In this document: piece after piece, positions 1 to 64,000 of the stretch | Layout: every line of letters starts with the position of its first letter | How positions within the stretch are numbered: the first letter of the stretch is position 1 | Source of the DNA: Conexibacter arvalis | GTDB lineage: Bacteria; Actinomycetota; Thermoleophilia; Solirubrobacterales; Solirubrobacteraceae | Assembly (NCBI RefSeq): GCF_014199525.1 | Contig: NZ_JACHNU010000001.1 | Coordinates: 1,652,182-1,716,181, forward strand | Direction of reading: 5' to 3' | Length of the DNA: 64,000 nt | Translations under genes and position numbers: made by a program | Notes under the pieces: generated by a model | Databases searched by the model: none | Seen by the model: only the letters and a program-made list of their open reading frames with translations | Told to the model about the DNA's origin: nothing

Positions 1-231
1 GCGGTTGCCGCGCGCCTTCATCCAGTCGCCGATGATCGTCTCCGACTCGCCGCCGCTGTTGCCCGGCACCCACGCCGAGTAGGAGTCGGCGGTGTCGACG
101 TGGTTGCCGCCGGCCTCCGCGTAGGCGTCGAGCACGGCGAACGACTGCGCCGCGTCAGCCGTCCAGCCGAAGACGTTGCCGCCGAGCGCGAGCGGGAAGA
201 GGTCCAGGTTCGTCCAAGGTGTGTTCGCCAT
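1..231 (-). CDS. aldo/keto reductase, N-terminal fragment
   Basis: The first 77 codons of a minus-strand gene are present; the rest lies before the window. The visible protein begins with an ATG at 231 and contains the first strand of the TIM barrel followed by '[12 protein letters not shown]', the aldo/keto reductase signature around the catalytic Asp (GxNxxDTAxxY). These enzymes reduce aldehydes or ketones with NADPH. The catalytic Tyr is probably the Y of this motif; Lys and His would lie in the missing part. Substrate cannot be told. It is followed upstream by a roughly 100-base GC-rich gap before the MerR gene, which is read in the same direction. Confidence 0.85.
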
Positions 232-330
232 CGATCGAACCTAGCATCGGTGGCGGGCGCGGCAGGGCGCGGCAGCGGCAGGCGCGGCTGCGTCGCGTCC
301 TGACGGCCGCGCCGCACGGCCGCCGCGCCC

Positions 331-1272
331 TCAGCGGGACCGCAGCGCCGCGATCGCCCACTCGAACGCGGGCACCGTCGCGGGGACCGGCGGCCAGCCG
401 TTGACGATCGCGAGCAGCTGCCAATAGCGCTCCGCGCGGCGGTCGGTCCCGACCGCGAGGCGGTCGGCGAGGAGCGCGCCGACGGCGCCGTCGCCGACCT
501 GCGACCAGGCCGCCTCGATCGCCGCCACGTGCGCGGCCGCCTCTGGCGCGTCGGGGGCGACGCCGGCCGCGAGCGCCTTGCCGCCCTCCGTCGCGACGAC
601 CTCCGCGGCGACGCGCATCGCCGCCGCGTCGGGCGCCGGCACCGCCCTCGCCGCCGCGCGCTGGGCGGCGCCGGCCTCGGCCATCTCGCGCGTGCGGCGG
701 CGGAAGCCGTCGTCGCGCACGAGCTGCGCCAACTCGATCCAGGCGTCGACCTGCTCGGGGCTCGGGTCGTCGGGGAGGTCGGGGCGGGCGGCGCGCATCC
801 GCTGCTCGATCGCCGGGTCGGCGTCGAGGTCGGCGAAGGTCGCGTCGAGGAAGTCGTCGATGATGCGGCGGCGCTCCTCGGCGCTCAGCGTGGCCAGCTC
901 GTGCATGGTGCGGATCTCCTTCTCGTCGGGGTCGCGTCTCGCCGCCATCCGCATCACCGTGCGCTGCAGCCGCAGCGCGCGGATCTGCGCGTCGAGCGCG
1001 TCGGCGTGGGCGGCCGCGACCTCGGCCAGCGTCAGCTCGCGCGCCAGCACGCGCGCGATCGTGGCGAGGTCGACGTCCAGCTCGCGCAGCGTGCGCACGA
1101 GCTGGAGCCGCGCCAGCGCCGTCTCGTCGTAGAGGCGATAGCCGGCGGACGTGCGGTCGGTCGGCGGCACGATCCCGCGGTCGGAGTAGAAGCGGATCGC
1201 CTTGACCGTCAGGCCGGTACGGCGGGCGAGCTCGCCGATCGTGAGGAGGGTGTCGCCGTCCATGCGCTCCAT
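331..1272 (-). CDS. MerR-family transcriptional regulator
   Basis: 313-residue protein with an N-terminal MerR winged helix-turn-helix (residues about 9-75; 'TIGELARRTGLTVKAIRFY' then 'GIVPPTDRTSAGYRLYD'), a long dimerisation helix, and a C-terminal helical domain of about 190 residues rich in Ala/Asp/Arg. MerR proteins usually bind distorted promoters and respond to metals or small drugs. I see no Cys cluster, so an organic ligand sensed by the large C-terminal domain is more likely (inference). ATG at 1272 has a GGGAG about 8 bases upstream; ATG at 1263 is an alternative. The same-strand upstream gene is a two-domain VOC protein, 135 bases away. Confidence 0.85.
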   Translation of the reverse strand: MERMDGDTLLTIGELARRTGLTVKAIRFYSDRGIVPPTDRTSAGYRLYDETALARLQLVRTLRELDVDLATIARVLARELTLAEVAAAHADALDAQIRALRLQRTVMRMAARRDPDEKEIRTMHELATLSAEERRRIIDDFLDATFADLDADPAIEQRMRAARPDLPDDPSPEQVDAWIELAQLVRDDGFRRRTREMAEAGAAQRAAARAVPAPDAAAMRVAAEVVATEGGKALAAGVAPDAPEAAAHVAAIEAAWSQVGDGAVGALLADRLAVGTDRRAERYWQLLAIVNGWPPVPATVPAFEWAIAALRSR

Positions 1273-1407
1273 GCTGCGGTCTCCCGTCGGGGGAGAGTCA
1301 AGCGCACTTCGATGCGCTCGCGACGCTCGCGCGCGCGACCGGCGGCGCCCCGCTCGGCGGCCCCCGGCCGCTGCCGAGGCGGCCGAGGGGCCGAGCGCGG
1401 CGACGCG

Positions 1408-2298
1408 CTACGCCTGCGCGACGAGCGCCAGCTCGTTGCCGAACGGGTCGGTCGCGACGAGCGCGCCGTCGCGCTCGACGGCCGGCCTCTCGTCGGCGGC
1501 GAGCCGCTCGGCGACGGCGCGCACGGCGGCGGCGTCCGGGAGCGCGATCGTGTACCGGGCGAGGCCGCGGGTGCCGGGCGCGTTGTCGACGCCGCCGAGG
1601 CTCGCCCACGTGTTGAGGCCGAGGTGGTGGTGGTAGCCGCCGGCCGAGACGAACAGCGCGCCCGGATAGCCGCGCACGACCACGTCGAACCCGAGCACGC
1701 CGTGGTAGAAGGCCTCCGCCGCGTCGAGGTCGGAGACCTGCAGGTGGACGTGGCCCATCGCCGTGTCGTCGGGGATGCCGGGGTCGGGCGCGTCGTCGGC
1801 GAGGTCGCGCGGCAGCTCGGCGACGATCGCGTCGAGGTCGAGTGGGAGCGTCGCCATTCTGATCTGGCCGTCGGGCTCGAAGCCCCACTCCGAGCGCGGG
1901 CGGTCGCGGTAGAGCTCGATCCCGTTGCCCTCCGGGTCGGCGAGGTAGAGCGCCTCGGAGACGAGGTGGTCGGAGGCGCCCTGGAGCGGATGGCGGGCGA
2001 GCGCGATCCGCCGCAGCGCGAGCGCCAGGTCGGTCCGCGTCGGCAGCAGCAGCGCGAGGTGGAAGAGGCCGCTGGAGCGGCGCGGCCGCGGCGCGGCGTC
2101 GGCCCGCTCGACCAGCTCGACGAGCGGCCGGCCGGCGGCGGTCCCGAGCGTCGCCGTGTCGCCGTCGCGCACGAGCGGACGCAGGCCGAGGACGCGCTCG
2201 TAGAAGGCGGCGGTCGTCGCGAGGTCGGCGACCGTCAGCCGGACCGGCCCGAGCGACGTCGCGGCGGGGAGGGAGGGGGCGGAGGGGGAGGGTGTCAT
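1408..2298 (-). CDS. two-domain VOC (glyoxalase/catechol dioxygenase-like) protein
   Basis: About 296 residues. Two vicinal-oxygen-chelate modules are visible: the first begins with 'GPVRLTVADLATTAAFYERVLGL' features (VxDLxxxxxFYxxVLGL) and ends near 'LADPEGNGIELYRD'; the second begins 'GHVHLQVSDLDAAEAFYHG' and ends 'ATDPFGNELALV'. The arrangement matches the CatE-like catechol-2,3-dioxygenase family of Firmicutes and actinobacteria: metal ligands His (in GHVHL) and Glu (GIELYRD) are present. The reading frame extends upstream to 2400, but the extra 34 residues look non-coding, so the ATG at 2298 is chosen. True substrate unknown; ring cleavage is only one possibility in this broad superfamily. 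Confidence 0.8.
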   Translation of the reverse strand: MTPSPSAPSLPAATSLGPVRLTVADLATTAAFYERVLGLRPLVRDGDTATLGTAAGRPLVELVERADAAPRPRRSSGLFHLALLLPTRTDLALALRRIALARHPLQGASDHLVSEALYLADPEGNGIELYRDRPRSEWGFEPDGQIRMATLPLDLDAIVAELPRDLADDAPDPGIPDDTAMGHVHLQVSDLDAAEAFYHGVLGFDVVVRGYPGALFVSAGGYHHHLGLNTWASLGGVDNAPGTRGLARYTIALPDAAAVRAVAERLAADERPAVERDGALVATDPFGNELALVAQA

Positions 2299-2513
2299 CG
2301 GCTGCGGCTCATCGGTTGATTGCGCACACAACAGTAGCAGCGCTCCGTCTCCCAGGGCCGGCGTCGGCGAGGCCATCTCCCCCTCTGTGTGCCAGCTCAC
2401 ACCGAAAACAGCCCTCCATGGGCGGACGCTCGGATTGCGTTAAGCCCCCTCTAATCGAGCCCGGGAACGGTCGAATACATGGCTTTCCCGTCGAGCCCGC
2501 CACACCGGTCGCG

Positions 2514-3395
2514 ATGAGCAGCGAGTTCATCGCCGCCTACGCCGGCAGCTCCGTCGCGCAGGCGGCGCTGGTCGCCGGCGCGACCGCGACGGCGGCGCCG
2601 ATGTGGACGCGCGCGCTGCGTCATCGCGCCTTCGCGCTGATCCCGCCGTTCTCGCTGATCGGCGTCGTCGTGCTGCTGCGCCTCTACCCCGACGGCGCGT
2701 CGGCCTTCGCGAAGGCGGCGCTCGTGCTCGTGCCGCTGCTCGCGCTCCTCTCCGCGGCGCGCCTCGGGCCGGCCGCGGTGCTGCTGACGCTCGCGGCGAT
2801 CGGCGCCGTCCTGCACGACGGCCACTCGCTCGTCGGCCAGCTCGCGGCGCTGCTCCTGATCGGCGGCTCGTGCCTGCTGCTCGGCGCCCTGCTGGTCGAG
2901 CTGACCCCGACGCGCTGGCTCGGCGCCGGGATAGCCGCGATGGCCGCCGCCGATCTCGTGCTGGTCGCCAGCGGTGTGCTCGGCCCGGCCAGCGACGTGC
3001 TCAACGCCGCCGGCGTCGGCGAGCACCTGCCGCAGCTCCAGCGCGTCGAGCTGGGCCCGCTGGAGATGGGCTACGGCGACGTCTTCCTGCCGGCGCTCGT
3101 CGGCGCGCTGCTCGCCTCGCGCGCCCGTCCGCGCACGTGGGCGGCCGGTCTGACGCTGCTGTTCGCGCTCGCCGCGGGGCTCGTCTTCCTCGCCTTCGAC
3201 CGGCTGCCGGCGACCGTCCCGGTCGCGCTCGCGCTGCTCGTCGTCGAGGCGGCCGGCGCGGGTCGGGTCTGGTGGCGTCGGCGCGCTAGCCTCGGTGCAT
3301 GGCTCTCGACATCGCGATCGCGGGCGGACACGGGCAGATCGCCCTCCGCCTCGGCAAGCTGCTCGCCGCGCGCGGAGACCGCGTCCGCGGCCTGA
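2514..3395 (+). CDS. polytopic membrane protein with presenilin-like aspartyl protease marks
   Basis: 293 residues with about eight or nine hydrophobic segments. The start is the ATG at 2514. Three features recall GxGD intramembrane aspartyl proteases (presenilin/signal peptide peptidase): an Asp inside a membrane helix (D147 in 'AAMAAADLVLV'), a GxGD box at the start of the next helix (G186-Y-G-D189) and a P-V-A-L motif (236-239) in the last helix. D189 to P236 is 47 residues, close to the 48 between D385 and P433 of presenilin-1. The last 30 residues overlap the start of the following gene by 97 bases and turn polar; they may be dispensable. Family assignment is an inference; no close relative is recognised. 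Confidence 0.6.
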   Translation: MSSEFIAAYAGSSVAQAALVAGATATAAPMWTRALRHRAFALIPPFSLIGVVVLLRLYPDGASAFAKAALVLVPLLALLSAARLGPAAVLLTLAAIGAVLHDGHSLVGQLAALLLIGGSCLLLGALLVELTPTRWLGAGIAAMAAADLVLVASGVLGPASDVLNAAGVGEHLPQLQRVELGPLEMGYGDVFLPALVGALLASRARPRTWAAGLTLLFALAAGLVFLAFDRLPATVPVALALLVVEAAGAGRVWWRRRASLGAWLSTSRSRADTGRSPSASASCSPRAETASAA

Positions 3396-3949
3396 TCCGC
3401 AACCCCGACCACGCCGAGGACCTGCGCGCCGCCGGCGTCGAGCCGGTCGTCTGCGACCTCGAGCAGGCCGCCGCCGAGCAGGTCGCCGACGCGATCGCGG
3501 GCGCCGACGCGGTCGTCTTCGCCGCCGGCGCCGGTCCCGGCAGCGGCGAGGCGCGCAAGGCGACGATGGACCGCGGCGGCGCGGTGCTGCTGATCGAGGC
3601 GGCGAAGCGCGCAGGCGTCGACCGCTACGTGATCGTCTCCTCGCGCGGCGCCGACGCGAACGCCGAGGGCGACGGCTTCGCCGCCTACCTGCGCGCGAAG
3701 GGCGAGGCCGACGAGGCGCTGAGAGCGAGCGGGCTCGCGTACACGATCGTGCGCCCCGGGGCGCTCACGAACGAGCCCGGCACCGGCCGCGTCACGACCG
3801 CCACCGGCGACGGCGCGATCCCGCGCGACGACGTCGCCGCGACGCTGGCCGCCGTGCTCGACCGCCCGGAGACGGCCGGCAAGGCCTTCCTGCTCGTCTC
3901 CGGCGAGACGCCGATCGCCGAGGCGCTCGCCGCGCTGCCCTCCGACTGA
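3299..3949 (+). CDS. NAD(P)H-binding atypical SDR protein
   Basis: 216 residues starting 'MALDIAIAGGHGQIALRLGKLL', a Rossmann GGxGxI nucleotide-binding loop at residues 9-14, followed by 'VRGLIRNPDHAEDL', the Arg that typically contacts the NADP 2'-phosphate. Later 'YVIVSSRGAD' and 'YTIVRPGALT' are the usual segments of the YwnB/YhfK group of atypical short-chain dehydrogenases (NmrA/HSCARG-like). These bind NADP(H) and act as reductases or redox sensors; the Tyr-Lys catalytic pair of classical SDRs is not evident. Its first 97 bases overlap the end of the upstream membrane-protein frame, so the two are probably co-transcribed. Confidence 0.85.
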   Translation: MALDIAIAGGHGQIALRLGKLLAARGDRVRGLIRNPDHAEDLRAAGVEPVVCDLEQAAAEQVADAIAGADAVVFAAGAGPGSGEARKATMDRGGAVLLIEAAKRAGVDRYVIVSSRGADANAEGDGFAAYLRAKGEADEALRASGLAYTIVRPGALTNEPGTGRVTTATGDGAIPRDDVAATLAAVLDRPETAGKAFLLVSGETPIAEALAALPSD

Positions 3950-4102
3950 CGCGCGCCGGTCGTCCCGCGCGCGGCGGTCGCTTCCCCGCCTTCGCGCTCG
4001 CGATCGCCTTCGTCGGCCGCGTCGCGGAGGTCGCCGCGGCGGCCCCTCGGCTTCACGTGCCCGCGCTTCGGCGGGCGCACCGTCTCGCGGTAGATTGGCG
4101 CG

Positions 4103-4765
4103 GTGACCGAACCGCCGCGCAGCCCCGGCGTCCCGCCGGGGCTCCTGTTCGTCGTCGCCGGCCTGATCGCGGTGGCGATCGGCGTCGCGCTGCCGATGGG
4201 CATCCCCGAGGACCCGGCCTTCACGCTGTCGGGCAACACGCTGCTCGCCGACTTCGGCGACGGCTGGATCTTCCTCTGCGGCGTGCTCGCGGTCGCCGTC
4301 TGCCTCTGGTGCTGGTGGCGGCTCGGCGCGTCGTGGCTGTGGATAGCGCTGCCCGGCGTCGTCGGCCTGCTGGCGGCCGGGGTGGAGGCCGCCGCCGTCG
4401 CCGCCGACGAGGTGTGGGCCGACGAGCACGGCCTCCCGCTCGCGACGCGCCCGGGCGCCGGCATCTGGACGGTCGCGATCGGCTCGCTGCTCGTCGCCGT
4501 CGGCGGCAGCGCGCTGCGCGGCGCCGAGCGTCCCGCGCGCGCCCCCGCCTCCCCGTCTCCGGGCGACGGCGCTTCCGCAGGCGACCGCGCCCCCGCGGGC
4601 GACCGCGCACCCGCGGGCGGCCGCGCCTCTCCCGCGCGCGACCGTCCCGCCGCCGGCCGGCCCGCGCCGCCGCCCGCCGTGCGCCCCCGCTCGCGCGACG
4701 ACGACACGCCGGCGCCGCCGCTGTGGCGGCGCCCGGAGAAAGACCCGCCGCTCGACGACCGCTGA
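4103..4765 (+). CDS. small membrane protein with disordered C-terminal tail
   Basis: 220 residues from a GTG at 4103. Four hydrophobic segments occupy about residues 12-32, 52-70, 74-96 and 118-138. The remaining 80 residues are low-complexity Pro/Ala/Arg/Gly, including near-repeats of 'GDRAPAGDRAPAGGRA' from an imperfect GC-rich tandem repeat at about 4560-4625. No enzyme motif is seen. The tail carries many Arg and Asp residues and would be cytoplasmic if both termini are inside. Function unknown; it stands alone between an SDR gene and a convergent reductase gene. Confidence 0.7.
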   Translation: MTEPPRSPGVPPGLLFVVAGLIAVAIGVALPMGIPEDPAFTLSGNTLLADFGDGWIFLCGVLAVAVCLWCWWRLGASWLWIALPGVVGLLAAGVEAAAVAADEVWADEHGLPLATRPGAGIWTVAIGSLLVAVGGSALRGAERPARAPASPSPGDGASAGDRAPAGDRAPAGGRASPARDRPAAGRPAPPPAVRPRSRDDDTPAPPLWRRPEKDPPLDDR

Positions 4766-4820
4766 CGAGCTTCCGCTTCGGGCGCCGAGCGGCGGCTGCC
4801 CGTCGCGGACCTCGCTGGCC

Positions 4821-5546
4821 CTACGTGCCGTCGGCGCTCGGTCCGACGAGGTCGCCGCTGGCGCCGCGATCGTCCAGCACCAGCTTCGACCGCCCGGCGA
4901 CGGCGTAGCGGATGTGGGTGACCGTGGGCGCCTCGACGACCCGCGTCGGGACCAGCTCGATGCCGTCGTCGGCGCCGAGGCCGAGGCTCGGGCCGAACAG
5001 GCGCTGACCGTCGCCGAGCAGCACCGGGGCGATGTGCAGCTCGAGCTGGTCGAGCAGCCCGGCGGCCAGCACCTGGCGCAGGAGCTCCCCGCCGCCGGCC
5101 ATCGCCACGTCCTTGCCGGCGGCGGCCTCCCGGGCCAGCTCGATCGCCCGCTCGACTCCCTCGGTGACGAAGGTGAAGGAGGTGCCGCCCTGGCGTTCGA
5201 GCACCTCCCGGGAACGGTGGGTGACGACGAACACCGGCGCGCGGAACGGCGGCTCCTCGCCCCAGGGGACCTCGCCGGCGTCGAACATGCGGCGGCCCAT
5301 GACGTAGGCGCCGGCCGCCGCGAACGTCTCCTCGATGATCTCCGAGTCGATCGACTGCTCGCCGCCGGCGTAGCCCTGCCGCTCGCGCCAGGCCATCGCG
5401 TCGACCGCCCAGCGGGTGATCCGGAAGAAACCGGGCGCTTCCGGACCCCGCATCCAGCCGCTCATGTCGTTGGGGTCCCGGGTGTCCCGCGGCCCGGTGT
5501 AGAAGCCGTCGAGGGAGATCGACATCTGGGCGGTCACCTTGGTCAT
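4821..5546 (-). CDS. RibD C-terminal/dihydrofolate reductase-like protein
   Basis: 241 residues starting 'MTKVTAQMSISLDGFYTGP', the first strand of the DHFR/RibD fold (SLDGxxA/TG), with 'YVMGRRMFD' (MGRxTxE-like box), 'VFVVTHRSRE' and 'DVAMAGGGELLRQVLAAGLLDQLELHIAPVLLG' features, diagnostic of the bacterial RibD-C reductase superfamily (YyaP/YwjB). Such proteins bind NADPH; many have no known substrate. The ATG at 5546 has AGAGGAACGA a few bases upstream. An intact riboflavin deaminase domain is absent, so a role in riboflavin synthesis is unlikely. Confidence 0.85.
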   Translation of the reverse strand: MTKVTAQMSISLDGFYTGPRDTRDPNDMSGWMRGPEAPGFFRITRWAVDAMAWRERQGYAGGEQSIDSEIIEETFAAAGAYVMGRRMFDAGEVPWGEEPPFRAPVFVVTHRSREVLERQGGTSFTFVTEGVERAIELAREAAAGKDVAMAGGGELLRQVLAAGLLDQLELHIAPVLLGDGQRLFGPSLGLGADDGIELVPTRVVEAPTVTHIRYAVAGRSKLVLDDRGASGDLVGPSADGT

Positions 5547-5671
5547 CGTTCGTTCCTCTCGTGTCGGGCGGCCCCGTTCGGCCGCCGGTGCCCATGAGTC
5601 GGGGCCGGTCGCCGGTCCTCGACATGCGCCGGCGCGAAGACCGCTGAGCGGGACCGGTCTCCCCGCGCCGC

Positions 5672-6304
5672 TCAGCCCGACCGTCTGCGCGCGCGATAGG
5701 ACCTGGCGCGGTTGCGGTCGCCGCAGCGCTCGGTGCTGCACCATCTGCGCCGGCCCGGCCGGGAGGCGTCGTAGAAGACGATCCCGCAGTCGTCGCTGGC
5801 GCAGATCCGCAGCCGCTCCCACTGCGCGCGGTCGGCGATCAGCTCGAGCGCGTCGCGCGCGACGTCGGAGAGGGCGGCGCGCGCGGTCGGCCGCGCCCAG
5901 CCGCGCGCGCCGGTGCGCGGGTCGACGTGGGGGACGAGTGGCGCGACCGCGGCGGCGGCGTCGATCGCCTCGATCGCGCCGCGCTGCGGCAGGCGCTCGC
6001 CGAGCAGCGCGTCGACGGCGGCGGTCACCGCCCGCCGCAGCGCTCTCGCCGCGCGCAGGTCGTCGGCGTCGGCGCGCGTTCCGGGGACCGCGAGCGCCCC
6101 CTCGGCCAGCCAGCGGTCGAGGTCGGCCGGCGCGTGCAGCACCTCCCAGACCGACAGCCAGTCGTCGCCGCCGGTCATCGCGAGGTCGACGGCGGGCCGC
6201 CCGGTGAAGACGAAGGCCGTCCGTCTCGGCAGCGCGGCGCGCTGCTCGGCCGTCATCGCGATGACGGCGCGGGCGGGCTTCGAGTCGGCGAGCGAGCGCG
6301 TCAT
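5672..6304 (-). CDS. ABATE/CGNR zinc-finger transcriptional regulator
   Basis: 210 residues. The C-terminal 45 residues form a CGNR zinc finger: 'RICASDDCGIVFYD', 'RRRWCSTERCGDRNRARSYR' supply four Cys and the family-defining CG(D)R-N-R signature. The N-terminal half ('RPAVDLAMTG' and following helices) fits the stress-linked ABATE domain. The family is thought to bind DNA through the finger and sense a small molecule through ABATE. It is divergent from a VOC gene 36 bases away, and a perfect palindrome covers its own start codon, suggesting autoregulation and control of the VOC gene. Starts at 6304 (used) or 6256 ('MTAEQRAALP'). Confidence 0.85.
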   Translation of the reverse strand: MTRSLADSKPARAVIAMTAEQRAALPRRTAFVFTGRPAVDLAMTGGDDWLSVWEVLHAPADLDRWLAEGALAVPGTRADADDLRAARALRRAVTAAVDALLGERLPQRGAIEAIDAAAAVAPLVPHVDPRTGARGWARPTARAALSDVARDALELIADRAQWERLRICASDDCGIVFYDASRPGRRRWCSTERCGDRNRARSYRARRRSG

Positions 6305-6318
6305 GGGTATGACCCATG
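6302..6318. promoter_or_regulatory. candidate operator between CGNR regulator and VOC gene
   Basis: Perfect 7-bp inverted repeat CATGGGT-ATG-ACCCATG. It overlaps the start codon of the leftward CGNR gene and lies 21 bases before the rightward VOC gene, the position expected for a repressor that controls both. Binding by the CGNR protein is inferred from position only. Confidence 0.5.
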
Positions 6319-6339
6319 ATATCGGGTAGGGTGGCGGAC

Positions 6340-6741
6340 ATGACCACATCGGCAATCGAGAACTGGGACTGGTCACGGCCGGTCTTCGACCATCTCCACC
6401 TGCGCGTCGCCGACCTCGCGGCGAGCCGCGCCTTCTACCTCGCTGCGCTGAGACCGCTCGGCATCCCGCTGCTGATCGACACGCCCGAGACGGTCCAGTT
6501 CCCCAACCTCGCTCTCAGCGCCGACGGGGAGCCGAGCGCGCGCGTCCACGTCGCGTTCGTCGCCGCCGACGAGGACGCGGTCGCGGCCTTCCACGCCGCC
6601 GGCGTCGCGGCCGGCGGGCGCGACAACGGCGCGCCCGGCCCGCGCAGATACGGCCCGCCCGGAAGCACCTACCACGCCGCCTACGTGCTCGACCCGGACG
6701 GCAACAACGTCGAGGCGGTCTTTCGCTCCTTCGGCGGCTGA
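6340..6741 (+). CDS. VOC family (glyoxalase-like) protein
   Basis: 133 residues from the ATG at 6340. One VOC module pair: 'FDHLHLRVADLAASRAFY' (metal-ligand His plus FY box) and 'YHAAYVLDPDGNNVEAVF' (DPDGNxxE, metal-ligand Glu). This group includes glyoxalase I, fosfomycin and bleomycin resistance proteins and extradiol dioxygenases; the short single-domain form near a CGNR regulator suggests a detoxification role controlled by that regulator. No substrate can be named. Confidence 0.8.
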   Translation: MTTSAIENWDWSRPVFDHLHLRVADLAASRAFYLAALRPLGIPLLIDTPETVQFPNLALSADGEPSARVHVAFVAADEDAVAAFHAAGVAAGGRDNGAPGPRRYGPPGSTYHAAYVLDPDGNNVEAVFRSFGG

Positions 6742-6792
6742 GCGGCGGCGGCCGGTCGCGGCGCCGCTGCGGCGGGTAGGTTCCCGTGCGAG

Positions 6793-7572
6793 ATGGGGCG
6801 CCTCGACGACGTCGACCTGAGCCGGTCGCTCGACAAGGACGAAGGTGCGCGGCTGCTGGCCGAGCAGCAGCGGCGCCTGCTCGCGCTGCGGCTGCAGCTC
6901 GGCGGCCTGCTCGGCGACCACGACCGCCTTGGGCCGCCGCTGTGCGTCCTGTTCGAGGGCTGGGACGCCTCCGGCAAGGGCGGCGCGATCAGACGCCTCG
7001 TCGCCCCGCTCGACCCGCGGCACGTGCGCGTCGTGCAGTTCGCGGCGCCGACCCCCGACGAGAAGCGCCACCACTTCCTCCAGCGCTTCTGGCCCGTGCT
7101 GCCCGGCTGGGGCGGCATGGCCGTGCTCGACCGCTCCTGGTACGGCCGCGTGCTGGTCGAGCGCGTCGAGGGCTTCGCGACCGAGGGGGAGTGGCGGCGC
7201 GCCCATGACGAGATCGCCGGTTTCGAGCAGTCGCTCCACGGCGAGGGGATGGTGCTGGTGAAGATCTTCCTGCACCTCTCCGACGCGGAGCAGAAGAAGC
7301 GGTTCGAGCAGCGTGCGAAGGACCCGCTCAAGCAGTGGAAGCTGACCGACGAGGACTGGCGCAACCGGGAGAAGCGCCCGGCCTATCTGGAGGCGCTGGA
7401 GGAGATGTTCGCCCGCACCGACCGTCCCGCCGCGCCGTGGACCGTGATCTCCGCCGAGTCGAAGCCGTTCGCGCGCGTGCGCGTGCTCGAGGCCGTCTGC
7501 GAGGCGATCGAGGAGGGCATGCGCGCCAACGGAATGGAGCCGATATCTTTCCCGCCACGAGAAGGGAAGTAG
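6793..7572 (+). CDS. ppk2: polyphosphate kinase 2 family protein
   Basis: 259 residues. Walker A 'GWDASGKGG' (residues 56-64) and the Walker B/lid region 'DRSWYGR' (113-119) are hallmarks of PPK2, which transfers phosphate between inorganic polyphosphate and nucleotides (AMP, ADP or GDP). The single-domain length fits class I/III enzymes; 'FLHLSDAEQKKRFEQR' and 'DWRNREKRPAYLEALEEM' complete the fold. Its last codons and stop (GAA GGG AAG TAG) are also the first conserved part of the putative riboswitch of the next gene, so the two units overlap physically. Whether it makes polyphosphate or NTPs is not decided by what I see. Confidence 0.9.
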   Translation: MGRLDDVDLSRSLDKDEGARLLAEQQRRLLALRLQLGGLLGDHDRLGPPLCVLFEGWDASGKGGAIRRLVAPLDPRHVRVVQFAAPTPDEKRHHFLQRFWPVLPGWGGMAVLDRSWYGRVLVERVEGFATEGEWRRAHDEIAGFEQSLHGEGMVLVKIFLHLSDAEQKKRFEQRAKDPLKQWKLTDEDWRNREKRPAYLEALEEMFARTDRPAAPWTVISAESKPFARVRVLEAVCEAIEEGMRANGMEPISFPPREGK

Positions 7573-7693
7573 CCCTGCGACACGGCGCGTTCGTCAGTAC
7601 GGCTCCGAGCACGGAGCCCGGCGCGTCGGCCGCACCATCGCGGCGGGCCAAACCTTCGAGACCACCGACAGATCTCGAAGGAGCCCCCAAGAC
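7559..7693 (+). promoter_or_regulatory. yybP-ykoY-type manganese riboswitch (translational)
   Basis: The 5' part reads GAAGGGAAGTAGCC, close to the family's GGGGAGTAGC; then TTCGTCAGTACGG (family GTCGTCAATTCG), a perfect GGCTCCG-AGCA-CGGAGCC hairpin (7601-7618) followed by CGGCGCG (family CCGGC), and AAACCTTCGAGACC closing helix P1 by pairing CCTTC (7653-7657) with GAAGG (7561-7565). The P1 3' strand CCTTCGAGA (7653-7661) can instead pair perfectly with TCTCGAAGG (7673-7681), which contains the AAGGAG ribosome-binding site at 7678-7683. So metal binding would free the RBS and switch translation on. It precedes a TerC gene, the classic partner of this riboswitch. Confidence 0.75.
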
Positions 7694-8692
7694 ATGACGT
7701 TCGCCTGGATCGGCCTTGCCGTCTTCATCGTCGCAGCGCTCGCGCTCGACCTCCGAGGGCACGGCGGCAGAGCGATGAGACCCAAGCAGGCGCTGTTCTG
7801 GTCGATCACGTGGACGGTGATCGGCGTCGCCTTCGCCGCCGTCGTGGTCGTGATCGAGGACGGCACCGCCGCGAGCGAGTACCTCGCCGGCTTCCTGATC
7901 GAGAAGTCGCTGTCGCTCGACAACCTGTTCGTCTTCGCGATCCTCTTCTCGTTCTTCCAGGTGCCCGACGAGCAGCGCCTGAAGGTGCTGATCTTCGGCA
8001 TCGCCGGCGCGATCGTCCTGCGCACGATCTTCATCCTCGTCGGCGCGGCCGCGCTCGACGCCTTCCACGCGACGACCTACGTGCTCGGCGCGCTGCTGCT
8101 CTTCACCGCGATCAGAATCGCCAGATCGGGCGGGGAGGAGATGGACCCGGAGAGAACGCTGCTGATGCGCTGGATGCGCAAGCTGCTGCCGATCTCCAAG
8201 GAGTACGACGGCGACAAGCTGTTCACCGTCGAGAACGGCCGCAGACTGGCCACCCCGCTGTTCGCCGCGCTGGCGCTCGTCGCGGCCTTCGACGTGATGT
8301 TCGCGATCGACTCGATCCCGGCGATCTTCGCGATCACGCGTGACACGTTCGTCGTCTTCGCCGCGAACGCCTTCTCGCTGCTGGGCATGGTCTCGCTCTA
8401 CTTCCTGCTCGACGGCCTGCTCGACCGCTTCCGCTTCCTCCACTACGGCCTCGCGGTGATCCTCGCCTTCGTCGCGGCGAAGCTGCTGCTGGTCGACACC
8501 TCGTTCCACCCGTCGATCGGCGTCTCGATGGCGGTGATCGTCGTCTCGCTCGCCGGCGCCGCGCTCGCCTCGGTGATCGTCGAGCGCAGAGAGGCGCGCC
8601 TCGCCGCCGAGCGCGCCGCCGCCGGCCACGGCCCGCTGCCGGCCGAGCCGCCGGCGGAGGAGAAGGACGAGACCCCCGCGCCGCGCGCGTAG
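7694..8692 (+). CDS. TerC/Alx-family membrane protein, probable manganese exporter
   Basis: 332 residues with about eight membrane helices. Conserved TerC motifs are present: 'FLIEKSLSLDNLFVFAILFSFF' (acidic Glu/Asp in a helix), 'FDVMFAIDSIPAIFAITRD' (Asp pair in helix) and 'RFRFLHYGLAVILAFVAAK'. TerC/Alx proteins export Mn2+ and help load manganese onto, or protect, secreted enzymes. The C-terminal 45 residues are a charged Ala/Glu/Pro tail. RBS AAGGAG lies 10 bases before the ATG and is caught in the hairpin described for the riboswitch, supporting manganese-induced expression. Confidence 0.9.
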   Translation: MTFAWIGLAVFIVAALALDLRGHGGRAMRPKQALFWSITWTVIGVAFAAVVVVIEDGTAASEYLAGFLIEKSLSLDNLFVFAILFSFFQVPDEQRLKVLIFGIAGAIVLRTIFILVGAAALDAFHATTYVLGALLLFTAIRIARSGGEEMDPERTLLMRWMRKLLPISKEYDGDKLFTVENGRRLATPLFAALALVAAFDVMFAIDSIPAIFAITRDTFVVFAANAFSLLGMVSLYFLLDGLLDRFRFLHYGLAVILAFVAAKLLLVDTSFHPSIGVSMAVIVVSLAGAALASVIVERREARLAAERAAAGHGPLPAEPPAEEKDETPAPRA

Positions 8693-8823
8693 CGCCCGCT
8701 TCCGGCCCGCGCGACCCCGCGTCGGGCGGGCCGCTCTCGACGCTCGCTGCCGCCCCGCGCGACTGCGCGCCGGGCGGGCGGCCCGCTCCGGCGCTCGCGC
8801 CCGCCCCGCGCCGTCCCCACCGC

Positions 8824-9468
8824 TCAGTAGCGGCCGAACGCCAGCGCGCGGTGGATCTGCTCGATCTGCGGCGCCAGCTCCATCAGGCCCTCGACGCCGC
8901 GGGTGCGGACGTGCTCGGCGGTCAGCTCCCAGACGGCGGCGGCGGCCGCCTGGGGGATGTGGTCGGGCAGCGGCCCGAGCGCCGGATCCTCGGCGCGGGC
9001 GGCGCGGTAGCCGTCGGCTATGACGGCCGCGAAGCGGCCGTGGAGGACGGCGCGGCGCGCGAGCGCGTCCTCGCCGGCGCCGAGCACCTCGATCAGGAAC
9101 GAGCGCGCGAAGGCCGGCTCGGCCGCGAGCACCTCGAGGTAGACGCGCGCGCCGACGCGCAGCTGCTCCTCCCAGCCGTCGGCCTCCGCGACCGCCTGCA
9201 CGACGAGCCCGAGCAGCAGCTCGAAGCCCGACTCCCACGCCGCCAGGAAGCAGGCGTGCTTGTCGGCGAAGTGCTCGTAGAAGGTCTTGCGCGAGACGCC
9301 GGCGCGGGCGATCACGTCGGCGACCGTCGTCGCGGCGTAGCCCTGCTCGGCGACGCAGGCGGCCATCGCCTCCAGCAGCCGGCCGCGCTGCGAGGCGAGC
9401 ACGACGTCGCGCGCCGCCGCGTGGCGCCCGCGCGGCAGCGACCGCGGGATCGCCGGTTCGCCGCTCAC
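8824..9468 (-). CDS. TetR/AcrR-family repressor
   Basis: 214 residues if translation begins at the GTG at 9468. The HTH is clear: 'RGRLLEAMAACVAEQGYAATTVADVIARAGVSRKTFYEHFADKHACF' features (short pieces: VADVIARAGVSRKTFYEHF) near residues 20-70, followed by a helical ligand domain with 'FLIEVLGAGEDALARR'. An open frame continues upstream to 9702 but runs through a Gly/Ala/Arg tandem repeat and an inverted repeat, so it is unlikely to be coding. It faces away from a monooxygenase gene across a 257-base gap with two TetR-like palindromes, suggesting it represses that gene. Confidence 0.85.
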   Translation of the reverse strand: MSGEPAIPRSLPRGRHAAARDVVLASQRGRLLEAMAACVAEQGYAATTVADVIARAGVSRKTFYEHFADKHACFLAAWESGFELLLGLVVQAVAEADGWEEQLRVGARVYLEVLAAEPAFARSFLIEVLGAGEDALARRAVLHGRFAAVIADGYRAARAEDPALGPLPDHIPQAAAAAVWELTAEHVRTRGVEGLMELAPQIEQIHRALAFGRY

Positions 9469-9472
9469 GCCG

Positions 9473-9525
9473 CCGCCCGCCCGCGCCGCTCCGCCCGCCC
9501 GCGCCGCTCCGCCCGCCCGCCCGCG
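9473..9525. repeat. short GC tandem repeat, 18-bp unit
   Basis: The unit CCGCCCGCCCGCGCCGCT occurs at 9473-9490 and 9491-9508 without change, followed by a partial third copy to 9525. It lies directly upstream of the TetR start codon and beside the inverted repeat at 9525. Probably slippage-prone spacer DNA. Confidence 0.8.
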
Positions 9526-9573
9526 ATGAGGTGCGAGTTCTGGTCGCTGTGCGACCGCAGATCGCACCTCATC
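9525..9573. repeat. nested inverted repeat (copy 1)
   Basis: Outer 12-bp perfect arms GATGAGGTGCGA (9525-9536) and TCGCACCTCATC (9562-9573) enclose 'GTTCT', an inner perfect hairpin GGTCGC-TGT-GCGACC (9542-9556) and 'GCAGA'. It lies in the tetR/monooxygenase gap. A second element with the same plan is at 20049-20097. It may be a transcribed hairpin, a small mobile palindrome or a protein-binding site. Confidence 0.7.
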
Positions 9574-9632
9574 GGCGGCGCGCCAGACTCGCCTCCGGCG
9601 TATGTGCCATCGATCGGTGTAGTATGCGCTTG

Positions 9633-9674
9633 CATCGTGGAAACACGATGGTACAGTAGGAAACAGGCTGTTTC
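9633..9674. promoter_or_regulatory. two palindromic operators for the TetR/monooxygenase pair
   Basis: Two perfect inverted repeats lie 52-93 bases upstream of the monooxygenase start: CATCGTG-GAAA-CACGATG (9633-9650) and GAAACAG-G-CTGTTTC (9660-9674). Lengths of 15-18 bp with small centres are typical TetR operators. That the neighbouring repressor binds them is inferred from position. Confidence 0.6.
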
Positions 9675-9725
9675 TACGAGGCGGCGCACGGCCGCGCACC
9701 ACTCGACCGGAAGCGAGACGCAGCG

Positions 9726-11243
9726 ATGAGCGAGCAGACCGAGATCCCCGCGCACGTCGACGTCGCGATCGTCGGCACCGGCTTCGCCGGGCTCGGGATG
9801 GCGATCAAGCTCAAGCAGGCCGGGCGCGACGACTTCGTGCTGCTGGAGCGCGCCGGGGACGTCGGCGGCACTTGGCGCGACAACACCTACCCGGGCTGCC
9901 AGTGCGACGTGCCGTCCAACGTCTACTCGTTCTCCTTCGCCCCCAACCCCGGCTGGACGCGCACCTTCGCGCCCCAGCAGGAGATCTGGGCGTACCTCAG
10001 GGACGTCACCGAGCGCTACGGCCTGCGCCCGCACATCCGCTTCGGCGCCGAGCTGACGGGCGCCGAGTGGGACGAGGCGGCGCAGCGGTGGACGGTGGAG
10101 ACCGCGCGCGGGACGTTGACCGCGCGCGTGCTCGTCGGCGCGATGGGGCCGCTCAGCGAGCCGGCGATCCCGCGCATCCCCGGCCTCGACCGCTTCGAGG
10201 GGACGAGCTTCCATTCCGCCACGTGGGACCACGGCCACGACCTGCGCGGCCGCAGGGTCGCCGTCATCGGCACCGGCGCCTCGGCGATCCAGTTCGTGCC
10301 GGCGATCCAGCCGCAGGTCGGTCGGCTGACCGTCTTCCAGCGCACGCCGCCGTGGATCATGCCGCGCCGCGACCGCCGCGTCCGCCCGCGCGAGCGCGCC
10401 CTCTTCAGGCTGCTGCCGGCGGCGCAGAAGCTCGTGCGCGACACCGTCTACGTCGGCCGCGAGCTGACCGTCCTCCCGTTCATGAAGCCGGGGCTGCTCG
10501 GCAAGGTCCCGGAGCGGATGGCGCGCGCCCACCTCGCCCGCTCGGTGCGGGACCCGGAGCTGCGCGCGAAGCTGACGCCCAGCTACGGCGTCGGCTGCAA
10601 GCGGATCCTGCTGTCGAACGAGTGGTATCCGGCGCTCCAGCAGCCCAACGTCGACGTCGTCACCGACGGCATCGCGGAGATCCGGCCGAACGCGGTCGTG
10701 ACCGCCGACGGCCGCGAGCACGAGGTCGACACGATCATCTTCGGCACCGGCTTCCACGTCACCGACATGCCGTTCGTCGACAAGCTGCGCGGACGCGGCG
10801 GGAAGCTGCTCGGCGACCTCTGGCGCGAGCAGGGGATGCAGGCGCTGCGCGGCACGACCGTCCACGGCTTCCCGAACCTCTTCCTGATGGTCGGGCCGAA
10901 CACCGGCCTCGGCCACAACTCGATCGTCTACATGATCGAGTCCCAGCTCGCCTACGCGATCGACGCGCTGGAGACGACGGCGCGCGAGGGCGCGGCCGTC
11001 TTCGATCCGACCGCCGCGGCGCAGACCGCCTTCAACGAGCTGGTCGCGAAGCGGATGAAGGGGACGGTCTGGACCTCGGGCGGCTGCGCCAGCTGGTATC
11101 TCGACGCCCACGGCCGCAACACGACGCTGTGGCCGGGCGCCTCGTGGCGCTTCCGGCTCCAGACGCGGCGGTTCGATCCGGCCGAGTACCGCCTCGACGC
11201 GCCGGTGCCCCAGCCGCGGCCCGAGCCGGTCGCCGTCGCCTGA
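9726..11243 (+). CDS. flavin-containing (Baeyer-Villiger type) monooxygenase
   Basis: 505 residues. Two Rossmann loops, FAD 'GTGFAG' (17-22) and NADP 'GTGASA' (about 181), flank the Baeyer-Villiger fingerprint FxGxxxHxxxW (F-E-G-T-S-F-H-S-A-T-W, about 157-167), here followed by D rather than P. The FAD region 'VGGTWRDNTYPGCQCDVPSNVYSF' pattern (VGGTWxxNxYPGxxxDxxxxxY) is also typical. These enzymes use NADPH and O2 to turn ketones into esters or lactones. ATG at 9726 follows AGCGAGACGCAGCG. It is alone on its transcript, ended by a strong hairpin at 11272, and probably repressed by the divergent TetR protein until a ketone-type inducer is present. Confidence 0.9.
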   Translation: MSEQTEIPAHVDVAIVGTGFAGLGMAIKLKQAGRDDFVLLERAGDVGGTWRDNTYPGCQCDVPSNVYSFSFAPNPGWTRTFAPQQEIWAYLRDVTERYGLRPHIRFGAELTGAEWDEAAQRWTVETARGTLTARVLVGAMGPLSEPAIPRIPGLDRFEGTSFHSATWDHGHDLRGRRVAVIGTGASAIQFVPAIQPQVGRLTVFQRTPPWIMPRRDRRVRPRERALFRLLPAAQKLVRDTVYVGRELTVLPFMKPGLLGKVPERMARAHLARSVRDPELRAKLTPSYGVGCKRILLSNEWYPALQQPNVDVVTDGIAEIRPNAVVTADGREHEVDTIIFGTGFHVTDMPFVDKLRGRGGKLLGDLWREQGMQALRGTTVHGFPNLFLMVGPNTGLGHNSIVYMIESQLAYAIDALETTAREGAAVFDPTAAAQTAFNELVAKRMKGTVWTSGGCASWYLDAHGRNTTLWPGASWRFRLQTRRFDPAEYRLDAPVPQPRPEPVAVA

Positions 11244-11271
11244 ACCGCGCGGCGCTCCCCCGAAGCGAGAC

Positions 11272-11312
11272 GCGCGTGACGCGGAACTGCGTCACGCGCC
11301 CCCTCAGGGGGG
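11272..11312 (+). terminator. hairpin terminator after the monooxygenase
   Basis: Perfect 11-bp stem GCGCGTGACGC-GGAACT-GCGTCACGCGC (11272-11299) immediately followed by a second small stem, CCCCC-TCA-GGGGG. No U-tract, as is common in high-GC actinobacteria. Confidence 0.6.
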
Positions 11313-11343
11313 AGAGAATGGCTCGCGAGGGCGACATCGCCGC

Positions 11344-11566
11344 TTGACGCGGACGGAGCGCCCGGCATATAACAGGCTCTGGCGCCGCGCACTGCGGCGT
11401 CGGGGGAACGAAAACGAGGAGCAGCTCGTGGTAGGCGTTCACCGAGTCCGCACGCATCTGGGGCCGGTCGTCGCGGGCTGCGATGAACTGATGTCGAGGG
11501 GACCGCGCGGTTGCGGGCGCTCTGCGCCGCCGCTCCGCGCTGCCCGAAGGGCGAGGTGAGGAGCCG
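11344..11566 (+). promoter_or_regulatory. promoter and long leader of the methyltransferase-IleRS operon
   Basis: TTGACG (11344-11349), an 18-base spacer and TATAAC (11368-11373) form the best sigma-70-like promoter seen in the window. Transcription would begin near 11380, giving a leader of about 187 bases with no plausible ORF. The leader can form GC-rich hairpins (for example GCCC-GAA-GGGC near its end) before the RBS GAGGAG at about 11555. I could not match it to a known riboswitch. The whole 11244-11566 gap holds only the preceding terminator and this promoter plus leader. Confidence 0.65.
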
Positions 11567-12610
11567 ATGGCCGACGTCGAACCGTTGCTGCGGACCGAAT
11601 CCGGGGATGCGATAGGCGGCGACGCGGCCGCGCGACGTCCGGTCTTCGAGCTGTTCGAGGGGTTCGCGCTCACGAGCGTGCTCGCCTCGCTCGAGCGCGC
11701 CGGCCTGCTCGCCCGCCTCGAGGGCGGCAGCGTGCCCGCCGACCCGAGCGAGGGCAGAGACGGCTTGCCGCTCGCGACGCTCCGCTATCTTGCTCAACGA
11801 GGAGTGGTCGAAGAGGTCAACGGGATGTTCACCCTTTCCCAGCGCGGTCGCGAAATCTGCAAGGACAAGGGCTACCTGGTCTGGCTCCAGGGCGGCTACG
11901 GCCACGTCCTCGCGTCGCTCGGCGACTTCTCGACCGGCGCGCGGCGCTACGGCGACGACGTCATACGCGACGGCCGCTGGGTCGCCGACGGCTCGGCGCT
12001 GATCGGCCGCGACGACGTCTCGCCGCACGCGACCGAGGTCCTCACCGGGATCGACTTCAGCCACGTCGTCGACCTCGGCTGCGGCAACGCCCGCTTCCTG
12101 ATCGCGGCCGCCAACCGCTTCGGCGTCACCGGCGTCGGCGTCGACCTCGCGCCCGAGGCGTGCGAGGACGCCGGGCACGCGATCGCCGCCGCGGGGCTCG
12201 AGGACAAGATCAAGGTCCGCTGCGGCGACGCCGGCGACCTCGACGCGATCCCGGAGCTGGCCGAGGCCGACCTCGCGGTCGCCTTCTTCCTGCTGCACGA
12301 GATCTTCGAGCACGGGCGCGAGGCGCTGATGGCCTACCTGCGCAAGCTCGGCTCGATCATGCCGAGAGGGGCGTACATGCTCGTCGCGGAGGTGCAGCCG
12401 GCCAGCGGCGCGCCGGACGAGAAGTGGCGGCCGGAGTTCACGCTGCTGCACGCGATCATGCGCCAGCAGCTGCTGACCGCCGAGGGCTGGCACGACGCCT
12501 TCGTCGAGGCCGGCTGGTCGCGCCACGAGGTGCGCGACCTCGGCCTCCCGGGCGCCGTCCTGCTGCTGTACCAGAACACCGCGCCCGCGGGCGCCGAGGG
12601 AGGTGAGTGA
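11567..12610 (+). CDS. class I SAM-dependent methyltransferase
   Basis: 347 residues. An N-terminal helical/winged-helix-like dimerisation domain ('LFEGFALTSVLASLERAGLL', 'LRYLAQRGVVEEVNGMFTLS') precedes the SAM-binding fold with motif I 'VVDLGCGNARF' (about residue 167) and 'GVGVDLAPEA'. This layout is shared by small-molecule O-methyltransferases and by the alpha-keto acid C-methyltransferases of antibiotic pathways (MppJ type). First gene of a seven-gene operon; stop is 3 bases before the cupin start. Because the operon's other enzymes handle 2-oxo-C5 acids, C-methylation of such an acid is an attractive but unproved role. RBS GAGGAG precedes the ATG. Confidence 0.85.
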   Translation: MADVEPLLRTESGDAIGGDAAARRPVFELFEGFALTSVLASLERAGLLARLEGGSVPADPSEGRDGLPLATLRYLAQRGVVEEVNGMFTLSQRGREICKDKGYLVWLQGGYGHVLASLGDFSTGARRYGDDVIRDGRWVADGSALIGRDDVSPHATEVLTGIDFSHVVDLGCGNARFLIAAANRFGVTGVGVDLAPEACEDAGHAIAAAGLEDKIKVRCGDAGDLDAIPELAEADLAVAFFLLHEIFEHGREALMAYLRKLGSIMPRGAYMLVAEVQPASGAPDEKWRPEFTLLHAIMRQQLLTAEGWHDAFVEAGWSRHEVRDLGLPGAVLLLYQNTAPAGAEGGE

Positions 12611-12613
12611 CCG

Positions 12614-13006
12614 ATGCAGATCGCGCAACGGTCGGGCGTGACGATCACCGACGGGCTGCCGGTCTTCGTCGAGGTCGAGGGCCATCACGCGCCGACGCCG
12701 TTCATGGTCACTCCGGAGACGCTGCCGGGCACGCCGTTCAGCATCGCCGTCGTCGACGCGGCGAGACTGGTCGGCGCCCCGCACGCCGACCTCCACGTCC
12801 ACGACGACCATGACGAGCTCTACCTCGTCGCGACGCCGGGACTGCGGTTCACCGTCGAGACCGAGGACGACGCGATCGAGCTGCGCTCGCCGGCGACGAT
12901 CTCGATCCCGGCAGGGGTCAAGCACCGGCTGATCTGCCACGAGGTCGAGGGCGACCACTGCCCGTTCCTCGGGATCCTGGTGGAGAAGGGGACGCTGCCC
13001 GCCTAA
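12614..13006 (+). CDS. cupin-domain protein
   Basis: 130 residues with one cupin barrel. Motif 1 is 'HADLHVHDDHDELYLV' (His-rich with Glu, the metal set) and motif 2 is 'PAGVKHRL' with His. Small cupins of this type act as isomerases, epimerases, decarboxylases or dioxygenases, usually with Fe, Mn or Zn. It sits between a methyltransferase and an acetaldehyde dehydrogenase in one operon, so its substrate is probably the pathway's oxo or enol acid. RBS GGAGGTG is located in the end of the preceding gene. Confidence 0.8.
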   Translation: MQIAQRSGVTITDGLPVFVEVEGHHAPTPFMVTPETLPGTPFSIAVVDAARLVGAPHADLHVHDDHDELYLVATPGLRFTVETEDDAIELRSPATISIPAGVKHRLICHEVEGDHCPFLGILVEKGTLPA

Positions 13007-13035
13007 GGGCGGTGAGAGGGGGAGACAGGAAAGCG

Positions 13036-13998
13036 ATGGAAGCGTCAGCCGCAACGAGAACGAGCCCGCCGCCGCGACCGCATCTGCGGCTCGCCGCGCA
13101 GGGCGGTGGCGGCGCCCTGCGCGTCGGCATCATCGGCACCGGCAACATCGGCACCGACCTGCTGCTCAAGGTGCAGCGGTCGCCGCTGCTCGAATGCGAG
13201 CTGTTCGCCGGCCGCAACAGCAGATCGGCCGGCATAGGCAAGGCCCGCGAGCTGGGCGTCGAGACCTCCGATCGCAGCATCGCGCCGTTCGTCGAGGAGC
13301 CCGGCCGCTTCGACCTGATCTTCGACGCGACCTCGGCGGCCGACGCCGCGCGCCACTACGAGCTGCTGAAGCCGCTCGGGATACCGGTGATCGACCTGAC
13401 CCCGGCGAAGCTCGGCAAGCTCTGCATCCCGGCGCTCAACCTCGCCGACTGCGTCGGCCAGCCCAACCTCTGCATGGTCACGTGCGGCGGCCAGGCGGCG
13501 GTGCCGCTGGCGCGCTGCGTGATCGAGACCCAGCCGGAGGTCGAGTACGTCGAGATCGTCTCGACGAGCGCGTCGGCGAGCGTCGGGCCCGCGACGCGGA
13601 TCAACATAGACGAGTACCTGGCGACGACCGAGGCGGCGCTGCGCCACTTCAGCAAGGCCGAGCGGGTCAAGTCGATCCTGCTCGTCAACCCGTCGAAGCC
13701 GCCGATCATGATGCAGAACACGGTCTTCGCGAAGGCCGACGAGGCCGACCTGCCGGCGCTGACGGCGGCGGTCGAGCAGATGGTCGAGCGGATACGGGCC
13801 TACGTCCCCGGCTACCGGCTGGTCGTCGCGCCGCTGCACGAGAACGGGCGCATCGCGATGACCGTCCAGGTCGCGGGCGCCGGCGACTACCTGCCGGCCT
13901 ACGCCGGCAACCTGGACATCATCACCTGCGCCGCGGTCGCCGCGGCGGAGGAGAACGCGCGAGTCCTCCTTGGGGGCTCCGCCGCGACGGGACACTGA
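13036..13998 (+). CDS. acetaldehyde dehydrogenase (acylating)
   Basis: 320 residues, close to the usual 300-320 of MhpF/DmpF/BphJ. N-terminal Rossmann motif 'VGIIGTGNIGTDLL', and the catalytic Cys150 in 'VTCGGQAAVP', match the family. The enzyme interconverts acetaldehyde + CoA + NAD+ and acetyl-CoA + NADH, and channels acetaldehyde from or to the aldolase partner, which is the next gene. ATG at 13036 with AGGA upstream is preferred over a frame extension to 13012. There is an extra Pro/Ala-rich N-terminal 25 residues before the Rossmann fold. Confidence 0.93.
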   Translation: MEASAATRTSPPPRPHLRLAAQGGGGALRVGIIGTGNIGTDLLLKVQRSPLLECELFAGRNSRSAGIGKARELGVETSDRSIAPFVEEPGRFDLIFDATSAADAARHYELLKPLGIPVIDLTPAKLGKLCIPALNLADCVGQPNLCMVTCGGQAAVPLARCVIETQPEVEYVEIVSTSASASVGPATRINIDEYLATTEAALRHFSKAERVKSILLVNPSKPPIMMQNTVFAKADEADLPALTAAVEQMVERIRAYVPGYRLVVAPLHENGRIAMTVQVAGAGDYLPAYAGNLDIITCAAVAAAEENARVLLGGSAATGH

Positions 13999-14029
13999 GG
14001 CGTGAGATGACTGAGGGGGAACCAGTCGC

Positions 14030-15094
14030 ATGGCACAGATCCTGATCAGCGATCCGACGCTGCGGGACGGCAACCACGCCGTGCAGCACCGACTCAACGA
14101 GGAGCAGATCCGCCGCTACGCCGCCGCGGCCAACGCCGCGAGAGTCGCGATAGTCGAGGTCGGGCACGGCAACGGCCTCGGCGCCTCCTCGCTGCAGGTC
14201 GGCGAGGCGCTGCTGAGCGACGCCGACATGCTGCGGATCGCCCGCGAGGAGCTCTCCGACGTGAAGCTGGGCGTCTTCGGCATCCCCGGCTTCGCGACGA
14301 TGACGCGCGACCTCGACGTCGCGATCGACGCCGGCGCCGACGTCTTCCGCGTCGGCGCCCATTGCACCGAGGCCGACCTGACAGAGCGCCACATCACCTA
14401 CCTGCGCGAGCAGGAGAAGGACGTCTACGGCGTCCTGATGATGTGCCACATGGCCACGCCCGAGCGGCTCTGCGAGGAGGCGCTCAAGATGAAGGCATAC
14501 GGGGCGAGAGGCGTGATCGTGATGGACTCGGCCGGCGCCTTCCTGACCGCCGACCTGCAGGACCGCATAGCCCGGCTGGTCGACGCGACCTCGTTCGCGA
14601 TCGGCTTCCACGGCCACAACAACCTCTGCCTCGCGGTCGCCAACTCGGTCGCGGCGGTCGACGCCGGCGCGACGATCGTCGACGGCACGGCGCGTGGCTT
14701 CGGGGCCGGCGCCGGCAACACCGAGCTGGAGGTGCTCGTCGCGGTGCTGGCCGAGCTCGGCCACGACACCGGCATAGACCTCTACAAGGTGCTCGACGCC
14801 GCCGACCTCGCCGAGCGCGAGCTGGTGCAGCAGCTGCCGAGCACCGACTCGGTCGGCATCGTCAGCGGCCTCGCCGGCGTCTTCTCCGGCTACTCGAAGC
14901 CGGTCCGCCGGATCGCCAGAGACTTCGGCGTCGACCCGCGCGACGTCTTCTTCGCGCTCGGCAGACGCGAGGTGATCGCCGGCCAGGAGGACGTGATCCT
15001 CGAGGTCGCGATGGCGCTGCGCGACGCGGTCGAGGAGCAGAGGCTGGAGCAGCAGGACGAAGAGATACGCACGACCGAGGGGGAACGGTCATGA
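14030..15094 (+). CDS. 4-hydroxy-2-oxovalerate aldolase
   Basis: 354 residues of the DmpG/MhpE/BphI family (HMGL-like TIM barrel plus C-terminal communication domain). 'DPTLRDGNHAVQH' supplies R12, D13 and H16, equivalent to the catalytic Arg-Asp-His of BphI, and 'GFHGHNNL' gives the metal HxH. It splits 4-hydroxy-2-oxopentanoate to pyruvate and acetaldehyde, and the reaction is reversible. It forms a channelling complex with the acylating dehydrogenase encoded just upstream. A GAGGGGGA RBS precedes the ATG. The gene ends in ATGA overlapping the next start. Confidence 0.94.
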   Translation: MAQILISDPTLRDGNHAVQHRLNEEQIRRYAAAANAARVAIVEVGHGNGLGASSLQVGEALLSDADMLRIAREELSDVKLGVFGIPGFATMTRDLDVAIDAGADVFRVGAHCTEADLTERHITYLREQEKDVYGVLMMCHMATPERLCEEALKMKAYGARGVIVMDSAGAFLTADLQDRIARLVDATSFAIGFHGHNNLCLAVANSVAAVDAGATIVDGTARGFGAGAGNTELEVLVAVLAELGHDTGIDLYKVLDAADLAERELVQQLPSTDSVGIVSGLAGVFSGYSKPVRRIARDFGVDPRDVFFALGRREVIAGQEDVILEVAMALRDAVEEQRLEQQDEEIRTTEGERS

Positions 15095-15930
15095 CGCCGC
15101 GCACGATCACGGGGACCTTCGACGGCGCCCGCCCGGCGATGCTGGAGGCGAGCGAGCTGACGCCGCACCACGAGGCGCTCGCGCGCCTGCTCTGGCACGC
15201 CGAGCTGCAGGGCGAGCCGATCGAGCCGCTGAGCGGCACCTTCCCGGACCTGACGCTGTGGGACGCCTACCGGATACAGGCGATCGGGCGCGGCCTGCGC
15301 AGCGCCGAGGGGGAGGAGCTGCGCGGCTGGAAGGTCGGGCTCACCTCCCGCGCGATGCAGGAGATGATGAACGTCGACCAGCCCGACTCCGGCTACCTGC
15401 TCGAGTCGATGGTCGTCCACAGCGGCGCGCAGCTGCGCGCCTCGCGCTTCATCCAGCCGCGCGTCGAGGCCGAGATCGCCTTCCTGCTGAAGTCGCCGCT
15501 GGAGGGGCCGGGCGTCACCCGCGAGGAGGTGCTGGAGGCGACCCACGCCTTCGCGCCGGCGCTCGAGGTGATCGACAGCCGCATCACCGACTGGCGGATC
15601 GGGATCGTCGACACGGTCGCCGACAACGCCTCCTCGGGCATGTGCGTGATCGGCGACTGGGAGTCGGCCGAGGACATCCGCTCCGAGCAGATCGGCGTCA
15701 GCCTCGCGGTCGGCCCCGAGCTGGTCCGCGGCCGCGGCGACGCCGTCCTCGGCCACCCCGCCGAGCCGGTCGCGTGGCTGGCGCGGACGCTCGCCGAGCA
15801 GGGCCTGCGGCTGGAGCCGGGCGACATCGTGATGCCGGGCTCGGTCGCGCGCGCCGTGCCGATCGCCGCCGGCCAGACGGCCTACGCGACCTACGACCGC
15901 CTCGGCGAGGTGAGCGTCAGCCTTGTCTGA
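15091..15930 (+). CDS. 2-keto-4-pentenoate hydratase / oxalocrotonate decarboxylase family
   Basis: 279 residues. 'GWKVGLTSRAMQEMMNV', 'RVEAEIAFLL' (metal Glu pair) and 'VDTVADNASSGMCVIGDW' are typical of the FAH-superfamily MhpD/DmpE/DmpH proteins. In meta-cleavage catabolism they hydrate 2-hydroxypenta-2,4-dienoate to 4-hydroxy-2-oxopentanoate or decarboxylate oxalocrotonate. In this operon the reverse, dehydration of the aldol product, is also possible. It overlaps the aldolase stop by 4 bases and the next start by 8 bases. Hydratase and decarboxylase members cannot be separated by eye. Confidence 0.88.
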   Translation: MTPRTITGTFDGARPAMLEASELTPHHEALARLLWHAELQGEPIEPLSGTFPDLTLWDAYRIQAIGRGLRSAEGEELRGWKVGLTSRAMQEMMNVDQPDSGYLLESMVVHSGAQLRASRFIQPRVEAEIAFLLKSPLEGPGVTREEVLEATHAFAPALEVIDSRITDWRIGIVDTVADNASSGMCVIGDWESAEDIRSEQIGVSLAVGPELVRGRGDAVLGHPAEPVAWLARTLAEQGLRLEPGDIVMPGSVARAVPIAAGQTAYATYDRLGEVSVSLV

Positions 15931-16732
15931 GACCAGCGGCCGCTCAGGAGCCGAACGCGAGTTCCCGGCTGATCCCGCGGCACGGGCGCCGGCCGACGCG
16001 CCGCCCTACCAGGTCGACGCCTACCAGCGCACCTTCTCCGCGCGCGTCGTGCGCGCGGAGGGGACCGCCGTCCAGCTCGAGGGCAGCGCGCTCTACCCGG
16101 GCGGCGGCGGCCAGCCGGCCGACCACGGGACGCTGAGCGCGGGCGACCGCAGCTGGCGGGTCACCGGCGCCAAGCTGGCGCGCGACGACAGCGATCCCGC
16201 CTTCCCGGCGCCGGGGTGCTGGCATCTGCTCGACGGCGAGGCGCCCGAGGCGGGGACCGAGCTGGCCGGCGAGCTCGACTGGGAGCGCCGCTACGCGCTG
16301 ATGCGCACCCACACCGCGCTCCACGTCCTCTGCGCCGTCGTCTGGCGCGACTACGGGGCGAAGGTCACCGGTGCCAACATGGAGCCGCTGCGCGGGCGGA
16401 TGGACTTCGAGTTCGAGCACCTCTCGGGCGAGTTCGTGCGCGAGCTGGAGGAGAAGGTCAACGCCGAGGTCGCCGCCGCGCGTCCGACCCGCGTCGACTT
16501 CCTGCCGCGCGCCGAGGCCGACGCCGACCCCGAGCTGATCCGCAACAAGGTCAGCCTGCTGCCGCCGTCGATCACGGTCGTGCGCGTGGTGGGGATCGAA
16601 GGGCTGGACCTGCAGGCCGACGGCGGCACCCACGTCGCCAACACGAGCGAGGTCGGGACGATCTCGCTCCCGTCGTACAAGAGCAAGGGCAAGATCAACA
16701 AGCGAGTTGAACTCACGCTGACGGGAGGCTGA
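15923..16732 (+). CDS. AlaX-type trans-editing protein (AlaRS editing domain)
   Basis: 269 residues of the AlaRS second-additional/editing domain family. Gly-rich 'YPGGGGQPAD', the zinc motif 'HTALH', and 'ADGGTHVANTSEVG' (usually CGGTHxxxTxEIG, with Asp here at the usual Cys) are all visible. AlaX proteins hydrolyse wrongly charged aminoacyl-tRNA, classically Ser- or Gly-tRNA(Ala). It begins at a TTG (15923) that overlaps the hydratase stop by 8 bases; an N-terminal 30 residues are disordered. Its place directly before an IleRS gene in a biosynthetic-looking operon suggests it removes a toxic analogue from a tRNA, which is inference. Confidence 0.85.
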   Translation: MSETSGRSGAEREFPADPAARAPADAPPYQVDAYQRTFSARVVRAEGTAVQLEGSALYPGGGGQPADHGTLSAGDRSWRVTGAKLARDDSDPAFPAPGCWHLLDGEAPEAGTELAGELDWERRYALMRTHTALHVLCAVVWRDYGAKVTGANMEPLRGRMDFEFEHLSGEFVRELEEKVNAEVAAARPTRVDFLPRAEADADPELIRNKVSLLPPSITVVRVVGIEGLDLQADGGTHVANTSEVGTISLPSYKSKGKINKRVELTLTGG

Positions 16733-16734
16733 GC

Positions 16735-19700
16735 ATGCGCGAGCCGCATCGACCGGTGGACAAGCGACCGGACTTCCCGCAGATAGAGGAGCGGGTGCTG
16801 GAGCGCTGGCGCGAGGAGCGGACCTTCGAGCAGGCGCTCGCGCAGCGGGAGGACGGGCCGGTCTTCAGCTTCATCGAAGGGCCGCCGACGGCGAACGGGA
16901 ACCCGGGCTCGCACCACGTCCTGCTGCGGTCGTTCAAGGACTTCTACATGCGCTACCGCACGATGTGCGGCTACCGCGTGCCACGCAAGGCCGGCTGGGA
17001 CTGCCACGGCCTGCCGGTCGAGCTCGAGGTCGAGAAGCAGCTCGGGCTCAACTCCAAGCGCGAGATCGAGGACTACGGCGTCGGCGAGTTCAACGAGCGC
17101 TGCCGCGCCTCCAACCAGCACTACATCAGAGCGTGGGAGCGGCTGACCGAGCGGGTCGGCTTCTGGATCGACCTCGAGAACGCCTTCCAGACCGGCACGC
17201 CGGAGTACATCGAGTCGGTCTGGTGGTCGTTGCATGAGCTGTGGGACAGAGGCCTGATCTACGAAGGCCACAAGGTCGTGCCGTACTGCCCGCGCTGCGG
17301 CACCGCGCTCTCCTCGCACGAGGTCGCGATGGGCTACGCCGAGGCCGAGGACCTGACCGCGACGGTCAAGTTGCCCGTCGTCGAGCGGCGCGGGCCGCTG
17401 CAGGTCGGCGACGCGCTGCTGATCTGGACGACGCAGCCGTGGACGCTGTTCGCCAACTGCGCCGTCGCGATCGACCCCGACGTCCGCTACGTGCGCGCGC
17501 GCCGCGACGGCGAGGTGCTCGTGCTGGCCGAGGAGCGGATCGCCGACGTGCTCGGCGAGGAGGGCGTCGAGGTGCTCGACCGCTTCCCCGGCCGCACGAT
17601 CGTCGACGCCCGCTACGAGCCGCCGTTCGACCACCTGCCCGACCACGGGCCGAAGGGCCACACGGTGCTCGCCGCCGACCACGTCACGCTCGACAAGGGC
17701 ACCGGCCTCGTCCACACCGCGATGGCGTTCGGCGAGGAGGACTTCGTCCTCTGCGAGCGCCACGCGATCCCGCTCGTCAACCCGGTCCGCGAGGACGGCA
17801 CCTACGACGCCCGGATCGACGGCTGGGAGGGGATCTTCGTCGGCGACGCGACGCCGAGAGTGATCGAGGAGCTGCGCGCCGCCGGCAAGCTGCTGGAGGC
17901 GGCGCCGTACTCGCACTCCTATCCGCACTGCTGGCGCTGCGACTCGAAGCTCCTCTACTACGCGAAGGAGAGCTGGTACATCGCGACGCGCGACCAGCGC
18001 CACGCGATGCTGAGACAGAACCAGCGGATCGACTGGCGGCCCGAGCACGTCCGCGACGGCCGCTTCGGCAACTGGCTCCAGGGCAACGTCGACTGGGCGC
18101 TGTCGCGCGACCGCTACTGGGGGACGCCGCTGCCGATCTGGCTGTGCGACGACCCGGGCTGCGACGCGCGCCACTGCGTCGGCTCGATGGAGGAGCTGAG
18201 AGCGCTCGCCGGCGAACTGCCGAGAGACCTCCACCGGCCCTACATCGACGAGGTCACGTGGGCCTGCTCGGTCGAGGGCTGCGGCGGGACGATGAGACGG
18301 GTCAGAGCGACGATCGACACCTGGTACGACTCGGCCTGCATGCCGTTCGCGCAGTTCCACTACCCGTTCGAGGGTGTGGAGGAGTTCAGAGCGCAGTTCC
18401 CGCCGTCGTTCATATGCGAGGGGATCGACCAGACGCGCGGCTGGTTCTACACCTCGCTGGCGGTCTCGACGCTGCTGTTCGACGACATCCCGTTCCAGAC
18501 GGCCGTCTGCGTCGGCCACGTGCAGGACAGAAACGGCCACAAGATGTCGAAGAGCCGCGGCAACGCGGTCGACCCGTGGGACGTGCTGGAGCGCCACGGC
18601 GCCGACGCCTTCCGCTGGTACTACCTCGCCTCCCAGCAGCCGTGGGCCGGCTACCGCTTCTCCAGAGAGGCGGTGCAGGAGGCGGTCAAGCAGGTGCTGA
18701 TGCCGCTGTGGTCGGTCTACTCGTTCTACGTGATGTACGCGAACATCGAGCGCTTCGACGCGCGCGCCGCGGCCGCCGCGCCGAAGCCGGCGCGCCGCTC
18801 CGAGCTCGACCGCTGGGCGCTGTCGCGGCTGCAGGGCGTGACCGCGCGGATGCGCGAGCGGGTCGACGCCTTCGACGCCCACGGCGCGACGCAGGTCGTG
18901 CTCGAGTGGCTCGACGACCTCTCCAACTGGTACGTGCGGCTGTCGCGCCGCCAGTTCTGGAACGGCGACGCCGGCTCGCTCGCGACGCTGCGCGAGTGCC
19001 TGCTGACGACCGTCAAGCTGATCGCGCCGGCGCTGCCGTTCGTCGCCGAGGAGCTGTACGAGAACCTCGTCGGCGGCACGACCGGCGTCTTCCGCGCGGA
19101 GCCGCGCTCGGTCCACCTCTGCGACTACCCGGTCGCCGACGGGGCGCTGGTCGACGAGCGGCTGGAGCGCGACATGCGCTTCGCGCGCGAGACGATCGAG
19201 CTCGGCCGCGACGCGCGCGACAAGGCGAAGGTGAAGGTCCGCCAGCCGCTCGGCCGCGTGATCGTCTGCACCTCCGCGAGAGACGGCCGCGAGGCGGTCG
19301 CGCGGATGGGCGAGCTGATCTGCCGCGAGCTGAACGTCAAGCGGGTCGAGGTCGTCGCCGACGAGCTGGCGCTGGAGCGGCCGCTGGTGCTGCCCAACCT
19401 GCAGCGGCTCGGCCCGCGCGTCGGCCGCGACATGCCGGCGATCGTCGCCTCGCTGCGGGCGCGCGACGGCGACGAGGCGCTGCAGGCGCTGCGCGAGCAT
19501 GGCGTGCTGACCGTCCACGTCGGCGACCCCGGCGACCTGTTCGACCCGCCGCGCACCTATGCGCTGGCCGAGAACGACCTGGTCGTCCGCCGCGAGCCGC
19601 GCGACGGGCTCGTGCTGTCGTCGCGGCCGGGCGCCGCCGGGCTCGGCCTCGTCGTCGCGATCGACACGACGATCGACCCCGCGCTGAGGCGCGAGGGGCT

Positions 19701-19953
19701 CGCGCGCGAGATCGTGCGAGCGGTGCAGGCGGCGCGCAGAGAGGCCGGCGTCGCCGTCACCGACCGGATCGAGCTGCGGCTCGGCGGCAGCGACGAGCTG
19801 CTTGGCGCCGCGCGCGAGCACGAGGGCTACGTCGCGCAGGAGACGCTCGCGACCTCGGTCCTGTACGTCGGCGCCGTCGTCGAGGGCGCCGTCGACGTCG
19901 ACGGCCACCCGCTCTCGGTCGCCGTCGCCGTCCAGGTCCCGACGCCGGCGTAG
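16735..19953 (+). CDS. ileS: isoleucyl-tRNA synthetase, type 2, with GXHH signature
   Basis: 1072 residues, length typical of type 2 (long) IleRS. The first signature, usually HXGH, is G58-S-H-H61 ('GNPGSHHVLL'). 'GHKMSKSRGN' (about 601-610) gives KMSKS. The CP1 editing domain shows 'TTQPWTLFANC' (a Gln in the usual TTTPWTL) and 'GTGLVHTAMAFGEEDF'. C-terminal domain with 'FRAEPRSVHL' and 'LARSVLYVG'-like barrel follows. It charges tRNA(Ile). IleRS2 enzymes with GXHH are known for extreme mupirocin resistance. It is the last gene of the operon, 2 bases after alaX, with RBS GGGAGG. Whether it is the only IleRS of the cell cannot be known here. Confidence 0.93.
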   Translation: MREPHRPVDKRPDFPQIEERVLERWREERTFEQALAQREDGPVFSFIEGPPTANGNPGSHHVLLRSFKDFYMRYRTMCGYRVPRKAGWDCHGLPVELEVEKQLGLNSKREIEDYGVGEFNERCRASNQHYIRAWERLTERVGFWIDLENAFQTGTPEYIESVWWSLHELWDRGLIYEGHKVVPYCPRCGTALSSHEVAMGYAEAEDLTATVKLPVVERRGPLQVGDALLIWTTQPWTLFANCAVAIDPDVRYVRARRDGEVLVLAEERIADVLGEEGVEVLDRFPGRTIVDARYEPPFDHLPDHGPKGHTVLAADHVTLDKGTGLVHTAMAFGEEDFVLCERHAIPLVNPVREDGTYDARIDGWEGIFVGDATPRVIEELRAAGKLLEAAPYSHSYPHCWRCDSKLLYYAKESWYIATRDQRHAMLRQNQRIDWRPEHVRDGRFGNWLQGNVDWALSRDRYWGTPLPIWLCDDPGCDARHCVGSMEELRALAGELPRDLHRPYIDEVTWACSVEGCGGTMRRVRATIDTWYDSACMPFAQFHYPFEGVEEFRAQFPPSFICEGIDQTRGWFYTSLAVSTLLFDDIPFQTAVCVGHVQDRNGHKMSKSRGNAVDPWDVLERHGADAFRWYYLASQQPWAGYRFSREAVQEAVKQVLMPLWSVYSFYVMYANIERFDARAAAAAPKPARRSELDRWALSRLQGVTARMRERVDAFDAHGATQVVLEWLDDLSNWYVRLSRRQFWNGDAGSLATLRECLLTTVKLIAPALPFVAEELYENLVGGTTGVFRAEPRSVHLCDYPVADGALVDERLERDMRFARETIELGRDARDKAKVKVRQPLGRVIVCTSARDGREAVARMGELICRELNVKRVEVVADELALERPLVLPNLQRLGPRVGRDMPAIVASLRARDGDEALQALREHGVLTVHVGDPGDLFDPPRTYALAENDLVVRREPRDGLVLSSRPGAAGLGLVVAIDTTIDPALRREGLAREIVRAVQAARREAGVAVTDRIELRLGGSDELLGAAREHEGYVAQETLATSVLYVGAVVEGAVDVDGHPLSVAVAVQVPTPA

Positions 19954-20048
19954 GCGGGGCGGGGCGGCGGGCGCGGCGGCGGCGCGGCGGCGCTCGGCGC
20001 GGCCGCCCCGCCGCCCGCCGCGCCGGCGCCCCGGCGGCGCCCCCCCCG

Positions 20049-20097
20049 GAGGAGTGGCGTTCTGGGGGTCGATATCACCCCCAAGCCGCCACTCCTC
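20049..20097. repeat. nested inverted repeat (copy 2), downstream of ileS
   Basis: Outer 11-bp perfect arms GAGGAGTGGCG (20049-20059) and CGCCACTCCTC (20087-20097) enclose 'TTCT', an inner hairpin GGGGGT-CGATATC-ACCCCC (20064-20082) and 'AAGC'. The plan and the GTTCTGG hinge match the element at 9525-9573. It could serve as the ileS terminator. The rest of the 19954-20169 gap is a GC-rich stretch and an AT-richer promoter-like segment (GATCGATGTAGCATG at about 20144-20158) before the next gene. Confidence 0.7.
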
Positions 20098-20169
20098 GCG
20101 CCGCAGGAGGCGAAGTCAGCACGGACATGGCGTGGTGTAACACTGATCGATGTAGCATGTACATCAGTC

Positions 20170-22095
20170 ATGTTCGCCGCGATCGATGAACCCGCCGGCG
20201 GCGCCGCGATCGGCGAGGTGATCCTCGCCTCCTCCGCCGCGCTCACGCTGACCGTCGCCCTGCTCGTCCTCGGGCTCGGCCACCGTGCCGGCCGCGTCAA
20301 GCTGCTCGGCCGCGTCTCGGACTTCGCCGAGCGCCGCACGGGCCTGCCGGGCTGGGTCGGCTTTCCCGCCGCGATCGCCGCCGGCTCGCTGCTGTGCGCC
20401 GTGGTCGGCATGTACTGGGACATCGCGCTCCACATCGACGTGGGACGCGACGAGGGGCCGCTTGCCAACCCGGCCCACTACTTCATCCTGATCGGGCTGT
20501 TCGGCATCTTCACGGCGGGCTTCGTCGCGATGGTGCTGCCGTTCGGCAAGCCGAGCCGCTCGGCGGTCCGCCTCGGCGTCGAGTGGTACGCGCCGCTCGG
20601 CGGCCTGCTCGTCTGCTCGAGCGCCGCCTTCGCGCTGCTCGGCTTCCCGCTCGACGACGTCTGGCACCGGCTCTTCGGCCAGGACGTCACACTCTGGGGC
20701 CCGACGCACCTGATGCTGATCGGCGGCGCCTCGATGACGGTGCTCGGCCTCGCGGTGCTGCTCGTCGAGGGCCAGCGGGCCAAGGAGGCCGCCGCCGACG
20801 GCGCGGGCGGGCCGGGCGCCTCGGCTCCGGCGGGCACGGGCGGGACGCGCGCGGCCTCGGGACGACGCGGCGCGGTCGACGAGCCGGGCTGGGTCGGGCT
20901 GACCCGGCGCGTCGCGCTCTGCGGCGCCTTCCTGCTCGGCCTCTCGACCTTCCAGGCCGAGTTCGACTTCGGCGTCCCGCAGTTCCGCTTCGTCTTCCAG
21001 CCGCTGCTGATCATGCTCGCCGCCGGCGTCGGCCTCGTCGCCGTGCGCGTCTGGGCCGGGCGCGGCGCGGCGATCGGCGCGGTCCTCTTCTTCCTGCTGA
21101 TCCGCGGGCTGCTGGCGCTGCTCGTCGGCCCCGTGATCGGCGAGACGACGCCGCACTTCCCGCTCTACGTCGTGCCGGCGCTGATCGTCGAGGCGATCGC
21201 GCTGAAGCCCGGGATCGTGCGCAGGCCGTTCCGGTTCGGGCTGCTGACCGGCATCGGGATCGGCACGCTCGGGCTCGCGGCCGAGTGGGGCTGGACCCAC
21301 CTGTGGATGCCGATCCCGTGGCCGTCGACGCTGCTGCCGGAGGCGATCGTCTTCGGGCTGCCGACCGCGCTCGGCGCCGCCTTCGTCGGCGCCTGGATCG
21401 GCGACCGGCTGGCGCTCGGCGCCAAGGACCACGACCGGCGGCTCGACGTCGCCGCGCTGGCCGGCTCGCTCGCGATCTTCGCGCTGATCGGCGTCGCGCT
21501 CTACAAGCCGGCGGTCGAGGACGTCCGCGCGACGGTGACGCTCGCCGACGTCCAGGGCCCGCCGAACCGCGAGGTCGAGGCCGTCGTCAGGTTCGACCCG
21601 GTCGACGCCGCCGAGGGCAGCGAGTGGCTGACCGCGACCGCGTGGCAGGGCGACGGCTTCGTCGTCGACCGGCTCGAGCGGGTCGCGGACGGCGTCTACC
21701 GCACCACCCAGCCGATCCCCGTCCACGGCAACTGGAAGGCGCTGGTGCGGATGCAGCGCGGCAACACGCTCAGCGGCATCCCGATCTTCATGCCCAAGGA
21801 CCGTGCGATCCCGGCGCCCGAGGTGCCGGCGCCCGCGAGCTTCACGCGCACCTTCGAGGCCGACCACAGAATCCTCCAGCGCGAGCAGAAGGCGGCCGCG
21901 GGCTGGCTGTGGGCGGTCGCCTACACGGTCGTCGGCCTGATCGCGCTGTCGCTGCTGGCGCTGATGGCGTGGGCGCTGCGACGGCTGTCGACGGCCGCCG
22001 AGGGCACGCCGCCGTCGACGCCGTCGGCGCGGGCGACCGCTGCCCCGACACCGTCGCCGCCGCTGAGCGGCGCCGCGAGCGGGGCGGGCGCGTGA
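20170..22095 (+). CDS. large polytopic membrane protein with duplicated Asp/His motif
   Basis: 641 residues with about twelve membrane helices, an extracytoplasmic beta-rich domain (about 440-585, containing 'PIPVHGNWKALVRMQRG') and a final helix. A motif D-x3-H-x3-G-x-D-x(5-6)-P-x-H occurs twice with the same spacing: D84/H88/G92/D94/P101/H103 and D162/H166/G170/D172/P178/H180. This points to an internal duplication and a metal or haem site near the membrane surface. I do not recognise a characterised family. The stop overlaps the start of the hydrolase gene (GTGA), so the two are co-translated. Confidence 0.8.
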   Translation: MFAAIDEPAGGAAIGEVILASSAALTLTVALLVLGLGHRAGRVKLLGRVSDFAERRTGLPGWVGFPAAIAAGSLLCAVVGMYWDIALHIDVGRDEGPLANPAHYFILIGLFGIFTAGFVAMVLPFGKPSRSAVRLGVEWYAPLGGLLVCSSAAFALLGFPLDDVWHRLFGQDVTLWGPTHLMLIGGASMTVLGLAVLLVEGQRAKEAAADGAGGPGASAPAGTGGTRAASGRRGAVDEPGWVGLTRRVALCGAFLLGLSTFQAEFDFGVPQFRFVFQPLLIMLAAGVGLVAVRVWAGRGAAIGAVLFFLLIRGLLALLVGPVIGETTPHFPLYVVPALIVEAIALKPGIVRRPFRFGLLTGIGIGTLGLAAEWGWTHLWMPIPWPSTLLPEAIVFGLPTALGAAFVGAWIGDRLALGAKDHDRRLDVAALAGSLAIFALIGVALYKPAVEDVRATVTLADVQGPPNREVEAVVRFDPVDAAEGSEWLTATAWQGDGFVVDRLERVADGVYRTTQPIPVHGNWKALVRMQRGNTLSGIPIFMPKDRAIPAPEVPAPASFTRTFEADHRILQREQKAAAGWLWAVAYTVVGLIALSLLALMAWALRRLSTAAEGTPPSTPSARATAAPTPSPPLSGAASGAGA

Positions 22096-23216
22096 ACGAG
22101 TTGAAGGCTGCCGCGGTCCCTGGCCGCGAGCGGAGCGCCGGTCGCGCCGCGGCCGCGAGCGCCACGAGCGCTCGCAGCCGCGGCGGCGCGCGGCGCTGGG
22201 TGGAGGCCGGCGCGCTGCTCGGCGTCGGCGCGGCCGCCGCGGCGTGGGAGTCGGCGCGGCGCCGCGACCTGCGGCGGATCGAGGCCGACCCGGCCGGCGT
22301 CGCCCTCTTCGAGCGCCCGCGCGGCGAGGAGCGCGACGTCGTCGCCCCCGACGGGACGCGGCTGCGGGCCGAGCTGTTCGGCCCCGACGACGCGCCGCCG
22401 CTCGTCCTCGTCCACGGCTGGACCTGCGCGCGGCGGTTCTGGGCCGAGCAGCTGCACGCGCTCGCCGACCGCTACCGGATCGTCACGTTCGACCTGCGCG
22501 GCCACGGCGACAGCGAGGCGCCGGCCGGCGGCGACTTCTCGATCGACGCGCTCGCCGACGACCTGCAGGCGGTGCTCGACGCGACCGTCCCCGACGGGCG
22601 CCGCGCGCTGCTCGTCGGCCACTCGCTCGGCGCGATGTCGATCGTCGCCTGGGCCGGACGCTTCCCGGACGAGGTCGAGCGGCGGGCGGCCGGCGCGGCG
22701 CTGCTCAACACCGGCGTCGGCGACCTGATCGACCAGTCGCTGATCGTGAAGCTGCCGCGTGGGATGAGAGTGGCGAAGGCGGTCGTCGGCGGGATCTTCC
22801 TCAGCGCCAGCGGACCGTTGCCGCCGGCCTCGCCGATCAGCCTGCGGGCGGTCCGGTACGTCGCGCTGGCGCCGTCGGCGACGCCGGCGCAGATCGCCTT
22901 CTGCCAGGAGATGGTGCTCGCCTGCCGCCGCGACGTTCGCGCCGGCTGCGGCCGCACGCTGTCGCGGCTCGACCTCGCCGACGCGATCGCGTCGCTGACG
23001 GTGCCGACGACGGTGCTCGGCGGCGGCCGCGACCGTCTCACGCCGCCGCCGCACGTCGAGCGGATGGCAGCCGCGCTTCCCCGACTGGCCGAGCGGGTCG
23101 AGCTGCCCCGCTCGGGCCACATGGGTCCGATCGAGGACCCGCATGCAGTGAACGCCGCGCTCGAGCGGCTCGCCGTGACGGCAGGGGTCGCGCCCGCCGT
23201 CGCGGTCGTCTCGTAG
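22092..23216 (+). CDS. alpha/beta hydrolase
   Basis: 374 residues from a GTG at 22092. An Ala-rich N-terminal hydrophobic segment ('VEAGALLGVGAAAAAW') may anchor it to the membrane. The fold is clear: oxyanion 'LVLVHGWTCARRFW', 'VTFDLRGHGDSEAP', nucleophile elbow 'GHSLGAMS', a lid insertion, and catalytic His in 'SGHMGPIEDP'. The Asp is probably in 'VLGGGRDRLTPP'. Substrate unknown. It overlaps the preceding membrane-protein gene by 4 bases, suggesting the two proteins work together. A strong hairpin follows at 23234. Confidence 0.9.
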   Translation: MNELKAAAVPGRERSAGRAAAASATSARSRGGARRWVEAGALLGVGAAAAAWESARRRDLRRIEADPAGVALFERPRGEERDVVAPDGTRLRAELFGPDDAPPLVLVHGWTCARRFWAEQLHALADRYRIVTFDLRGHGDSEAPAGGDFSIDALADDLQAVLDATVPDGRRALLVGHSLGAMSIVAWAGRFPDEVERRAAGAALLNTGVGDLIDQSLIVKLPRGMRVAKAVVGGIFLSASGPLPPASPISLRAVRYVALAPSATPAQIAFCQEMVLACRRDVRAGCGRTLSRLDLADAIASLTVPTTVLGGGRDRLTPPPHVERMAAALPRLAERVELPRSGHMGPIEDPHAVNAALERLAVTAGVAPAVAVVS

Positions 23217-23233
23217 TGCCCGCGTCCCCGCGG

Positions 23234-23259
23234 CCGGCCGCCGCGCCCGCGGCGGCCGG
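23234..23259 (+). terminator. hairpin terminator after the hydrolase
   Basis: Perfect 11-bp stem CCGGCCGCCGC-GCCC-GCGGCGGCCGG, 18 bases after the hydrolase stop, with no T-tract. Confidence 0.65.
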
Positions 23260-23279
23260 AGCCGCACGGGACACAAGCC

Positions 23280-23299
23280 GAACCGGATCGATCTGGTTC
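23280..23299. promoter_or_regulatory. 20-bp palindrome upstream of PIN-domain gene
   Basis: GAACCGGATCGATCTGGTTC is palindromic except for one symmetric pair, 24 bases before the PIN gene start. The AT-richer DNA around it (TTCTATGTTCTGC) looks promoter-like. It could be an operator for the PIN protein itself, whose C-terminus looks like a winged helix. Confidence 0.4.
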
Positions 23300-23323
23300 T
23301 ATGTTCTGCGATTCTCCTGAGTA

Positions 23324-24637
23324 ATGGCGACGAAAGCTGCCGGACGAGCAAGATCTTCCACGAGCGGTAAAGGGCTTTTCGATGGGTTCGAGGGGTACCG
23401 CACCCCAAGCCAGGACGCCTATAGACGCGTTCTGACACAAGGCATCGTCGCGGTCGACGCCAACGTTCTCCTGAACCTCTATCGCTACACAGAGCAGGCC
23501 AAGAACGACCTGCTCGCAGTCCTGGCGAGTCTGGGTTCCCAGCTCTGGGTTCCAAATCAGGTTGTTGTCGAGTTCTGGAGGAACCGCGAGGGTGTCCTGC
23601 GCGATCCACGAGGCACCGAGAGAGCCGCCCGGGAGTTGGTCGATGCTCGTGATCGAGCAACCGCGACAATCCGGGCATGGGCGAACCGAGTCTCGCTTCC
23701 GCCGGCGGAGGAGAGAAGACTCATAGACACCCTTCTCGGCGCGTACTCCACGGTCATTGATGGCGTGGACGCGTTCAGTGACAGATCAGGCGAGAGAGCC
23801 GCACGCGACACTGGTTCAGACGTCGTTTTGGGACGGCTCGAAGCCGTACTCGACAGCCGGGTCGGTCCGCCGTTGGAGTCGGACGCTCACGCCGTCGCCG
23901 TTGCGGAAGCGCGCCGTCGCATCGAGGAGCTGGTTCCGCCCGGCTTCAAGGACAAATCAAAGGACGGCGACGGTGCTGCCGGTGACTACCTCGTATGGGA
24001 GCAGTTGCTGATCGAAGCGAGTCGTCGCAGAAGCGATGTCCTCTTTGTCACGGGCGATGTCAAAGAGGACTGGTGGCGTCGAGAGCGTGGTGAACTGCGA
24101 GGGCCTCGGCTCGAACTGGTCGCAGAGATGCGCTCCCGCTCGGAAGGGAATTTGCTCATGCTGACTCCTTCGATGCTTCTCAGCATCGCCCGGTCAGTCC
24201 TTGACGTCGAGGTGCATGAGGAATCGGTCGAGAACGCTGAACGTGTTGACCGCCTTCTGGCAGGGGAAGAACGCGCTTCATCTGGTGACGGGTGGACCAT
24301 CGATGCACTGGATGAGCTCTTCGACCGGCTCGCTGCCGAAGGTGGACCGCACGTCGAAGTGGTCGCCCGTGCCGCGGCTTCTGACGGGTTCGTTTCCCGA
24401 GACGAGGTGTACGAGATTGCGGGATTCGACCGGAGCCGTAGCCTCCGAGGCTTTACGCGCCCCTTGAATCGCTTGCGTCAATGTTTGGTTGAAGAGCGCG
24501 CGATTCCCGCGAGCAGCTGCGATCTGTTGCGCGCCGAGTATGACCCACTGTCGAACAATCCGAGCTTGGCGACTGGTTTTCGCGTTGCTGAGGCGGTGCT
24601 GCCGCTCGTCGTCGAGATACTCGATGACGGCTCCTAG
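23324..24637 (+). CDS. PIN-like nuclease domain protein (PIN_8/DUF4935 type)
   Basis: 437 residues. N-terminal 'IVAVDANVLLNLYRY' is the first Asp motif of a PIN RNase; 'WVPNQVVVEFWRNRE' gives the conserved Glu, and 'KDGDGAAGDYLVWEQLL' plus 'DVLFVTGDVKEDWW' the remaining acidic residues. Residues about 330-430 ('DGFVSRDEVYEIAGFDRSRSL', 'FTRPLNRLRQCL') resemble a winged-helix or strand-helix DNA/RNA-binding module. GC content is near 58-60 % by eye, far below the neighbours, and codon use is relaxed, so it is probably acquired. PIN_8 proteins occur in toxin and anti-phage settings; no antitoxin is adjacent. It is convergent with the SNF2 gene. Confidence 0.85.
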   Translation: MATKAAGRARSSTSGKGLFDGFEGYRTPSQDAYRRVLTQGIVAVDANVLLNLYRYTEQAKNDLLAVLASLGSQLWVPNQVVVEFWRNREGVLRDPRGTERAARELVDARDRATATIRAWANRVSLPPAEERRLIDTLLGAYSTVIDGVDAFSDRSGERAARDTGSDVVLGRLEAVLDSRVGPPLESDAHAVAVAEARRRIEELVPPGFKDKSKDGDGAAGDYLVWEQLLIEASRRRSDVLFVTGDVKEDWWRRERGELRGPRLELVAEMRSRSEGNLLMLTPSMLLSIARSVLDVEVHEESVENAERVDRLLAGEERASSGDGWTIDALDELFDRLAAEGGPHVEVVARAAASDGFVSRDEVYEIAGFDRSRSLRGFTRPLNRLRQCLVEERAIPASSCDLLRAEYDPLSNNPSLATGFRVAEAVLPLVVEILDDGS

Positions 24638-24666
24638 CTGACGTTCCGGCTCGGGAGAGGGACCGT

Positions 24667-26853
24667 TCAGGTCCCCGCCGCCGGCTCCGTCACCGACTTC
24701 AGGTGGCGGAAGGGGCGGCCGTCGCGGAGCTCGCGGACGACCTCCTCGACGAGGGTGTCGCCGTCGAGGCGGCGGCCGTCGGTGACGGCGGCGACGATGC
24801 CGCGCTTGCGCTGGATCAGGCGGGCCATCGTCTCGTCGATCGTTCTGGCCGCCAGCAGGTACCAGGCGGTGACGGCGTCGCGCTGGCCGATGCGGTGGCA
24901 GCGGTCCTCGGCCTGGTCGTGCATCGCCGGGGTCCACTCGAGCTCGAGGAAGGCGACGTTGGAGGCGCGCGTGAGCGTGATGCCCTGGGCGGCGACGCGG
25001 GTGGCGCAGACGATCAGCGGCGGGCCGTTCGGGTCCTGGAACTCGGCGACGGCGATCTCGCGGGCCTCGACCGAGTCGCTGCCGAGCAGGTGGAGCGCGT
25101 CGGGGAAGCGCTCCAGCAGCGCCTCCTGCACCTCGCGGTGGTGGGCGAAGACGACGAGCGGCTCGCCGGAGGCGAGGAAGTCGTCGATCCAGGCCAGCGC
25201 CGCCTTCAGCTTCCCGCGCGCCGCGATCCGCTGCAGCGCGCCGAGCTGCGCCAGGCGCTTCGCCCGCAGCGTCGCGGCGATTCTCGCTCTCAGCTCCCTG
25301 AGGTCGAGCGGCTGCTCGCGCAGCCATGCGATCACGTCTCTCTCGGCCAGCGCGTACTCGCGCTTGTTGTCGAGCGCGACCGGGACGACGACCTGGCGCT
25401 TGGCCGGCAGCTGCGGCAGCACCTCCGCCTTCAGCCGCCGCACGAAGCAGCGGCGCCGCAGATGCCAGTGGAGCCGCTCCTCGGTCAGCGGGCCGCGGAA
25501 CTGCTGTCTGAAGCGCGCGCCCGAGCCGAAGTCCTCCAGCCGGCCGAGCACGCGCAGCTGGCTGATCAGCTCGTCGGGGTGGTTCAGCACCGGCGTGCCG
25601 GTCAGCGCCAGCCGCAGCTTCTCGCGCGGCATCGACTCGGCCAGGCGGCGCACCGCGCGCGTGCGCTTCGCCGCCGGGTTCTTGCAGTAGTGGGCCTCGT
25701 CGAGCACGAGCGCGCCCGGTCGCAGCCGCGTCAGCGCCTCGCGGTGGTGGTCGACGATCTCGTAGTTGAGGATCGTGATCTCCGCCACCCTTGGCACCAC
25801 CTGGCGGCCGTCGACGACCGACACCGTACGGTGCGGCAGCCATCTCATCGCCTCGCGCTCCCAGTTCAGCTTCAGCGACGCCGGGCAGACGACGACCGCC
25901 GGATAGGCGCCGTCGGCCTCGATCGCGGCCAGCGCCTCGACCGTCTTGCCGAGCCCCTGCTCGTCGGCGACGAAGGCGCGGCGGGCGTCGAGCACGTAGC
26001 GCACGCCGGCCCACTGGAACGGCTCCAGCTCGCCGCCGAGCCGCTCGGCGACCGCGGCGATCGGCTCGGCCTCCGTCGCCCGCGAGGCGCGGATCGCCGC
26101 CGCGGCCGCCGCCGCCTCCTCGCGCAGCCTGCCCAGCACGACGCTCGCGCTGTAGGTCACCTCGACCTCGTGCAGCGCGACGAAGCGGTCGAGCGGCTCC
26201 AGCAGCCACGGGTCGACCGGGACGGTCCGCTCGCCCTCGCAGCCCGGCAGGTCGTCGAAGGCGGCGCCGGCGGCCGGGTCCCACAGCACCTCCAGCCGCA
26301 GGCGGGCGCCCTCGACGCCGTGGGTCGCGACCAGGCGGGCCGGCGGCGGCCGGTCGCCCAGCTCCAGCGAGCTGACGCAGCGGTCGGCGGCGGCGTCGAG
26401 CTTCGCCGACTCCTGCTCGCGCAGCAGATGGGCGTTCGCCTCCGTCAGCGGCACCAGCAGCGCGCCATCCTCCTCGCGCCTGACCGACCCCTCCAGCAGC
26501 GGCTCCGGCACCTGGCCGGCGAGCGTCTGCAGCGCCCACCAGCCGCGGCCATCGTGGCGGGCCGTGCGGACGTGCCCGATCCAGCGCTTCTCGATGCTCT
26601 CGATCCAGGCGCCGACCTGCTCGGACGGGGTCAGCTCCGGGAACCGTCTGAGGATGTCGGCGACGTGGAGCGCGACCCAGTCGTCGGCCGGCGCCCACCA
26701 CTCGTAGGTGTCCCAATCGAAGCGCCGGTGGGGGATCGCGCGGACCGCCTCGACGAGGTGGCGGTCGTAGGGGAAGGCGAGCGCGACGATCCTGCCCCGC
26801 TCCTCCTCGGTGCGCAGCTCGACGTTCGGTCGGTCGGGGACGAGCTGCACCAC
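24667..26853 (-). CDS. SNF2-family DEAH ATPase, SMARCAL1-like
   Basis: 728 residues. N-terminal 270 residues include a short HARP-like module ('ALAFPYDRHLVEAVRAIPHRRFDWDTYEWW'-type, in pieces: 'FPYDRHLVEAV', 'RFDWDTYEWWAP') as in SMARCAL1 annealing helicases. The motor has Walker A 'DEQGLGKTVEAL' (about 295), DEAH 'LVLDEAHYCKN' (about 380), 'LALTGTP', and motif VI 'QAEDRCHRIGQ' (about 650). Such ATPases translocate on dsDNA and rewind or remodel it, often in repair. The start is a GTG at 26853 (protein begins M-V-Q-L). Divergent from greA by 44 bases. Confidence 0.92.
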   Translation of the reverse strand: MVQLVPDRPNVELRTEEERGRIVALAFPYDRHLVEAVRAIPHRRFDWDTYEWWAPADDWVALHVADILRRFPELTPSEQVGAWIESIEKRWIGHVRTARHDGRGWWALQTLAGQVPEPLLEGSVRREEDGALLVPLTEANAHLLREQESAKLDAAADRCVSSLELGDRPPPARLVATHGVEGARLRLEVLWDPAAGAAFDDLPGCEGERTVPVDPWLLEPLDRFVALHEVEVTYSASVVLGRLREEAAAAAAAIRASRATEAEPIAAVAERLGGELEPFQWAGVRYVLDARRAFVADEQGLGKTVEALAAIEADGAYPAVVVCPASLKLNWEREAMRWLPHRTVSVVDGRQVVPRVAEITILNYEIVDHHREALTRLRPGALVLDEAHYCKNPAAKRTRAVRRLAESMPREKLRLALTGTPVLNHPDELISQLRVLGRLEDFGSGARFRQQFRGPLTEERLHWHLRRRCFVRRLKAEVLPQLPAKRQVVVPVALDNKREYALAERDVIAWLREQPLDLRELRARIAATLRAKRLAQLGALQRIAARGKLKAALAWIDDFLASGEPLVVFAHHREVQEALLERFPDALHLLGSDSVEAREIAVAEFQDPNGPPLIVCATRVAAQGITLTRASNVAFLELEWTPAMHDQAEDRCHRIGQRDAVTAWYLLAARTIDETMARLIQRKRGIVAAVTDGRRLDGDTLVEEVVRELRDGRPFRHLKSVTEPAAGT

Positions 26854-26897
26854 GACCCCTTACGGTAGCGGCGCGACGGCTCTGCGACACTGTCTCG

Positions 26898-27371
26898 ATG
26901 ACAGACGGCTACGCCATCACCCAACAGGGCCTCGATGCGCTGCGCGCCGAGCTGCGCCACCTCGAGACGGTCGCCCGTCGCGAGGTGGCGGAGCGGATTC
27001 GGACCGCGCGCGAGTGGGGCGACCTCAAGGAGAACGCCGAGTATCACGCGGCGAAGGAAGACCAGGCTCACCTGGAGACGCGCATCCTCAAGCTGCAGGA
27101 TCGGGAGCGCAACGCGACCGTCGTCTCCAGCCCATCGGCCGCGCACGGCGTCGTCGCGTTCGGCTCGACCGTCGAGGTGCGCGACGAGAAGAGCGGCAAG
27201 GTCGCGACGTACACGCTCGTCGGCGCCGCCGAGGCGAGCGCCAGGGACGGCAAGCTCTCGATCGAGTCGCCGGTCGCCAGAGCGCTGATCGGGGCGACCG
27301 CGGGCGAGGAGGTCCAGGTCGACACGCCGGCCGGTCCACGCCAGATGCACGTCCTCAGAGTCGGCGGCTGA
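26898..27371 (+). CDS. greA: transcription elongation factor GreA
   Basis: 157 residues, normal GreA length. N-terminal antiparallel coiled coil with the acidic tip 'GDLKENAEYHAAK' (D42 and E45, equivalent to the catalytic D41/E44 of E. coli GreA), then the FKBP-like C-terminal domain 'VAFGSTVEVRDEKSG', 'SIESPVARALIGATAGEEV'. It enters the RNA polymerase secondary channel and stimulates cleavage of backtracked RNA. It may not be the only copy; some actinobacteria have a second Gre-like protein. Confidence 0.95.
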   Translation: MTDGYAITQQGLDALRAELRHLETVARREVAERIRTAREWGDLKENAEYHAAKEDQAHLETRILKLQDRERNATVVSSPSAAHGVVAFGSTVEVRDEKSGKVATYTLVGAAEASARDGKLSIESPVARALIGATAGEEVQVDTPAGPRQMHVLRVGG

Positions 27372-27384
27372 CGCCCGCGTCGCG

Positions 27385-27780
27385 ATGCCGAAGGCCGACC
27401 TGACGCTCTCGCCGGGCGCCCTGCCCGCCGACGCGATCGGCCCGCTGACCGACGCGCTGACCGGCCTGCTGCTGCGCCACCGCGGCGTCGAGGACACGCC
27501 GCGGGCGCGCGCCAACGTCTGGTGGTTCGTCGACGAGCGGCAGGCATTCGTCGCCGGCGCCGCGCCGGCGCTGCCGCTCGTCGTCGTCAGATTCGCCGTG
27601 ATCGCGGGCGGGATCGACGACGCCGCGGTCGCGGCGCTCGTCGCCGACGGCACCGCCGCCGTCAAGGCGATCAACCCCGACGCGCGCGTCTGGCTGATCG
27701 TCGACGAGGTCGCCGACGGCCGCTGGGGCGTCGAGGGCAGGCTCGCGAAGCCGACCCCGAAGGCGCCGGCGGCCACCTAG
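27385..27780 (+). CDS. tautomerase-superfamily-like protein
   Basis: 131 residues starting M-P-K, which after Met removal leaves the N-terminal Pro that is the catalytic base of tautomerases. 'PLTDALTGLLLRHRGVEDTPRARANVWWFVDERQAFVAG' features (pieces: 'ALTGLLLRHRGV', 'VWWFVDERQAFVAG') fit the two beta-alpha-beta units of a fused 4-oxalocrotonate tautomerase. Assignment is moderate because no strict signature exists. It begins 13 bases after greA, so the two are probably one transcript that ends at the hairpin at 27790. Confidence 0.65.
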   Translation: MPKADLTLSPGALPADAIGPLTDALTGLLLRHRGVEDTPRARANVWWFVDERQAFVAGAAPALPLVVVRFAVIAGGIDDAAVAALVADGTAAVKAINPDARVWLIVDEVADGRWGVEGRLAKPTPKAPAAT

Positions 27781-27789
27781 CGCCACCAG

Positions 27790-27832
27790 CTGCGTCGATC
27801 TGCCTACCGCTCCGGTAGGCAGATCGACGCAG
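27790..27832. terminator. bidirectional hairpin, 20-bp perfect stem
   Basis: CTGCGTCGATCTGCCTACCG (27790-27809), loop CTC, and its exact complement (27813-27832). It lies between the convergent ends of the tautomerase gene and lutC, so it can stop transcription from both sides. Confidence 0.8.
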
Positions 27833-27849
27833 ATCGCGAACGAGCGGCG

Positions 27850-28590
27850 TCAGCCGACGACGAGGACGTCAAGGGTGCGGGGGCCGTGGACGCCCTCGAC
27901 GCGGTTGAACTCGATGTCGGAGGTCGCGGAGGGGCCGGCGATCCACGTCATCGGCCGGCCCTCGACCGCTGCCGCGTGGAGGGCGGCGACCGCCTCGGGG
28001 ACGAGCTCGACGATCCGCTCGCGCGCGACGACGCAGAGGTGGTAGTCGGGCAGCAGCGTCAGCGAGCGGCGACCCTGCGCCGGGCCGCCGTCGAGCACGA
28101 TCACGCCGGTCTCGGCGATCGCGACCGCGCAGCCGGTCAGCACGCCGTCGGTCGCGCTGATCTGCGCGTGGGAGAGCTGCGCCGCGCCGGCCTGCGCGCC
28201 CGCGCCGGCCCGCGCACCCGCGCCGGCCTGCGCGCCGGCGGACGCCGCGCCGTCGCCGGGGATCGCGTCCTCGACCCACTCGACGCCGTCGACGCGCCAT
28301 TCGGCCGGCAGGTCGGCGGGGATCGCCAGCCGTCTGGCGCCGCGACGCTCCAGCGCGGCGGCGATCGCCGCGGGCAGCTCGTCGGCGGCGACGAGGCGGA
28401 CGTCGGCGCGGTAGTCGGCGCAGCGCTCGGCGAACAGCTCGGCGAGCGCGTCGCCGGCCAGCGAGCCGCTGACGCGGTAGTCGCGCGCGACGGCGACGTC
28501 CGCGGCCGTCTCGGCCTCCGGCACGTCCTTCAGCGCGCCGCGGATGCGGGCGAGGATCGCCTCCTTGGCGGGATCGGTCACGCCGCTCAT
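27850..28590 (-). CDS. lutC: lactate utilisation protein C (LUD domain)
   Basis: 246 residues. After a helical N-terminus ('ILARIRGALKDVPEAE') comes the LUD fold with 'AIAETGVIVLDGGPAQGRRSLTLLPDYHLCVV' signature in pieces ('AETGVIVLD', 'RSLTLLPDYHLCVV') and 'GPSATSDIEFNRVEGVHGP'. LutC is the third part of the LutABC iron-sulphur L-lactate dehydrogenase complex that oxidises L-lactate to pyruvate. A low-complexity Gly-Ala-Gln/Arg insert (coded by about 28190-28245) sits just before the core LUD motif. The start codon overlaps the lutB stop (ATGA). Confidence 0.92.
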   Translation of the reverse strand: MSGVTDPAKEAILARIRGALKDVPEAETAADVAVARDYRVSGSLAGDALAELFAERCADYRADVRLVAADELPAAIAAALERRGARRLAIPADLPAEWRVDGVEWVEDAIPGDGAASAGAQAGAGARAGAGAQAGAAQLSHAQISATDGVLTGCAVAIAETGVIVLDGGPAQGRRSLTLLPDYHLCVVARERIVELVPEAVAALHAAAVEGRPMTWIAGPSATSDIEFNRVEGVHGPRTLDVLVVG

Positions 28591-30122
28591 CTGGCAGCCT
28601 CCGGGCTCGCGCCGCCGGCCGCCGCGTCGCCGGCTGCACCACCGCCGGCCGCCGCGTCGCCGGCTGCAGCGCCGCCGGCCGCCGCGTCGCCGGCCGCCTC
28701 CCGCTCGATCCACCATTCGCGGAAGGTCTGCGGCGGGATCGGCATCAGGTCGCGCGCCGCCGTCCAGCCGCCCAGCTCGCCGGGCAGCCGCTCGATCTTG
28801 CCCTTGCGCGCGAGCGGCCACTGGCCGCGGCGGCCGAGCTTCTGCAGCCGCTCGTAGCGGCCGCGCGTCGCGAAGCCGCGGGCGACCGCCTGCAGCGCGA
28901 GGCGCTCGGGGTCGAGCTTCCCGCGAAGCGATTCGGCCGCTCTCTCCCTGTTGGAGCGGTCGCGCAGGTGGACGAGCACGGTCGGTATGTCGATCTTGAC
29001 CGGGCAGACCTCGTAGCAGGCGCCGCACAGCGAGGAGGCGAACGGCAGCGAGCCGGCCGCTCTCATCCCCGCCAGCTGCGGCGAGAGGATCGCGCCGATC
29101 GGGCCGGGGTAGACGGAGCCGTAGGCGTGGCCGCCGGTGCGCTCGTAGACGGGGCAGACGTTGAGGCAGGCCGAGCAGCGGATGCACGCCAGCGTCTGGC
29201 GCGCCAGCTCGTCGCCGAGCGAGCCGGTGCGGCCGTTGTCGAGCAGCACGAGGTGGAACTCCCTCGGCCCGTCGCCGTCGCGCGCGCCCGCCCACAGCGT
29301 CGTGTACGGGTTCATCCGCTCGGCCGTGGAGGAGCGGGGGAGGAGCTGGAGGAAGACCTCGAGGTCCTGCCACGTCGGCACGAGCTTCTCGATCCCGCAG
29401 ACGGTGATCAGCGTCTCGGGCAGCGTCGTGCACATGCGGCCGTTGCCCTCCGACTCCAGCACCGCGATCGCGCCGGTCTCGGCGACGGCGAAGTTGGCGC
29501 CGCTGATCCCGACCCTCGCCGACAGGAACCGCTCGCGCAGGAAGCGGCGGGCCGCCTCGGCCAGCACGGTCGGCTCGTCGGTCAGGTCCGCGGGCCCGAT
29601 CGTGCGGCGGAAGAGGTCGCGGATCTCGGCGCGGTTGCGGTGGATCGCCGGCACGAGGATGTGCGACGGGCGATCTCTGCCGAGCTGGACGATCAGCTCC
29701 GCGAGGTCGGTCTCCAGCGCCTCGATCCCGGCCGCCTCGAGCGCCTCGTTGAGCTCGATCTCGACGGTCGCCATCGACTTGACCTTGACGACGTCGCTGA
29801 CGCCCTTCGCCTGCACCAGCCGGGTGACGATCGCGTTCGCCTCGGCGCCGTCGCGGGCCCAGTGGACGTGGCCGCCGCGCGCCGTCACCGCCGCCTCGAG
29901 CGCGAGCAGGTGCTCGTCGAGGTGGCGCAGCGTCCGCTCCTTCAGCGCCCGGCCGGCCTCGCGCAGCTGCTCCCAGTCGGGCATCTCGGCGACGACGTCG
30001 GCGCGCTTGCCGCGGATCGTCGAGGTCGCGCGGCCGAGGTTGCGGCGCAGCTGCGCGTCGGCGAGCGCCGGCTTGGCGGCGAGCGGGAAGGCCGGCACCT
30101 CCGGCCAGGCGGCGCCGCTCAT
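28587..30122 (-). CDS. lutB: lactate utilisation protein B, iron-sulphur
   Basis: 511 residues. LUD domain first ('KVKSMATVEIELNEALEAAGI', 'GANFAVAETGAIAVLESEGN'), then two 4Fe-4S ferredoxin motifs, 'CIRCSACLNVCPVY' (about 310-325) and 'CGACYEVCPVKID' (about 362-375). The C-terminus ends in three Ala-Gly-Asp repeats from a 30-bp tandem DNA repeat. With LutA and LutC it transfers electrons from L-lactate. Start ATG at 30122 overlaps the lutA stop by 4 bases, so lutA-lutB-lutC are translationally coupled. Confidence 0.94.
   Translation of the reverse strand: MSGAAWPEVPAFPLAAKPALADAQLRRNLGRATSTIRGKRADVVAEMPDWEQLREAGRALKERTLRHLDEHLLALEAAVTARGGHVHWARDGAEANAIVTRLVQAKGVSDVVKVKSMATVEIELNEALEAAGIEALETDLAELIVQLGRDRPSHILVPAIHRNRAEIRDLFRRTIGPADLTDEPTVLAEAARRFLRERFLSARVGISGANFAVAETGAIAVLESEGNGRMCTTLPETLITVCGIEKLVPTWQDLEVFLQLLPRSSTAERMNPYTTLWAGARDGDGPREFHLVLLDNGRTGSLGDELARQTLACIRCSACLNVCPVYERTGGHAYGSVYPGPIGAILSPQLAGMRAAGSLPFASSLCGACYEVCPVKIDIPTVLVHLRDRSNRERAAESLRGKLDPERLALQAVARGFATRGRYERLQKLGRRGQWPLARKGKIERLPGELGGWTAARDLMPIPPQTFREWWIEREAAGDAAAGGAAAGDAAAGGGAAGDAAAGGASPEAAR
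28611..28700. repeat. 30-bp tandem repeat, three copies, in lutB 3' end
   Basis: Three consecutive near-identical 30-bp units (28611-28640, 28641-28670, 28671-28700; core GCCGGCCGCCGCGTCGCCGG). In frame, they add about 30 residues of Ala/Gly/Asp to the LutB tail, so copy number could vary without a frameshift. Confidence 0.85.
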
Positions 30123-30964
30123 CCCCCTGCTCCAGCCTGGGCGCGAGCGGGAGCCCCCGGCGAGCTCTCGCCCCGAACCCGAGGCCGCAGGCCGAGCGGT
30201 TCTGCCGCTTCGTAGCCGGGCGGCGGCGCCGGCTCGGCCTCGGTCGAGGCGAGGATCTCGGCGAGGTGGACTGCGCCGACGCCCGCGCGCTGGCGCGAGA
30301 GGCCGCCGCCGATGTGCATCAGGCAGGAGTTGTCGGCGGCGGTGCAGACCTCGGCGCCGGTGTCGCGCACGGCGCGCAGCTTGTCGCCGAGCATCGCGAT
30401 CGAGGTGTCGGCGTTCTTGATCGCGAAGGTGCCGCCGAAGCCGCAGCACTGCTCGGCGTCCGGCAGCTCGACGAGGTCGATCCCGCGCACGGCGCGCAGC
30501 AGCCTGAGCGGCTTGTCGCCGACGTGGAGCATCCGCAGCGCGTGGCAGCTGGGGTGGTAGGTGACGCGATGGGGGTAGTAGGCGCCGACGTCCTCGAGGC
30601 CCAGCACGTCGACGAGCAGCTCGCTCAGCTCGTAGGTCCGTCTCGAGAGCGCGTCGACCTGGGCGACGAGCGACGCGTCGCCGGTTTCGCGCGCGACGCG
30701 CGGATAGTGGTCGCGGACCATCGCGACGCAGGAGCCCGACGGGGAGACGATCAGCTCCTCCTCGGCGAAGACGCGCGCGAAGCGGCCGATCAGCGGCAGC
30801 GCCTCGTCGTGATAGCCCGAGTTGAAGTGCATCTGCCCGCAGCAGGTCTGCTCCAGCGGGAAGACCACCTCGTGGCCGAGCCGTTCCAGCAGCGTGACGA
30901 CCGCCTGGCCGGTGCGGGGAAAGAGCGTGTCGTTGAAGCAGGTGATGAACAGCGCGATGCGCAC
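30119..30964 (-). CDS. lutA: lactate utilisation protein A, CCG-domain
   Basis: 281 residues from a GTG at 30964 (RBS GAGGAG). Two CCG cysteine-rich domains: 'TCCGQMHFNSGYHDEA' and 'EQCCGFGGTFAIKN', with 'YHPSCHALRML' between them. These bind a 4Fe-4S or noncubane cluster, as in glycolate oxidase GlcF and heterodisulfide reductase. First gene of the lutABC operon; together the products oxidise L-lactate. The C-terminal 35 residues are a low-complexity Pro/Ala/Arg extension not seen in the typical 240-residue LutA. Confidence 0.94.
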   Translation of the reverse strand: MRIALFITCFNDTLFPRTGQAVVTLLERLGHEVVFPLEQTCCGQMHFNSGYHDEALPLIGRFARVFAEEELIVSPSGSCVAMVRDHYPRVARETGDASLVAQVDALSRRTYELSELLVDVLGLEDVGAYYPHRVTYHPSCHALRMLHVGDKPLRLLRAVRGIDLVELPDAEQCCGFGGTFAIKNADTSIAMLGDKLRAVRDTGAEVCTAADNSCLMHIGGGLSRQRAGVGAVHLAEILASTEAEPAPPPGYEAAEPLGLRPRVRGESSPGAPARAQAGAGG

Positions 30965-30981
30965 GAGCGGCTCCTCGGGGG

Positions 30982-30998
30982 AATTGGTCGGACCATAT
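30982..30998 (-). promoter_or_regulatory. candidate FadR/LldR-type (GntR) operator of lutABC
   Basis: AATTGGTCGGACCATAT contains TGGT-N3-ACCA, the binding pattern of GntR regulators of the FadR branch (PdhR, LldR). It lies 18 bases upstream of the lutA GTG. No GntR gene is in the window, so the regulator would be encoded elsewhere. Confidence 0.5.
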
Positions 30999-31124
30999 CG
31001 CGGGCGCCGGTCGCGGTGTCGGAACGATGCCCCGCGCAGCCCCCGCGGCAACCCGCCCGATCGCCTCGCGGGCCGCTCGCGACGTGGTGTGTCAGGTCTC
31101 GAACTGTGACGCACCTTACTCGAC

Positions 31125-31174
31125 TTGACGTGCGGATATGTTCTGTGCTCTGATCGCTATTGTCCATTTGGACA
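31125..31174 (+). promoter_or_regulatory. rhamnose operon promoter and operator
   Basis: TTGACG (31125-31130) with a weak -10 (TCTGAT, 31149-31154, spacing 18) is followed by the perfect palindrome TGTCCA-TT-TGGACA (31161-31174). The palindrome is next to the DeoR start at 31180, as expected for autorepression by the DeoR-type regulator. The 30965-31179 gap otherwise holds the lut operator and GC-rich spacer. Confidence 0.5.
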
Positions 31175-31179
31175 GAGAG

Positions 31180-32019
31180 ATGGCAGCAAACGAACAAACA
31201 AGCACACGGCCTGTGATGGCGGTCACACGGCGGCGGGAGATCCTCGATCTGCTCCACCGCGACGGCGAGGTGACCGTCTCGGCGCTGGAGGAGCAGTTCG
31301 GCGTCTCCTCGATGACGGCCCGCCGCGACCTCGCCGAGCTGGAGCGCCAGGGCCTGCTCCGCCGCACCCACGGCGGCGCCGTGCTGCCGTCGGTCGCCGC
31401 CCACGAGGACTCCTTCCAGCACCGCCTCGGGATCGACGCGGCGCTGAAGATCCGCCTCGGCCAGGCCGCCGCCGCGATGGTCGCGCCGCACGAGACGATC
31501 TACGTCGACTCCTCCTCGACCTGCTGGCACGCCGCGCAGGCGATCGTCGCCTCGCGCATCCCGGTCACGCTCGTGACCAACTCCGTCCCCGTGATGGAGC
31601 TGGTCGGCCAGTCCGACCAGGCCAACGTCGAGCTGATCGGGATCGGCGGCTCGATGCGCAGACTGACGCGCTCGTTCGTCGGCCCGCACGCCGTCCGCAC
31701 CGTGCTGGAGCACTTCGCCGACAAGGTCTTCCTGTCCGTCAAGGGGCTCTCCCGCGACGGCACGCTGACCGACGCCGACCCGCTGGAGGCGGAGGTCAAG
31801 CGGGCGATGATCGGCCGGGCCGAGGAGCCGGTCCTGCTGATCGACGGCAGCAAGCTGCACACGCGCGGCCTGGCCGCGATCACCGGCGTCGACCAGCTCG
31901 CGAGCGTGCTGGTCGCCGAGGCTTCGAACGACGACCTCGCCGCGCTGCGCGCCAGCGCCAACGGGGTCGACGTGCGGCGGATCTCCGATCGCGCGGCACG
32001 CAACGGGAGCGAGGTATGA
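31180..32019 (+). CDS. rhaR: DeoR-family regulator of the rhamnose operon
   Basis: 279 residues. N-terminal DeoR HTH '[35 protein letters not shown]' in pieces ('[13 protein letters not shown]', '[19 protein letters not shown]') and the downstream 'RTHGGAVLP' wing are textbook; the C-terminal sugar-phosphate-isomerase-like sensor contains '[16 protein letters not shown]' and '[15 protein letters not shown]'. DeoR proteins respond to phosphorylated sugars, here probably a rhamnose-pathway intermediate. ATG at 31180 is chosen; 31216 is possible. The stop overlaps the ABC ATPase start (ATGA). The symbol is given from context. Confidence 0.88.
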
Positions 32020-33542
32020 GCAAGGAAACGGAAACCGCGGTGCCGCGGCTGGCGCTGCGGAACGCCAGCAAGTCGTTCGGCGCCGTCCACGCGCTGCGCG
32101 ACGCGTCGCTGGAGCTGTACGGCGGCCACGTGCGCGCCCTGCTCGGCGAGAACGGCGCCGGCAAGTCGACGCTGGTCAAGACGCTCGCCGGCGTCTACCG
32201 GCCCGACGCCGGGACGGTCCTGGTCGACGGCGAGCCCGTGAGCTTCCACGGGCCGATCGACGCGCGCGACGCCGGCATCGCGATCATCTACCAGGAGCCG
32301 ACGCTCTTCCCCGACCTGTCGGTCGCCGAGAACGTCTTCATGGGCCGCCAGCCGCTGTCGGCCGGCAAGCGGATCGACAAGAAGGACCTGCACGACAAGA
32401 CCGCCGAGCTGTTCAGACAGCTGGGCGTCGCGATCGAGCCCGAGCGGCCCGTCCGCGGCCTCTCGATCGCCGACCAGCAGCTGGTCGAGATCGCCAAGGC
32501 GCTGTCGTTCGAGGCGCGCGTGCTGATCATGGACGAGCCGACCGCCGCCCTCTCGGGCACCGAGGTCGAGCGCCTCTTCCGCGTCACGCGCACGCTCAGA
32601 GAGCAGGGCGCGGCGGTCATGTTCATCTCCCACCGCCTCGAGGAGATCTTCGCGATCTGCGACCACGTGACGGTCATGCGCGACGGCGCCGTCACCTACA
32701 ACGGCGACCTCGAGGGCAAGACCAACGACGACCTCGTGCGCTGGATGGTCGGCCGCGACATCGACCAGCTCTTCCCGAAGGTCGAGTCGGAGATCGGCAA
32801 GCCGGTCCTGAGGGTCGAGCGGCTGACGCGCGAGGGCGTCTTCTTCGACGTCTCCTTCGAGGTGAAGGCCGGCGAGATCGTCGCGCTGGCCGGCCTCGTC
32901 GGCGCCGGCCGCTCCGAGGTCGCGCGCACGATCTTCGGGATCGACAGAGCCGACGGCGGCCACGCCGAGATCAACGGCAGACGGCTGCCCAACCACAAGC
33001 CGACCGCGGCGATGCGCGCCGGCATCGGCTTCGTCCCCGAGGACCGCCGCCAGCAGGGCCTCGTGATGGACCTCTCGATCGCGCGCAACGCGACGATGAC
33101 GCGGATGCGCTCGCTGGCCCCCGCCGGCATCATCCGCGCCGCGAGGGAGAAGGCGCTCGCGAGCGAGTGGGCGACCCGCCTGCAGCTCAAGTACCACCGC
33201 CTCGACGACCACGTCGGCACGCTCTCGGGCGGCAACCAGCAGAAGGTCGTGCTGGCGAAGTGGCTGGCGACCCAGCCGAGACTGCTGATCATCGACGAGC
33301 CGACCCGCGGCATCGACGTCGGCACCAAGGCCGAGGTCCACCGCCTCATCTCCGAGCTGGCCTCCAGAGGGCTGGCGGTGCTGATGATCTCCTCCGAGCT
33401 GCCGGAGGTGCTCGGCATGGCCGACCGCGTCCTGGTCATGCACGAGGGCCGCCTGACCGGCGAGTTCTCGCGCGAGGAGGCGGACGAGGAGCGCGTCATG
33501 CGCGCCGCAACCGGACAGACGAAGGAGGGCCTGGCGGCATGA
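32016..33542 (+). CDS. rhaT: sugar ABC importer, ATPase (duplicated)
   Basis: 508 residues with two ABC modules, as in RbsA/AraG-type importers. Module 1: Walker A 'GENGAGKST', signature region '[15 protein letters not shown]' and Walker B '[11 protein letters not shown]'. Module 2: degenerate Walker A '[13 protein letters not shown]', canonical signature '[15 protein letters not shown]' and '[14 protein letters not shown]'. It powers the two permeases that follow. Adjacent genes for rhamnose catabolism make L-rhamnose the likely cargo. Overlaps rhaR and the first permease by 4 bases each. The rhaT symbol follows the RhaSTPQ naming and is tentative. Confidence 0.92.
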
Positions 33543-34576
33543 GCACCGCCGACGTCGCCATAGACAGAACCGCTCAGGGGGAGCGCGCGCGGCGCCTCAC
33601 CGAGATGGTCTTCCGCATGCGCGAGCTGGGCATCGTGATGGCCCTGCTCCTGCTGATCGCCGTCACGGCGATCCTCGAGCCGCGCTTCATCGAGTTCGAC
33701 TCGCTCAAGGACCTCGCCCGCAACGCGTCGATCATCGCGATCATCGCGGCCGGCCAGACGATGGTCATCCTGACCAGAAACATCGACCTCTCGGTCGGCT
33801 CGGTCCTCGGCCTCACCGCCTTCTTCTGCGGAGACCTGCTCTCCAACCACAACACGCCGATCGTGGTCGCGATCGTGCTGTGCGTGCTGATGGGCGCCGC
33901 CTGCGGCGTCGTCAACGGCGTCCTGACGACCTTCGGCAGAGTGCCGGCGCTCGTCGTGACGCTCGGCACGATGTACGTCTTCCGCGGGATCGCGTTCGTC
34001 TACACCGACGGCCGCCAGATCAACGCCGAGACGCTGCCGGACTCGTTCCTGAACATCGGCACCGGCACCGTCGCCGGGATCCCGACGATCTTCCTGATCG
34101 CCTTCGTGGTCGTCCTGATCGTCGGCCTCTACCTCGCCAACTACCGCAGCGGCCGCGAGCTGTACGCGATCGGCTCCAACGATGCCGCCGCGAAGCTCGC
34201 CGGCATCCGCGTCGACCGCCGCGTCGTCGCCGCCTTCGTCGCCTGCGGCGCGCTCGCCGGCCTCGGCGGCGCGCTCTACGCGGCGCGCTTCGGCACCGTC
34301 GACGCGACCGCCGGCACCGGCTACGAGCTGACCGTGATCTCGGCGGCCGTCGTCGGCGGCGTCGCGATCACCGGCGGCGTCGGCTCGGTCTACGGCGCCG
34401 CGATCGGCGCGGTCCTGCTCGGCTGCATCACCTCGTCCCTGATCGTGCTGCGAATCGACTCGTTCTGGCAGCAGGCCGCCGTCGGCGCGCTGCTGATCGC
34501 CGCGATCGCCTTCGACCGGCTCGTCGGGCTGCGGCTCGACGCGGCCCTGCGACAGCGGAGCGCCCGCCGTGCCTGA
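33539..34576 (+). CDS. rhaP: sugar ABC importer permease 1
   Basis: 345 residues, BPD_transp_2 family (RbsC/AraH). About nine membrane helices; '[15 protein letters not shown]' and '[19 protein letters not shown]' are the family signatures, the latter being the coupling loop that contacts the ATPase. Forms a heterodimer with the permease coded next, with which it overlaps by 8 bases. Confidence 0.92.
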
Positions 34577-35681
34577 GCTCGCCACCACCACCCCCAACGC
34601 CGGCGGCACGCCGCCGGCCCCCGGAGCCCGCGGCGCCGACGGCGCCAAGCTCGGCGCCGGCGCGCTCGTGCGCTGGGAGACGCTGATCGTCGCCCTGCTC
34701 GTCGTCGTGCTGATCGTCGGCTCGGGCCTGTCGGACAAGTTCCTCACGTCCGCGTCGTTCACGACGGGCTCGTTCGACATGATCGAGGTCGCGCTGATCG
34801 CGCTGCCGATGACGCTCGTGATCGTCACCGGCGAGATCGACCTCTCGGTCGCCTCGGTGCTCGGCCTCTCCAGCGCCTTCATGGGCGAGCTGTGGAACGC
34901 CGGCCTCCCGCTGGAGATCATCATGCCGCTCTGCCTCGTGCTCGGCGCGGTCTGCGGCTTCGTCAACGGCTTCCTCGTGACGCAGGTCGGGCTGCCGTCG
35001 CTGGCGGTCACGATCGGAACGCTCGGCCTCTACCGCGGCCTCGCGCTCGTGATCCTCGGCGACGAGTCGGTCACCTCGTTCCCGTCGTCGTGGACCGAGA
35101 GAGCGTTCGGCACGATCGGCGGCGGCTGGTTCCCGAACGTGATGGTCATCTTCGTGATCCTCGCGATCGCCTTCGCCGTGGCGCTCCACGGCACCCCGTA
35201 CGGCCGCTCGATCTACGCGATCGGCGCCAACGAGGAGGCCGCCCGCTTCACCGGCATCCGCGTCAAGCGCGTGAAGATGAGCCTGTTCGTGCTGGCCGGC
35301 GCCGTCGCCGCGCTGGCCGGCATCGTGATGACGCTGCGCAACTCGACGGCGGCCGCGAACGTCGGCGTCGGCCTCGAGCTGACGGTCGTCGCGGCGGTGC
35401 TGCTCGGCGGCGTCTCGATCTTCGGCGGCAAGGGCTCGCTGTTCGGCGTGATCCTCGCCGTGATCCTGCTCGGAGCGATCCAGAAGGCGCTGCTGCTCGC
35501 GGACGGCGTCTCGTCGTACTGGATCCAGATCGTCACCGGAACCCTGCTGGTGGGCTCGGTGCTCGGTCCCAACCTCGTCGTGCGCGCACGGGAGGCCCGT
35601 GCCCGCGCAACGCGCGCTCGCGCCCCCGGGGCGGCGCGAGCGGCGACCACGACCACGCCCCGCAAGGAGGAGGATCGATGA
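34569..35681 (+). CDS. rhaQ: sugar ABC importer permease 2
   Basis: 370 residues from a GTG at 34569. Same family as the preceding permease: 'TGEIDLSVASVLGLSSAFMG', coupling loop 'YAIGANEEAARFTGIRVKR', 'LGGVSIFGGKGSLFG'. About nine helices, with a polar Pro/Gly-rich N-terminus and an Arg/Ala/Thr-rich cytoplasmic tail. Overlaps the binding-protein gene by 4 bases (ATGA). Confidence 0.92.
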   Translation: MPELATTTPNAGGTPPAPGARGADGAKLGAGALVRWETLIVALLVVVLIVGSGLSDKFLTSASFTTGSFDMIEVALIALPMTLVIVTGEIDLSVASVLGLSSAFMGELWNAGLPLEIIMPLCLVLGAVCGFVNGFLVTQVGLPSLAVTIGTLGLYRGLALVILGDESVTSFPSSWTERAFGTIGGGWFPNVMVIFVILAIAFAVALHGTPYGRSIYAIGANEEAARFTGIRVKRVKMSLFVLAGAVAALAGIVMTLRNSTAAANVGVGLELTVVAAVLLGGVSIFGGKGSLFGVILAVILLGAIQKALLLADGVSSYWIQIVTGTLLVGSVLGPNLVVRAREARARATRARAPGAARAATTTTPRKEEDR

Positions 35682-36775
35682 ATTCGTTCCATCGATCGCG
35701 TGCGCTGTGGGCTGCCCTGCTGGCAGTCGTGCTCGCGATGGTCGTCGCCGCGTGCGGCGACACCAAGGACGACACCGAGACGAACGCGAGCGGCGGCGGA
35801 GCCGCCGCGACGACCAGCGGTGGTGAGGCAGCGAACCCCGACGGCGAGTACAGAAGCGGCCTGACGGCGATCGTCATGCCCAAGCAGCTCGGCAACCCGT
35901 ACGAGGAGCTCGAGGACAGCGGCACCGTCGAGGCCTTCGAGGAGCTCGGCGGCAAGGCGACGATCGAGGGTCCGACCGACGCCGGCGCCTCCTCGCAGGT
36001 CCCGCTGCTGCAGTCGGCGATCCAGAAGCAGCCCGACGCGATCATCCTGGCGGCCAACGACCCGAACGCGGTCGCGCCGGTCCTGAAGCAGGCGATGGCG
36101 AGAGACATCAGAGTCGTCACGCAGGACTCCGACGCGGCCTCCGACGCGCGCCAGGTCTTCATCAACCAGGCGACGACCGAGGGCATCGGCGAGGTGCTCG
36201 CGAGAATGGCCAAGCAGGTCGTCCCGGGCGGCAGAGGCGAGATAGCGGTCCTGTCGGCCACCGCCAACGCGACCAACCAGAACGCCTGGATCAGAGTCCT
36301 CAGAGAGAGACTGCAGACGCCTGAGTACGCCGACCTGAGACTGGTCAAGGTCGCCTACGGCGACGACGACGACCAGAAGTCGTTCCAGGAGACGCAGGGC
36401 CTGCTGTCGGCCTACCCGAACCTGAGAGCGATCGTCGCCCCGACGACCGTCGGCATCGCGGCCGCCGCCCGCTACCTGTCGAGCTCGCCGAAGAAGGGCA
36501 GAGTCGCGGTCACCGGCCTCGGCACCCCGAACCAGATGCGCAAGTTCGTCAAGGACGGCACCTCCCCGGTCTTCGCGCTGTGGAACCCGAAGGACGTCGG
36601 CTACCTTGGCGGCTACGCCGCGGCCGCGCTCGCCTCGGGCATCATCACCGGCGCGGAGGGCGAGACCTTCAGAGCCGGCCGTCTCGGCGAGAGAACGATC
36701 GAGGCGAACGGCGAGATCGTGCTCGGCCCGCCGACCGAGTTCACCAGAGAGAACATCGACGACTTCGACTTCTGA
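35678..36775 (+). CDS. rhaS: sugar ABC importer binding lipoprotein
   Basis: 365 residues. Signal peptide with lipobox 'VVAAC' (Cys26), then a Gly/Thr/Asp linker and a periplasmic-binding type 1 fold ('GLTAIVMPKQLGNPYEELEDSG', in which 'PKQLGNPY' is typical of RhaS). Captures sugar outside the membrane and delivers it to the permease pair. Of 20 Arg codons I count 14 AGA, unusual for this GC-rich genome. RBS AAGGAGGAGG. Cargo is inferred as L-rhamnose. Confidence 0.9.
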   Translation: MNSFHRSRALWAALLAVVLAMVVAACGDTKDDTETNASGGGAAATTSGGEAANPDGEYRSGLTAIVMPKQLGNPYEELEDSGTVEAFEELGGKATIEGPTDAGASSQVPLLQSAIQKQPDAIILAANDPNAVAPVLKQAMARDIRVVTQDSDAASDARQVFINQATTEGIGEVLARMAKQVVPGGRGEIAVLSATANATNQNAWIRVLRERLQTPEYADLRLVKVAYGDDDDQKSFQETQGLLSAYPNLRAIVAPTTVGIAAAARYLSSSPKKGRVAVTGLGTPNQMRKFVKDGTSPVFALWNPKDVGYLGGYAAAALASGIITGAEGETFRAGRLGERTIEANGEIVLGPPTEFTRENIDDFDF

Positions 36776-38250
36776 TGTCGTCCACGACCGTCGACAGCAC
36801 CACGGTCGTGACGGAGTCCCGGCCCGCGCCGCGCGCGCGGGTCGGGGTCTTCGGCATCGGCCTCGAGGCGTACTGGCCGCAGTTCGCCGGACTGAAGGAG
36901 CGTTGCGAGGGCTACCAGGCGCGCGTCGAGGAGCGTGTGCGCGAGCTCGGCGCCGAGGTGGTCAGCGCGGGCCTGGTGGACACCGCGCAGCGCGCCCGCG
37001 CGGCGGGCGACCTGTTCGCGCAGAGCCAGGTCGACCTCGTCCTCTGCCACGCCGTCACGTACGCGACCTCCAGCGTCGTCATCCCCGCCCTCCAGGAGGC
37101 CGGCGTCCCGGTCGTCCTGCTCGGCCTGCAGCCGACGAGAACGCTCGACTACGCCGAGACCGACACCGGCGAGTGGCTGGCCAACTGCGCCTCCTGCTGC
37201 GTGCCGGAGATCGCCGGCGTCTGCGTCCGCGCGGGGATCCCGTACGACACCGTCGCCGGCACGATCGACGACGACGAGCGCGCCTGGGCGAAGATCGCCG
37301 CGTGGGTCCGCGCCGCCGGCGCCGCCCGCGCGCTGCGCCGCTCGCGGATCGGCTTCATGGGGCACGCCTACGCCGGCATGCTCGACATGTACACCGACTT
37401 CACGATGGTCCACGGCCAGCTCGGCGCCCACGTCGAGGTGCTGGAGATCGACGACCTCGGCGCCCGCGTCGCGGCCGTCAGCGACGAGGAGCGGGCCGCC
37501 AAGGAGGCGGAGATCCGCGCGATGTTCTCGTTCGCCGATCCCTCCTCGGACCCGATCGCGGCGCCGATCGAGCAGGAGCAGGTCGACTGGTCGGCGCGCG
37601 TCGCCGTCGGGCTCGACAAGCTCGCCGCCGACTTCGAGCTCGACGCGCTCACCTACTACTACCGCGGCGTCGACGGCAACGAGGCCGAGCGGCTCGGCGC
37701 CGGCGTGATCGTCGGAAACTCTCTGCTCACCGCCCGCGGAATCCCCACGGCGGGTGAGGCCGACATCAAGACGAACATCGCGCAGCTGGTGCTCGACCGC
37801 CTCGGCGCGGGCGGCTCCTACACCGAGTTCTACGCGCTCGACTTCGACGAGGAGTTCATCCTGATGGGCCACGACGGCCCCGGCCATCTGACGATCGCGC
37901 AGGAGCAGCCGACGCTGCGCAACCTGAAGGTCTTCCACGGCAAGCGCGGGGCGGGCCTGTCGGTCGAGCAGAAGGTCCGCTTCGGCCCGATCACGATCGT
38001 CGGCTGCACGCAGACGGCCGACGGCAGGCTGAAGCTGATCGTCGGCGAGGGCGAGTCGGTCCCCGGCCCGACCTTCCGCATCGGCAACACCAACTCGCGG
38101 CTGGTCTTCGCAAGCAAGCCGGCGGAGTTCTTCGAGCGCTGGTGCGAGGAGGGCCCGACCCACCACGTCGCGCTCGGCGTCGGCCACGTCGCCGCCGAGG
38201 TCCGCAACACCGCCAAGCTGCTCGGGCTCGAGTACGCCGAGGTGAAGTGA
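36775..38250 (+). CDS. L-arabinose/L-fucose isomerase-like protein
   Basis: 491 residues. 'GLEAYWPQFAGLKERCEGY' at the N-terminus, then 'FYALDFDEEFILMGHDGPGHL' and 'GPTHHVALGVGH' near the C-terminus, which hold the metal-binding Glu and His residues of the AraA/FucI fold. These enzymes interconvert aldoses and ketoses using Mn2+. A separate RhaI-type L-rhamnose isomerase is coded 2 kb downstream, so this one may accept another 6-deoxy sugar or pentose. It begins 1 base inside the binding-protein stop (TGATG), so translation is coupled. Confidence 0.85.
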   Translation: MSSTTVDSTTVVTESRPAPRARVGVFGIGLEAYWPQFAGLKERCEGYQARVEERVRELGAEVVSAGLVDTAQRARAAGDLFAQSQVDLVLCHAVTYATSSVVIPALQEAGVPVVLLGLQPTRTLDYAETDTGEWLANCASCCVPEIAGVCVRAGIPYDTVAGTIDDDERAWAKIAAWVRAAGAARALRRSRIGFMGHAYAGMLDMYTDFTMVHGQLGAHVEVLEIDDLGARVAAVSDEERAAKEAEIRAMFSFADPSSDPIAAPIEQEQVDWSARVAVGLDKLAADFELDALTYYYRGVDGNEAERLGAGVIVGNSLLTARGIPTAGEADIKTNIAQLVLDRLGAGGSYTEFYALDFDEEFILMGHDGPGHLTIAQEQPTLRNLKVFHGKRGAGLSVEQKVRFGPITIVGCTQTADGRLKLIVGEGESVPGPTFRIGNTNSRLVFASKPAEFFERWCEEGPTHHVALGVGHVAAEVRNTAKLLGLEYAEVK

Positions 38251-38252
38251 GG

Positions 38253-38564
38253 ATGGCGCGCGTCTGCTTCACGTTCTCCGTCGGCGTCGAGCACCTCGAC
38301 GCGTACAAGCAGGCCCACCGCGAGGTGTGGCCCGAGATGCGCGAGGCGCTCAGCGCCGCCGGCTGGAGCGACTACTCGCTGTTCCTGCGCGAGTCGGACG
38401 GCCTCGTCGTCGGCTATCTGGAGACCGACGACTTCGAGGCCGCGCAGGCGCGCATGTCCGCAACCGACGTCAACGCCCGCTGGCAGCAGGAGATGGCCAA
38501 GCTCGCCGGCGGGCGGCCCGACGACTCGTTCGTCGTGCTCGAAGAGGTGTTCCATCTTGACTGA
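38253..38564 (+). CDS. rhaM: L-rhamnose mutarotase
   Basis: 103 residues, the normal size. 'HLDAYKQAHREVWPEM' and 'DYSLFLRESDGLVVGYLE' match RhaM, including the conserved His and Tyr. It interconverts the alpha and beta anomers of L-rhamnose, feeding the right anomer to the isomerase. RBS GTGAGG overlaps the preceding stop. The end overlaps rhaB by 8 bases. Confidence 0.93.
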   Translation: MARVCFTFSVGVEHLDAYKQAHREVWPEMREALSAAGWSDYSLFLRESDGLVVGYLETDDFEAAQARMSATDVNARWQQEMAKLAGGRPDDSFVVLEEVFHLD

Positions 38565-40181
38565 GCGGCGCTCACCCTCCTCCCGTCACGCCGTGGGCGG
38601 GCGGGTTTCCCGTTTCATCGCCGTCGACCTCGGCGCCGAGTCCGGCCGGGTCCAGCTCGGCACGCTCGCCGGCGGGCGCGTCACGCTGGAGGAGATCCAC
38701 CGCTTCGTCAACGGCCCGGTGCGGCTCCCCAGCGGGCTGCACTGGGACGTGCTCGGCATCCACCGGGAGGTCCTGAGCGGGATCGCGCTGGCGGCCAGAC
38801 GGGCCGACGGGCCGATCGACGGGATCGCCGTCGACGCGTGGGGCTGCGACTACGCGCTGCTCGACCGCGACGGCGAGCTGCTCGGCAACCCCTTCCACTA
38901 CCGCGACCACCGCACCGACGGCGTGATGGAGCGGGTGCTGGAGGAGATCCCCGCCGCGGAGATCTACGACGCGACCGGCATCCAGTTCATGCCGTTCAAC
39001 ACGCTCTTCCAGCTCGCCGCGCACAGGGGCTCGGCGCAGCTCGACGCGGCGAGAGCGCTGGCGACGATCCCCGACCTGCTCGCCTACTGGCTGAGCGGCC
39101 GCCTCGCCGGCGAGAAGACCGCCGCCTCGACCACGCAGCTGCTCGACGTCCGCACCGGCGACTGGGCGCGCGAGCTGGCGATCCAGGCCGGGATCCCGGC
39201 GCAGGTGCTGCCGCCGCTGGTCGACGCCGGCACGGTGCTCGCCCCGCTGCGCGAGGAGATCGCGCGCGAGGCCGGTCTCGACCCGGCGCCGGACGTGATC
39301 GCCGTCGGCGGCCACGACACCGCCTCGGCCGTCGTCTCGGTGCCGGCGCGGGGCAGGGACTTCGCCTACCTCTCCAGCGGCACCTGGTCGCTGCTGGGAA
39401 TGGAGCTCGACGAGCCTGTGACCTCCGAGGCGGCGCGCGGCTACAACCTCACCAACGAGGGCGGGGTCGCCGGCACGATCCGCCTGCTGCGCAACGTGAT
39501 GGGCCTCTGGCTCGTGCAGGAGTGCCGCCGCCAGTGGGCGCGCGAGGGCGTCGACCACGACTACGACGCGCTCCACCGGATGGCCCAGGCGGCGCCGGCC
39601 GGCGGCCCGCTGATCGACCCCGACGCGCCCGAGCTGCTGCACCCCGGCGACATGCCGGCGCGGATCGCGGAGCTGTGCGAGCGCTCGGGCCAGCCGCGCC
39701 CGGCCGACGCCGGCGCGACGATCCGCTGCGCGCTCGAATCGCTCGCCTGCAAGTACCGGCTCGTGCTGGAGCGGATCGAGCGGGTCGCCGGCCGCCGCGC
39801 CGAGGTCGTCCACGTCGTCGGCGGCGGCTCGCGCAACGCGACCCTCTGCCAGCTCGCCGCCGACGTGCTCGACCGCCCGGTCCACGCCGGGCCGGTCGAG
39901 GCGACCGCGCTGGGCAACGTGATGACGCAGGCGCTGGCCCACGGCCGGGTCGACTCGCTGGAGGAGATCCGCGAGATCGTCGCGGCGTCGTTCTCCTCCG
40001 ACGTCTACGAGCCCTCCGCGGACCGCGCCGCCTGCGAGGAGCTGTACGCCCGCTTCCTCTCCGTGACCGGCCTGAGCGCCACCGGCAAGGGCCGCGAGTT
40101 CCCGGTCCGCGGCGCAGCACGGGAGCCGTCGTGGAACTCGCAATGCGAAGCACTCGCACCGACCCAAGGAACCAACTCCTG

Positions 40182-40182
<1 letters not shown>
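38557..40182 (+). CDS. rhaB: rhamnulokinase
   Basis: 541 residues, FGGY sugar kinase. 'FIAVDLGAESGRVQLG' is the N-terminal ATP-site motif, 'IDGIAVDAWGCDYALLD' the substrate Asp motif, 'YLSSGTWSLLGMELD' and 'VVGGGSRNATLCQLAADVL' the C-terminal FGGY signature. Phosphorylates L-rhamnulose at O-1. The start is taken as TTG 38557, overlapping rhaM; a GTG 36 bases downstream is an alternative. The final 30 residues are not conserved in type. Confidence 0.92.
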
Positions 40183-41389
<1,207 letters not shown>

Positions 41390-41393
<4 letters not shown>

Positions 41394-43477
41394 GCCAGAC
41401 CACTGACACGACCACGGCGGCGGCCGTCGCGCCGCGCGCCGAGAGCCTGTACGACTCCGCGAGGGCGCCGAAGGGCGGCCTGGAGGAGCTCGTCTACCGC
41501 TCGAACCTGCTCGGCGCCAACCGCGCGGTCTCCAACTACGGCGGCGGCAACACGTCGTCCAAGAGCCGGGAGACCGACCACACCGGCCGCGAGATCGACG
41601 TCCTCTGGGTCAAGGGCTCGGGCTCGGATCTCGCGACGATGGGCGCGAAGAACTTCACCGGCATCCGCCTCGACGAGGTCCTGCCGCTGATCGAGCGCGA
41701 CGAGATGAGCGACGAGGAGATGGTCGCCTTCCTGTCGCGCTCCCAGCTCGGCCCCGAGATGCCGCGCTCCTCGATCGAGACGCTGCTGCACGCCTTCGTG
41801 CCGGCGCCCGAGGTCGACCACACCCATCCCGACGCGATCAACATGCTCGCCGGGGCGGAGAACGGCGAGCGGTTCGTGAAGGAGGTCTTCGGCGACGAGG
41901 CCGTCTGGGTCCCGTACATCCGCCCGGGCTTCACGCTCGCCAAGCAGGTCGGCCTCGCCGCCCGCGGCGAGGGCGTCCGCTTCGTGATCCTCGCCAAGCA
42001 CGGCCTCGTCACCTGGGGCGAGACCGGCGAGGAGTCGTACGCCAACACGATCGAGGCGATCAACCGCGCCGCCGACTTCGTCTCCGCGCGCGCGAAGGCC
42101 CGCTTCGGCGGCCCGGCGCGTCCGCCGCTGAGCGCCGAGCGGCGCGACGAGCTGCTGGCGCAGGTGCTGCCGGCGATCCGCGGCGCGGTCTCCAGCGAGC
42201 GCTCGAAGATCCTGCAGGTCGACGCCTCGCCCTCGACGCTCGAGTTCGTCTCCTCGCGCGACGCGGCGACGCTGTCGCAGGTCGGCGCCGCCTGCCCGGA
42301 CCACCTCGTGCACACCAAGCGCGTGCCGCTGTGGGTCGCCTACGACCCGGCGAGCGACGACGCCGACGCGCTCGCCGCGCGCGTCGCCGAGGGCGCCGCG
42401 CGGTACCGCGAGGAGTACCGCGCCTACTTCGAGCAGAACGCCAGAGCGGGGGAGACGATCGGCGACCCCGACCCGCGCGTCGTCCTGATCGAGGGCGTCG
42501 GAATGGTCTCGGTCGGCACGAACCTGAAGGGCGCCCGCCTGGCGCGCGACCTCTACCACCGCGCGATCGAGGTGATGGGCGGCGCGTCGGCGATCGACTC
42601 GTTCGTCTCGCTGACGGCGCCGGAGTCGTTCGCCGTCGAGTACTGGCCGCTGGAGCTGTACAAGCTCTCGCTGGCGCCGCCGCCGCGCGAGCTGGCCGGC
42701 AAGGTCGCGCTCGTGACCGGCGCAGCCGGCGGGATCGGCAGCTCGATCCTCGACGCGCTGGCGGCCGAGGGCGCGACGGTCGTCGCGACCGACATCGACG
42801 CCGACGGCGCGTCGCGGGTCGCCGAGCCGTTCGGCGACGAGGGCCTCGGCGTCGCGATGGACGTCACCAGCGAGCAGGCGGTCGAGGCCGCCTACCGCGA
42901 GGCGGTCCTCGCCTACGGCGGCGTCGACGTCGTCGTCTCCAACGCCGGCATCGCCTCCAGCGCGCCGATCGAGGAGACGACCGTCGCCGAGTGGGACCGC
43001 AACCACGCGATCCTCACGCGCGGCTACTTCCTCGTCGCCCGCGAGGCGTTCAAGCTGCTGCGCCGTCAGGCGACCGGCGGCTCGGTCGTCTTCGTCGCGT
43101 CGAAGAACTCGCTCGTCGCCGGCAAGAACGCCTCGGCCTACTCGTCGGCGAAGGCGGCGGAGCTGCACCTCGCCCGCTGCCTGGCCGAGGAGGGCGGCGC
43201 CGCCGGCATCCGCGTCAACACGGTCAATCCCGACGCCGTCCTGCAGGGGTCGAGAATCTGGGGCTCGTCGTGGCGCGAGGAGCGCGCGGCCGCCTACGAC
43301 ATCGACCCCGACGAGCTGGAGGCGCACTACCGCGCCCGCACGACGCTGAAGGTGAACATCCTGCCCGAGGACATCGCCCAGGCGGTCCTGCACTTCGCCT
43401 CCGGCGTGCGCTCGGGCAAGTCGACCGGCAACGTGCTCAACGTCGACGGAGGCGTCCCCGCCGCCTACTCCCGCTAG
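41390..43477 (+). CDS. rhaEW: rhamnulose-1-P aldolase / lactaldehyde dehydrogenase fusion
   Basis: 695 residues. Residues 1-430 are a class II aldolase ('NYGGGNTSSKS', 'DHTHPDAINML' at about 143 with Zn His, 'AKHGLVTWGE'); residues 438-695 are a short-chain dehydrogenase ('GKVALVTGAAGGIG', 'NAGIASSAPI', 'AYSSAKAAE' with Tyr-Lys at about 583-587). The aldolase splits L-rhamnulose-1-phosphate into DHAP and L-lactaldehyde; the second domain can oxidise or reduce the aldehyde. This YuxG-like fusion replaces separate RhaD and AldA. L-lactate so formed could be used by the neighbouring LutABC. Ends the operon. Confidence 0.93.
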
Positions 43478-43540
43478 GCAGGCTGTCTGGAGTCGCGCGT
43501 GCGGTCCGCCGCGCGGCTCCGACGGGTGCGCGGCGCCCAC

Positions 43541-43572
43541 ACGACGACCCGCTCGCATGAGCGGGTCGTCGT
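43541..43572 (+). terminator. rhamnose operon terminator
   Basis: Perfect 14-bp stem ACGACGACCCGCTC-GCAT-GAGCGGGTCGTCGT, 63 bases after the last gene of the operon, followed by CGTTG. The next gene starts its own regulated transcript. Confidence 0.8.
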
Positions 43573-43623
43573 CGTTGCAGGGGCGGCGCCGAGGCCGGCG
43601 CGCACGGCGCGATGGACAGACTT

Positions 43624-43639
43624 ACTAACGTCCGTTAGT
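43624..43639. promoter_or_regulatory. operator site 1, ACTAAC-N4-GTTAGT
   Basis: ACTAACGTCCGTTAGT, a perfect palindrome (also 7-bp arms ACTAACG/CGTTAGT), ending 8 bases before the aminotransferase ATG. Same motif as at 46985, 54876, 58083, 59751 and 63072. Probably bound by a TetR-like repressor. Confidence 0.8.
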
Positions 43640-43647
43640 CTGCCGGC

Positions 43648-44874
43648 ATGCCCGTACCGAGATCCGTCATCTCGCTGCCACTGGCTGACCAGCTGCACGA
43701 GCGCGCAGTTCGCAGCCTGCCCGGCGGCAACACCCGGACGACGCTGTTCGTCCCGCCGCATCCGCCCTACGCCGCGAAGGGCTCCGGCTGCCGCCTCGTC
43801 GACGTCGACGGCAACGTGCTCGTCGACCTGCAGAACAACTACACCGCGCTGATCCACGGCCACGCCAACCGCGAGATCGCGGCGGCGGCGAACGCGGCGA
43901 TCGCCGAGGGCGCCTCCTTCGGCATGCCGACGCGCCACGAGATCGAGCTCGCCGAGCTGCTCTGCGAGCGGGTCGCGATCGCCGACCGCTGGCGCTTCGC
44001 CAACTCCGGCACCGAGGCCGTCATGGTCGCGATCCGGCTCGCGCGCGCCGTCACCGGCAGAGCGGCCGTGCTGCGCTTCGCCGGTGCCTACCACGGCAGC
44101 GCAGACGTCGTGCTCGCCGCCGGCGCGCCGGGCGTCCCGGCCGGCGTCTCGGCCGACGTCGTCGAGGTGCCGGTCGGCGACCTGCCGGCGCTGCTCGCCG
44201 CGCTCGACGAGCACGGCGAGCGCCTCGCCTGCGTCCTCTTCGACGCGATGCCCAACCGCGCCGGCCTGCGCCCGGCCGAGCGCGAGTACGTCCGCACGCT
44301 GCGCGCCGAGACCGCCAGACGCGGGATCCTGCTGCTGCAGGACGAGGTGCTGACCTTCCGCGTCGCTCACGGCGGGCTGCAGTCGCTGTACGACTGCGAG
44401 CCCGACATCACGACGCTCGGCAAGGTGATCGGCGGCGGCTTCCCGATCGGCGCGATCGGCGGGCGCGCCGAGATCATGGAGGCCTTCGACCCCGCGCGCG
44501 ACGGCGCCGTCGGCCACGGCGGCACCTTCTCGGCCAATCCGGTGTCGATGCGCGCCGGCCGCGTCGCGATGGAGCTGCTCACGCGTGCGGAGATCGAGCG
44601 CCTCAACGCGCTCGGCGAGCAGCTGCGCAAGGCGCTCGCCGAGCAGGGCTGGACGGTGACCGGCCTCGGCTCGCTGGCGCGCGTCCACGTCGACGACCCG
44701 GCGCAGCTGTGGTGGCGCCTCTATCGCGAGGGCGTGCTGATCGCGGCCAACGGGCTGCTCTGCCTCTCCACCCCGATGGACGAGGCCGTCGTCGACCATG
44801 TCGCGGGTGCATTCGAGCGCGTCGCGGGGCAGGTTGGAACATCGAGCGCCGCGTTGGCGCAGACCCAGGAGTGA
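43648..44874 (+). CDS. class III aminotransferase (GSA aminomutase-like)
   Basis: 408 residues, PLP fold type I. 'RFANSGTEAVMVAIRLARAVTG', 'AGAYHGSADVV', 'LLLQDEVLTFR' (PLP Asp-Glu) and 'TLGKVIGGGFPIGAIGG' (PLP Lys in 'LGKVIGGG') place it in the glutamate-1-semialdehyde aminomutase-like branch. It moves an amino group from a primary amine or amino acid to an oxo acid. First gene of a three-gene operon under operator site 1, next to an FAD amine oxidase-like gene. A catabolic role on an omega- or beta-amine is likelier than haem synthesis. Confidence 0.9.
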   Translation: MPVPRSVISLPLADQLHERAVRSLPGGNTRTTLFVPPHPPYAAKGSGCRLVDVDGNVLVDLQNNYTALIHGHANREIAAAANAAIAEGASFGMPTRHEIELAELLCERVAIADRWRFANSGTEAVMVAIRLARAVTGRAAVLRFAGAYHGSADVVLAAGAPGVPAGVSADVVEVPVGDLPALLAALDEHGERLACVLFDAMPNRAGLRPAEREYVRTLRAETARRGILLLQDEVLTFRVAHGGLQSLYDCEPDITTLGKVIGGGFPIGAIGGRAEIMEAFDPARDGAVGHGGTFSANPVSMRAGRVAMELLTRAEIERLNALGEQLRKALAEQGWTVTGLGSLARVHVDDPAQLWWRLYREGVLIAANGLLCLSTPMDEAVVDHVAGAFERVAGQVGTSSAALAQTQE

Positions 44875-44879
44875 ATGAC

Positions 44880-46055
44880 ATGTCGCAGCAGCCTTCCGTG
44901 TGCATCGTCGGGGCCGGGGCCGTCGGCCTCGCCACCGCGGTCCATCTCACGCGGCGGGGCGTCACCGACGTGACCGTGCTGGAGGCCGACCACATCGCGG
45001 CCGGCTCCTCCGGCCTCTCGGTCGGCATCATCGAGACGCAGTACGTCACCCCGCTCGACATCGAGCTGCGCGTCCGCGCGATGGGCTTCTTCGCCGACCT
45101 GGAGCGCGACCACGGCCTGCACGTCACGCGCAACGGCTACCTGCGCCTCGCCCACAGCGCCGAGCAGCTCGAGAGCTTCGAGCGCAGCGTCGAGATCCAG
45201 CGCTCGCTCGGCGTCGCCGACGCGCGCGTGCTCGACGCCGCCGGGGTCGGCAGGCTCGTCCCGGAGATGCGGGTCGACGACGTCGACGGCGGCCTCTTCG
45301 GCCCCGGCGACGGCTTCATCGACGGCCATCTCTACTGCGCCCTGCTCGGCGAGCTGCTGGAGGCCCAGGGCGTCAGGCTGCTCGCGCGCCACAAGGTCGA
45401 GGAGATCGAGTCGCCGCCCGGCGGCGGCCACCTCGTGCGCACCTCGCGCGGCGAGTTCCGCTGCGACTACGTCGTCAACGCCGCCGGCGCATGGGGCGAC
45501 CACGTCGCGCGCGCGGCGGGCATGGAGATGCCGCTCGCGCCGCAGCGCCACGAGGCGATCGTCGTCCACCTCGAGCAGGCGCTGCCGTACGTCGTGCCGT
45601 CGGTGATGGACTACACGCCGCACTCCGGCGAGACCGGCCTCTACTTCCGCCACGAGCGCGCCGGCCAGATGATCGCCGGCCTCCACAGCGAGGAGGCGAC
45701 CGAGGGCGTCGCCGACCCCGACGACTACGCCCGCTCGGCGAGACCGGACTTCATCGAGGAGGTCGCCGAGAAGATCGCCTCGCGCCTGCCCGGCGTCGGC
45801 GACCCGGGGCTCGCCCACGGCTGGGCCGGCCTCTACCCGGTCAGCCCCGACGGCGTGCCGCAGGTCGGCCCGAGCCCGGGCAGCGACACGATCATCGTCG
45901 CCGGCGGCGCCGGCGGGTCGGGGATCCAGCTGTCGCCGGTGATGGGCGAGCTGGCGGCCGACTGGATCCTGCACGGCGAGCCGCGCTCGATCGGCGACGG
46001 CGGACGCCTCTCGCCGCGGCGCGCGTCGCTGCGGACGGCGGCGGAGACGGCGTAG
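44880..46055 (+). CDS. FAD-dependent amino acid/sarcosine oxidase-like protein
   Basis: 391 residues of the DAO (D-amino-acid oxidase) superfamily. 'SVCIVGAGAVGLATAVHLTRRG' FAD loop at the N-terminus (in pieces 'GAGAVGLA'), 'AAGSSGLSVGIIETQY', 'VVNAAGAWGDHVA' and C-terminal 'GLYPVSPDGVPQVGP' with 'GGSGIQLSPVMGELAADWI' are typical of sarcosine oxidase beta and dimethylglycine oxidase. It probably oxidises a secondary amine. It starts 5 bases after the aminotransferase. The ATG at 44880 follows GAGTGAATGAC. Confidence 0.88.
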   Translation: MSQQPSVCIVGAGAVGLATAVHLTRRGVTDVTVLEADHIAAGSSGLSVGIIETQYVTPLDIELRVRAMGFFADLERDHGLHVTRNGYLRLAHSAEQLESFERSVEIQRSLGVADARVLDAAGVGRLVPEMRVDDVDGGLFGPGDGFIDGHLYCALLGELLEAQGVRLLARHKVEEIESPPGGGHLVRTSRGEFRCDYVVNAAGAWGDHVARAAGMEMPLAPQRHEAIVVHLEQALPYVVPSVMDYTPHSGETGLYFRHERAGQMIAGLHSEEATEGVADPDDYARSARPDFIEEVAEKIASRLPGVGDPGLAHGWAGLYPVSPDGVPQVGPSPGSDTIIVAGGAGGSGIQLSPVMGELAADWILHGEPRSIGDGGRLSPRRASLRTAAETA

Positions 46056-46090
46056 CGGCGGCGCGGCGCCGCGTCGGGCAAGCTGTCGCG

Positions 46091-46939
46091 ATGCGCTGCG
46101 CCGTCTACTGCGCCAACCACGGCCGCCTCGGCGATCCGCGGACGCTCGTCGACCTCGCGCTGCTGGCTGAGGAGGCGGGCTGGGACGGCTTCTTCCTCTA
46201 CGACCACATCGTGGTCGTGCCCGGGCGCGCCTACCCGAGCGTCGACCCGTGGAGCGTGCTCGCCGTCGTCGCCGACCGGACGCGCCTGGTCCTGGGGCCG
46301 CTCGTCACGCCGCTGGCGCGACGGCGGCCCTGGGAGCTGGCGCACCAGGCGATCGCGCTCGACCGGCTCGCCGAGGGCCGCCTGGTGCTCGGCGCCGGGC
46401 TGGGGGAGCCGACCGACTTCGTCGCGTTCGGCGACCGCGCCGACCCGCGCGAGCGGGCGCGGCGCCTCGACGAGGCGCTCGAGCTGCTCGCGGCGCTGTG
46501 GGGCGGGGAGCCGGTCGACCACGACGGCAGCTGGACGCTCGACGGCGTCGCGCTGCGACCGGGCCCGGTGCGCGGGCGGATCCCCGTCTGGATCGCCGGC
46601 CGCTATCCCCATCGCGCGCCGCTGCGCCGCGCGGCGCGCTGGGACGGGATCTTCCCGATCAACACGCGCTGGGAGCTCGACGACCCGCTGCGCCCGGCGC
46701 AGCTGGAGGAGCTGCTGGCCGTCGTGCGCGCCGAGCGCGGGGGCCTCGACGGCTTCGAGGTCGTCACCGCGGGGGTGACCCCGGCCGACCGGAGGGCGGC
46801 CGCCGCGATCGCCGCCCCGTACGCGCGCGCCGGCGCGACGTGGTGGCTGGAGATCGTCGAGGGGCGGCGGGGCACCGTCGAGGAGCTGCGGCGCCGCGTC
46901 GCGGCCGGCCCGCCGCGGGTCGCGCCGCCCGACCGCTGA
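46091..46939 (+). CDS. LLM-class flavin-dependent oxidoreductase
   Basis: 282 residues, TIM-barrel luciferase-like monooxygenase. 'LALLAEEAGWDGFFLYDHIV', 'TRLVLGPLVTPLARRRPWELA' and 'GRLVLGAGLGEP' are the family motifs. It binds FMN or F420; most actinobacterial members use F420. Likely substrate unknown. Third gene of the operon (35-base gap) under operator site 1. Confidence 0.85.
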   Translation: MRCAVYCANHGRLGDPRTLVDLALLAEEAGWDGFFLYDHIVVVPGRAYPSVDPWSVLAVVADRTRLVLGPLVTPLARRRPWELAHQAIALDRLAEGRLVLGAGLGEPTDFVAFGDRADPRERARRLDEALELLAALWGGEPVDHDGSWTLDGVALRPGPVRGRIPVWIAGRYPHRAPLRRAARWDGIFPINTRWELDDPLRPAQLEELLAVVRAERGGLDGFEVVTAGVTPADRRAAAAIAAPYARAGATWWLEIVEGRRGTVEELRRRVAAGPPRVAPPDR

Positions 46940-46956
46940 GGGCGGGCCGCGAGCGC

Positions 46957-47003
46957 TTGACGGCGACCGGCCTCGTCCAGTAGAACTAACAAACGTTAGT
47001 TCT
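46957..47003 (+). promoter_or_regulatory. promoter with operator site 2
   Basis: TTGACG (46957-46962), 18-base spacer and TAGAAC (46981-46986) form a promoter. The palindrome ACTAACAAACGTTAGT (46985-47000), extendable to AGAACTAAC...GTTAGTTCT (46982-47003), overlaps the -10 end, so a bound repressor would block it. Fifty-three bases separate the site from the aldehyde dehydrogenase ATG. Confidence 0.8.
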
Positions 47004-47053
47004 ATCGTCACCCCGGGCGGCGCGGGAGGCCGCCCGGGAGAAAGGAACGCCTG

Positions 47054-48592
47054 ATGGCCACCCGATTCACGTACACCAGCGGCTCGTTCGGAACGGAGGT
47101 GGACGGCGAGTTCGAGCGGCAGCTGCTGGCCGCGCGGAGCGCCGCGCCGGCTCCGCTCCCGCACGTGATCGCCGGTCGCGAGGTGGCCAAGGGCCCCGTC
47201 TTCGCGCGCGTCGACCCCGCCAACGTCGAGCAGGTCGCCAGCCGCGCGCACGCCGCCGGACCGGAGCTCGTCGACGCCGCCGTCGCGGCCGCCAACGCCG
47301 CCCGCGCGCAGTGGCGCCGGACGCCCTACGCCGAGCGCTGCCGCCGCCTGCGGGCGATCGCCGAGGCGATCGGCGCGCGCCATCTCGAGACTGCCGCGCG
47401 CGTCAGCCTCGAGACCGGGAAGAACCGCGCCGAGGCGGTCGCGGAGGTGCAGGAGGCGATCGACCTGATCACCACCTACTGCGACCACATGGAGGAGAAC
47501 GCCGGCTACGAGGCGCCGCTGCTGAGCTTCGTCGAGGGCGAGCGCAACACCGAGACGCTGCGCCCCTACGGCAGCTTCGGCGTCATCTGCCCGTTCAACT
47601 TCCCCTTCGCGCTCACGATCGGCATGTCGGTCGCGGCGCTCGTAGCGGGCAACACCGTCGTCGTGAAGCCCTCCGAGGACGCGCCCTGGACGGGAGCCCT
47701 GTTCGCCGAGCTGGCGCTGCCGCACCTGCCGGAGGGCGTGCTCAACCTCGTCCACGGCGGCGTCGAGACCGGCAGAGCGCTCGCCGACGCCGCCGTCGAC
47801 GGCATCGCCTTCACGGGCTCGGCCGCCGTCGGCCGCGAGATCGTCGCCAAGCTCCAGGGCGGCCGCTGGGCGCGCCCGGCGCTGACCGAGATGGGCGGCA
47901 AGAACCCCGCGATCGTCACCGCCAGCGCCGACGTGCGCAAGGCGGCCGAGGGCGTCGCGCGCGCCGGCTTCGGCCTCTCGGGCCAGAAGTGCAGCGCCTG
48001 CTCGCGCGCGATCGTGCTCGACGCCGTCTACGACGAGTTCGTCGAGCAGCTGGCGGAGGTGACCGCCTCCTTCGCGGTCGGCGACCCCGCCGACGCGGCC
48101 TCCTCGCTCGGCCCGGTCATCAACGAGCGCGCCTACGAGCGATTCGCGCGCGCGGTCGCCGACGCGGAGGCCGACGGCCGGATCGTCGCCGGCGGCCGCC
48201 GCCCCGACCTGCCCGGCTTCTACGTCGAGCCGACCGTCGTCGCCGACCTCCCGCGCGGCCACCGCCTCACGCGCGAGGAGCTGTTCCTGCCGTTCGTCAC
48301 CGTCACCCGCGTCGCGACGCTGGAGGAGGCGATCGAGGAGGCGAACGCGATCGACTACGGCCTCACGGCCGGCATCTTCGCCGAGGACCAGGGTGAGGTC
48401 GACCGCTTCCTCGACGAGATCGAGGCCGGCGTCCTGTACGTCAACCGCGGCGCCGGCGCGACGACCGGCGCCTGGCCCGGCACGCAGTCGTTCTGCGGCT
48501 GGAAGTCGAGCGGCACGACCGGCAAGGGCGGCCTCGGCCCCTGGTATGTCCCCCAGTTCATGCGCGAGCAGTCGCGCACCGTCGTCGCATGA
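47054..48592 (+). CDS. aldehyde dehydrogenase (P5C dehydrogenase-like)
   Basis: 512 residues. 'CPFNFPFALTIGMSVAALVAGN' nucleotide region, 'FTGSAAVGREI', catalytic Glu in 'LTEMGGKNPAIV' and catalytic Cys in 'FGLSGQKCSACSR' are all intact. The long N-terminus and 'GQKCSACSR' resemble 1-pyrroline-5-carboxylate dehydrogenases (PutA/RocA type), which oxidise glutamate semialdehyde. With the downstream glutamate-type dehydrogenase this suggests that carbon leaves this pathway as a five-carbon amino acid, but a different semialdehyde is possible. RBS AGAAAGGAACG; first gene after operator site 2. Confidence 0.9.
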   Translation: MATRFTYTSGSFGTEVDGEFERQLLAARSAAPAPLPHVIAGREVAKGPVFARVDPANVEQVASRAHAAGPELVDAAVAAANAARAQWRRTPYAERCRRLRAIAEAIGARHLETAARVSLETGKNRAEAVAEVQEAIDLITTYCDHMEENAGYEAPLLSFVEGERNTETLRPYGSFGVICPFNFPFALTIGMSVAALVAGNTVVVKPSEDAPWTGALFAELALPHLPEGVLNLVHGGVETGRALADAAVDGIAFTGSAAVGREIVAKLQGGRWARPALTEMGGKNPAIVTASADVRKAAEGVARAGFGLSGQKCSACSRAIVLDAVYDEFVEQLAEVTASFAVGDPADAASSLGPVINERAYERFARAVADAEADGRIVAGGRRPDLPGFYVEPTVVADLPRGHRLTREELFLPFVTVTRVATLEEAIEEANAIDYGLTAGIFAEDQGEVDRFLDEIEAGVLYVNRGAGATTGAWPGTQSFCGWKSSGTTGKGGLGPWYVPQFMREQSRTVVA

Positions 48593-48639
48593 TGAGCGCC
48601 ACGGCCTCCAACCCCACCCAGTCCACGAGAGGAACAGAG

Positions 48640-49812
48640 ATGACCGAAGTGACCTCGCTGCCGAAGGGCGCCCGCATCGCGCCGCGGATGGCCGTCGGGA
48701 TCGAGGAGTACCAGCAGCGCCTCGCCAAGACCCGCGACTGGATGCGCGAGAACGGCGTCGACCTGCTGATCCTGACGCAGCCCGAGCACTACAACTGGCT
48801 GTCGGGCTACGACCCGACCAGCGTCTTCTACCACCAGTCGCTGATCGTCGGCGTCGACGACGAGCCGCCGACGCTGCTCTGCAACAAGGCCGAGGTCGCG
48901 CTCTACGAGGAGACCTGCTGGGTCGAGGACATGCGCGTCGTGTGGACCCACGAGGACCAGGTCGCGCGCACGATGGAGGTGCTGCGCGAGCGCGGGCTCG
49001 ACAGAGCCGCGCGCGTCGGCCTCAACCTGATGAGCTACCACCTGCGGCCGCGCTTCGCCTTCGAGCTGCGCGACGCGCTCGCCGGCGCGGAGGTCGTCGA
49101 CGTGACGCAGGCGATCGACGACCTGCGCCTCGTCAAGAGCCCGGCCGAGATCGACTACCTGCGCCGCGCCGCGCACGTCGCCGACCTCGGCGTCACCGCC
49201 GGCATCAACGCGATCCGCGAGGGCGTCACCGACCGCGAGGTGATGGCCGCGATCCAGCACGCGACCGCGCTCAACGGCGGCGAGTTCCCCGCCTATCCGT
49301 TCCTCGTCGACGCCCGCGGCACGCTCCACGGCACCCCGATCGGCAAGATCCTGCGCGCCGGCGACACCGTCTACATGGAGGTCAGCGGCGTCGTCCGCCG
49401 CTACCACTGCAACATCTCGCGCACCGTCCTCGTCGGCGAGCCGACGCAGAAACTGCGCGAGCTGTACAAGATCGTCAAGGGCGCGCTCGACGAGGCGACC
49501 GACGCGATGCGCCCCGGCGCGACCGTCGGCGAGATCGTCGACCTCGTCGCGCGGCTGCACAGCGGCTACGAGGAGAACACCTGGGGCCGCTTCGGCTTCA
49601 GCATGGAGATCGCCTATCCGCCGATCTGGATCGGCGGCCTCTCGCTGATGAAGGGCGACGACCACGTGCTCGAGCCCGGCATGGTGATCACGATGGAGCC
49701 CGGCCTCTCCTACGCTGACGGCGCGACGATGATGCTCGGCAACAACGTGCTGATCACCGAGCACGGGCCGGAGATCCTCAACAACGTCCCCTCCGACCTC
49801 GTCTGGAAGTAG
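48640..49812 (+). CDS. M24 peptidase-like protein (creatinase/ectoine hydrolase type)
   Basis: 390 residues if it starts at the ATG 48640 (RBS GAGAGGAA); an in-frame ATG at 48589 overlaps the previous stop. It has a creatinase N-terminal domain ('YNWLSGYDPTSVFYHQSLIVG') and a pita-bread domain. The metal ligands of true aminopeptidases are altered: 'GDTVYMEVSG' has Glu for Asp, 'RRYHCNISRTV' has Asn for Asp, and 'FGFSMEIAYPPIW' lacks the GHG His. These changes are typical of creatinase and ectoine hydrolase, which cut C-N bonds of small molecules. The His in 'GTLHGTP' and Glu in 'TMEPGLSY' remain. Creatininase-like and ureohydrolase genes nearby support a guanidino or cyclic amidine substrate. 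Confidence 0.85.
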   Translation: MTEVTSLPKGARIAPRMAVGIEEYQQRLAKTRDWMRENGVDLLILTQPEHYNWLSGYDPTSVFYHQSLIVGVDDEPPTLLCNKAEVALYEETCWVEDMRVVWTHEDQVARTMEVLRERGLDRAARVGLNLMSYHLRPRFAFELRDALAGAEVVDVTQAIDDLRLVKSPAEIDYLRRAAHVADLGVTAGINAIREGVTDREVMAAIQHATALNGGEFPAYPFLVDARGTLHGTPIGKILRAGDTVYMEVSGVVRRYHCNISRTVLVGEPTQKLRELYKIVKGALDEATDAMRPGATVGEIVDLVARLHSGYEENTWGRFGFSMEIAYPPIWIGGLSLMKGDDHVLEPGMVITMEPGLSYADGATMMLGNNVLITEHGPEILNNVPSDLVWK

Positions 49813-49815
49813 ACG

Positions 49816-50856
49816 ATGCCCCAACGCGACACCGTCCACTGGTACGCCGGCCCGACGACCTTCTACCGGGCACCGTCGATCGGCGCCGAGGAGCTGCCGG
49901 AGGGCTCTACGGCCGTGCTCGGCGTGCCGCTCGACTCCTGGACGCTCGGCCGCAACGGCCAGCGCTACGCGCCGCGCGCGATCCGCGACGCCTCGCTCTA
50001 CCTCGCCGGCTACTACGGCCTGCAGACCGAGCCGGTCGGCTACGTCAACGTCAACACCGGCGACGTCTGGACCGTGCCCGACAGGCCGCGCCTGTTCGAC
50101 GTCGGCGACGTCCGCCTCCACCAGGGCGACGTCCACGCGCAGACCGAGGCGATCGCCGCGCACGTCGCGACGATCGTCTCGCGCGGCTCGTTCCCGGTCG
50201 TGCTCGGCGGCGACCACTACGTCCCGTACCCCTCGTTCCTCGGCTTCGTCCGCGGCCTGCAGGAGCGCAAGCCCGGCGCCAAGGTCGGCTTCGTCAACCT
50301 CGACGGCCACTTCGACCTGTGGGACGAGTTCAGAGACATGGGCCGCTACAACCACGGCACGTTCGCGCGCCGGATCGCCGACCACGAGGCGGTCGGGAAG
50401 ATGGTCTGGTGGGGCCTCAACGGGGCCAACATCGCCGAGCCCGACCAGATCGAGCTCTGCCGCGACCGCGGCTTCGCCGCCTACACGACCGACTCGATCC
50501 GGCGCCGCGGCCCGCGCGAGACGCTGCGCGAGGCGCTCGAGATCGCCAGCGAGGGCGCCGACGCCGTCTACGTCACCTTCGACATCGACTGCACCGACGG
50601 CGCGTTCGCGCCCGGCACCCACAGCATCGTCGACGACGGCCTGACCGCCGGCGAGGTGCTGTCGGCGCTGGAGGCGCTGCCCGAGTGCGACCTGCTCGGC
50701 GCCTTCGACGTCTGCGAGATGCTGCCGCAGTACGACGTCGGCGGCGGGCGCACGGCGCGCTACGCGGCGCACGCGATCCTGTCGGTCGTCGGCGACCGGA
50801 TCCTCGACCGCAGACCGGTATTCGGCCGCAAGGACCTCGACGCGGTCTTCCGCTGA
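49816..50856 (+). CDS. ureohydrolase (agmatinase/arginase family)
   Basis: 346 residues. Manganese-cluster motifs are complete: 'VVLGGDHYVPYP', 'FVNLDGHFDLWD' (DxHxD) and 'TFDIDCTDGAFAPGT' (DxDxxD). The N-terminal 'APSIGAEELPEGSTAVLGVPLD' and 'YAPRAIRDASLYL' fit the agmatinase/guanidinobutyrase branch. It should release urea from a guanidino compound. It starts 3 bases after the creatinase-like gene and is followed 4 bases later by a dehydrogenase gene. Exact substrate cannot be told. Confidence 0.9.
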   Translation: MPQRDTVHWYAGPTTFYRAPSIGAEELPEGSTAVLGVPLDSWTLGRNGQRYAPRAIRDASLYLAGYYGLQTEPVGYVNVNTGDVWTVPDRPRLFDVGDVRLHQGDVHAQTEAIAAHVATIVSRGSFPVVLGGDHYVPYPSFLGFVRGLQERKPGAKVGFVNLDGHFDLWDEFRDMGRYNHGTFARRIADHEAVGKMVWWGLNGANIAEPDQIELCRDRGFAAYTTDSIRRRGPRETLREALEIASEGADAVYVTFDIDCTDGAFAPGTHSIVDDGLTAGEVLSALEALPECDLLGAFDVCEMLPQYDVGGGRTARYAAHAILSVVGDRILDRRPVFGRKDLDAVFR

Positions 50857-50860
50857 TCCG

Positions 50861-52123
50861 ATGACGCTCACGGGCACCCCCGTCGCGTCTCCCTGGCGGG
50901 AGGCGCGGCGTCAGCTCGAGCGGGCGGCGGAGACGCTCGCGCTCGACGACGGCCTGCACCGGATGCTGGCCGTCCCGCGCCGCACGATCGAGGTCGCCGT
51001 GCCGATCCGCTGCGACGACGGGACCGTTCGCACCTTCCTCGGCGTCCGCGTGCAGCACAGCACGACGCGCGGCCCGGCGAAGGGCGGCCTGCGGTACCAC
51101 CCCGACGTCACGGTCGAGGAGGTCAAGGCGCTGGCGATGTGGATGACCTGGAAGTGCGCGGTCGTCGACATCCCCTACGGCGGCGGGAAGGGCGCGATCG
51201 TCTGCGACCCGGCCGAGCTGTCGCTCGGGGAGCGGGAGCGGATGACGCGCCGCTACGCCAGCGAGATCGCGCCGCTGATCGGTCCCGACAGGGACATCCT
51301 CGCGCCCGACATGAACACCGGCGAGCGCGAGATGGCGTGGATCATGGACACGTACTCGAGCGTCGCCGGCCACCCGGTCGGCGCGTCGGTGACCGGCAAG
51401 CCGGTGATCGTCGGCGGCTCCGGGCCGCGGCGGGCGGCGACCGCCTCCGGGGTCGTCGTCTGCCTGCGCGAGGCCGTCCGCATCGCCGGGCTGCGCGGGC
51501 CGGTGCGGGTCGCCGTCAGCGGGTACGGCAACGTCGGGCGGCTGGTCGCCGAGCTGCTCGCCGACGACCCGGAGATCGCGGTCGTCGGGATCGCCGACGT
51601 GGCCGGCGCCCGCTACGCCGCCGACGGCCTGCCGATCGCGGCGATCGGCGCCGAGCTCGACGCCGGGACGCCGCTCGCGGAGGTCCCGTTCGGCGAGCCG
51701 ATGCCGCGCGACGCGCTGCTGGAGGCCGATTGCGACGTGCTCGTCCCGTGCGCGGTCAGCGGCGTGCTCGACGAGCACAACGCCGAGCGCGTGCGGGCGC
51801 GGATCGTCGTCGAGGGCGCCAACGGCCCGACGACCGAGCTGGCCGACGAGCTGCTCGCGGCGTCGGGCGTGACGGTCGTGCCCGACATCCTCGCCAACGC
51901 CGGCGGCGTCGTCGTCAGCTACTACGAGTGGGTGCAGGCGCTGCAGGCGATGCCGTGGAGCGACGAGGAGGTCGCGACGCGGCTGGAGGGACGCATGGCG
52001 GCCGCCTTCGGTCAGGTGCGCGCGCTCGCGCTCGAATACGACGTCTCGCTGCGGCGGGCGGCGCTCTGCCTCGCGGTGCGGCGCGTCGCCGACGCCCACC
52101 TCGCGCGCGGCCTCTACCCCTGA
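50861..52123 (+). CDS. Glu/Leu/Phe/Val dehydrogenase
   Basis: 420 residues. 'HSTTRGPAKGGLRYHPDV', 'CAVVDIPYGGGKGAIVCDP' (catalytic Lys in 'GGGKGA') and 'DILAPDMNTGEREMAWIMD' are the family signatures; the Rossmann motif is 'VAVSGYGNVGRLVAELL'. It deaminates an amino acid to the 2-oxo acid and ammonia. Size and motifs fit glutamate dehydrogenase better than the 360-residue leucine dehydrogenases. Last gene of the operon under operator site 2, where it would deaminate the pathway's amino acid product. Confidence 0.92.
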   Translation: MTLTGTPVASPWREARRQLERAAETLALDDGLHRMLAVPRRTIEVAVPIRCDDGTVRTFLGVRVQHSTTRGPAKGGLRYHPDVTVEEVKALAMWMTWKCAVVDIPYGGGKGAIVCDPAELSLGERERMTRRYASEIAPLIGPDRDILAPDMNTGEREMAWIMDTYSSVAGHPVGASVTGKPVIVGGSGPRRAATASGVVVCLREAVRIAGLRGPVRVAVSGYGNVGRLVAELLADDPEIAVVGIADVAGARYAADGLPIAAIGAELDAGTPLAEVPFGEPMPRDALLEADCDVLVPCAVSGVLDEHNAERVRARIVVEGANGPTTELADELLAASGVTVVPDILANAGGVVVSYYEWVQALQAMPWSDEEVATRLEGRMAAAFGQVRALALEYDVSLRRAALCLAVRRVADAHLARGLYP

Positions 52124-52151
52124 GGGGACCGTCCGCGGCGCGGCGCCCGGG

Positions 52152-52919
52152 TCACGACCACGGCCCGGGCGCCGCCTCCTCGGCGGCGATGCCGCGCACG
52201 ATGCCGTCGACCATCGCGGCGAAGCAGCGCTCGCCGACCGCGGCCGTCACCGCGCGCGCGTCGAGCACGACGCCGGTCGCCGGGACGGCGTCCTCCGGCG
52301 TCGGCAGCACGTCGTAGCCGTCGCGCGGCGCGAACGGGACCGGCGCCGGCGGCTCGCCGACCAGCTCCGGCGCGACGTGGCGCATGACGGCGGTCTCGAG
52401 CCGCCCCGCGTGGTCGGAGGCCCACGCCGGCTCCTCGCCCGGGAAGAGCGCCTCGACGTCGGCCGGCGCGAGGTAGTCCCACGGCGCGTCGAACAGCAGG
52501 GCGCGAGCGGCGGTCCCGCACAGCGCCGCGTCGAGCGCGTCCCACAGCACGGCCGCGTTCTCCCAGTGCCACGACAGCACGACGAGCGCCCGCGCGCCGG
52601 CGGCGACCGCGCCGGCGGCGAGCTGCTCGACGCTGTCGAGCAGCGTTCCCAGCCGCAGCGCCGGCGCGGCGAAGCGCGGCCCGCCGCCGGAGCGCGGGCG
52701 CGACGGCGCCCCGTAGGGCAGCGTCGGCAGCACGATCCCGCCGGTCCGCGCGGCGACCGCGCGCGCGAGCGCCTCGACGACGATCGCGTCGGTCGCCAGC
52801 GGCAGGTGCGGCCCGTGCTGCTCGAACGAGCCGACCGAGAGGATCAGCGGCGCGCCGGTGCGCAGCCGCTCGTCGAGCTCGAACCATGACAGCAGCGCGC
52901 CGTCGTCGCCTCTCTCCAT
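52152..52919 (-). CDS. creatininase family amidohydrolase
   Basis: 255 residues. 'LSVGSFEQHGPHLPLATDAIV' pieces ('GSFEQHGPHLPLATD') provide the Glu/His/Asp metal set; 'LSWHWENAAVLWDAL' and 'DHAGRLETAVM' complete the active site. The family includes creatinine amidohydrolase, which opens creatinine to creatine, and related cyclic-amide hydrolases. RBS AAAGGA. It is the downstream gene of an acyl-CoA synthetase-like gene 40 bases away on the same strand, under operator site 3. Convergent with the Glu dehydrogenase gene. Confidence 0.9.
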   Translation of the reverse strand: MERGDDGALLSWFELDERLRTGAPLILSVGSFEQHGPHLPLATDAIVVEALARAVAARTGGIVLPTLPYGAPSRPRSGGGPRFAAPALRLGTLLDSVEQLAAGAVAAGARALVVLSWHWENAAVLWDALDAALCGTAARALLFDAPWDYLAPADVEALFPGEEPAWASDHAGRLETAVMRHVAPELVGEPPAPVPFAPRDGYDVLPTPEDAVPATGVVLDARAVTAAVGERCFAAMVDGIVRGIAAEEAAPGPWS

Positions 52920-52959
52920 CTCGCGTCCTTTCGATTCGTTCCTGTTCGGCGCCCGGCGG

Positions 52960-54867
52960 TCAGGCCGGGGCAGGGGCGGCGCCGTCGCGGCGGTCGCGCT
53001 CCCATGGTGCAGTGAGGGTGACGGACGAGGCGACCGCGCGGGCGTCGGGCCCGTCGCCGAGCAGCGCGACCTCGAAGGCGTGGACGCGCGGCTGCTCGAA
53101 CGCGAGCCGCGCCAGCGCCGTCAGCGCGTCGGCGAGCGGCCCGCGGGCGGACCGCTGCAGCCCGGCGTCGAGCAGCGCCTCCTGCGCCGCGAGGCGGTCG
53201 AGCGGCGCCAGCACGTGGAGCGGCGCGGCGGTCGCGCCGCAGGCGCGCAGCGCGAGCACCGGCCCGTAGGCGCGGTCGGGCAGCAGCGCGACGTGGACGC
53301 CGTCGCGGCCCTCGCGCGCGTCGGCGGCGCGGAGGCCGTAGCGGGCGAGCAGCGCCTGCCCCTCCTCGGTCGTCAGCGCGCCGGCGAGCGCCGCGAGCTC
53401 CCCCAGCGGCGGAGCGGCGGCGGTCGCGGGCGCGCGGGAGGCGCCGGGGCCGGGCGCGCGCGGCGGCGACCAGCCGCCGACGGCGGCGAGCGCGCGCAGG
53501 CCGCTGACGCCGTTGCGCAGCACCGGGACGTCGGCGGCGTCGAGCACCGCGGCGACCGCCGGCGGCGGCGCCTCGCCCTGCTGGGAGAGGACGACCGGCA
53601 GCGGGCCGTCGGGCGGCGTCGCGGCCAGCAGCGCCCGCACGATCGTCAGCGCGTTGTCCTGCTCGAGCGCGCCGATGTGGGGCGTCATGTCGAGCTGGGC
53701 GAGCAGCACGTCGAACTGGCCGGAGGCCGCCATCGTCGCGAAGATGCGGCGGTAGGTCGCCTCCGTCTCGGCGACGACCCAGCCGTCGAGCGGGTTGGGC
53801 GAGTGCGCCGCCGACGGCGCGACGGCGGCGAGCGCCTCGGCCAGCTCGGGCGGCGTCGGCGGGAAGGGGATGCCGGCGGCCTGCGCGCCGTCGGCGAGCA
53901 GCGCCGCCTCGCCGCCCGACAGCGTCACCGCCCCGATCCGGTAACCGCGCGGGCGCCGTCTGCGCGACAGCAGGTCGAGCATCTCGACGAAGTCGCCGTA
54001 GGAGTCGGCGAGCAGCGTGCCGGTCGCGCGCGCGAGCGCGGCGAAGCCGCCGTCGGAGCCGACGTCGGCGCCGGTGTGCGCGCGGGCGGCGCGGGCGGCG
54101 GCCGGCGAGCGGCCGACCTTCAGGCAGACGACCGGCTTGCCGGAGGCGGCGAGCAGCTCGAGCCCGGCGCGCAGCTCGGCCGGGCGGCGGACGGTCTCGA
54201 GGAAGAGGCCGACGGCGCGCGTCTCCTCCTCGGCGGCGAAGTGGCGGCAGAGGTCGGCCGTGTCGAGCCCGCTCTCGTAGCCGAGCGAGACGACGCAGCG
54301 CAGCGGCAGGCGCGGGCCGAGGCCGGTCAGCGCCTCGCCGATCGCGCCCGACTGCGTGGCGACCGCGACCGTCCCGCGCTGCAGGCTCGGCGGCAGCGTC
54401 CCGACCCACGGCGAGCAGCCGCCCGGGACGGCGGCGCCCATGCAGTTGGGGCCCAGCAGCGTGCCGCCGGCGCCGCGGACGGCGGCGCCGAGGCGCTCGG
54501 CGAGCGCCGGGCCGTCGGGGCCGGCGTCGTTGCCGAGGCCGGGGACGACGAAGGCGCGGATGCCGGCGCCGAGCGCGTCGGCGAGCGTCGGCTCCAGCGC
54601 GCCGTCGCCGACGAGCAGGACGGCGAGGTCGGGCGCGAACGGCAGCGCGCCGGCGGAGGGCACGCAGGGGACGCCGAGCGCCTCGCGGCGGTTGGGGTTG
54701 ACGCCGACGACCGTCGTCTCCCCGGCGCTCACGTTCGCGAGCGTCACCCGGTGCAGCTCGGTGCGGTCGGAGGCGCCGAAGACGGCGACCGAGCGCGGCG
54801 CCAGCAGCGCGTCGAGCGCACGCTCGGACGCCACGGCCTCAGCGGCGGGCGAGAGGTCGGTTTCCAT
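52960..54867 (-). CDS. NDP-forming acyl-CoA synthetase with a truncated ATP-grasp
   Basis: 635 residues, shorter than the usual 700. CoA-binding Rossmann domain ('RSVAVFGASDRTELHR', 'GPNCMGAAVPGG') and succinyl-CoA synthetase-like domains ('ATQSGAIGEALT', 'SLGYESGLD') are clear, and the phosphohistidine is present in 'ARAHTGADVG'. The C-terminal ATP-grasp begins 'LTTEEGQALLARYGL' but then jumps to 'DRAYGPVLALRACG': the segment with the Lys and HKSDxGGV of normal enzymes is missing. It may need a separate beta subunit or have lost ATP use. First gene after operator site 3, followed by creatininase. Confidence 0.8.
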   Translation of the reverse strand: METDLSPAAEAVASERALDALLAPRSVAVFGASDRTELHRVTLANVSAGETTVVGVNPNRREALGVPCVPSAGALPFAPDLAVLLVGDGALEPTLADALGAGIRAFVVPGLGNDAGPDGPALAERLGAAVRGAGGTLLGPNCMGAAVPGGCSPWVGTLPPSLQRGTVAVATQSGAIGEALTGLGPRLPLRCVVSLGYESGLDTADLCRHFAAEEETRAVGLFLETVRRPAELRAGLELLAASGKPVVCLKVGRSPAAARAARAHTGADVGSDGGFAALARATGTLLADSYGDFVEMLDLLSRRRRPRGYRIGAVTLSGGEAALLADGAQAAGIPFPPTPPELAEALAAVAPSAAHSPNPLDGWVVAETEATYRRIFATMAASGQFDVLLAQLDMTPHIGALEQDNALTIVRALLAATPPDGPLPVVLSQQGEAPPPAVAAVLDAADVPVLRNGVSGLRALAAVGGWSPPRAPGPGASRAPATAAAPPLGELAALAGALTTEEGQALLARYGLRAADAREGRDGVHVALLPDRAYGPVLALRACGATAAPLHVLAPLDRLAAQEALLDAGLQRSARGPLADALTALARLAFEQPRVHAFEVALLGDGPDARAVASSVTLTAPWERDRRDGAAPAPA

Positions 54868-54875
54868 GGCGACAG

Positions 54876-54891
54876 ACTAACGTTTGTTAGT
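54876..54891. promoter_or_regulatory. operator site 3, ACTAAC-N4-GTTAGT
   Basis: ACTAACGTTTGTTAGT, perfect 6-bp arms, 8 bases before the leftward acyl-CoA synthetase start at 54867. The spacing equals that of site 1. Confidence 0.8.
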
Positions 54892-54996
54892 AGTGCGAGG
54901 CAAGCGGAAGCGGGTTCGCCGGACCTCTCGGTCGCGCGGCGGCAGATCGGCTGCCGCGGCGGATGGACGCGCGCCGCCCGGCCGGACGGCGGCGGC

Positions 54997-56571
54997 TCAG
55001 ACGCGCTGCGCGCAGGCGACCGCCGAGGCGACGCCGCCGAACCGCTCGCGCAGCTCGCGCTTGAGCACCTTGCCGGACGGGTTGCGCGGCAGCCGCTCGA
55101 CGAAGTGGACGGCCTTCGGCGCCTTCTGCGGCGAGAGGCGGGCGCGCACGTGCTCGATCAGCTCGTGCGCAGAGGCCTCGCCGCGCGCGACGACGACGGC
55201 CGTGACCGCCTCGACCCAGCGCGGGTGCGGCGTCGCGATCACCGCCGCCTCCGCGACGGCCGGATGCGAGTAGAGCGCCTCCTCGACCTCGCGCGAGGCG
55301 ATCAGCACGCCGCCGCTGTTGATGACGTCCTTGATGCGGTCGACGACGTAGAGGTAGCCCTCCTCGTCGCGGTAGGCGAGGTCGCCCGAGTGGAACCAGC
55401 CGCCGGCGAACGCAGCCTCGGTCTCGTCGGGCATCCGCCAGTAGCCGGAGCAGAGCTGCGAGGAGCGGTAGACGACCTCGCCCCGCTCGCCGGCGGCGAC
55501 GTCGTTCATCTGCGCGTCGACGACCCGCAGCTGGACGCGCGGGACCGGCAGGCCGACCGACGCCGGCCGCTCGCGGTGCTCCTCGGGTCGCAGCACGGCG
55601 GTCAGCGGGCCGGCCTCGGTCTGGCCGAAGATGTTGTAGAAGCCGACGCGCGGCAGCGTCTCGCGCAGCCGCGCCAGCACCGCGACGGGCATCGCCGCCG
55701 CGCCGTAGTAGGCCTTGCGCAGCGTCGACAGGTCGCGGCGCGCGAAGTCGGGGTGGCGCTCGATGTCGATCCACACCGTCGGCGGCGCGAAGAAGCTCGT
55801 CGCGCCGTCGGCCTCGACGCGCCGCAGCAGGTCGCCCGCGTCGGCGCCGTCGACGAGGTGGTTGGTCGCGCCGACCGCCAGGTACGGCAGCAGGAAGACG
55901 TGCATCTGCGCGGAGTGGTAGAGCGGCAGCGCGTGGAGCGGCACGTCGTCGCGGGCGAGGTCGAGCGTGTCGACGCAGGTCGCGTACTCGTCGAGCAGCG
56001 CGCGGTGGCTGAGCATCGCCCCCTTCGGCGCCGAGGTCGTGCCCGAGGTGTACAGCAGCTGCGCGAGCCCGTCCGGCTCGGCGGCGCTGCGCAGCGGCTC
56101 GACGGGGCCGCTCGCCGCCCATGCCAGCACGTCGTCGCCGGCGCCCTCGCGCAGCGTCCCGCGCACGCCGGGGCCGGGGCCGGCACCGGGGCCGCGGCCG
56201 CCGCCGCCGTCGAGCCCGGCGGCGGCGAGGCACGACGGGTCGGCGAACAGCGCGCCGCTGCCCGACTGCGACAGCATGTGGCCGACCTCGGCGGCGCGCG
56301 CGTTGTAGTTGACCGGCACGTGCACCAGCCCGGCGCGCGAGCAGGCGAGGAACAGCACGAGGTAGGCGTCGGAGTTGCGCCCGAAGGCGGCGACCCGGTC
56401 GCCGGGCCGCAGCCCGCGCTCGCGCAGCCGCGCCGCGACGCGGTCGACGGCGAGGTCGAGCTCGCGGTAGGACCAGCGGCGCTCCCGGAAGCGGAGGGCG
56501 GTGCGGTCCGGATCGCGCTGCGCGCTGATGCGCAGCACCTCGTCGACGGTGCGCGGTGTGGCGGTGGGCAA
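54997..56571 (-). CDS. AMP-forming acyl-CoA synthetase/ligase
   Basis: 524 residues from a TTG at 56571 with a CAGGAGAG RBS. ANL superfamily: P-loop 'LLYTSGTTSAPKGAMLSH', 'YNIFGQTEAGPL' (A5 motif), 'GWFHSGDLAYRDEEGYLYVVDRIKD' in pieces ('GWFHSGDLAY', 'YVVDRIKDVI') and C-terminal Lys in 'RNPSGKVLKREL'. Activates a carboxylic acid to its CoA ester through an acyl-AMP. A Gly/Pro low-complexity stretch (coded by about 56155-56225) is inserted near the middle of the large domain. It is separated from the downstream gene by a small hairpin (GCGGCAG-ATCGG-CTGCCGC, 54939-54957). Confidence 0.93.
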   Translation of the reverse strand: MPTATPRTVDEVLRISAQRDPDRTALRFRERRWSYRELDLAVDRVAARLRERGLRPGDRVAAFGRNSDAYLVLFLACSRAGLVHVPVNYNARAAEVGHMLSQSGSGALFADPSCLAAAGLDGGGGRGPGAGPGPGVRGTLREGAGDDVLAWAASGPVEPLRSAAEPDGLAQLLYTSGTTSAPKGAMLSHRALLDEYATCVDTLDLARDDVPLHALPLYHSAQMHVFLLPYLAVGATNHLVDGADAGDLLRRVEADGATSFFAPPTVWIDIERHPDFARRDLSTLRKAYYGAAAMPVAVLARLRETLPRVGFYNIFGQTEAGPLTAVLRPEEHRERPASVGLPVPRVQLRVVDAQMNDVAAGERGEVVYRSSQLCSGYWRMPDETEAAFAGGWFHSGDLAYRDEEGYLYVVDRIKDVINSGGVLIASREVEEALYSHPAVAEAAVIATPHPRWVEAVTAVVVARGEASAHELIEHVRARLSPQKAPKAVHFVERLPRNPSGKVLKRELRERFGGVASAVACAQRV

Positions 56572-56663
56572 GGCGGCTCTCCTGCGCGGGGCTCTCGGTC
56601 CTCCAGGATCGAGTCGCCACCGTACGCCGGCCATCGCCCGTTGTCCAGAGACCCGCCCCGCCG

Positions 56664-57593
56664 CTACGCCGGAGGGCGAGCGGGGCCCGACCGCGTCAGC
56701 AGCAGCAGCGAGCCGACGACGATCGCGGCGCCGAGCGCCTGCAGCGCGCCGATCGGCTCGCCGAGCGCGACCGCCGCCAGCGCGATCGCGGCGACCGGCT
56801 CGGTCAGCATCAGCATCGAGGCGGTCGGCGCCGGCAGCCGGCGCAGGCCGAGCAGGACGAGCACCGCGGAGGCGATCGTGCCGACGACCACGGTCACGCC
56901 GACCGCGCTCCAGCCGGCGGCGCCGTGGGGGATCGCGGCGCCGCCGCCGAGCGCCATCGCGAGGTAGGCGACGGCCGTCCCGGCGTAGACGGCCGTCGTC
57001 ATCCGCAGCGGCTCGCCGCCGCGGTCGAGCACCGCCTTGGAGAGCAGGAAGAAGACGGCGTAGAAGAGCGCCGAGGCGAGCCCGAAGGCGACGCCGTCGG
57101 CGGTGACCCGCCCCGTCACGCCGACGCTCAGCGCGACGCCGAGCAGCGTGACCGGCAGCAGCAGCGCCTGCCGGCGCGTCAGCGGCCGGCGCAGCACCAG
57201 CGCGCTGCCGGCGGCGACGAACAGGGGGTAGAGGTAGAGCACGAGGATCGTCGGCGCGGCGTCCATCCGCGCGAGCGACTCGAAGAACGTGTAGGACTGG
57301 CCGACGTAGACGACGGTCGCGAGCGCGACGAGCCCGGCGCCGCCGCGCGGCAGCAGCCGCTCGCGGCGCAGCAGCGACGGCGCGAGCGCCGCCAGCAGCA
57401 GCAGCGCGGCGGCGCCGAAGCGGACCGTCAGCAGGCCGACCGTGTCGGCGCCGTGGTCGTAGGCGATCTTCCCGAGCGTCGGCTGCGATGCGTACGCCGC
57501 CGCGCCGGCGACGAGCAGGAGCGCGCCCCACGGCGCCGCCTCGCGGGTGCGCGCGACGGCGCCGGCCGGGAGCCGCGACGGTGTCGTGCTCAC
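56664..57593 (-). CDS. EamA-family (DMT) transporter
   Basis: 309 residues with ten hydrophobic helices arranged as two five-helix repeats. Second-repeat motifs 'TTAVYAGTAVAYLAMAL' and 'TASMLMLTEPVAAIALAAVALGEP' are the usual EamA signature (LEP near helix 9-10). Such proteins export amino acids, amines or metabolites. Starts 13 bases after the SnoaL-like gene, so they share a transcript. It may carry a substrate or product of this regulon. Confidence 0.88.
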   Translation of the reverse strand: MSTTPSRLPAGAVARTREAAPWGALLLVAGAAAYASQPTLGKIAYDHGADTVGLLTVRFGAAALLLLAALAPSLLRRERLLPRGGAGLVALATVVYVGQSYTFFESLARMDAAPTILVLYLYPLFVAAGSALVLRRPLTRRQALLLPVTLLGVALSVGVTGRVTADGVAFGLASALFYAVFFLLSKAVLDRGGEPLRMTTAVYAGTAVAYLAMALGGGAAIPHGAAGWSAVGVTVVVGTIASAVLVLLGLRRLPAPTASMLMLTEPVAAIALAAVALGEPIGALQALGAAIVVGSLLLLTRSGPARPPA

Positions 57594-57606
57594 CTCGTCG
57601 CGGCCG

Positions 57607-58017
57607 TCAGCCGGGGATGCCGCCGAGCTGCCGCAGCAGCCCGAGCGCGTCCCAGTTGTGCCACTCCTCCGCGACGCGGCCGTCGTCGAGGCGGATGATC
57701 ATGATGCCGGTCACGTCGCGCCGGTTGCCGGTCGCCTCCAACCCGAACGCCGGGCCCTGGTGGGTGCCGGTCGACGACCAGCGCGTCGCGACGAGGTCGC
57801 CCTCGGCGATCTGCTCGTGGATCGTGTTGACGAGGTCGGGGAAGGCCCGGCGGTAGTTCGCGACCGTCTCCTTGAGCATCTCGCGGCCCCGCACCGGCTC
57901 GCTGTCGACGGGGTCGTGGGCGGCGTAGTCCTCGGCGACGAGCTCGTCGACGGCGGCGAGCTCGCCGCCGTTCCAGACGCGCTCGACGTACTCGCGCACC
58001 AGCTGCTTGGCGTCCAT
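57607..58017 (-). CDS. SnoaL-like polyketide cyclase/ester cyclase family protein
   Basis: 136 residues, a small NTF2-like barrel. 'VREYVERVWNGGELAAVDEL', 'DYAAHDPVDS' and 'EEWHNWDALGLLRQLGGIPG' match the SnoaL-like ester-cyclase group. Members are hydrolases, isomerases or ligand binders with no fixed chemistry. RBS GAGAGACC before ATG 58017. Divergent from a binding-protein gene; operator site 4 is shared between them. Confidence 0.85.
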   Translation of the reverse strand: MDAKQLVREYVERVWNGGELAAVDELVAEDYAAHDPVDSEPVRGREMLKETVANYRRAFPDLVNTIHEQIAEGDLVATRWSSTGTHQGPAFGLEATGNRRDVTGIMIIRLDDGRVAEEWHNWDALGLLRQLGGIPG

Positions 58018-58082
58018 CGGTCTCTCCTCTGAGATGGCGCCGTCGCGCAATTCGCTTGACGGCGGACGACAGGAAGCGCAAG

Positions 58083-58098
58083 ACTAACAATCGTTAGT
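58083..58098. promoter_or_regulatory. operator site 4, ACTAAC-N4-GTTAGT
   Basis: ACTAACAATCGTTAGT with perfect arms, between divergent SnoaL-like and binding-protein genes. TTGACG at 58056-58061 is placed almost as at site 2 (21 bases before the operator, versus 22 there), so the site overlaps the likely -10. Confidence 0.8.
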
Positions 58099-58132
58099 TC
58101 GTAGCGCGCAACCCCTTGCGGAAGGAGCGACG

Positions 58133-59740
58133 ATGGGTCACACGAGGCGGCGGGGCCGCATGGTCTCGGCATGGCTGGCGACGGTGGCGGCGGCCGGCGC
58201 CGTCGTGGGATGCGGCGGCGGCGGCGCGGCCGGCGGCACCGGCGGCGGGGCCGCCGACGGCGCCGCGGGCGAGCGCAAGACCCTCCGCGTCGCGTTCAAC
58301 TACGGGATCTCGACGATCGACCCGGCCTTCTCGTGCGAGCCGTTCGGCTACACGCTGATCCGGGCGACCTACGACCAGCTCGTCGCGATGCCGGCCGGCG
58401 GCTCGACCGGCGACGACGCCGGCGCCGAGCCGATGCTGGCCGAGCGCTGGAGATCGAACGCCGACAAGACGGTGTGGACCTTCCACCTGCGCGACGACGC
58501 GACCTTCGCGAGCGGCAACCCGGTCACGGCGAGGGACGTCGTCTTCAGCCTCCGCCGCGCGATCGACAAGAGAGCGTGCGCCGAGTACGTCGTGACGGCG
58601 GGGCTGTCGGGCAACATCACCGACGTCGCCGCGCTCGACGGAAGAACCGTCCGCGTGACGCTGGCGAGATCGGATCCGATCTTCCTCCAGAGCATCGGCT
58701 CGCGCGCCGCCTCGGTGATCGACAGCAGACTGCTGGGCGAGCACGGCGGGCTCGGCAGAAGGGGCGACGCCTGGCTCGCTTCGCACGCCGCCGGCTCGGG
58801 CCCGTACACGATCTCGACCTATCGCCCCGACTCGGAGGTGACGCTGGAGGCGCGCGACGACTACTGGGGCGGGGCGCCGAGAAACGCCGGGGTCTCGATC
58901 CGCATCGTCACCGATCCCTCGTCGCTGGAGCTGCTCGTGCGCTCGGGCGAGGTCGACATGGCCAGCGGGGTGCCGCTGAAGGTGCTCAGATCGCTGGAGG
59001 CGACCAATCAGATCCTCTCCCATCCGAGCCAGTTCGTGACGTTCGTCGGCCTCAACAACGACGTGCCGCCGCTCGACGACGCGCGCGTCCGCCAGGCGCT
59101 CTCGCTCGCCTTCCCGGCCGACGAGGTGCTGCAGGCGTTCGGCTACGGCCAGGCCGAGCTGTTCGCCGGGCCGATCCCGCCGGCGATGCCGTTCTACCCC
59201 GACCTCGACGGGCTCGGCCACGACCCGGAGCGGGCGAGAGCGCTGCTCGCGGAGGCCGGCGCGCAGGGGGCGACGCTGACGCTCGACGTGCAGAGCGGCC
59301 AGTCGATCCACCAGGAGGTCGCGACGGTAATGCAGGACGCCTTCAGAGAGGTCGGCGTGACGCTGCGGATCTCGACGCTCGGCGCGGCCGCGTACACCGA
59401 TCGCGTCTACAACCACAAGTCGCAGCTGTTCATCGCCGACGACGGCCCGACGATCAACGACCCCGGCTACCTGCTCGGCTACCAGGCGACCTGCGGCGAC
59501 TCCTTCAACTGGGTCCGCTACTGCGACAGAGCGGTCGACAGGCTGCTGGAGCGGGCGCGCGGCGAGGTCGACACGGAGCGGCGCGCGGCGCTCTACCGCG
59601 AGATCGACCAGAAGCTGATCGAGGATGCGCCCTACATCCAGGTGTTCGCGAAGAACCACATCGTCGTCGCGAGCAGATCGCTGCAGGGGTGGGAGTACTA
59701 CGACGACCAGGTCTCGCGCCTGGCCGCGATCACGCCGTGA
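58133..59740 (+). CDS. ABC transporter binding lipoprotein, family 5
   Basis: 535 residues. Signal peptide with lipobox 'AVVGC' (Cys27), a Gly/Ala linker, then an SBP_bac_5 fold: 'LRVAFNYGISTIDPAF', 'VWTFHLRDDATFASGNPVTARDVVFSL' in pieces ('WTFHLRDDATF', 'VTARDVVFSLRR') and 'YWGGAPRN'. This family binds peptides, nickel or small organic ligands such as amines. Conserved Cys pairs ('FSCEPF' and 'RACAEYV') may form a disulphide. It is paralogous to the incomplete gene at 63113. AGA is the main Arg codon, as in the rhamnose binding protein. No permease genes are in the window. Confidence 0.92.
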   Translation: MGHTRRRGRMVSAWLATVAAAGAVVGCGGGGAAGGTGGGAADGAAGERKTLRVAFNYGISTIDPAFSCEPFGYTLIRATYDQLVAMPAGGSTGDDAGAEPMLAERWRSNADKTVWTFHLRDDATFASGNPVTARDVVFSLRRAIDKRACAEYVVTAGLSGNITDVAALDGRTVRVTLARSDPIFLQSIGSRAASVIDSRLLGEHGGLGRRGDAWLASHAAGSGPYTISTYRPDSEVTLEARDDYWGGAPRNAGVSIRIVTDPSSLELLVRSGEVDMASGVPLKVLRSLEATNQILSHPSQFVTFVGLNNDVPPLDDARVRQALSLAFPADEVLQAFGYGQAELFAGPIPPAMPFYPDLDGLGHDPERARALLAEAGAQGATLTLDVQSGQSIHQEVATVMQDAFREVGVTLRISTLGAAAYTDRVYNHKSQLFIADDGPTINDPGYLLGYQATCGDSFNWVRYCDRAVDRLLERARGEVDTERRAALYREIDQKLIEDAPYIQVFAKNHIVVASRSLQGWEYYDDQVSRLAAITP

Positions 59741-59750
59741 GTTGTAACTA

Positions 59751-59766
59751 CCTAACGTTTGTTAGT
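59751..59766. promoter_or_regulatory. operator site 5, one mismatch
   Basis: CCTAACGTTTGTTAGT differs from the consensus at the first base only. It lies 11 bases before the epimerase ATG and 10 bases after the binding-protein stop, which implies a separate start of transcription there. Confidence 0.75.
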
Positions 59767-59777
59767 AAGGTCTGCGC

Positions 59778-60701
59778 ATGGAGAAGATGGTCACCGAACC
59801 GGTCGTGATGGTGACCGGGGGCCGCGGGTACGTCGGCGGGCGGGTGCTCGACCGGCTGGCCGCCCGCGGCATCCCCGTCGTCAGCTACGACCGCGACCCC
59901 TGGGAGGGGCGCGACGGCGTCGTCGCCGAGCACGGCGAGCTCACCGACGTCCCGCGCCTGCTCGACGTGATCCGCGCGCACGGCGTGGGCCGGATCGTCC
60001 ACACCGCGGCGATCTCCCATCCGGGCGTGTCGCTGTACATGCCGCTGGGGACCTTCGAGGCGAACGTCGCCGGCACCGTCGCGCTACTGGAGGCGGCGCG
60101 GATCGCGCAGGTGCCGCGCGTCGTCAACTTCTCCAGCTCGTCGGTCTACGGCCACGTCGACGGCGACGTGACCGAGGACCTGCCGCTGCGGCCGATCTCG
60201 CCCTACGGCGTGACGAAGGTCGCGACCGACCTGCTCGGCCCCGTCTACAGGGACCTCTACGGCGTCGAGGTCTACTCGCTGCGCGTCACGTGGGTCTACG
60301 GGCCCGGCAACCGGATGCAGGAGTACGTGCGCGACATGCTGCGGGCGGCGCTGCGCGGGGAGCGGTACGCGCTCCCCAGCGGCGCCGACCACCCGCTGCC
60401 GCTCGTGCACGTCGAGGACGTCGCCGACGCGACCGTGCTCGCGACGCTGGCGGCGGAGGCGCGCCAGCCGGCCTACAACGTCACCGGTCCCGAGCTGCCG
60501 ACGCTCGGCGAGGTCGCCGAGCAGGTGCGGGCGCTCGTCCCGGGCGCGCGGATCGAGATCGGCCCCGGCGACCTCGACCTCCACCGCCTCGGCCGCTTCG
60601 ACATGACCGGCGCCGCGCGCGACTTCGGCTACGCGCCGACGCGCACGCTCGCCGACGGGCTGCCGGGCTACCTCGACTGGCTGCGCGAGCACGACTGCTG
60701 A
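59778..60701 (+). CDS. NAD-dependent epimerase/dehydratase (extended SDR)
   Basis: 307 residues. 'VMVTGGRGYVGGRVLDRL' NAD loop, 'VVNFSSSSVYGHVD' and 'SPYGVTKVATDLLG' (YxxxK: Tyr-Gly-Val-Thr-Lys) give the catalytic set, with 'GRIVHTAAISHPGVSL' typical of GalE-like proteins. It probably acts on a small non-nucleotide substrate, since operon neighbours are catabolic. First gene of the four-gene run to 63072, under operator site 5. Confidence 0.9.
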   Translation: MEKMVTEPVVMVTGGRGYVGGRVLDRLAARGIPVVSYDRDPWEGRDGVVAEHGELTDVPRLLDVIRAHGVGRIVHTAAISHPGVSLYMPLGTFEANVAGTVALLEAARIAQVPRVVNFSSSSVYGHVDGDVTEDLPLRPISPYGVTKVATDLLGPVYRDLYGVEVYSLRVTWVYGPGNRMQEYVRDMLRAALRGERYALPSGADHPLPLVHVEDVADATVLATLAAEARQPAYNVTGPELPTLGEVAEQVRALVPGARIEIGPGDLDLHRLGRFDMTGAARDFGYAPTRTLADGLPGYLDWLREHDC

Positions 60702-60732
60702 GACGGACGACATGAACGACGAACGGAGAGCG

Positions 60733-61533
60733 ATGTCCACGCCCAATTCCCTCGACGACGAGCTGGCCGGCCGCGTCGCGGTCGTGACCGGCGCCGGCCG
60801 CGGGATCGGGGCCGTCACGGCCGCGCTGCTGGCCCGTCGCGGCGCCGCGGTCGCGCTGCTCGACCGCGACGAGCCCGGCGCCAAGCGGGTCGCCGCCGAG
60901 ATCGAGCAGGCCGGCGGGCGCGCGCTGGCGATCGGCGCCGACCTGCTCGACCCGGCCGCGATCGAGGCGGCCTTCGCGCGGGTGCGAGACGAGCTCGGCG
61001 GCGTCGACGCGCTCGTGCTCAACCACACCGTCCATCCCTGCGGCTCGGTGCTGGAGACCGACGCGGGAGAGTGGGACCTGTCGCTGGAGATCAACCTGCG
61101 CGGCACCTTCCTGTGCGCGAAGGCGGCGCTGCCGTCGATGATCGAGCGCGGCGGCGGCTCGGTCGTCGGGCTCGCCTCCGACTGCGTCATCCGCAGCTGC
61201 CGCAACGCGGCCGCGTACGTCGCCTCGAAGGCCGGGATCGTCGCGCTGATGAGATCGATCGCGATCGACTACGCCGCCGACAACGTCCGCGCCAACGCGG
61301 TCACGCCCGGCGCGACCGACACGCCGGGCCTGCGCGGCGCCTTCTCGGTCGAGGGCCGCGACCTGGAGGAGAGCATCGCCCGCGCCGCCGGCCAGAGCCC
61401 GCTCGGCCGCCTCGGCGCGCCCAAGGACGTCGCGGAGATGATCGCCTTCGTCTGCAGCGACCGCGCCGCCTTCGTGACCGGCGCGGAGCTGCTCGTCGAC
61501 GGCGGCATGACGATCGGCTACGCGGCGGACTGA
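60733..61533 (+). CDS. classical short-chain dehydrogenase/reductase
   Basis: 266 residues. 'VAVVTGAGRGIGAVTAALL' (TGxxxGxG), 'SVVGLASDCVIRS' (Ser) and 'AAYVASKAGIVALMRS' (YxxxK) are intact, and C-terminal 'GAELLVDGGMTIGYA' fits. The usual NNAG motif is replaced by 'LNHTVHP', a variant. ATG 60733 has CGGAGAG upstream; an in-frame ATG at 60712 is possible. It oxidises or reduces an alcohol/ketone; substrate unknown. 3 bases separate it from the amidase. Confidence 0.9.
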   Translation: MSTPNSLDDELAGRVAVVTGAGRGIGAVTAALLARRGAAVALLDRDEPGAKRVAAEIEQAGGRALAIGADLLDPAAIEAAFARVRDELGGVDALVLNHTVHPCGSVLETDAGEWDLSLEINLRGTFLCAKAALPSMIERGGGSVVGLASDCVIRSCRNAAAYVASKAGIVALMRSIAIDYAADNVRANAVTPGATDTPGLRGAFSVEGRDLEESIARAAGQSPLGRLGAPKDVAEMIAFVCSDRAAFVTGAELLVDGGMTIGYAAD

Positions 61534-61536
61534 CCG

Positions 61537-63072
61537 ATGGCGCCCGCGTTCACCGACCGCCTGCAGGCCGCCGCCGAGCGGCTCGGCTTCCCGCTGCGCG
61601 ACGGCGAGGTCGACGTGATGGCCGAGGTCGCGCGGGCGCTGCTCGACGACCTCGAGCGGATCGACGCGTTGCCCGACGAGCTGCTGCCGGCGCCGGCGCC
61701 CGGCGCGCGCGACGGCGGCGCGCCGCCGCGGCCGGAGGAGAACCCGGTCCACGGCTGGGTCTGGCGCTGCCGCGTCGAGGGTGCGGCGGACGGCCCCTTG
61801 GCCGGCTGGACCGTCGGCCTCAAGGACACGATCGCGCTCGCCGGCGCGCCGCTGCTGAACGGCTCGACCGTGATGGAGGGGTTCGTCCCGACGCAGGACG
61901 CGACCGTCGTCACGCGCCTGCTCGACGCCGGCGCGACGATCGTCGGCAAGACGGCCGTCCCGGCCTTCTGCTTCGAGGGCGCCGGCCTGATCGGCCATCC
62001 CCACCCGCTGCCGGTCAACCCGTTCGACCGCGAGCGGCTCCCCGGCGCGTCGTCGAGCGGCAGCGCCGCGGTCGTCGCCGCCGGCGAGGTCGACCTCGCG
62101 CTCGGCGGCGACCAGGGCGGCTCGATCCGCATCCCGGCGTCGTGGTGCGGCTGCGTCGGCCACAAGCCGACGTTCGGGCTCGTGCCGTACACCGGCGTCT
62201 TCCCGGTCGAGGTGACGCTCGACCACGTCGGCCCGATGGCGCGGACGGTCGCCGCCTGCGCGCAGGCGCTCGACGCGCTCGCGGGCGCCGACGGGCTCGA
62301 CCCGCGCCAGGCGGGGGTCGAGCCGGCCGCGCCGGCCGCCGCGCGGCTGCGCGACGGCGTCGCCGGCCTGCGCGTCGGCGTGCTCGCCGAGGGCTTCGGC
62401 TGCCCCGGCGCCGAGCCGGAGGTCGAGCGCGCCGTCCGCGACGCGATCGCGCGCCTGGAGCGCGACGGCGCGCGCGTCGAGCCGGTCTCCGTGCCGGCCC
62501 ATCGCGACGGCATGGCGCTGTGGAACGCGATCTGCCTGCAGGGCGCGACGGCGATGCTCCTCGACGGCGAGGCGGTCGGCACCAACTCGCGCGGCCACCA
62601 CTGGACCGAGCTGGGCGACTTCTACCGCGAGGCGCGCCGGCGGCGCGCGGCCCAGCTGCCCGACACGCTGAAGGTGACGCTGCTGGCAGGGACGCTGCTG
62701 GCCGAGCGCCGCGGCGTCCACTACTACGCCAAGGCGCAGAACCTCGGCCGGGCGCTGCGGCGCGACTACGACGCGGCGCTGGAGCGCTGCGACGTGCTGG
62801 TGATGCCGACGACGCCGATGCGGGCGCCGCGGCTGCCGGAGGGCGGAAGCCCGGGCGAGCTGCTGCTGCAGACGATCGGCCTGGAGAGCGCCGCCAACGT
62901 CGCGCCGTTCGACGTGACCGGCCATCCGGCGCTCTCGGTGCCGTGCCAGCGGGAGGGGGAGCTGCCCTGCGGCCTGATGGTCGTCGGGCGGCATGGCGAC
63001 GACGCGACCGTGCTGCGCTGCGGCCAGGCGGTCGAGGACGGCCTCCGCGCCGTCGCAGGGACAACCAACTAA
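61537..63072 (+). CDS. amidase signature family enzyme
   Basis: 511 residues with the Lys-cisSer-Ser triad: K96 in 'VGLKDTIALAG', S173 in 'GASSSGSAA' and S196 in 'GGDQGGSIRIPA'. These enzymes hydrolyse amides, including ureas, carbamates and lactam-derived amides. Spacing 77/23 between the triad residues is normal. It lies at the end of the operon, 3 bases after the SDR gene. It could release ammonia or an amine from the compound imported by the flanking binding proteins. Confidence 0.93.
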   Translation: MAPAFTDRLQAAAERLGFPLRDGEVDVMAEVARALLDDLERIDALPDELLPAPAPGARDGGAPPRPEENPVHGWVWRCRVEGAADGPLAGWTVGLKDTIALAGAPLLNGSTVMEGFVPTQDATVVTRLLDAGATIVGKTAVPAFCFEGAGLIGHPHPLPVNPFDRERLPGASSSGSAAVVAAGEVDLALGGDQGGSIRIPASWCGCVGHKPTFGLVPYTGVFPVEVTLDHVGPMARTVAACAQALDALAGADGLDPRQAGVEPAAPAAARLRDGVAGLRVGVLAEGFGCPGAEPEVERAVRDAIARLERDGARVEPVSVPAHRDGMALWNAICLQGATAMLLDGEAVGTNSRGHHWTELGDFYREARRRRAAQLPDTLKVTLLAGTLLAERRGVHYYAKAQNLGRALRRDYDAALERCDVLVMPTTPMRAPRLPEGGSPGELLLQTIGLESAANVAPFDVTGHPALSVPCQREGELPCGLMVVGRHGDDATVLRCGQAVEDGLRAVAGTTN

Positions 63073-63087
63073 CTGACGTACGTTCGT
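63072..63087. promoter_or_regulatory. operator site 6, degenerate
   Basis: ACTGACGTACGTTCGT, two mismatches from ACTAAC-N4-GTTAGT, located 25 bases before the second binding-protein gene, which fits the pattern of the other five. The first base is the last base of the amidase stop codon. Confidence 0.5.
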
Positions 63088-63112
63088 GACCGGACAGGAA
63101 GGCATTTCTCCC

Positions 63113-64000
63113 ATGACTGCTCCCCGTCGCCGGCACGCCGGACTGCGCGTCCGGACCGGCGCGATCCTCCTCGCAACCGGCGCCGCCCTGACCGTCGCCG
63201 CCTGCGGCAGCAGCGGCGGCTCCGCGGGCGGCGGCGCGTCGGACCGGACGCTCGACGTCGTCTTCGCGAGCGGCATCTCGTCGATCGACCCGGCGATCGC
63301 CTGCTCGCAGCACGACTACGCGATCGTCAAGAACAGCTACGACACGCTCGTCCGCTACGGGACGCCGAGCGCCGAGGACCCGCTCGGCGAGCTGCAGCCC
63401 GGGCTGGCCGAGTCGTGGGAGGTCAGCCCCGACAGACGGACCTACACCTTCCACCTGCGCAGAGGGGTCAGATTCTCAAGCGGCAACCCGCTGACGGCCA
63501 CCGACGTCGTCAAGAGCTTCGAGCGGATCCGCGACCGCCAGGGCTGCCAGGACTACGTCCTCACGCTCGGCAATCCGAAGAGCATCCAGCGGATCGAAGC
63601 GGTCGACGAGTCGACGGTCCGCTTCCGCATCGCCCGCCCCGACCCGCTCTTCCTCGGCGTCCTGGCCCAGACCGGCAACAGCCCGGTCGACTGGAGAGAG
63701 CTGGAGAGACATGGCGGCGACTCGAGAGCCGGCGACGACTGGCTGGCGCGCAACAGCGCCGGCACCGGCGCCTACGCCGTCACCTCCTACGACCCCGACA
63801 ACCAGATAACGCTCGCCGCGAACAGATCGTGGTGGGGCGGGGCGCCGAGAAACGACGAGGTCGCCGTGAAGATCGTGGGCGACACGACGACGCTCGAGAC
63901 GCTCGTCCGCTCCGGCGAGAGCGACATGGCGTGGGGCGTCCCGTTCCGTGACCTCTCCTCGATGGAGCAGCAGGGCTTCCAGCTGCTGGAGAACCCGAGC
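63113..64000 (+). CDS. ABC transporter binding lipoprotein, family 5 (partial)
   Basis: 296 codons to the window end; the C-terminus is missing. Signal peptide with lipobox 'LTVAAC' (Cys31), then SBP_bac_5 motifs 'LDVVFASGISSIDPAI', 'YTFHLRRGVRFSSGN' and 'WWGGAPRNDEV'. It matches the protein at 58133 closely in order and motif (GISSIDPA / GISTIDPA; 'WGGAPRN'; paired Cys in 'IACSQ' and 'QGCQDY'), so the two are tandem paralogues. AGA is again the favoured Arg codon. RBS ACAGGAAGG; operator site 6 just upstream. Confidence 0.92.
   Translation, partial: MTAPRRRHAGLRVRTGAILLATGAALTVAACGSSGGSAGGGASDRTLDVVFASGISSIDPAIACSQHDYAIVKNSYDTLVRYGTPSAEDPLGELQPGLAESWEVSPDRRTYTFHLRRGVRFSSGNPLTATDVVKSFERIRDRQGCQDYVLTLGNPKSIQRIEAVDESTVRFRIARPDPLFLGVLAQTGNSPVDWRELERHGGDSRAGDDWLARNSAGTGAYAVTSYDPDNQITLAANRSWWGGAPRNDEVAVKIVGDTTTLETLVRSGESDMAWGVPFRDLSSMEQQGFQLLENPS

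What the first reader, a model, noticed from the sequence alone, without database searches (positions are those of the whole stretch)
2514..3395. Possible presenilin/SPP-like GxGD intramembrane protease
A membrane Asp (D147), a G-Y-G-D box (186-189) and a P-V-A-L motif (236-239) occur in successive late helices, with D189-to-P spacing of 47, nearly that of presenilin-1. Bacterial members of this class are poorly described.
Basis: partly seen in the sequence, partly recalled or inferred. Interest (0 to 1): 0.7.

Follow-up and report, generated by a model that had tools for sequence, protein, structure and literature searches.

The report
Bacterial presenilin-like intramembrane protease family
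A soil bacterium carries a membrane protein whose predicted shape and two invariant aspartates match presenilin, the enzyme at the core of Alzheimer-linked gamma-secretase, although no sequence library recognises it; it represents an apparently undescribed family that is common in one class of Actinomycetota.

Summary
The gene at 2514-3395 (+) encodes D147, G186-Y-G-D189 and L231-P-A-T-V-P236-V-A-L as described. No Pfam, NCBIfam or PDB sequence search finds a relative. A 50-member alignment of homologues gives a confident AlphaFold2 model (pLDDT 94.7) with nine TM helices, a TM6a-like helix and a beta-hairpin just before GYGD. VIA-align matches it to SPPL2a (Z 17.7), presenilin-1 (17.4) and archaeal PSH (12.0); the first unrelated protein scores 5.9. 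A 40%-identical paralogue gives the same result. Over 113 homologues D147 is invariant, D189 is 112/113 and P236 is 113/113; the two aspartates are the only nearly invariant charged residues. The family sits in the class of the window's genome (95/349 sampled genomes) and is essentially absent elsewhere in the phylum. Charge bias suggests N-out/C-in, as in SPP. [quoted passage not shown] Proteolysis, aspartate distance and substrates were not tested. In Conexibacter the paralogue sits directly upstream of an ECF sigma-factor gene with a possible membrane segment, a candidate substrate.

The parts
2514..3395 (+). CDS, 293 aa: presenilin/SPP-fold putative diaspartyl intramembrane protease; fold domain = residues 1-262 (2514-3299)
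2910..2969 (+). predicted TM6 helix, residues 133-152, carrying D147
2952..2954 (+). codon of D147, putative first catalytic Asp (PSEN1 D257-like); invariant in 113 homologues
2979..3008 (+). short helix 156-165 in the place of presenilin TM6a
3027..3071 (+). conserved L-P-x-L-Q (172-176) and predicted beta-hairpin (strands 177-180, 183-186) next to TM7, a possible substrate-binding sheet
3069..3080 (+). G186-Y-G-D189 (GxGD) box; D189 is the putative second catalytic Asp (PSEN1 D385-like); 112/113 in the family
3204..3230 (+). L231-P-A-T-V-P236-V-A-L239, PAL-like motif at the start of TM9; T234 and P236 invariant, P232 109/113

Best explanation
[quoted passage not shown] Nine TM helices form the enzyme. 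D147 in TM6 and D189 at the start of TM7 activate a water molecule to cut a substrate TM helix inside the membrane. The TM6a/beta-hairpin region and the L-P-A-T-V-P loop hold the unwound substrate as a strand, as the 'VKLGLGD' strand and PAL loop do in presenilin. The predicted N-out/C-in topology suggests SPP-like handling of type II (N-in/C-out) substrates, either signal-peptide or anchor remnants, or tethered regulators. Shown: sequence, conservation, predicted fold. Inferred: catalysis, topology, substrate type.
For: AF2 model, 50-sequence alignment, no templates: pLDDT 94.7, pTM 0.90, helices 3-22, 38-57, 59-84, 86-101, 106-130, 133-152, 187-202, 207-225, 234-261, plus helix 156-165 and strands 177-180/183-186. 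VIA-align: SPPL2a Z 17.7 (234 residues, 3.6 A), PSEN1 17.4 (252, 4.5 A), PSH 12.0; best unrelated 5.9. Foldseek: the top 8 hits are presenilin, SPPL2a and PSH, though with E 0.005-0.3. Paralogue model: pLDDT 94.6, SPPL2a 17.4, PSEN1 16.6, PSH 12.1, next 4.1. D147 113/113, D189 112/113, P236 113/113; no other charged residue reaches 90%. hhalign places GYGD on PSEN1 GLGD and on PSH GMGD. Positive-inside bias: +3 to +4 in loop 1, about +2 in loop 7-8, up to +5 at the C-terminus, about 0 or negative in loop 6-7.
Against: No significant sequence match to any A22 family (hhalign probability under 1%). The presenilin/SPP Tyr before the first Asp is absent: residue 146 is variable and is Ala here. 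One branch of the family has GW[LM]D in place of GxGD, and one member has Glu for D189. No activity, Asp-Asp distance or substrate is known. A shared fold shows no function.
Confidence: 0.86

Rival explanations
1. A presenilin-fold protein that is not a protease: it keeps the two membrane aspartates for another hydrolysis, for lipid or ion transport, or as a scaffold.
For: No activity data. The fold alone does not give function (caution). The relaxed GxGD in one branch and the single D189E member show some drift.
Against: The two aspartates are the only nearly invariant charged residues, together with PAL-like prolines and the strand before TM7, which are the catalytic and substrate-holding parts of presenilin.
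Confidence: 0.1
2. A type IV prepilin/preflagellin peptidase-like (A24) GxGD enzyme that cuts at the membrane border.
For: A GxGD box and a second aspartate occur there too, and these enzymes are common in bacteria (PMC2947513, PMC4343526).
Against: No Pfam match to any A24 family. PMC2947513 places the A24 aspartates in soluble regions separated by several TM segments; here they lie in adjacent helices of a nine-TM presenilin fold.
Confidence: 0.02
3. A YhhN/TMEM86-type lysoplasmalogenase, another bacterial multi-TM enzyme with two essential aspartates.
For: TMEM86A needs D82 and D190 (PMC11994398), and YhhN proteins occur in Actinomycetota (PMC9052158).
Against: No PF07947 match. YhhN has 8 TM helices, a GPCR-like fold and essential conserved Lys, His, Ser and Tyr (PMC11994398, PMC9052158); none of these residue types is conserved here and the fold is presenilin's.
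Confidence: 0.02

Closest known systems
Archaeal PSH / MCMJR1 (Methanoculleus marisnigri; MEROPS A22, PF06550; PDB 4HYC, 4Y6K)
   Same: Nine TM helices, Asp in TM6, GxGD at the start of TM7, proline motif before TM9, single-subunit prokaryotic protein of similar length; Z 12.0 over 216 residues.
   Different: 12% identity; no PF06550 match; PSH has Y161-D162 and LPPLNGG, here A-D and LPATVPVA; shorter TM6-TM7 loop (D-D 42 residues against 58).
Human SPPL2a / signal peptide peptidase family (PF04258; PDB 9K93)
   Same: Best structural match (Z 17.7, 234 residues, 3.6 A); same predicted N-out/C-in orientation.
   Different: 14% identity, no PF04258 match, no N-terminal protease-associated domain, QPAL motif not present as such; bacterial.
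Human presenilin-1 (PF01080; PDB 8OQZ, 6LR4)
   Same: Z 17.4 over 252 residues (12% identity); TM6a and a pre-TM7 strand as in substrate- or inhibitor-bound presenilin; D189-P236 spacing 47 against 48; LPATVP aligns with LPALP.
   Different: No PF01080 match; Asp-Asp distance in sequence 42 against 128 (no long autoproteolysed loop); opposite predicted topology; partners nicastrin, APH-1 and PEN-2 not looked for and not expected.

Membership tests
Presenilin/SPP fold superfamily (diaspartyl intramembrane proteases) | Nine-TM presenilin fold | tested here: met
   (Z 12-18 to PSEN1, SPPL2a and PSH, unrelated at most 5.9); paralogue
Presenilin/SPP fold superfamily (diaspartyl intramembrane proteases) | One conserved Asp in TM6 and one at the start of TM7 | tested here: met
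   D147 113/113, D189 112/113; helices
Presenilin/SPP fold superfamily (diaspartyl intramembrane proteases) | The two Asp face each other at catalytic distance | not testable with these tools
   model coordinates are not returned; only secondary structure and fold matches
Presenilin/SPP fold superfamily (diaspartyl intramembrane proteases) | Asp-dependent cleavage of TM substrates, inhibition by L-685,458 | not testable with these tools
   needs the bench
MEROPS A22 as defined by sequence | GxGD motif | tested here: met
   G186-Y-G-D189 in the window protein; family-wide G188 is 98/113
MEROPS A22 as defined by sequence | Tyr-Asp (YD) at the first catalytic Asp | tested here: not met
   A146-D147 here; residue 146 is variable in the family
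MEROPS A22 as defined by sequence | PAL motif before TM9 | tested here: inconclusive
   LPATVPVAL; P232-A233 or P236 may be the equivalent
MEROPS A22 as defined by sequence | Match to PF01080, PF04258 or PF06550 | tested here: not met
   no Pfam hit at E <= 10 for the window protein, none to these families in 50 members; PF06550 has no match in the own genome
Type IV prepilin peptidase (A24, PF01478) | Match to an A24 profile | tested here: not met
YhhN/TMEM86 lysoplasmalogenase (PF07947) | Profile match and conserved Lys/His/Ser/Tyr set | tested here: not met
   no profile match; only Q16, D147, Q176, D189, T234 are conserved polar residues; YhhN set from PMC11994398

The most novel reading that the evidence does not exclude
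Thermoleophilia-type Actinomycetota run regulated intramembrane proteolysis with a presenilin/SPP-fold aspartyl protease. The Conexibacter paralogue releases the adjacent, possibly membrane-tethered ECF sigma factor, and the window enzyme is a second, divergent copy with its own type II substrates. This would extend presenilin-type signalling to bacteria with a genetically linked substrate.
Probability: 0.2. Interest if true: 0.88.

Novelty: new variant of a known kind. Interest (0 to 1): 0.72.

Why it matters
The presenilin/SPP proteases I found described are eukaryotic or archaeal (PMC2947513, PMC4343526, PMC9263693); I found no account of a bacterial family in the papers held here. A compact, single-subunit bacterial version that is invisible to current profiles would give new enzymes for structural and inhibitor work, a second prokaryotic lineage for reconstructing how presenilin and SPP arose, and culturable hosts in which natural substrates might be found. 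Natural substrates are unknown for archaeal PSH (PMC2947513).

Tried and rejected
(1) Pfam and NCBIfam on the protein alone and on 50 members: only scattered sub-threshold noise. (2) PDB sequence search with protein and profile: nothing relevant. (3) hhalign against PSEN1 and against PSH plus a Natrinema homologue: register on GxGD right, score not significant; archaeal genomes could not be used as a search centre, so no deep archaeal profile was built. (4) Phylum and class searches with the whole alignment failed on the server; repeated with single proteins. (5) Neighbourhood search for a common partner: PEPCK, MoaA, RmuC, MgtE/NRAMP and CcdA-like genes (named by eye) recur in sub-lineages, with no functional thread. 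(6) The genome-contig scan used the LPATVP motif as its seed, so those loci cannot count as evidence for that motif; the whole-genome hits are free of this bias. (7) Plasmid search: none. (8) TFPP and YhhN were considered and rejected (see rivals). No A24 or YhhN structure appeared in the fold lists, but absence there excludes nothing.

Full report
Observation. The ORF at 2514-3395 (+) starts with ATG and gives 293 aa. The last 97 bases overlap the next gene, an NAD(P)H-binding NmrA-like protein starting at 3299 (Pfam). The corresponding tail is not conserved, so residues 1-262 are the protein proper.

Relatives. The sequence alone is an orphan: no Pfam or NCBIfam match at E up to 10, no PDB sequence match. 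A search of 201 related whole genomes found homologues in 91, including a second copy at 40% identity in the same genome (G000:C1:1435283-1436023). One 6,359,369-base genome fits C. woesei DSM 14684 from memory. In the class of this genome 95 of 349 sampled genomes have the gene. Samples of the whole phylum gave 7 of 296 and 9 of 396 genomes; every hit outside the class was a weak fragment. In genome contigs, 72 loci are nearly all Solirubrobacterales. The family is thus class-restricted and patchy.

Conservation. In the first 50 members D147, D189, P173, Q176, G197, P232, T234, P236 and A238 are invariant. In 90 non-identical members D147 and D189 are 90/90. I then fetched 20 distant members, most from other families of the class, chosen by similarity and not by motif. 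With these and three earlier loci, D147 is 113/113, D189 112/113 (one Glu), P236 113/113 and T234 113/113. Only Q16, D147, Q176, D189 and T234 are polar positions at 90% or more. One branch has GW[LM]D instead of GxGD, and P232 is Ala in four members. So the pair of membrane aspartates is the likely chemical core of the family.

Structure. AlphaFold2 without templates on the 50-sequence alignment gives pLDDT 94.7 and pTM 0.90. There are nine TM helices, a short helix 156-165 after TM6, and a beta-hairpin 177-180/183-186 directly before the GYGD helix. These resemble the TM6a and pre-TM7 strand of substrate- or inhibitor-bound presenilin (established knowledge of gamma-secretase structures). 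Foldseek puts presenilin, SPPL2a and PSH at ranks 1-8, with modest E-values of 0.005-0.3. VIA-align gives SPPL2a Z 17.7 (234 residues, 3.6 A), PSEN1 17.4 (252 residues, 4.5 A) and PSH 12.0; the first unrelated entry is at 5.9. The tool warns that helical bundles can reach about 13 without meaning. The presenilin and SPPL2a scores exceed that, and all 23 top rows are one family. The paralogue, modelled separately (its alignment largely overlaps the first), gives pLDDT 94.6 and Z 17.4, 16.6 and 12.1, with the next unrelated at 4.1. hhalign with PSEN1 aligns only GYGD with GLGD through LPATVPVA with LPA-LPIS; with PSH it aligns only GYGD with GMGD. Neither is significant, but both are in the register the structure predicts.

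What it is not. No sequence model of presenilin (PF01080), SPP (PF04258) or archaeal SPP (PF06550) detects it, and the Tyr of the YD motif is missing. I therefore do not file it in A22 by sequence. It is a separate, apparently undescribed family that shares the fold and, by inference, the mechanism. A24 prepilin peptidases and YhhN lysoplasmalogenases were considered and fail on profile and conserved residues.

How it likely works. The two aspartates in TM6 and TM7 would hydrolyse a substrate helix in the membrane, with the substrate held as a strand against the pre-TM7 hairpin and the L-P-A-T-V-P loop (inferred). Mean charges of the loops over 50 members suggest N-out/C-in: loop 1 +3 to +4, loop 7-8 about +2, C-terminus up to +5, loop 6-7 about 0 or negative. 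This is SPP's orientation and not presenilin's, and it favours type II substrates (inferred).

Context. The window gene keeps a divergent glyoxalase gene upstream and, in two close Conexibacter relatives, the NmrA-like gene downstream, which says little. The paralogue is more suggestive: in five of the six Conexibacter genomes read, it lies 131-163 bp upstream, same strand, of an ECF sigma-factor gene (distances to the matched domain); in the sixth the sigma gene is about 4 kb away. The 544-aa sigma protein has sigma-70 regions 2 and 4. By eye it also has a Cys-rich anti-sigma-like stretch, an Ala-rich possible TM segment and a long Pro/Thr tail, that is, possibly a type II tethered sigma factor. 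Synteny within one genus is weak evidence, so this is a lead. A tree puts the window-type copies in their own fully supported clade on a long branch (stem 0.71), while the paralogues form a separate short-stemmed clade (stem 0.14, support 0.97).

Novelty. The held literature describes A22 proteases in eukaryotes and archaea (PMC2947513, PMC4343526, PMC9263693). One review lists aspartyl I-CLiPs among bacterial ones but exemplifies them only by eukaryotic presenilin (PMC7593790). I found no bacterial presenilin-fold family described. The key evolutionary paper (Raut 2021, doi 10.1002/prot.26009) is not held, so prior mention cannot be excluded. I rate it a new variant of a known kind.

Noticed in passing
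L031:6577-9060 (-), L032-L036 and equivalents: An ECF sigma factor with Cys-rich, Ala-rich and Pro/Thr-rich C-terminal parts lies just downstream of the paralogue in Conexibacter: possible tethered regulator and protease pair.
   Followed up: partly
L167-L173, L176, L177, L180, L181 (TM7): One distant branch of the family has GW[LM]D instead of GxGD while keeping both Asp, reminiscent of the GxHyD variant reported for archaeal PibD (PMC4343526).
   Followed up: partly
L182 (Patulibacter minatonensis): About 36-residue insertion between TM5 and TM6; BLAST matches are split in the same way in four genomes of this genus.
   Followed up: no
L165: One family member has Glu in place of the second catalytic Asp (GWGE): dead copy, variant or sequencing error.
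   Followed up: no
L115, L114: Records titled 'Chlamydiae bacterium' and 'Marmoricola' MAG carry the gene; probably mis-binned Solirubrobacterales contigs.
   Followed up: no
window 6793-8692: PPK2-like kinase (FEGWDASGKGG) followed by a TerC-like membrane protein, conserved near the window gene in relatives; names from reading the sequence.
   Followed up: no
window 9726-15094: Apparent catabolic cluster (flavin monooxygenase, methyltransferase-like, acetaldehyde dehydrogenase-like, aldolase-like ORFs), judged by eye.
   Followed up: no

Follow-up and report, generated by a model that had tools for sequence, protein, structure and literature searches.

A single-chain actinobacterial membrane protein with two Asp/His motifs resembling the CuC and CuD sites of PmoC

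Analysis of a 64,000-nucleotide stretch of the Conexibacter arvalis genome, hereafter referred to as the window, revealed one open reading frame whose 641-aa product carries two copies of an Asp/His motif aligning with the CuC and CuD copper sites of PmoC, followed by a domain whose predicted fold best matches PmoA. With moderate confidence, we consider this protein of soil actinobacteria to be related to the PmoC-PmoA core of the copper membrane monooxygenases (CuMMO, comprising ammonia monooxygenase and particulate methane monooxygenase, of which PmoC and PmoA are subunits), but joined in a single chain and lacking CuB, and probably a copper oxygenase, the presence of copper, the activation of O2 and the nature of the substrate being proposed by analogy with PmoC. 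A strict membership of CuMMO is ruled out by the absence of CuB, the single gene, the lack of any Pfam match and the occurrence of Asp at the place of Asn227 of PmoC. The features of the gene and its surroundings, all on the + strand, are the following:

20049..20097, +: strong hairpin (-37.3 kcal/mol, z -4.8) lying between the gene and an isoleucyl-tRNA synthetase-like ORF upstream of it, probably a transcription terminator or attenuator
20170..22095, +: whole gene, a single ORF of 641 aa encoding a PmoC-like domain, a PmoA-like domain and a helix-beta domain-helix segment (model pLDDT 90.4; fold matches)
20170..20805, +: PmoC-like domain, residues 1-212 (model pLDDT 92.1; PmoC/AmoC in fold rows 1-5; HHalign E 0.0012 with both sites in register)
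20419..20478, +: repeat 1, residues 84-103, D84-x3-H88-x3-G92-R93-D94-x6-P101-x-H103, the putative counterpart of PmoC CuC (Asp156, His160, Arg165, Asp166, Pro171, His173) according to invariance, published ligands and register
20653..20709, +: repeat 2, residues 162-180, D162-x3-H166-x3-G170-x-D172-x5-P178-x-H180, the putative counterpart of PmoC CuD (Asn227, His231, Glu237, Pro243, His245) on the same three grounds
20872..21423, +: PmoA-like membrane domain, residues 235-418 (PmoA/AmoA chains occupy the first ten fold rows, Z 11.9-13.4; weakly supported by sequence)
21436..21501, +: membrane helix preceding the beta domain, residues 423-444 (predicted model)
21517..21855, +: extracytoplasmic beta domain, residues 450-562, devoid of invariant His, Cys or Met (model, loop charges)
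21901..21996, +: last membrane helix, residues 578-609 (predicted model)
22092..23216, +: alpha/beta hydrolase downstream of the gene (PF00561, 8.1e-27), overlapping its stop codon by 4 bases

A sequence-only reading of the window had pointed out an exact duplication of six residues at the same spacing in this protein. The six residues are present in each copy, from D84 (starting at 20419) to H180 (ending at 20709), and D-x3-H-x3-G-x-D is identical in both, but the common spacing holds only up to the second Asp, the Pro following it at a distance of 7 in the first copy and of 6 in the second. When the residues of the protein were shuffled 200,000 times, the pattern D...H...G.D.{4,7}P.H appeared in one copy in 3 cases and in two copies in none; as this pattern was picked after the fact, conservation constitutes a better test. 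In an alignment of 106 rows (the query and 105 distinct sequences, identical ones being merged; L010 was left out of A1 as a duplicate of L009), D84, H88, G92, R93, D94 and H103 are identical in the 104 rows reaching them and D162, H166, G170, D172 and H180 in 105/105, while P101 is a Pro in only 75 of 104. Distant relatives, some of them limited to the first two domains, were added to obtain a wider set of 116 more diverse N-domains that includes deeply diverged actinobacterial subfamilies. D84, H88, H103, D162, H166, G170 and H180 are retained in all of them, G92, D172 and P178 in 115 each, and D94 in 111, with Glu in four more; P101 is conserved in 84. The alignment of homologues that the sequence-only reading had proposed as a check, poor conservation counting against the motif, therefore leaves eleven of the twelve residues invariant or nearly so and one, P101, variable. 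R93, which had not been named, also belongs to the motif (115/116).

The conserved residues correspond to a published ligand pattern. According to PMC12576850 (2025), CuC of PmoC is bound by Asp156, His160 and His173 and CuD by Asn227, His231 and His245, Arg165 and Phe177 being located nearby, and the two sites lie about 6 Å from each other. The CuC-type arrangement Asp-x3-His-x12-His has its equivalent in D84, H88 and H103, conserved in 116/116 N-domains and in register with Asp156/His160/His173, with R93 and D94 at H88+5 and H88+6, the offsets that lead from His160 to Arg165 and Asp166. The CuD-type His-x13-His is represented by H166 and H180, which the full alignment places opposite His231/His245, and D172 and H180 stand at H166+6 and H166+14 as Glu237 and His245 do relative to His231; the first ligand is Asp in 116/116 N-domains vs Asn227 in PmoC. 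At site 2 the two His are spaced by 14 in 115 of the 116 N-domains (the row L219, whose motif differs, does not show the pattern) and also in the 57 PmoC rows, out of 63, that show the pattern, the six others having gaps or changes in CuD. At site 1 most rows (94) have a spacing of 15, with 14 in 16 rows and 13 in five, compared with 13 in 63/63 PmoC; the five rows with the PmoC spacing come from distant subfamilies, one of them having DVSWHVAIGRESFWIPPH at the place of PmoC DGTWHQTIVRDTDFTPSH. The double-motif pattern was found in 57 of 7,919 other reading frames, all within loci fetched for CuMMO genes, a count that documents rarity and not independence since the pattern was derived from PmoC and from the single-chain family; its strict version, with the Pro required, is present in 78 of 111 target frames. 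The pair of metal sites that had been suspected from the repeat is in line with this shared ligand pattern, which would make them CuC-like and CuD-like. Haem, the other kind of ligation put forward, finds no such echo: nothing points to it, and none of the leading fold rows of the whole model or of the N-domain is a haem protein, an absence that falls short of proof.

The supposed ancestry by duplication was corroborated by the comparison of profiles centered on each half, around D84 and around D162, which align with an HHalign probability of 95 (E 3.6e-8) and with the motifs in register, the reversed controls remaining below a probability of 1 (0.65 and 0.36). No repeat is detectable by sequence between the two halves of PmoC itself.

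Structural models were built from alignments of 80 rows, both for the whole protein (pLDDT 90.4) and for residues 1-212 alone (pLDDT 92.1). In the model of the whole protein the first Asp and His of each repeat close one helix and the last His starts the next one (helices 61-90 and 101-122 for repeat 1, 143-169 and 178-212 for repeat 2). Loop charges place both motifs and the beta domain outside and the K/R-rich loops inside, in agreement with the external beta domain announced by the sequence-only reading, which occupies residues 450-562 of the model. With VIA-align, the five best rows for the N-domain are PmoC/AmoC (Z 10.0-10.9, rmsd 3.9-4.2, 172-177 residues), followed by a talin bundle at 9.8, and further PmoC/AmoC entries range from 7.3 to 9.8; helical bundles may reach a Z of about 13 by chance, and the best value of 10.9 is barely over that of talin. 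With the whole model, PmoA/AmoA chains fill the first ten rows and align mostly with residues 225-418 (Z 11.9-13.4, 170-190 residues, rmsd 3.1-6.9), ahead of an ECF transporter subunit at 10.5 and then 6.8; here too, caution is called for with helical folds below a Z of about 13. The N-terminal end of the N-domain alignment sets model residue 13 opposite PmoC 85, a shift of 72 that brings D84 onto Asp156, and its C-terminal ends are shifted by 64, near the value of 65 at which D162 would meet Asn227 and H180 would meet His245, this register being deduced from alignment end points and not from residue pairs. The PmoC/PmoA rows obtained with Foldseek have E values of about 0.1 or worse, the lowest of all rows being not below 0.045. 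No PmoC-like row was present among the 50 matches listed by Foldseek against the viral library, and no PmoA was found in viral contigs. A chance fold match is made less likely by the fact that adjacent domains, each on its own, have as best matches two different subunits of the same complex, and this in the C-A order of pmoCAB. The structural alignments display 10-14% identity, which is no objection since the known CuMMO lineages share only about 8-21% among themselves, according to PMC9038741 (2022).

Profile comparisons give modest support to the relationship with PmoC. When the profile was limited to the closer relatives (106 rows), the score of the N-domain against PmoC was not significant (16.5, with controls up to 19.8). 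Broadened with distant subfamilies and compared with 63 PmoC sequences, the N-domain gave an HHalign score of 29.8-30.3 (E 0.001, probability 19), with both copper sites in register over the full alignment, and none of 150 shuffles of 8-column blocks did as well (best 29.0, mean 17.8, sd 3.0); HHalign in global mode found nothing. Half 1 aligned with the CuC half of PmoC (probability 53, E 1.4e-4) and half 2 gave nothing with the CuD half (probability 0.09). The middle domain reached E 0.017-0.021 against PmoA; this was not counted as support, because its score of 21.96 barely exceeds the best shuffle (21.61) and its register is unlike that of the fold.

The CuB site of PmoB has no counterpart in the C-terminal part. 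The residues invariant in or around the beta domain are W492, Q493, G494, P517, W522, K523, R527, D544, A546 and E572, and the lack of invariant His, Cys or Met indicates that there is no CuB-type site. Profile comparisons detected no match of the beta domain with PmoB or with cupredoxin, nor of cupredoxin with PmoB, and PmoB chains were absent from the 50 VIA-align rows listed for the whole model; among the better fold rows on this domain are an entry for cytochrome cbb3 (6.8), N-domains of hydrolases and CrdA, which is a copper resistance protein (6.5). Whereas CuMMO are encoded by three separate genes, xmoC, xmoA and xmoB, a single ORF is found here; AmoC was not found in the C. arvalis genome, nor AMO in four genomes containing relatives. 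The remark that the protein belongs to no family holds for the databases, as no Pfam or NCBIfam family was assigned to it and the Pfam families AmoC, AMO and Monooxygenase_B had no match in 11 family proteins scanned, but it has to be qualified in a wider sense by the resemblance to PmoC and PmoA.

A genome scan identified 300 relative-encoding stretches among 311 pattern matches, the best 80 of the 300 being kept, and 37 of the 296 genomes sampled in the phylum have matches, that of C. arvalis included (roughly one in eight). Identity is highest, at 73-75%, with genes of Conexibacter, which fits a Thermoleophilia-type actinobacterium as the source of the window, and the PmoA-like domain is retained in nearly all members (115 sequences). 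A second family, likewise unannotated and referred to here as DGWAH (L217, L255-L272; 14/246 genomes), consists of proteins about 360-400 aa long in which the two motifs read D-G-W-A-H ... P-W-H and D-x-x-W-H ... S-P-x-H. Its profile matches the N-domain with a probability of 99.2 (E 1.8e-19) and with both sites aligned, a similarity by which, at the level of sequence, the two are homologous. It differs from the single-chain family in its length and in a less regular spacing of the sites; it gave nothing in direct comparison with PmoC (score 11.6), and no Pfam family was found in two of its proteins scanned.

Gene neighbourhood was evaluated on the 60 loci having at least 3.5 kb on both sides, leaving out the 51 of 111 with less; this count is better than earlier neighbour tables, whose gene calls followed a simple composition rule and which undercount. 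A lipoprotein cupredoxin and MEM460, a membrane protein of about 460 aa, are both present within 3.5 kb in 37 of the 60 loci, and a MerR regulator in 34. The cupredoxin directly adjoins the gene, at 0-78 bp, in 37 of 38 matches, the remaining one being 9.4 kb off. All 20 aligned cupredoxin rows possess a lipobox-type Cys and E-x-H-x-H ... E-x-H, with three invariant His; the cupredoxin domain itself has no invariant Cys. MEM460, which had no Pfam or NCBIfam match, may be the protein to which databases give the name 'fenitrothion hydrolase', a correspondence that searches did not confirm. On a Mycolicibacterium vanbaalenii plasmid, where the gene is annotated 'hypothetical protein', CopC is directly upstream and cytochrome oxidase genes are nearby. 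Neither cupredoxin nor MEM460 is next to the gene in the window or in 21 of the 22 loci L002-L023 (L002-L017 and L019-L023), and the C. arvalis genome encodes elsewhere two MEM460 homologues and one cupredoxin homologue. Genes of SDR or flavin monooxygenase type adjoin some family members, and no dehydrogenase able to use an alcohol product is common to all loci. One palindrome pattern, searched upstream of the gene, revealed no common operator in the 22 loci listed. The coupling to a hydrolase suggested by the sequence-only reading is not supported as a meaningful one: the two genes overlap by 4 bases in the window, but the pairing is local, the partners that recur in other loci being cupredoxin, MEM460 and the MerR regulator.

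Taken by analogy with PmoC, these elements could be combined as follows. Two duplicated helix-loop-helix units, in each of which D-x3-H ends one membrane helix and a His begins the next, would form two adjacent metal sites at the extracytoplasmic ends of four helices, like CuC (Asp/His/His) and CuD (Asn/His/His; here Asp/His/His). Copper would most likely be bound at one or both sites and O2 activated there, with the PmoA-like bundle providing the rest of the pocket and the beta domain lying outside the membrane without copper ligands. A small or lipid-soluble substrate may be oxidised, and the adjacent lipoprotein cupredoxin would, in many actinomycetes, supply copper or electrons.

The most serious rival is that the same fold and copper sites belong to a protein that is not an oxygenase, but that, at the outer membrane face, carries or senses copper or loads it onto other proteins, handing it on to the adjacent cupredoxin and to copper oxidases. 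We regard this as unlikely, though the neighbours that are known are related to copper (the lipoprotein cupredoxin, CopC with the cytochrome oxidase genes of the plasmid, the MerR regulators), CrdA ranks among the better folds of the beta domain and a common alcohol-using dehydrogenase is missing. A mere carrier would have no need of the PmoA-like domain kept in nearly all members; the ligands match those of an enzyme, and SDR or flavin monooxygenase-like genes accompany some members. An origin by convergence seems less probable still: if the protein had no relation to PmoC, bound Zn, Fe or Mn at its duplicated D/H site and owed its fold match to a bundle arrangement common among helical membrane proteins, this would account for the low Foldseek significance, the Z values near those of unrelated bundles and the weak profile scores, but would leave to coincidence the six ligands, R93, D94/D172 and P178 in register with PmoC, the identical spacing of site 2 and the match of two adjacent domains, in order, to two subunits of one complex. 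An intramembrane metal-dependent hydrolase, acting on lipid or peptide through the D-x3-H sites and coupled to the neighbouring alpha/beta hydrolase, would agree with the overlap of the two genes in the window; we consider it highly improbable, as this neighbour does not recur and the fold leads to PmoC/PmoA.

Within the interpretation as a relative of the PmoC-PmoA core, a broader proposal can be made tentatively, and with more doubt than assurance: that these proteins are widespread, unannotated actinobacterial single-chain copper oxygenases of PmoC-PmoA ancestry, in which both PmoC sites were kept through a still-visible duplication and CuB was never present or was lost. If true, they would offer natural evidence for the PmoC sites as the ancestral catalytic centre, and PmoC would represent one branch of a larger superfamily including the DGWAH proteins. 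The active site of methane monooxygenase has long been disputed between CuB in PmoB and CuC/CuD in PmoC. A natural relative without CuB that keeps the CuC/CuD ligand pattern on a single chain would make both this question and heterologous expression simpler to approach. The relationship would also extend the superfamily to that fraction of sampled actinobacterial genomes (37/296) and suggest that both PmoC sites arose by duplication. Searches of PMC papers, by title and the start of the abstract, listed no description of such a fused or CuB-less relative, which is weak evidence of absence.

Among known systems, PmoC likewise has a D/N-x3-H ... P-x-H site twice and in this order, with D/E at H+6 each time and R at H+5 in the first site, and it provides the best fold match of the N-domain (PDB 7s4h chain C and 7s4m chain C, 172-176 residues, Z 10.8-10.9). 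The protein differs from PmoC by the lack of a Pfam AmoC match, the Asp for Asn227, a site 1 mostly two residues longer and the fusion to the next subunit, only PmoC from residue 85 on being matched. The likeness to PmoA/AmoA (PDB 4phz chain B, 9leg chain A) lies in the predicted fold of residues 225-418, for which these chains are the best matches, and in their position after the C subunit, as in the operon; this region has about 180 residues vs 240-270, and its relation in sequence is not established. The extracytoplasmic beta domain comes third in the chain, as PmoB does in pmoCAB, but without the CuB histidines or a profile match, and in a helix-beta-helix layout where PmoB has beta-two helices-beta. 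The CuMMO of “Ca. Angelarchaeales” also constitutes a far-diverged lineage with a conserved CuC triad; according to its description (PMC9038741), its genes are separate, CuB is kept and the D-site is reported as not observed. Operons of the hydrocarbon monooxygenase type from the same phylum (L112-L114, L195-L200) are genuine CuMMO in which the genes C, A and B all occur; they are present in 3 of 396 genomes and clearly matched by Pfam, from which the family of the window stands apart as a separate gene set.

A second family without annotation, here called the DGWAH family, carries duplicated Asp/His sites as in the main protein and, judged by sequence, is homologous to its PmoC-like N-domain. 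Of 246 actinobacterial genomes, 14 encode members of this family, and several of the 14 hold more than one copy. True operons of copper membrane monooxygenase (CuMMO), with C, A and B genes, were found in 3 of 396 actinobacterial genomes (G013, G028 and G042), which all belong to one family-level group. DGWAH-family genes also occur in all three.

Loci L217:886-1968 (-), L219 and L255-L272: DGWAH-family members
Loci L112-L114 and L195-L200: true CuMMO operons

Upstream of the main gene, a very stable hairpin separates it from an isoleucyl-tRNA synthetase-like ORF, itself preceded by an ORF resembling a stand-alone alanyl-tRNA editing protein, presumably of AlaX type (putative name). A perfect inverted repeat lies a short way ahead of the start codon.

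Window 15923-16732: ORF 5' of the ileS-like gene
Window 20049-20097: hairpin, -37.3 kcal/mol, z -4.8
Window 20148-20165: GATGTA-GCATG-TACATC

Since TGTnACAT-like elements lie at comparable positions upstream of relatives at L002, L003, L004, L019 and L022, several with a divergent MerR gene, these sequences possibly represent a MerR-type operator.

In genome G237, the N-domain and middle domain of two copies lie in different frames, and both copies appear broken by frameshifts.

L202:4245-5369 (-) and L202:4721-5356 (-): main-gene relative
L201:4786-5919 (+): main-gene relative

Beside main-gene relatives at 37 loci, a membrane protein of ~460 aa (MEM460), without match in Pfam or NCBIfam, accompanies a cupredoxin. 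MEM460 relatives are also carried by plasmids of Haloferax, Haladaptatus and Rhizobium.

L018:2943-4349 (-), L024:6047-7444 (-) and others among the 37 loci: MEM460
L028:7448-7963 (-), plus 20 aligned rows: lipoprotein cupredoxin

Over the 20 aligned rows, the cupredoxin domain displays an invariant H-x-H and third His, and no invariant Cys. Profile comparison gave no match between this lipoprotein and PmoB. The CuB copper site of PmoB consists of three His, and the cupredoxin's three-His layout is reminiscent of that site.
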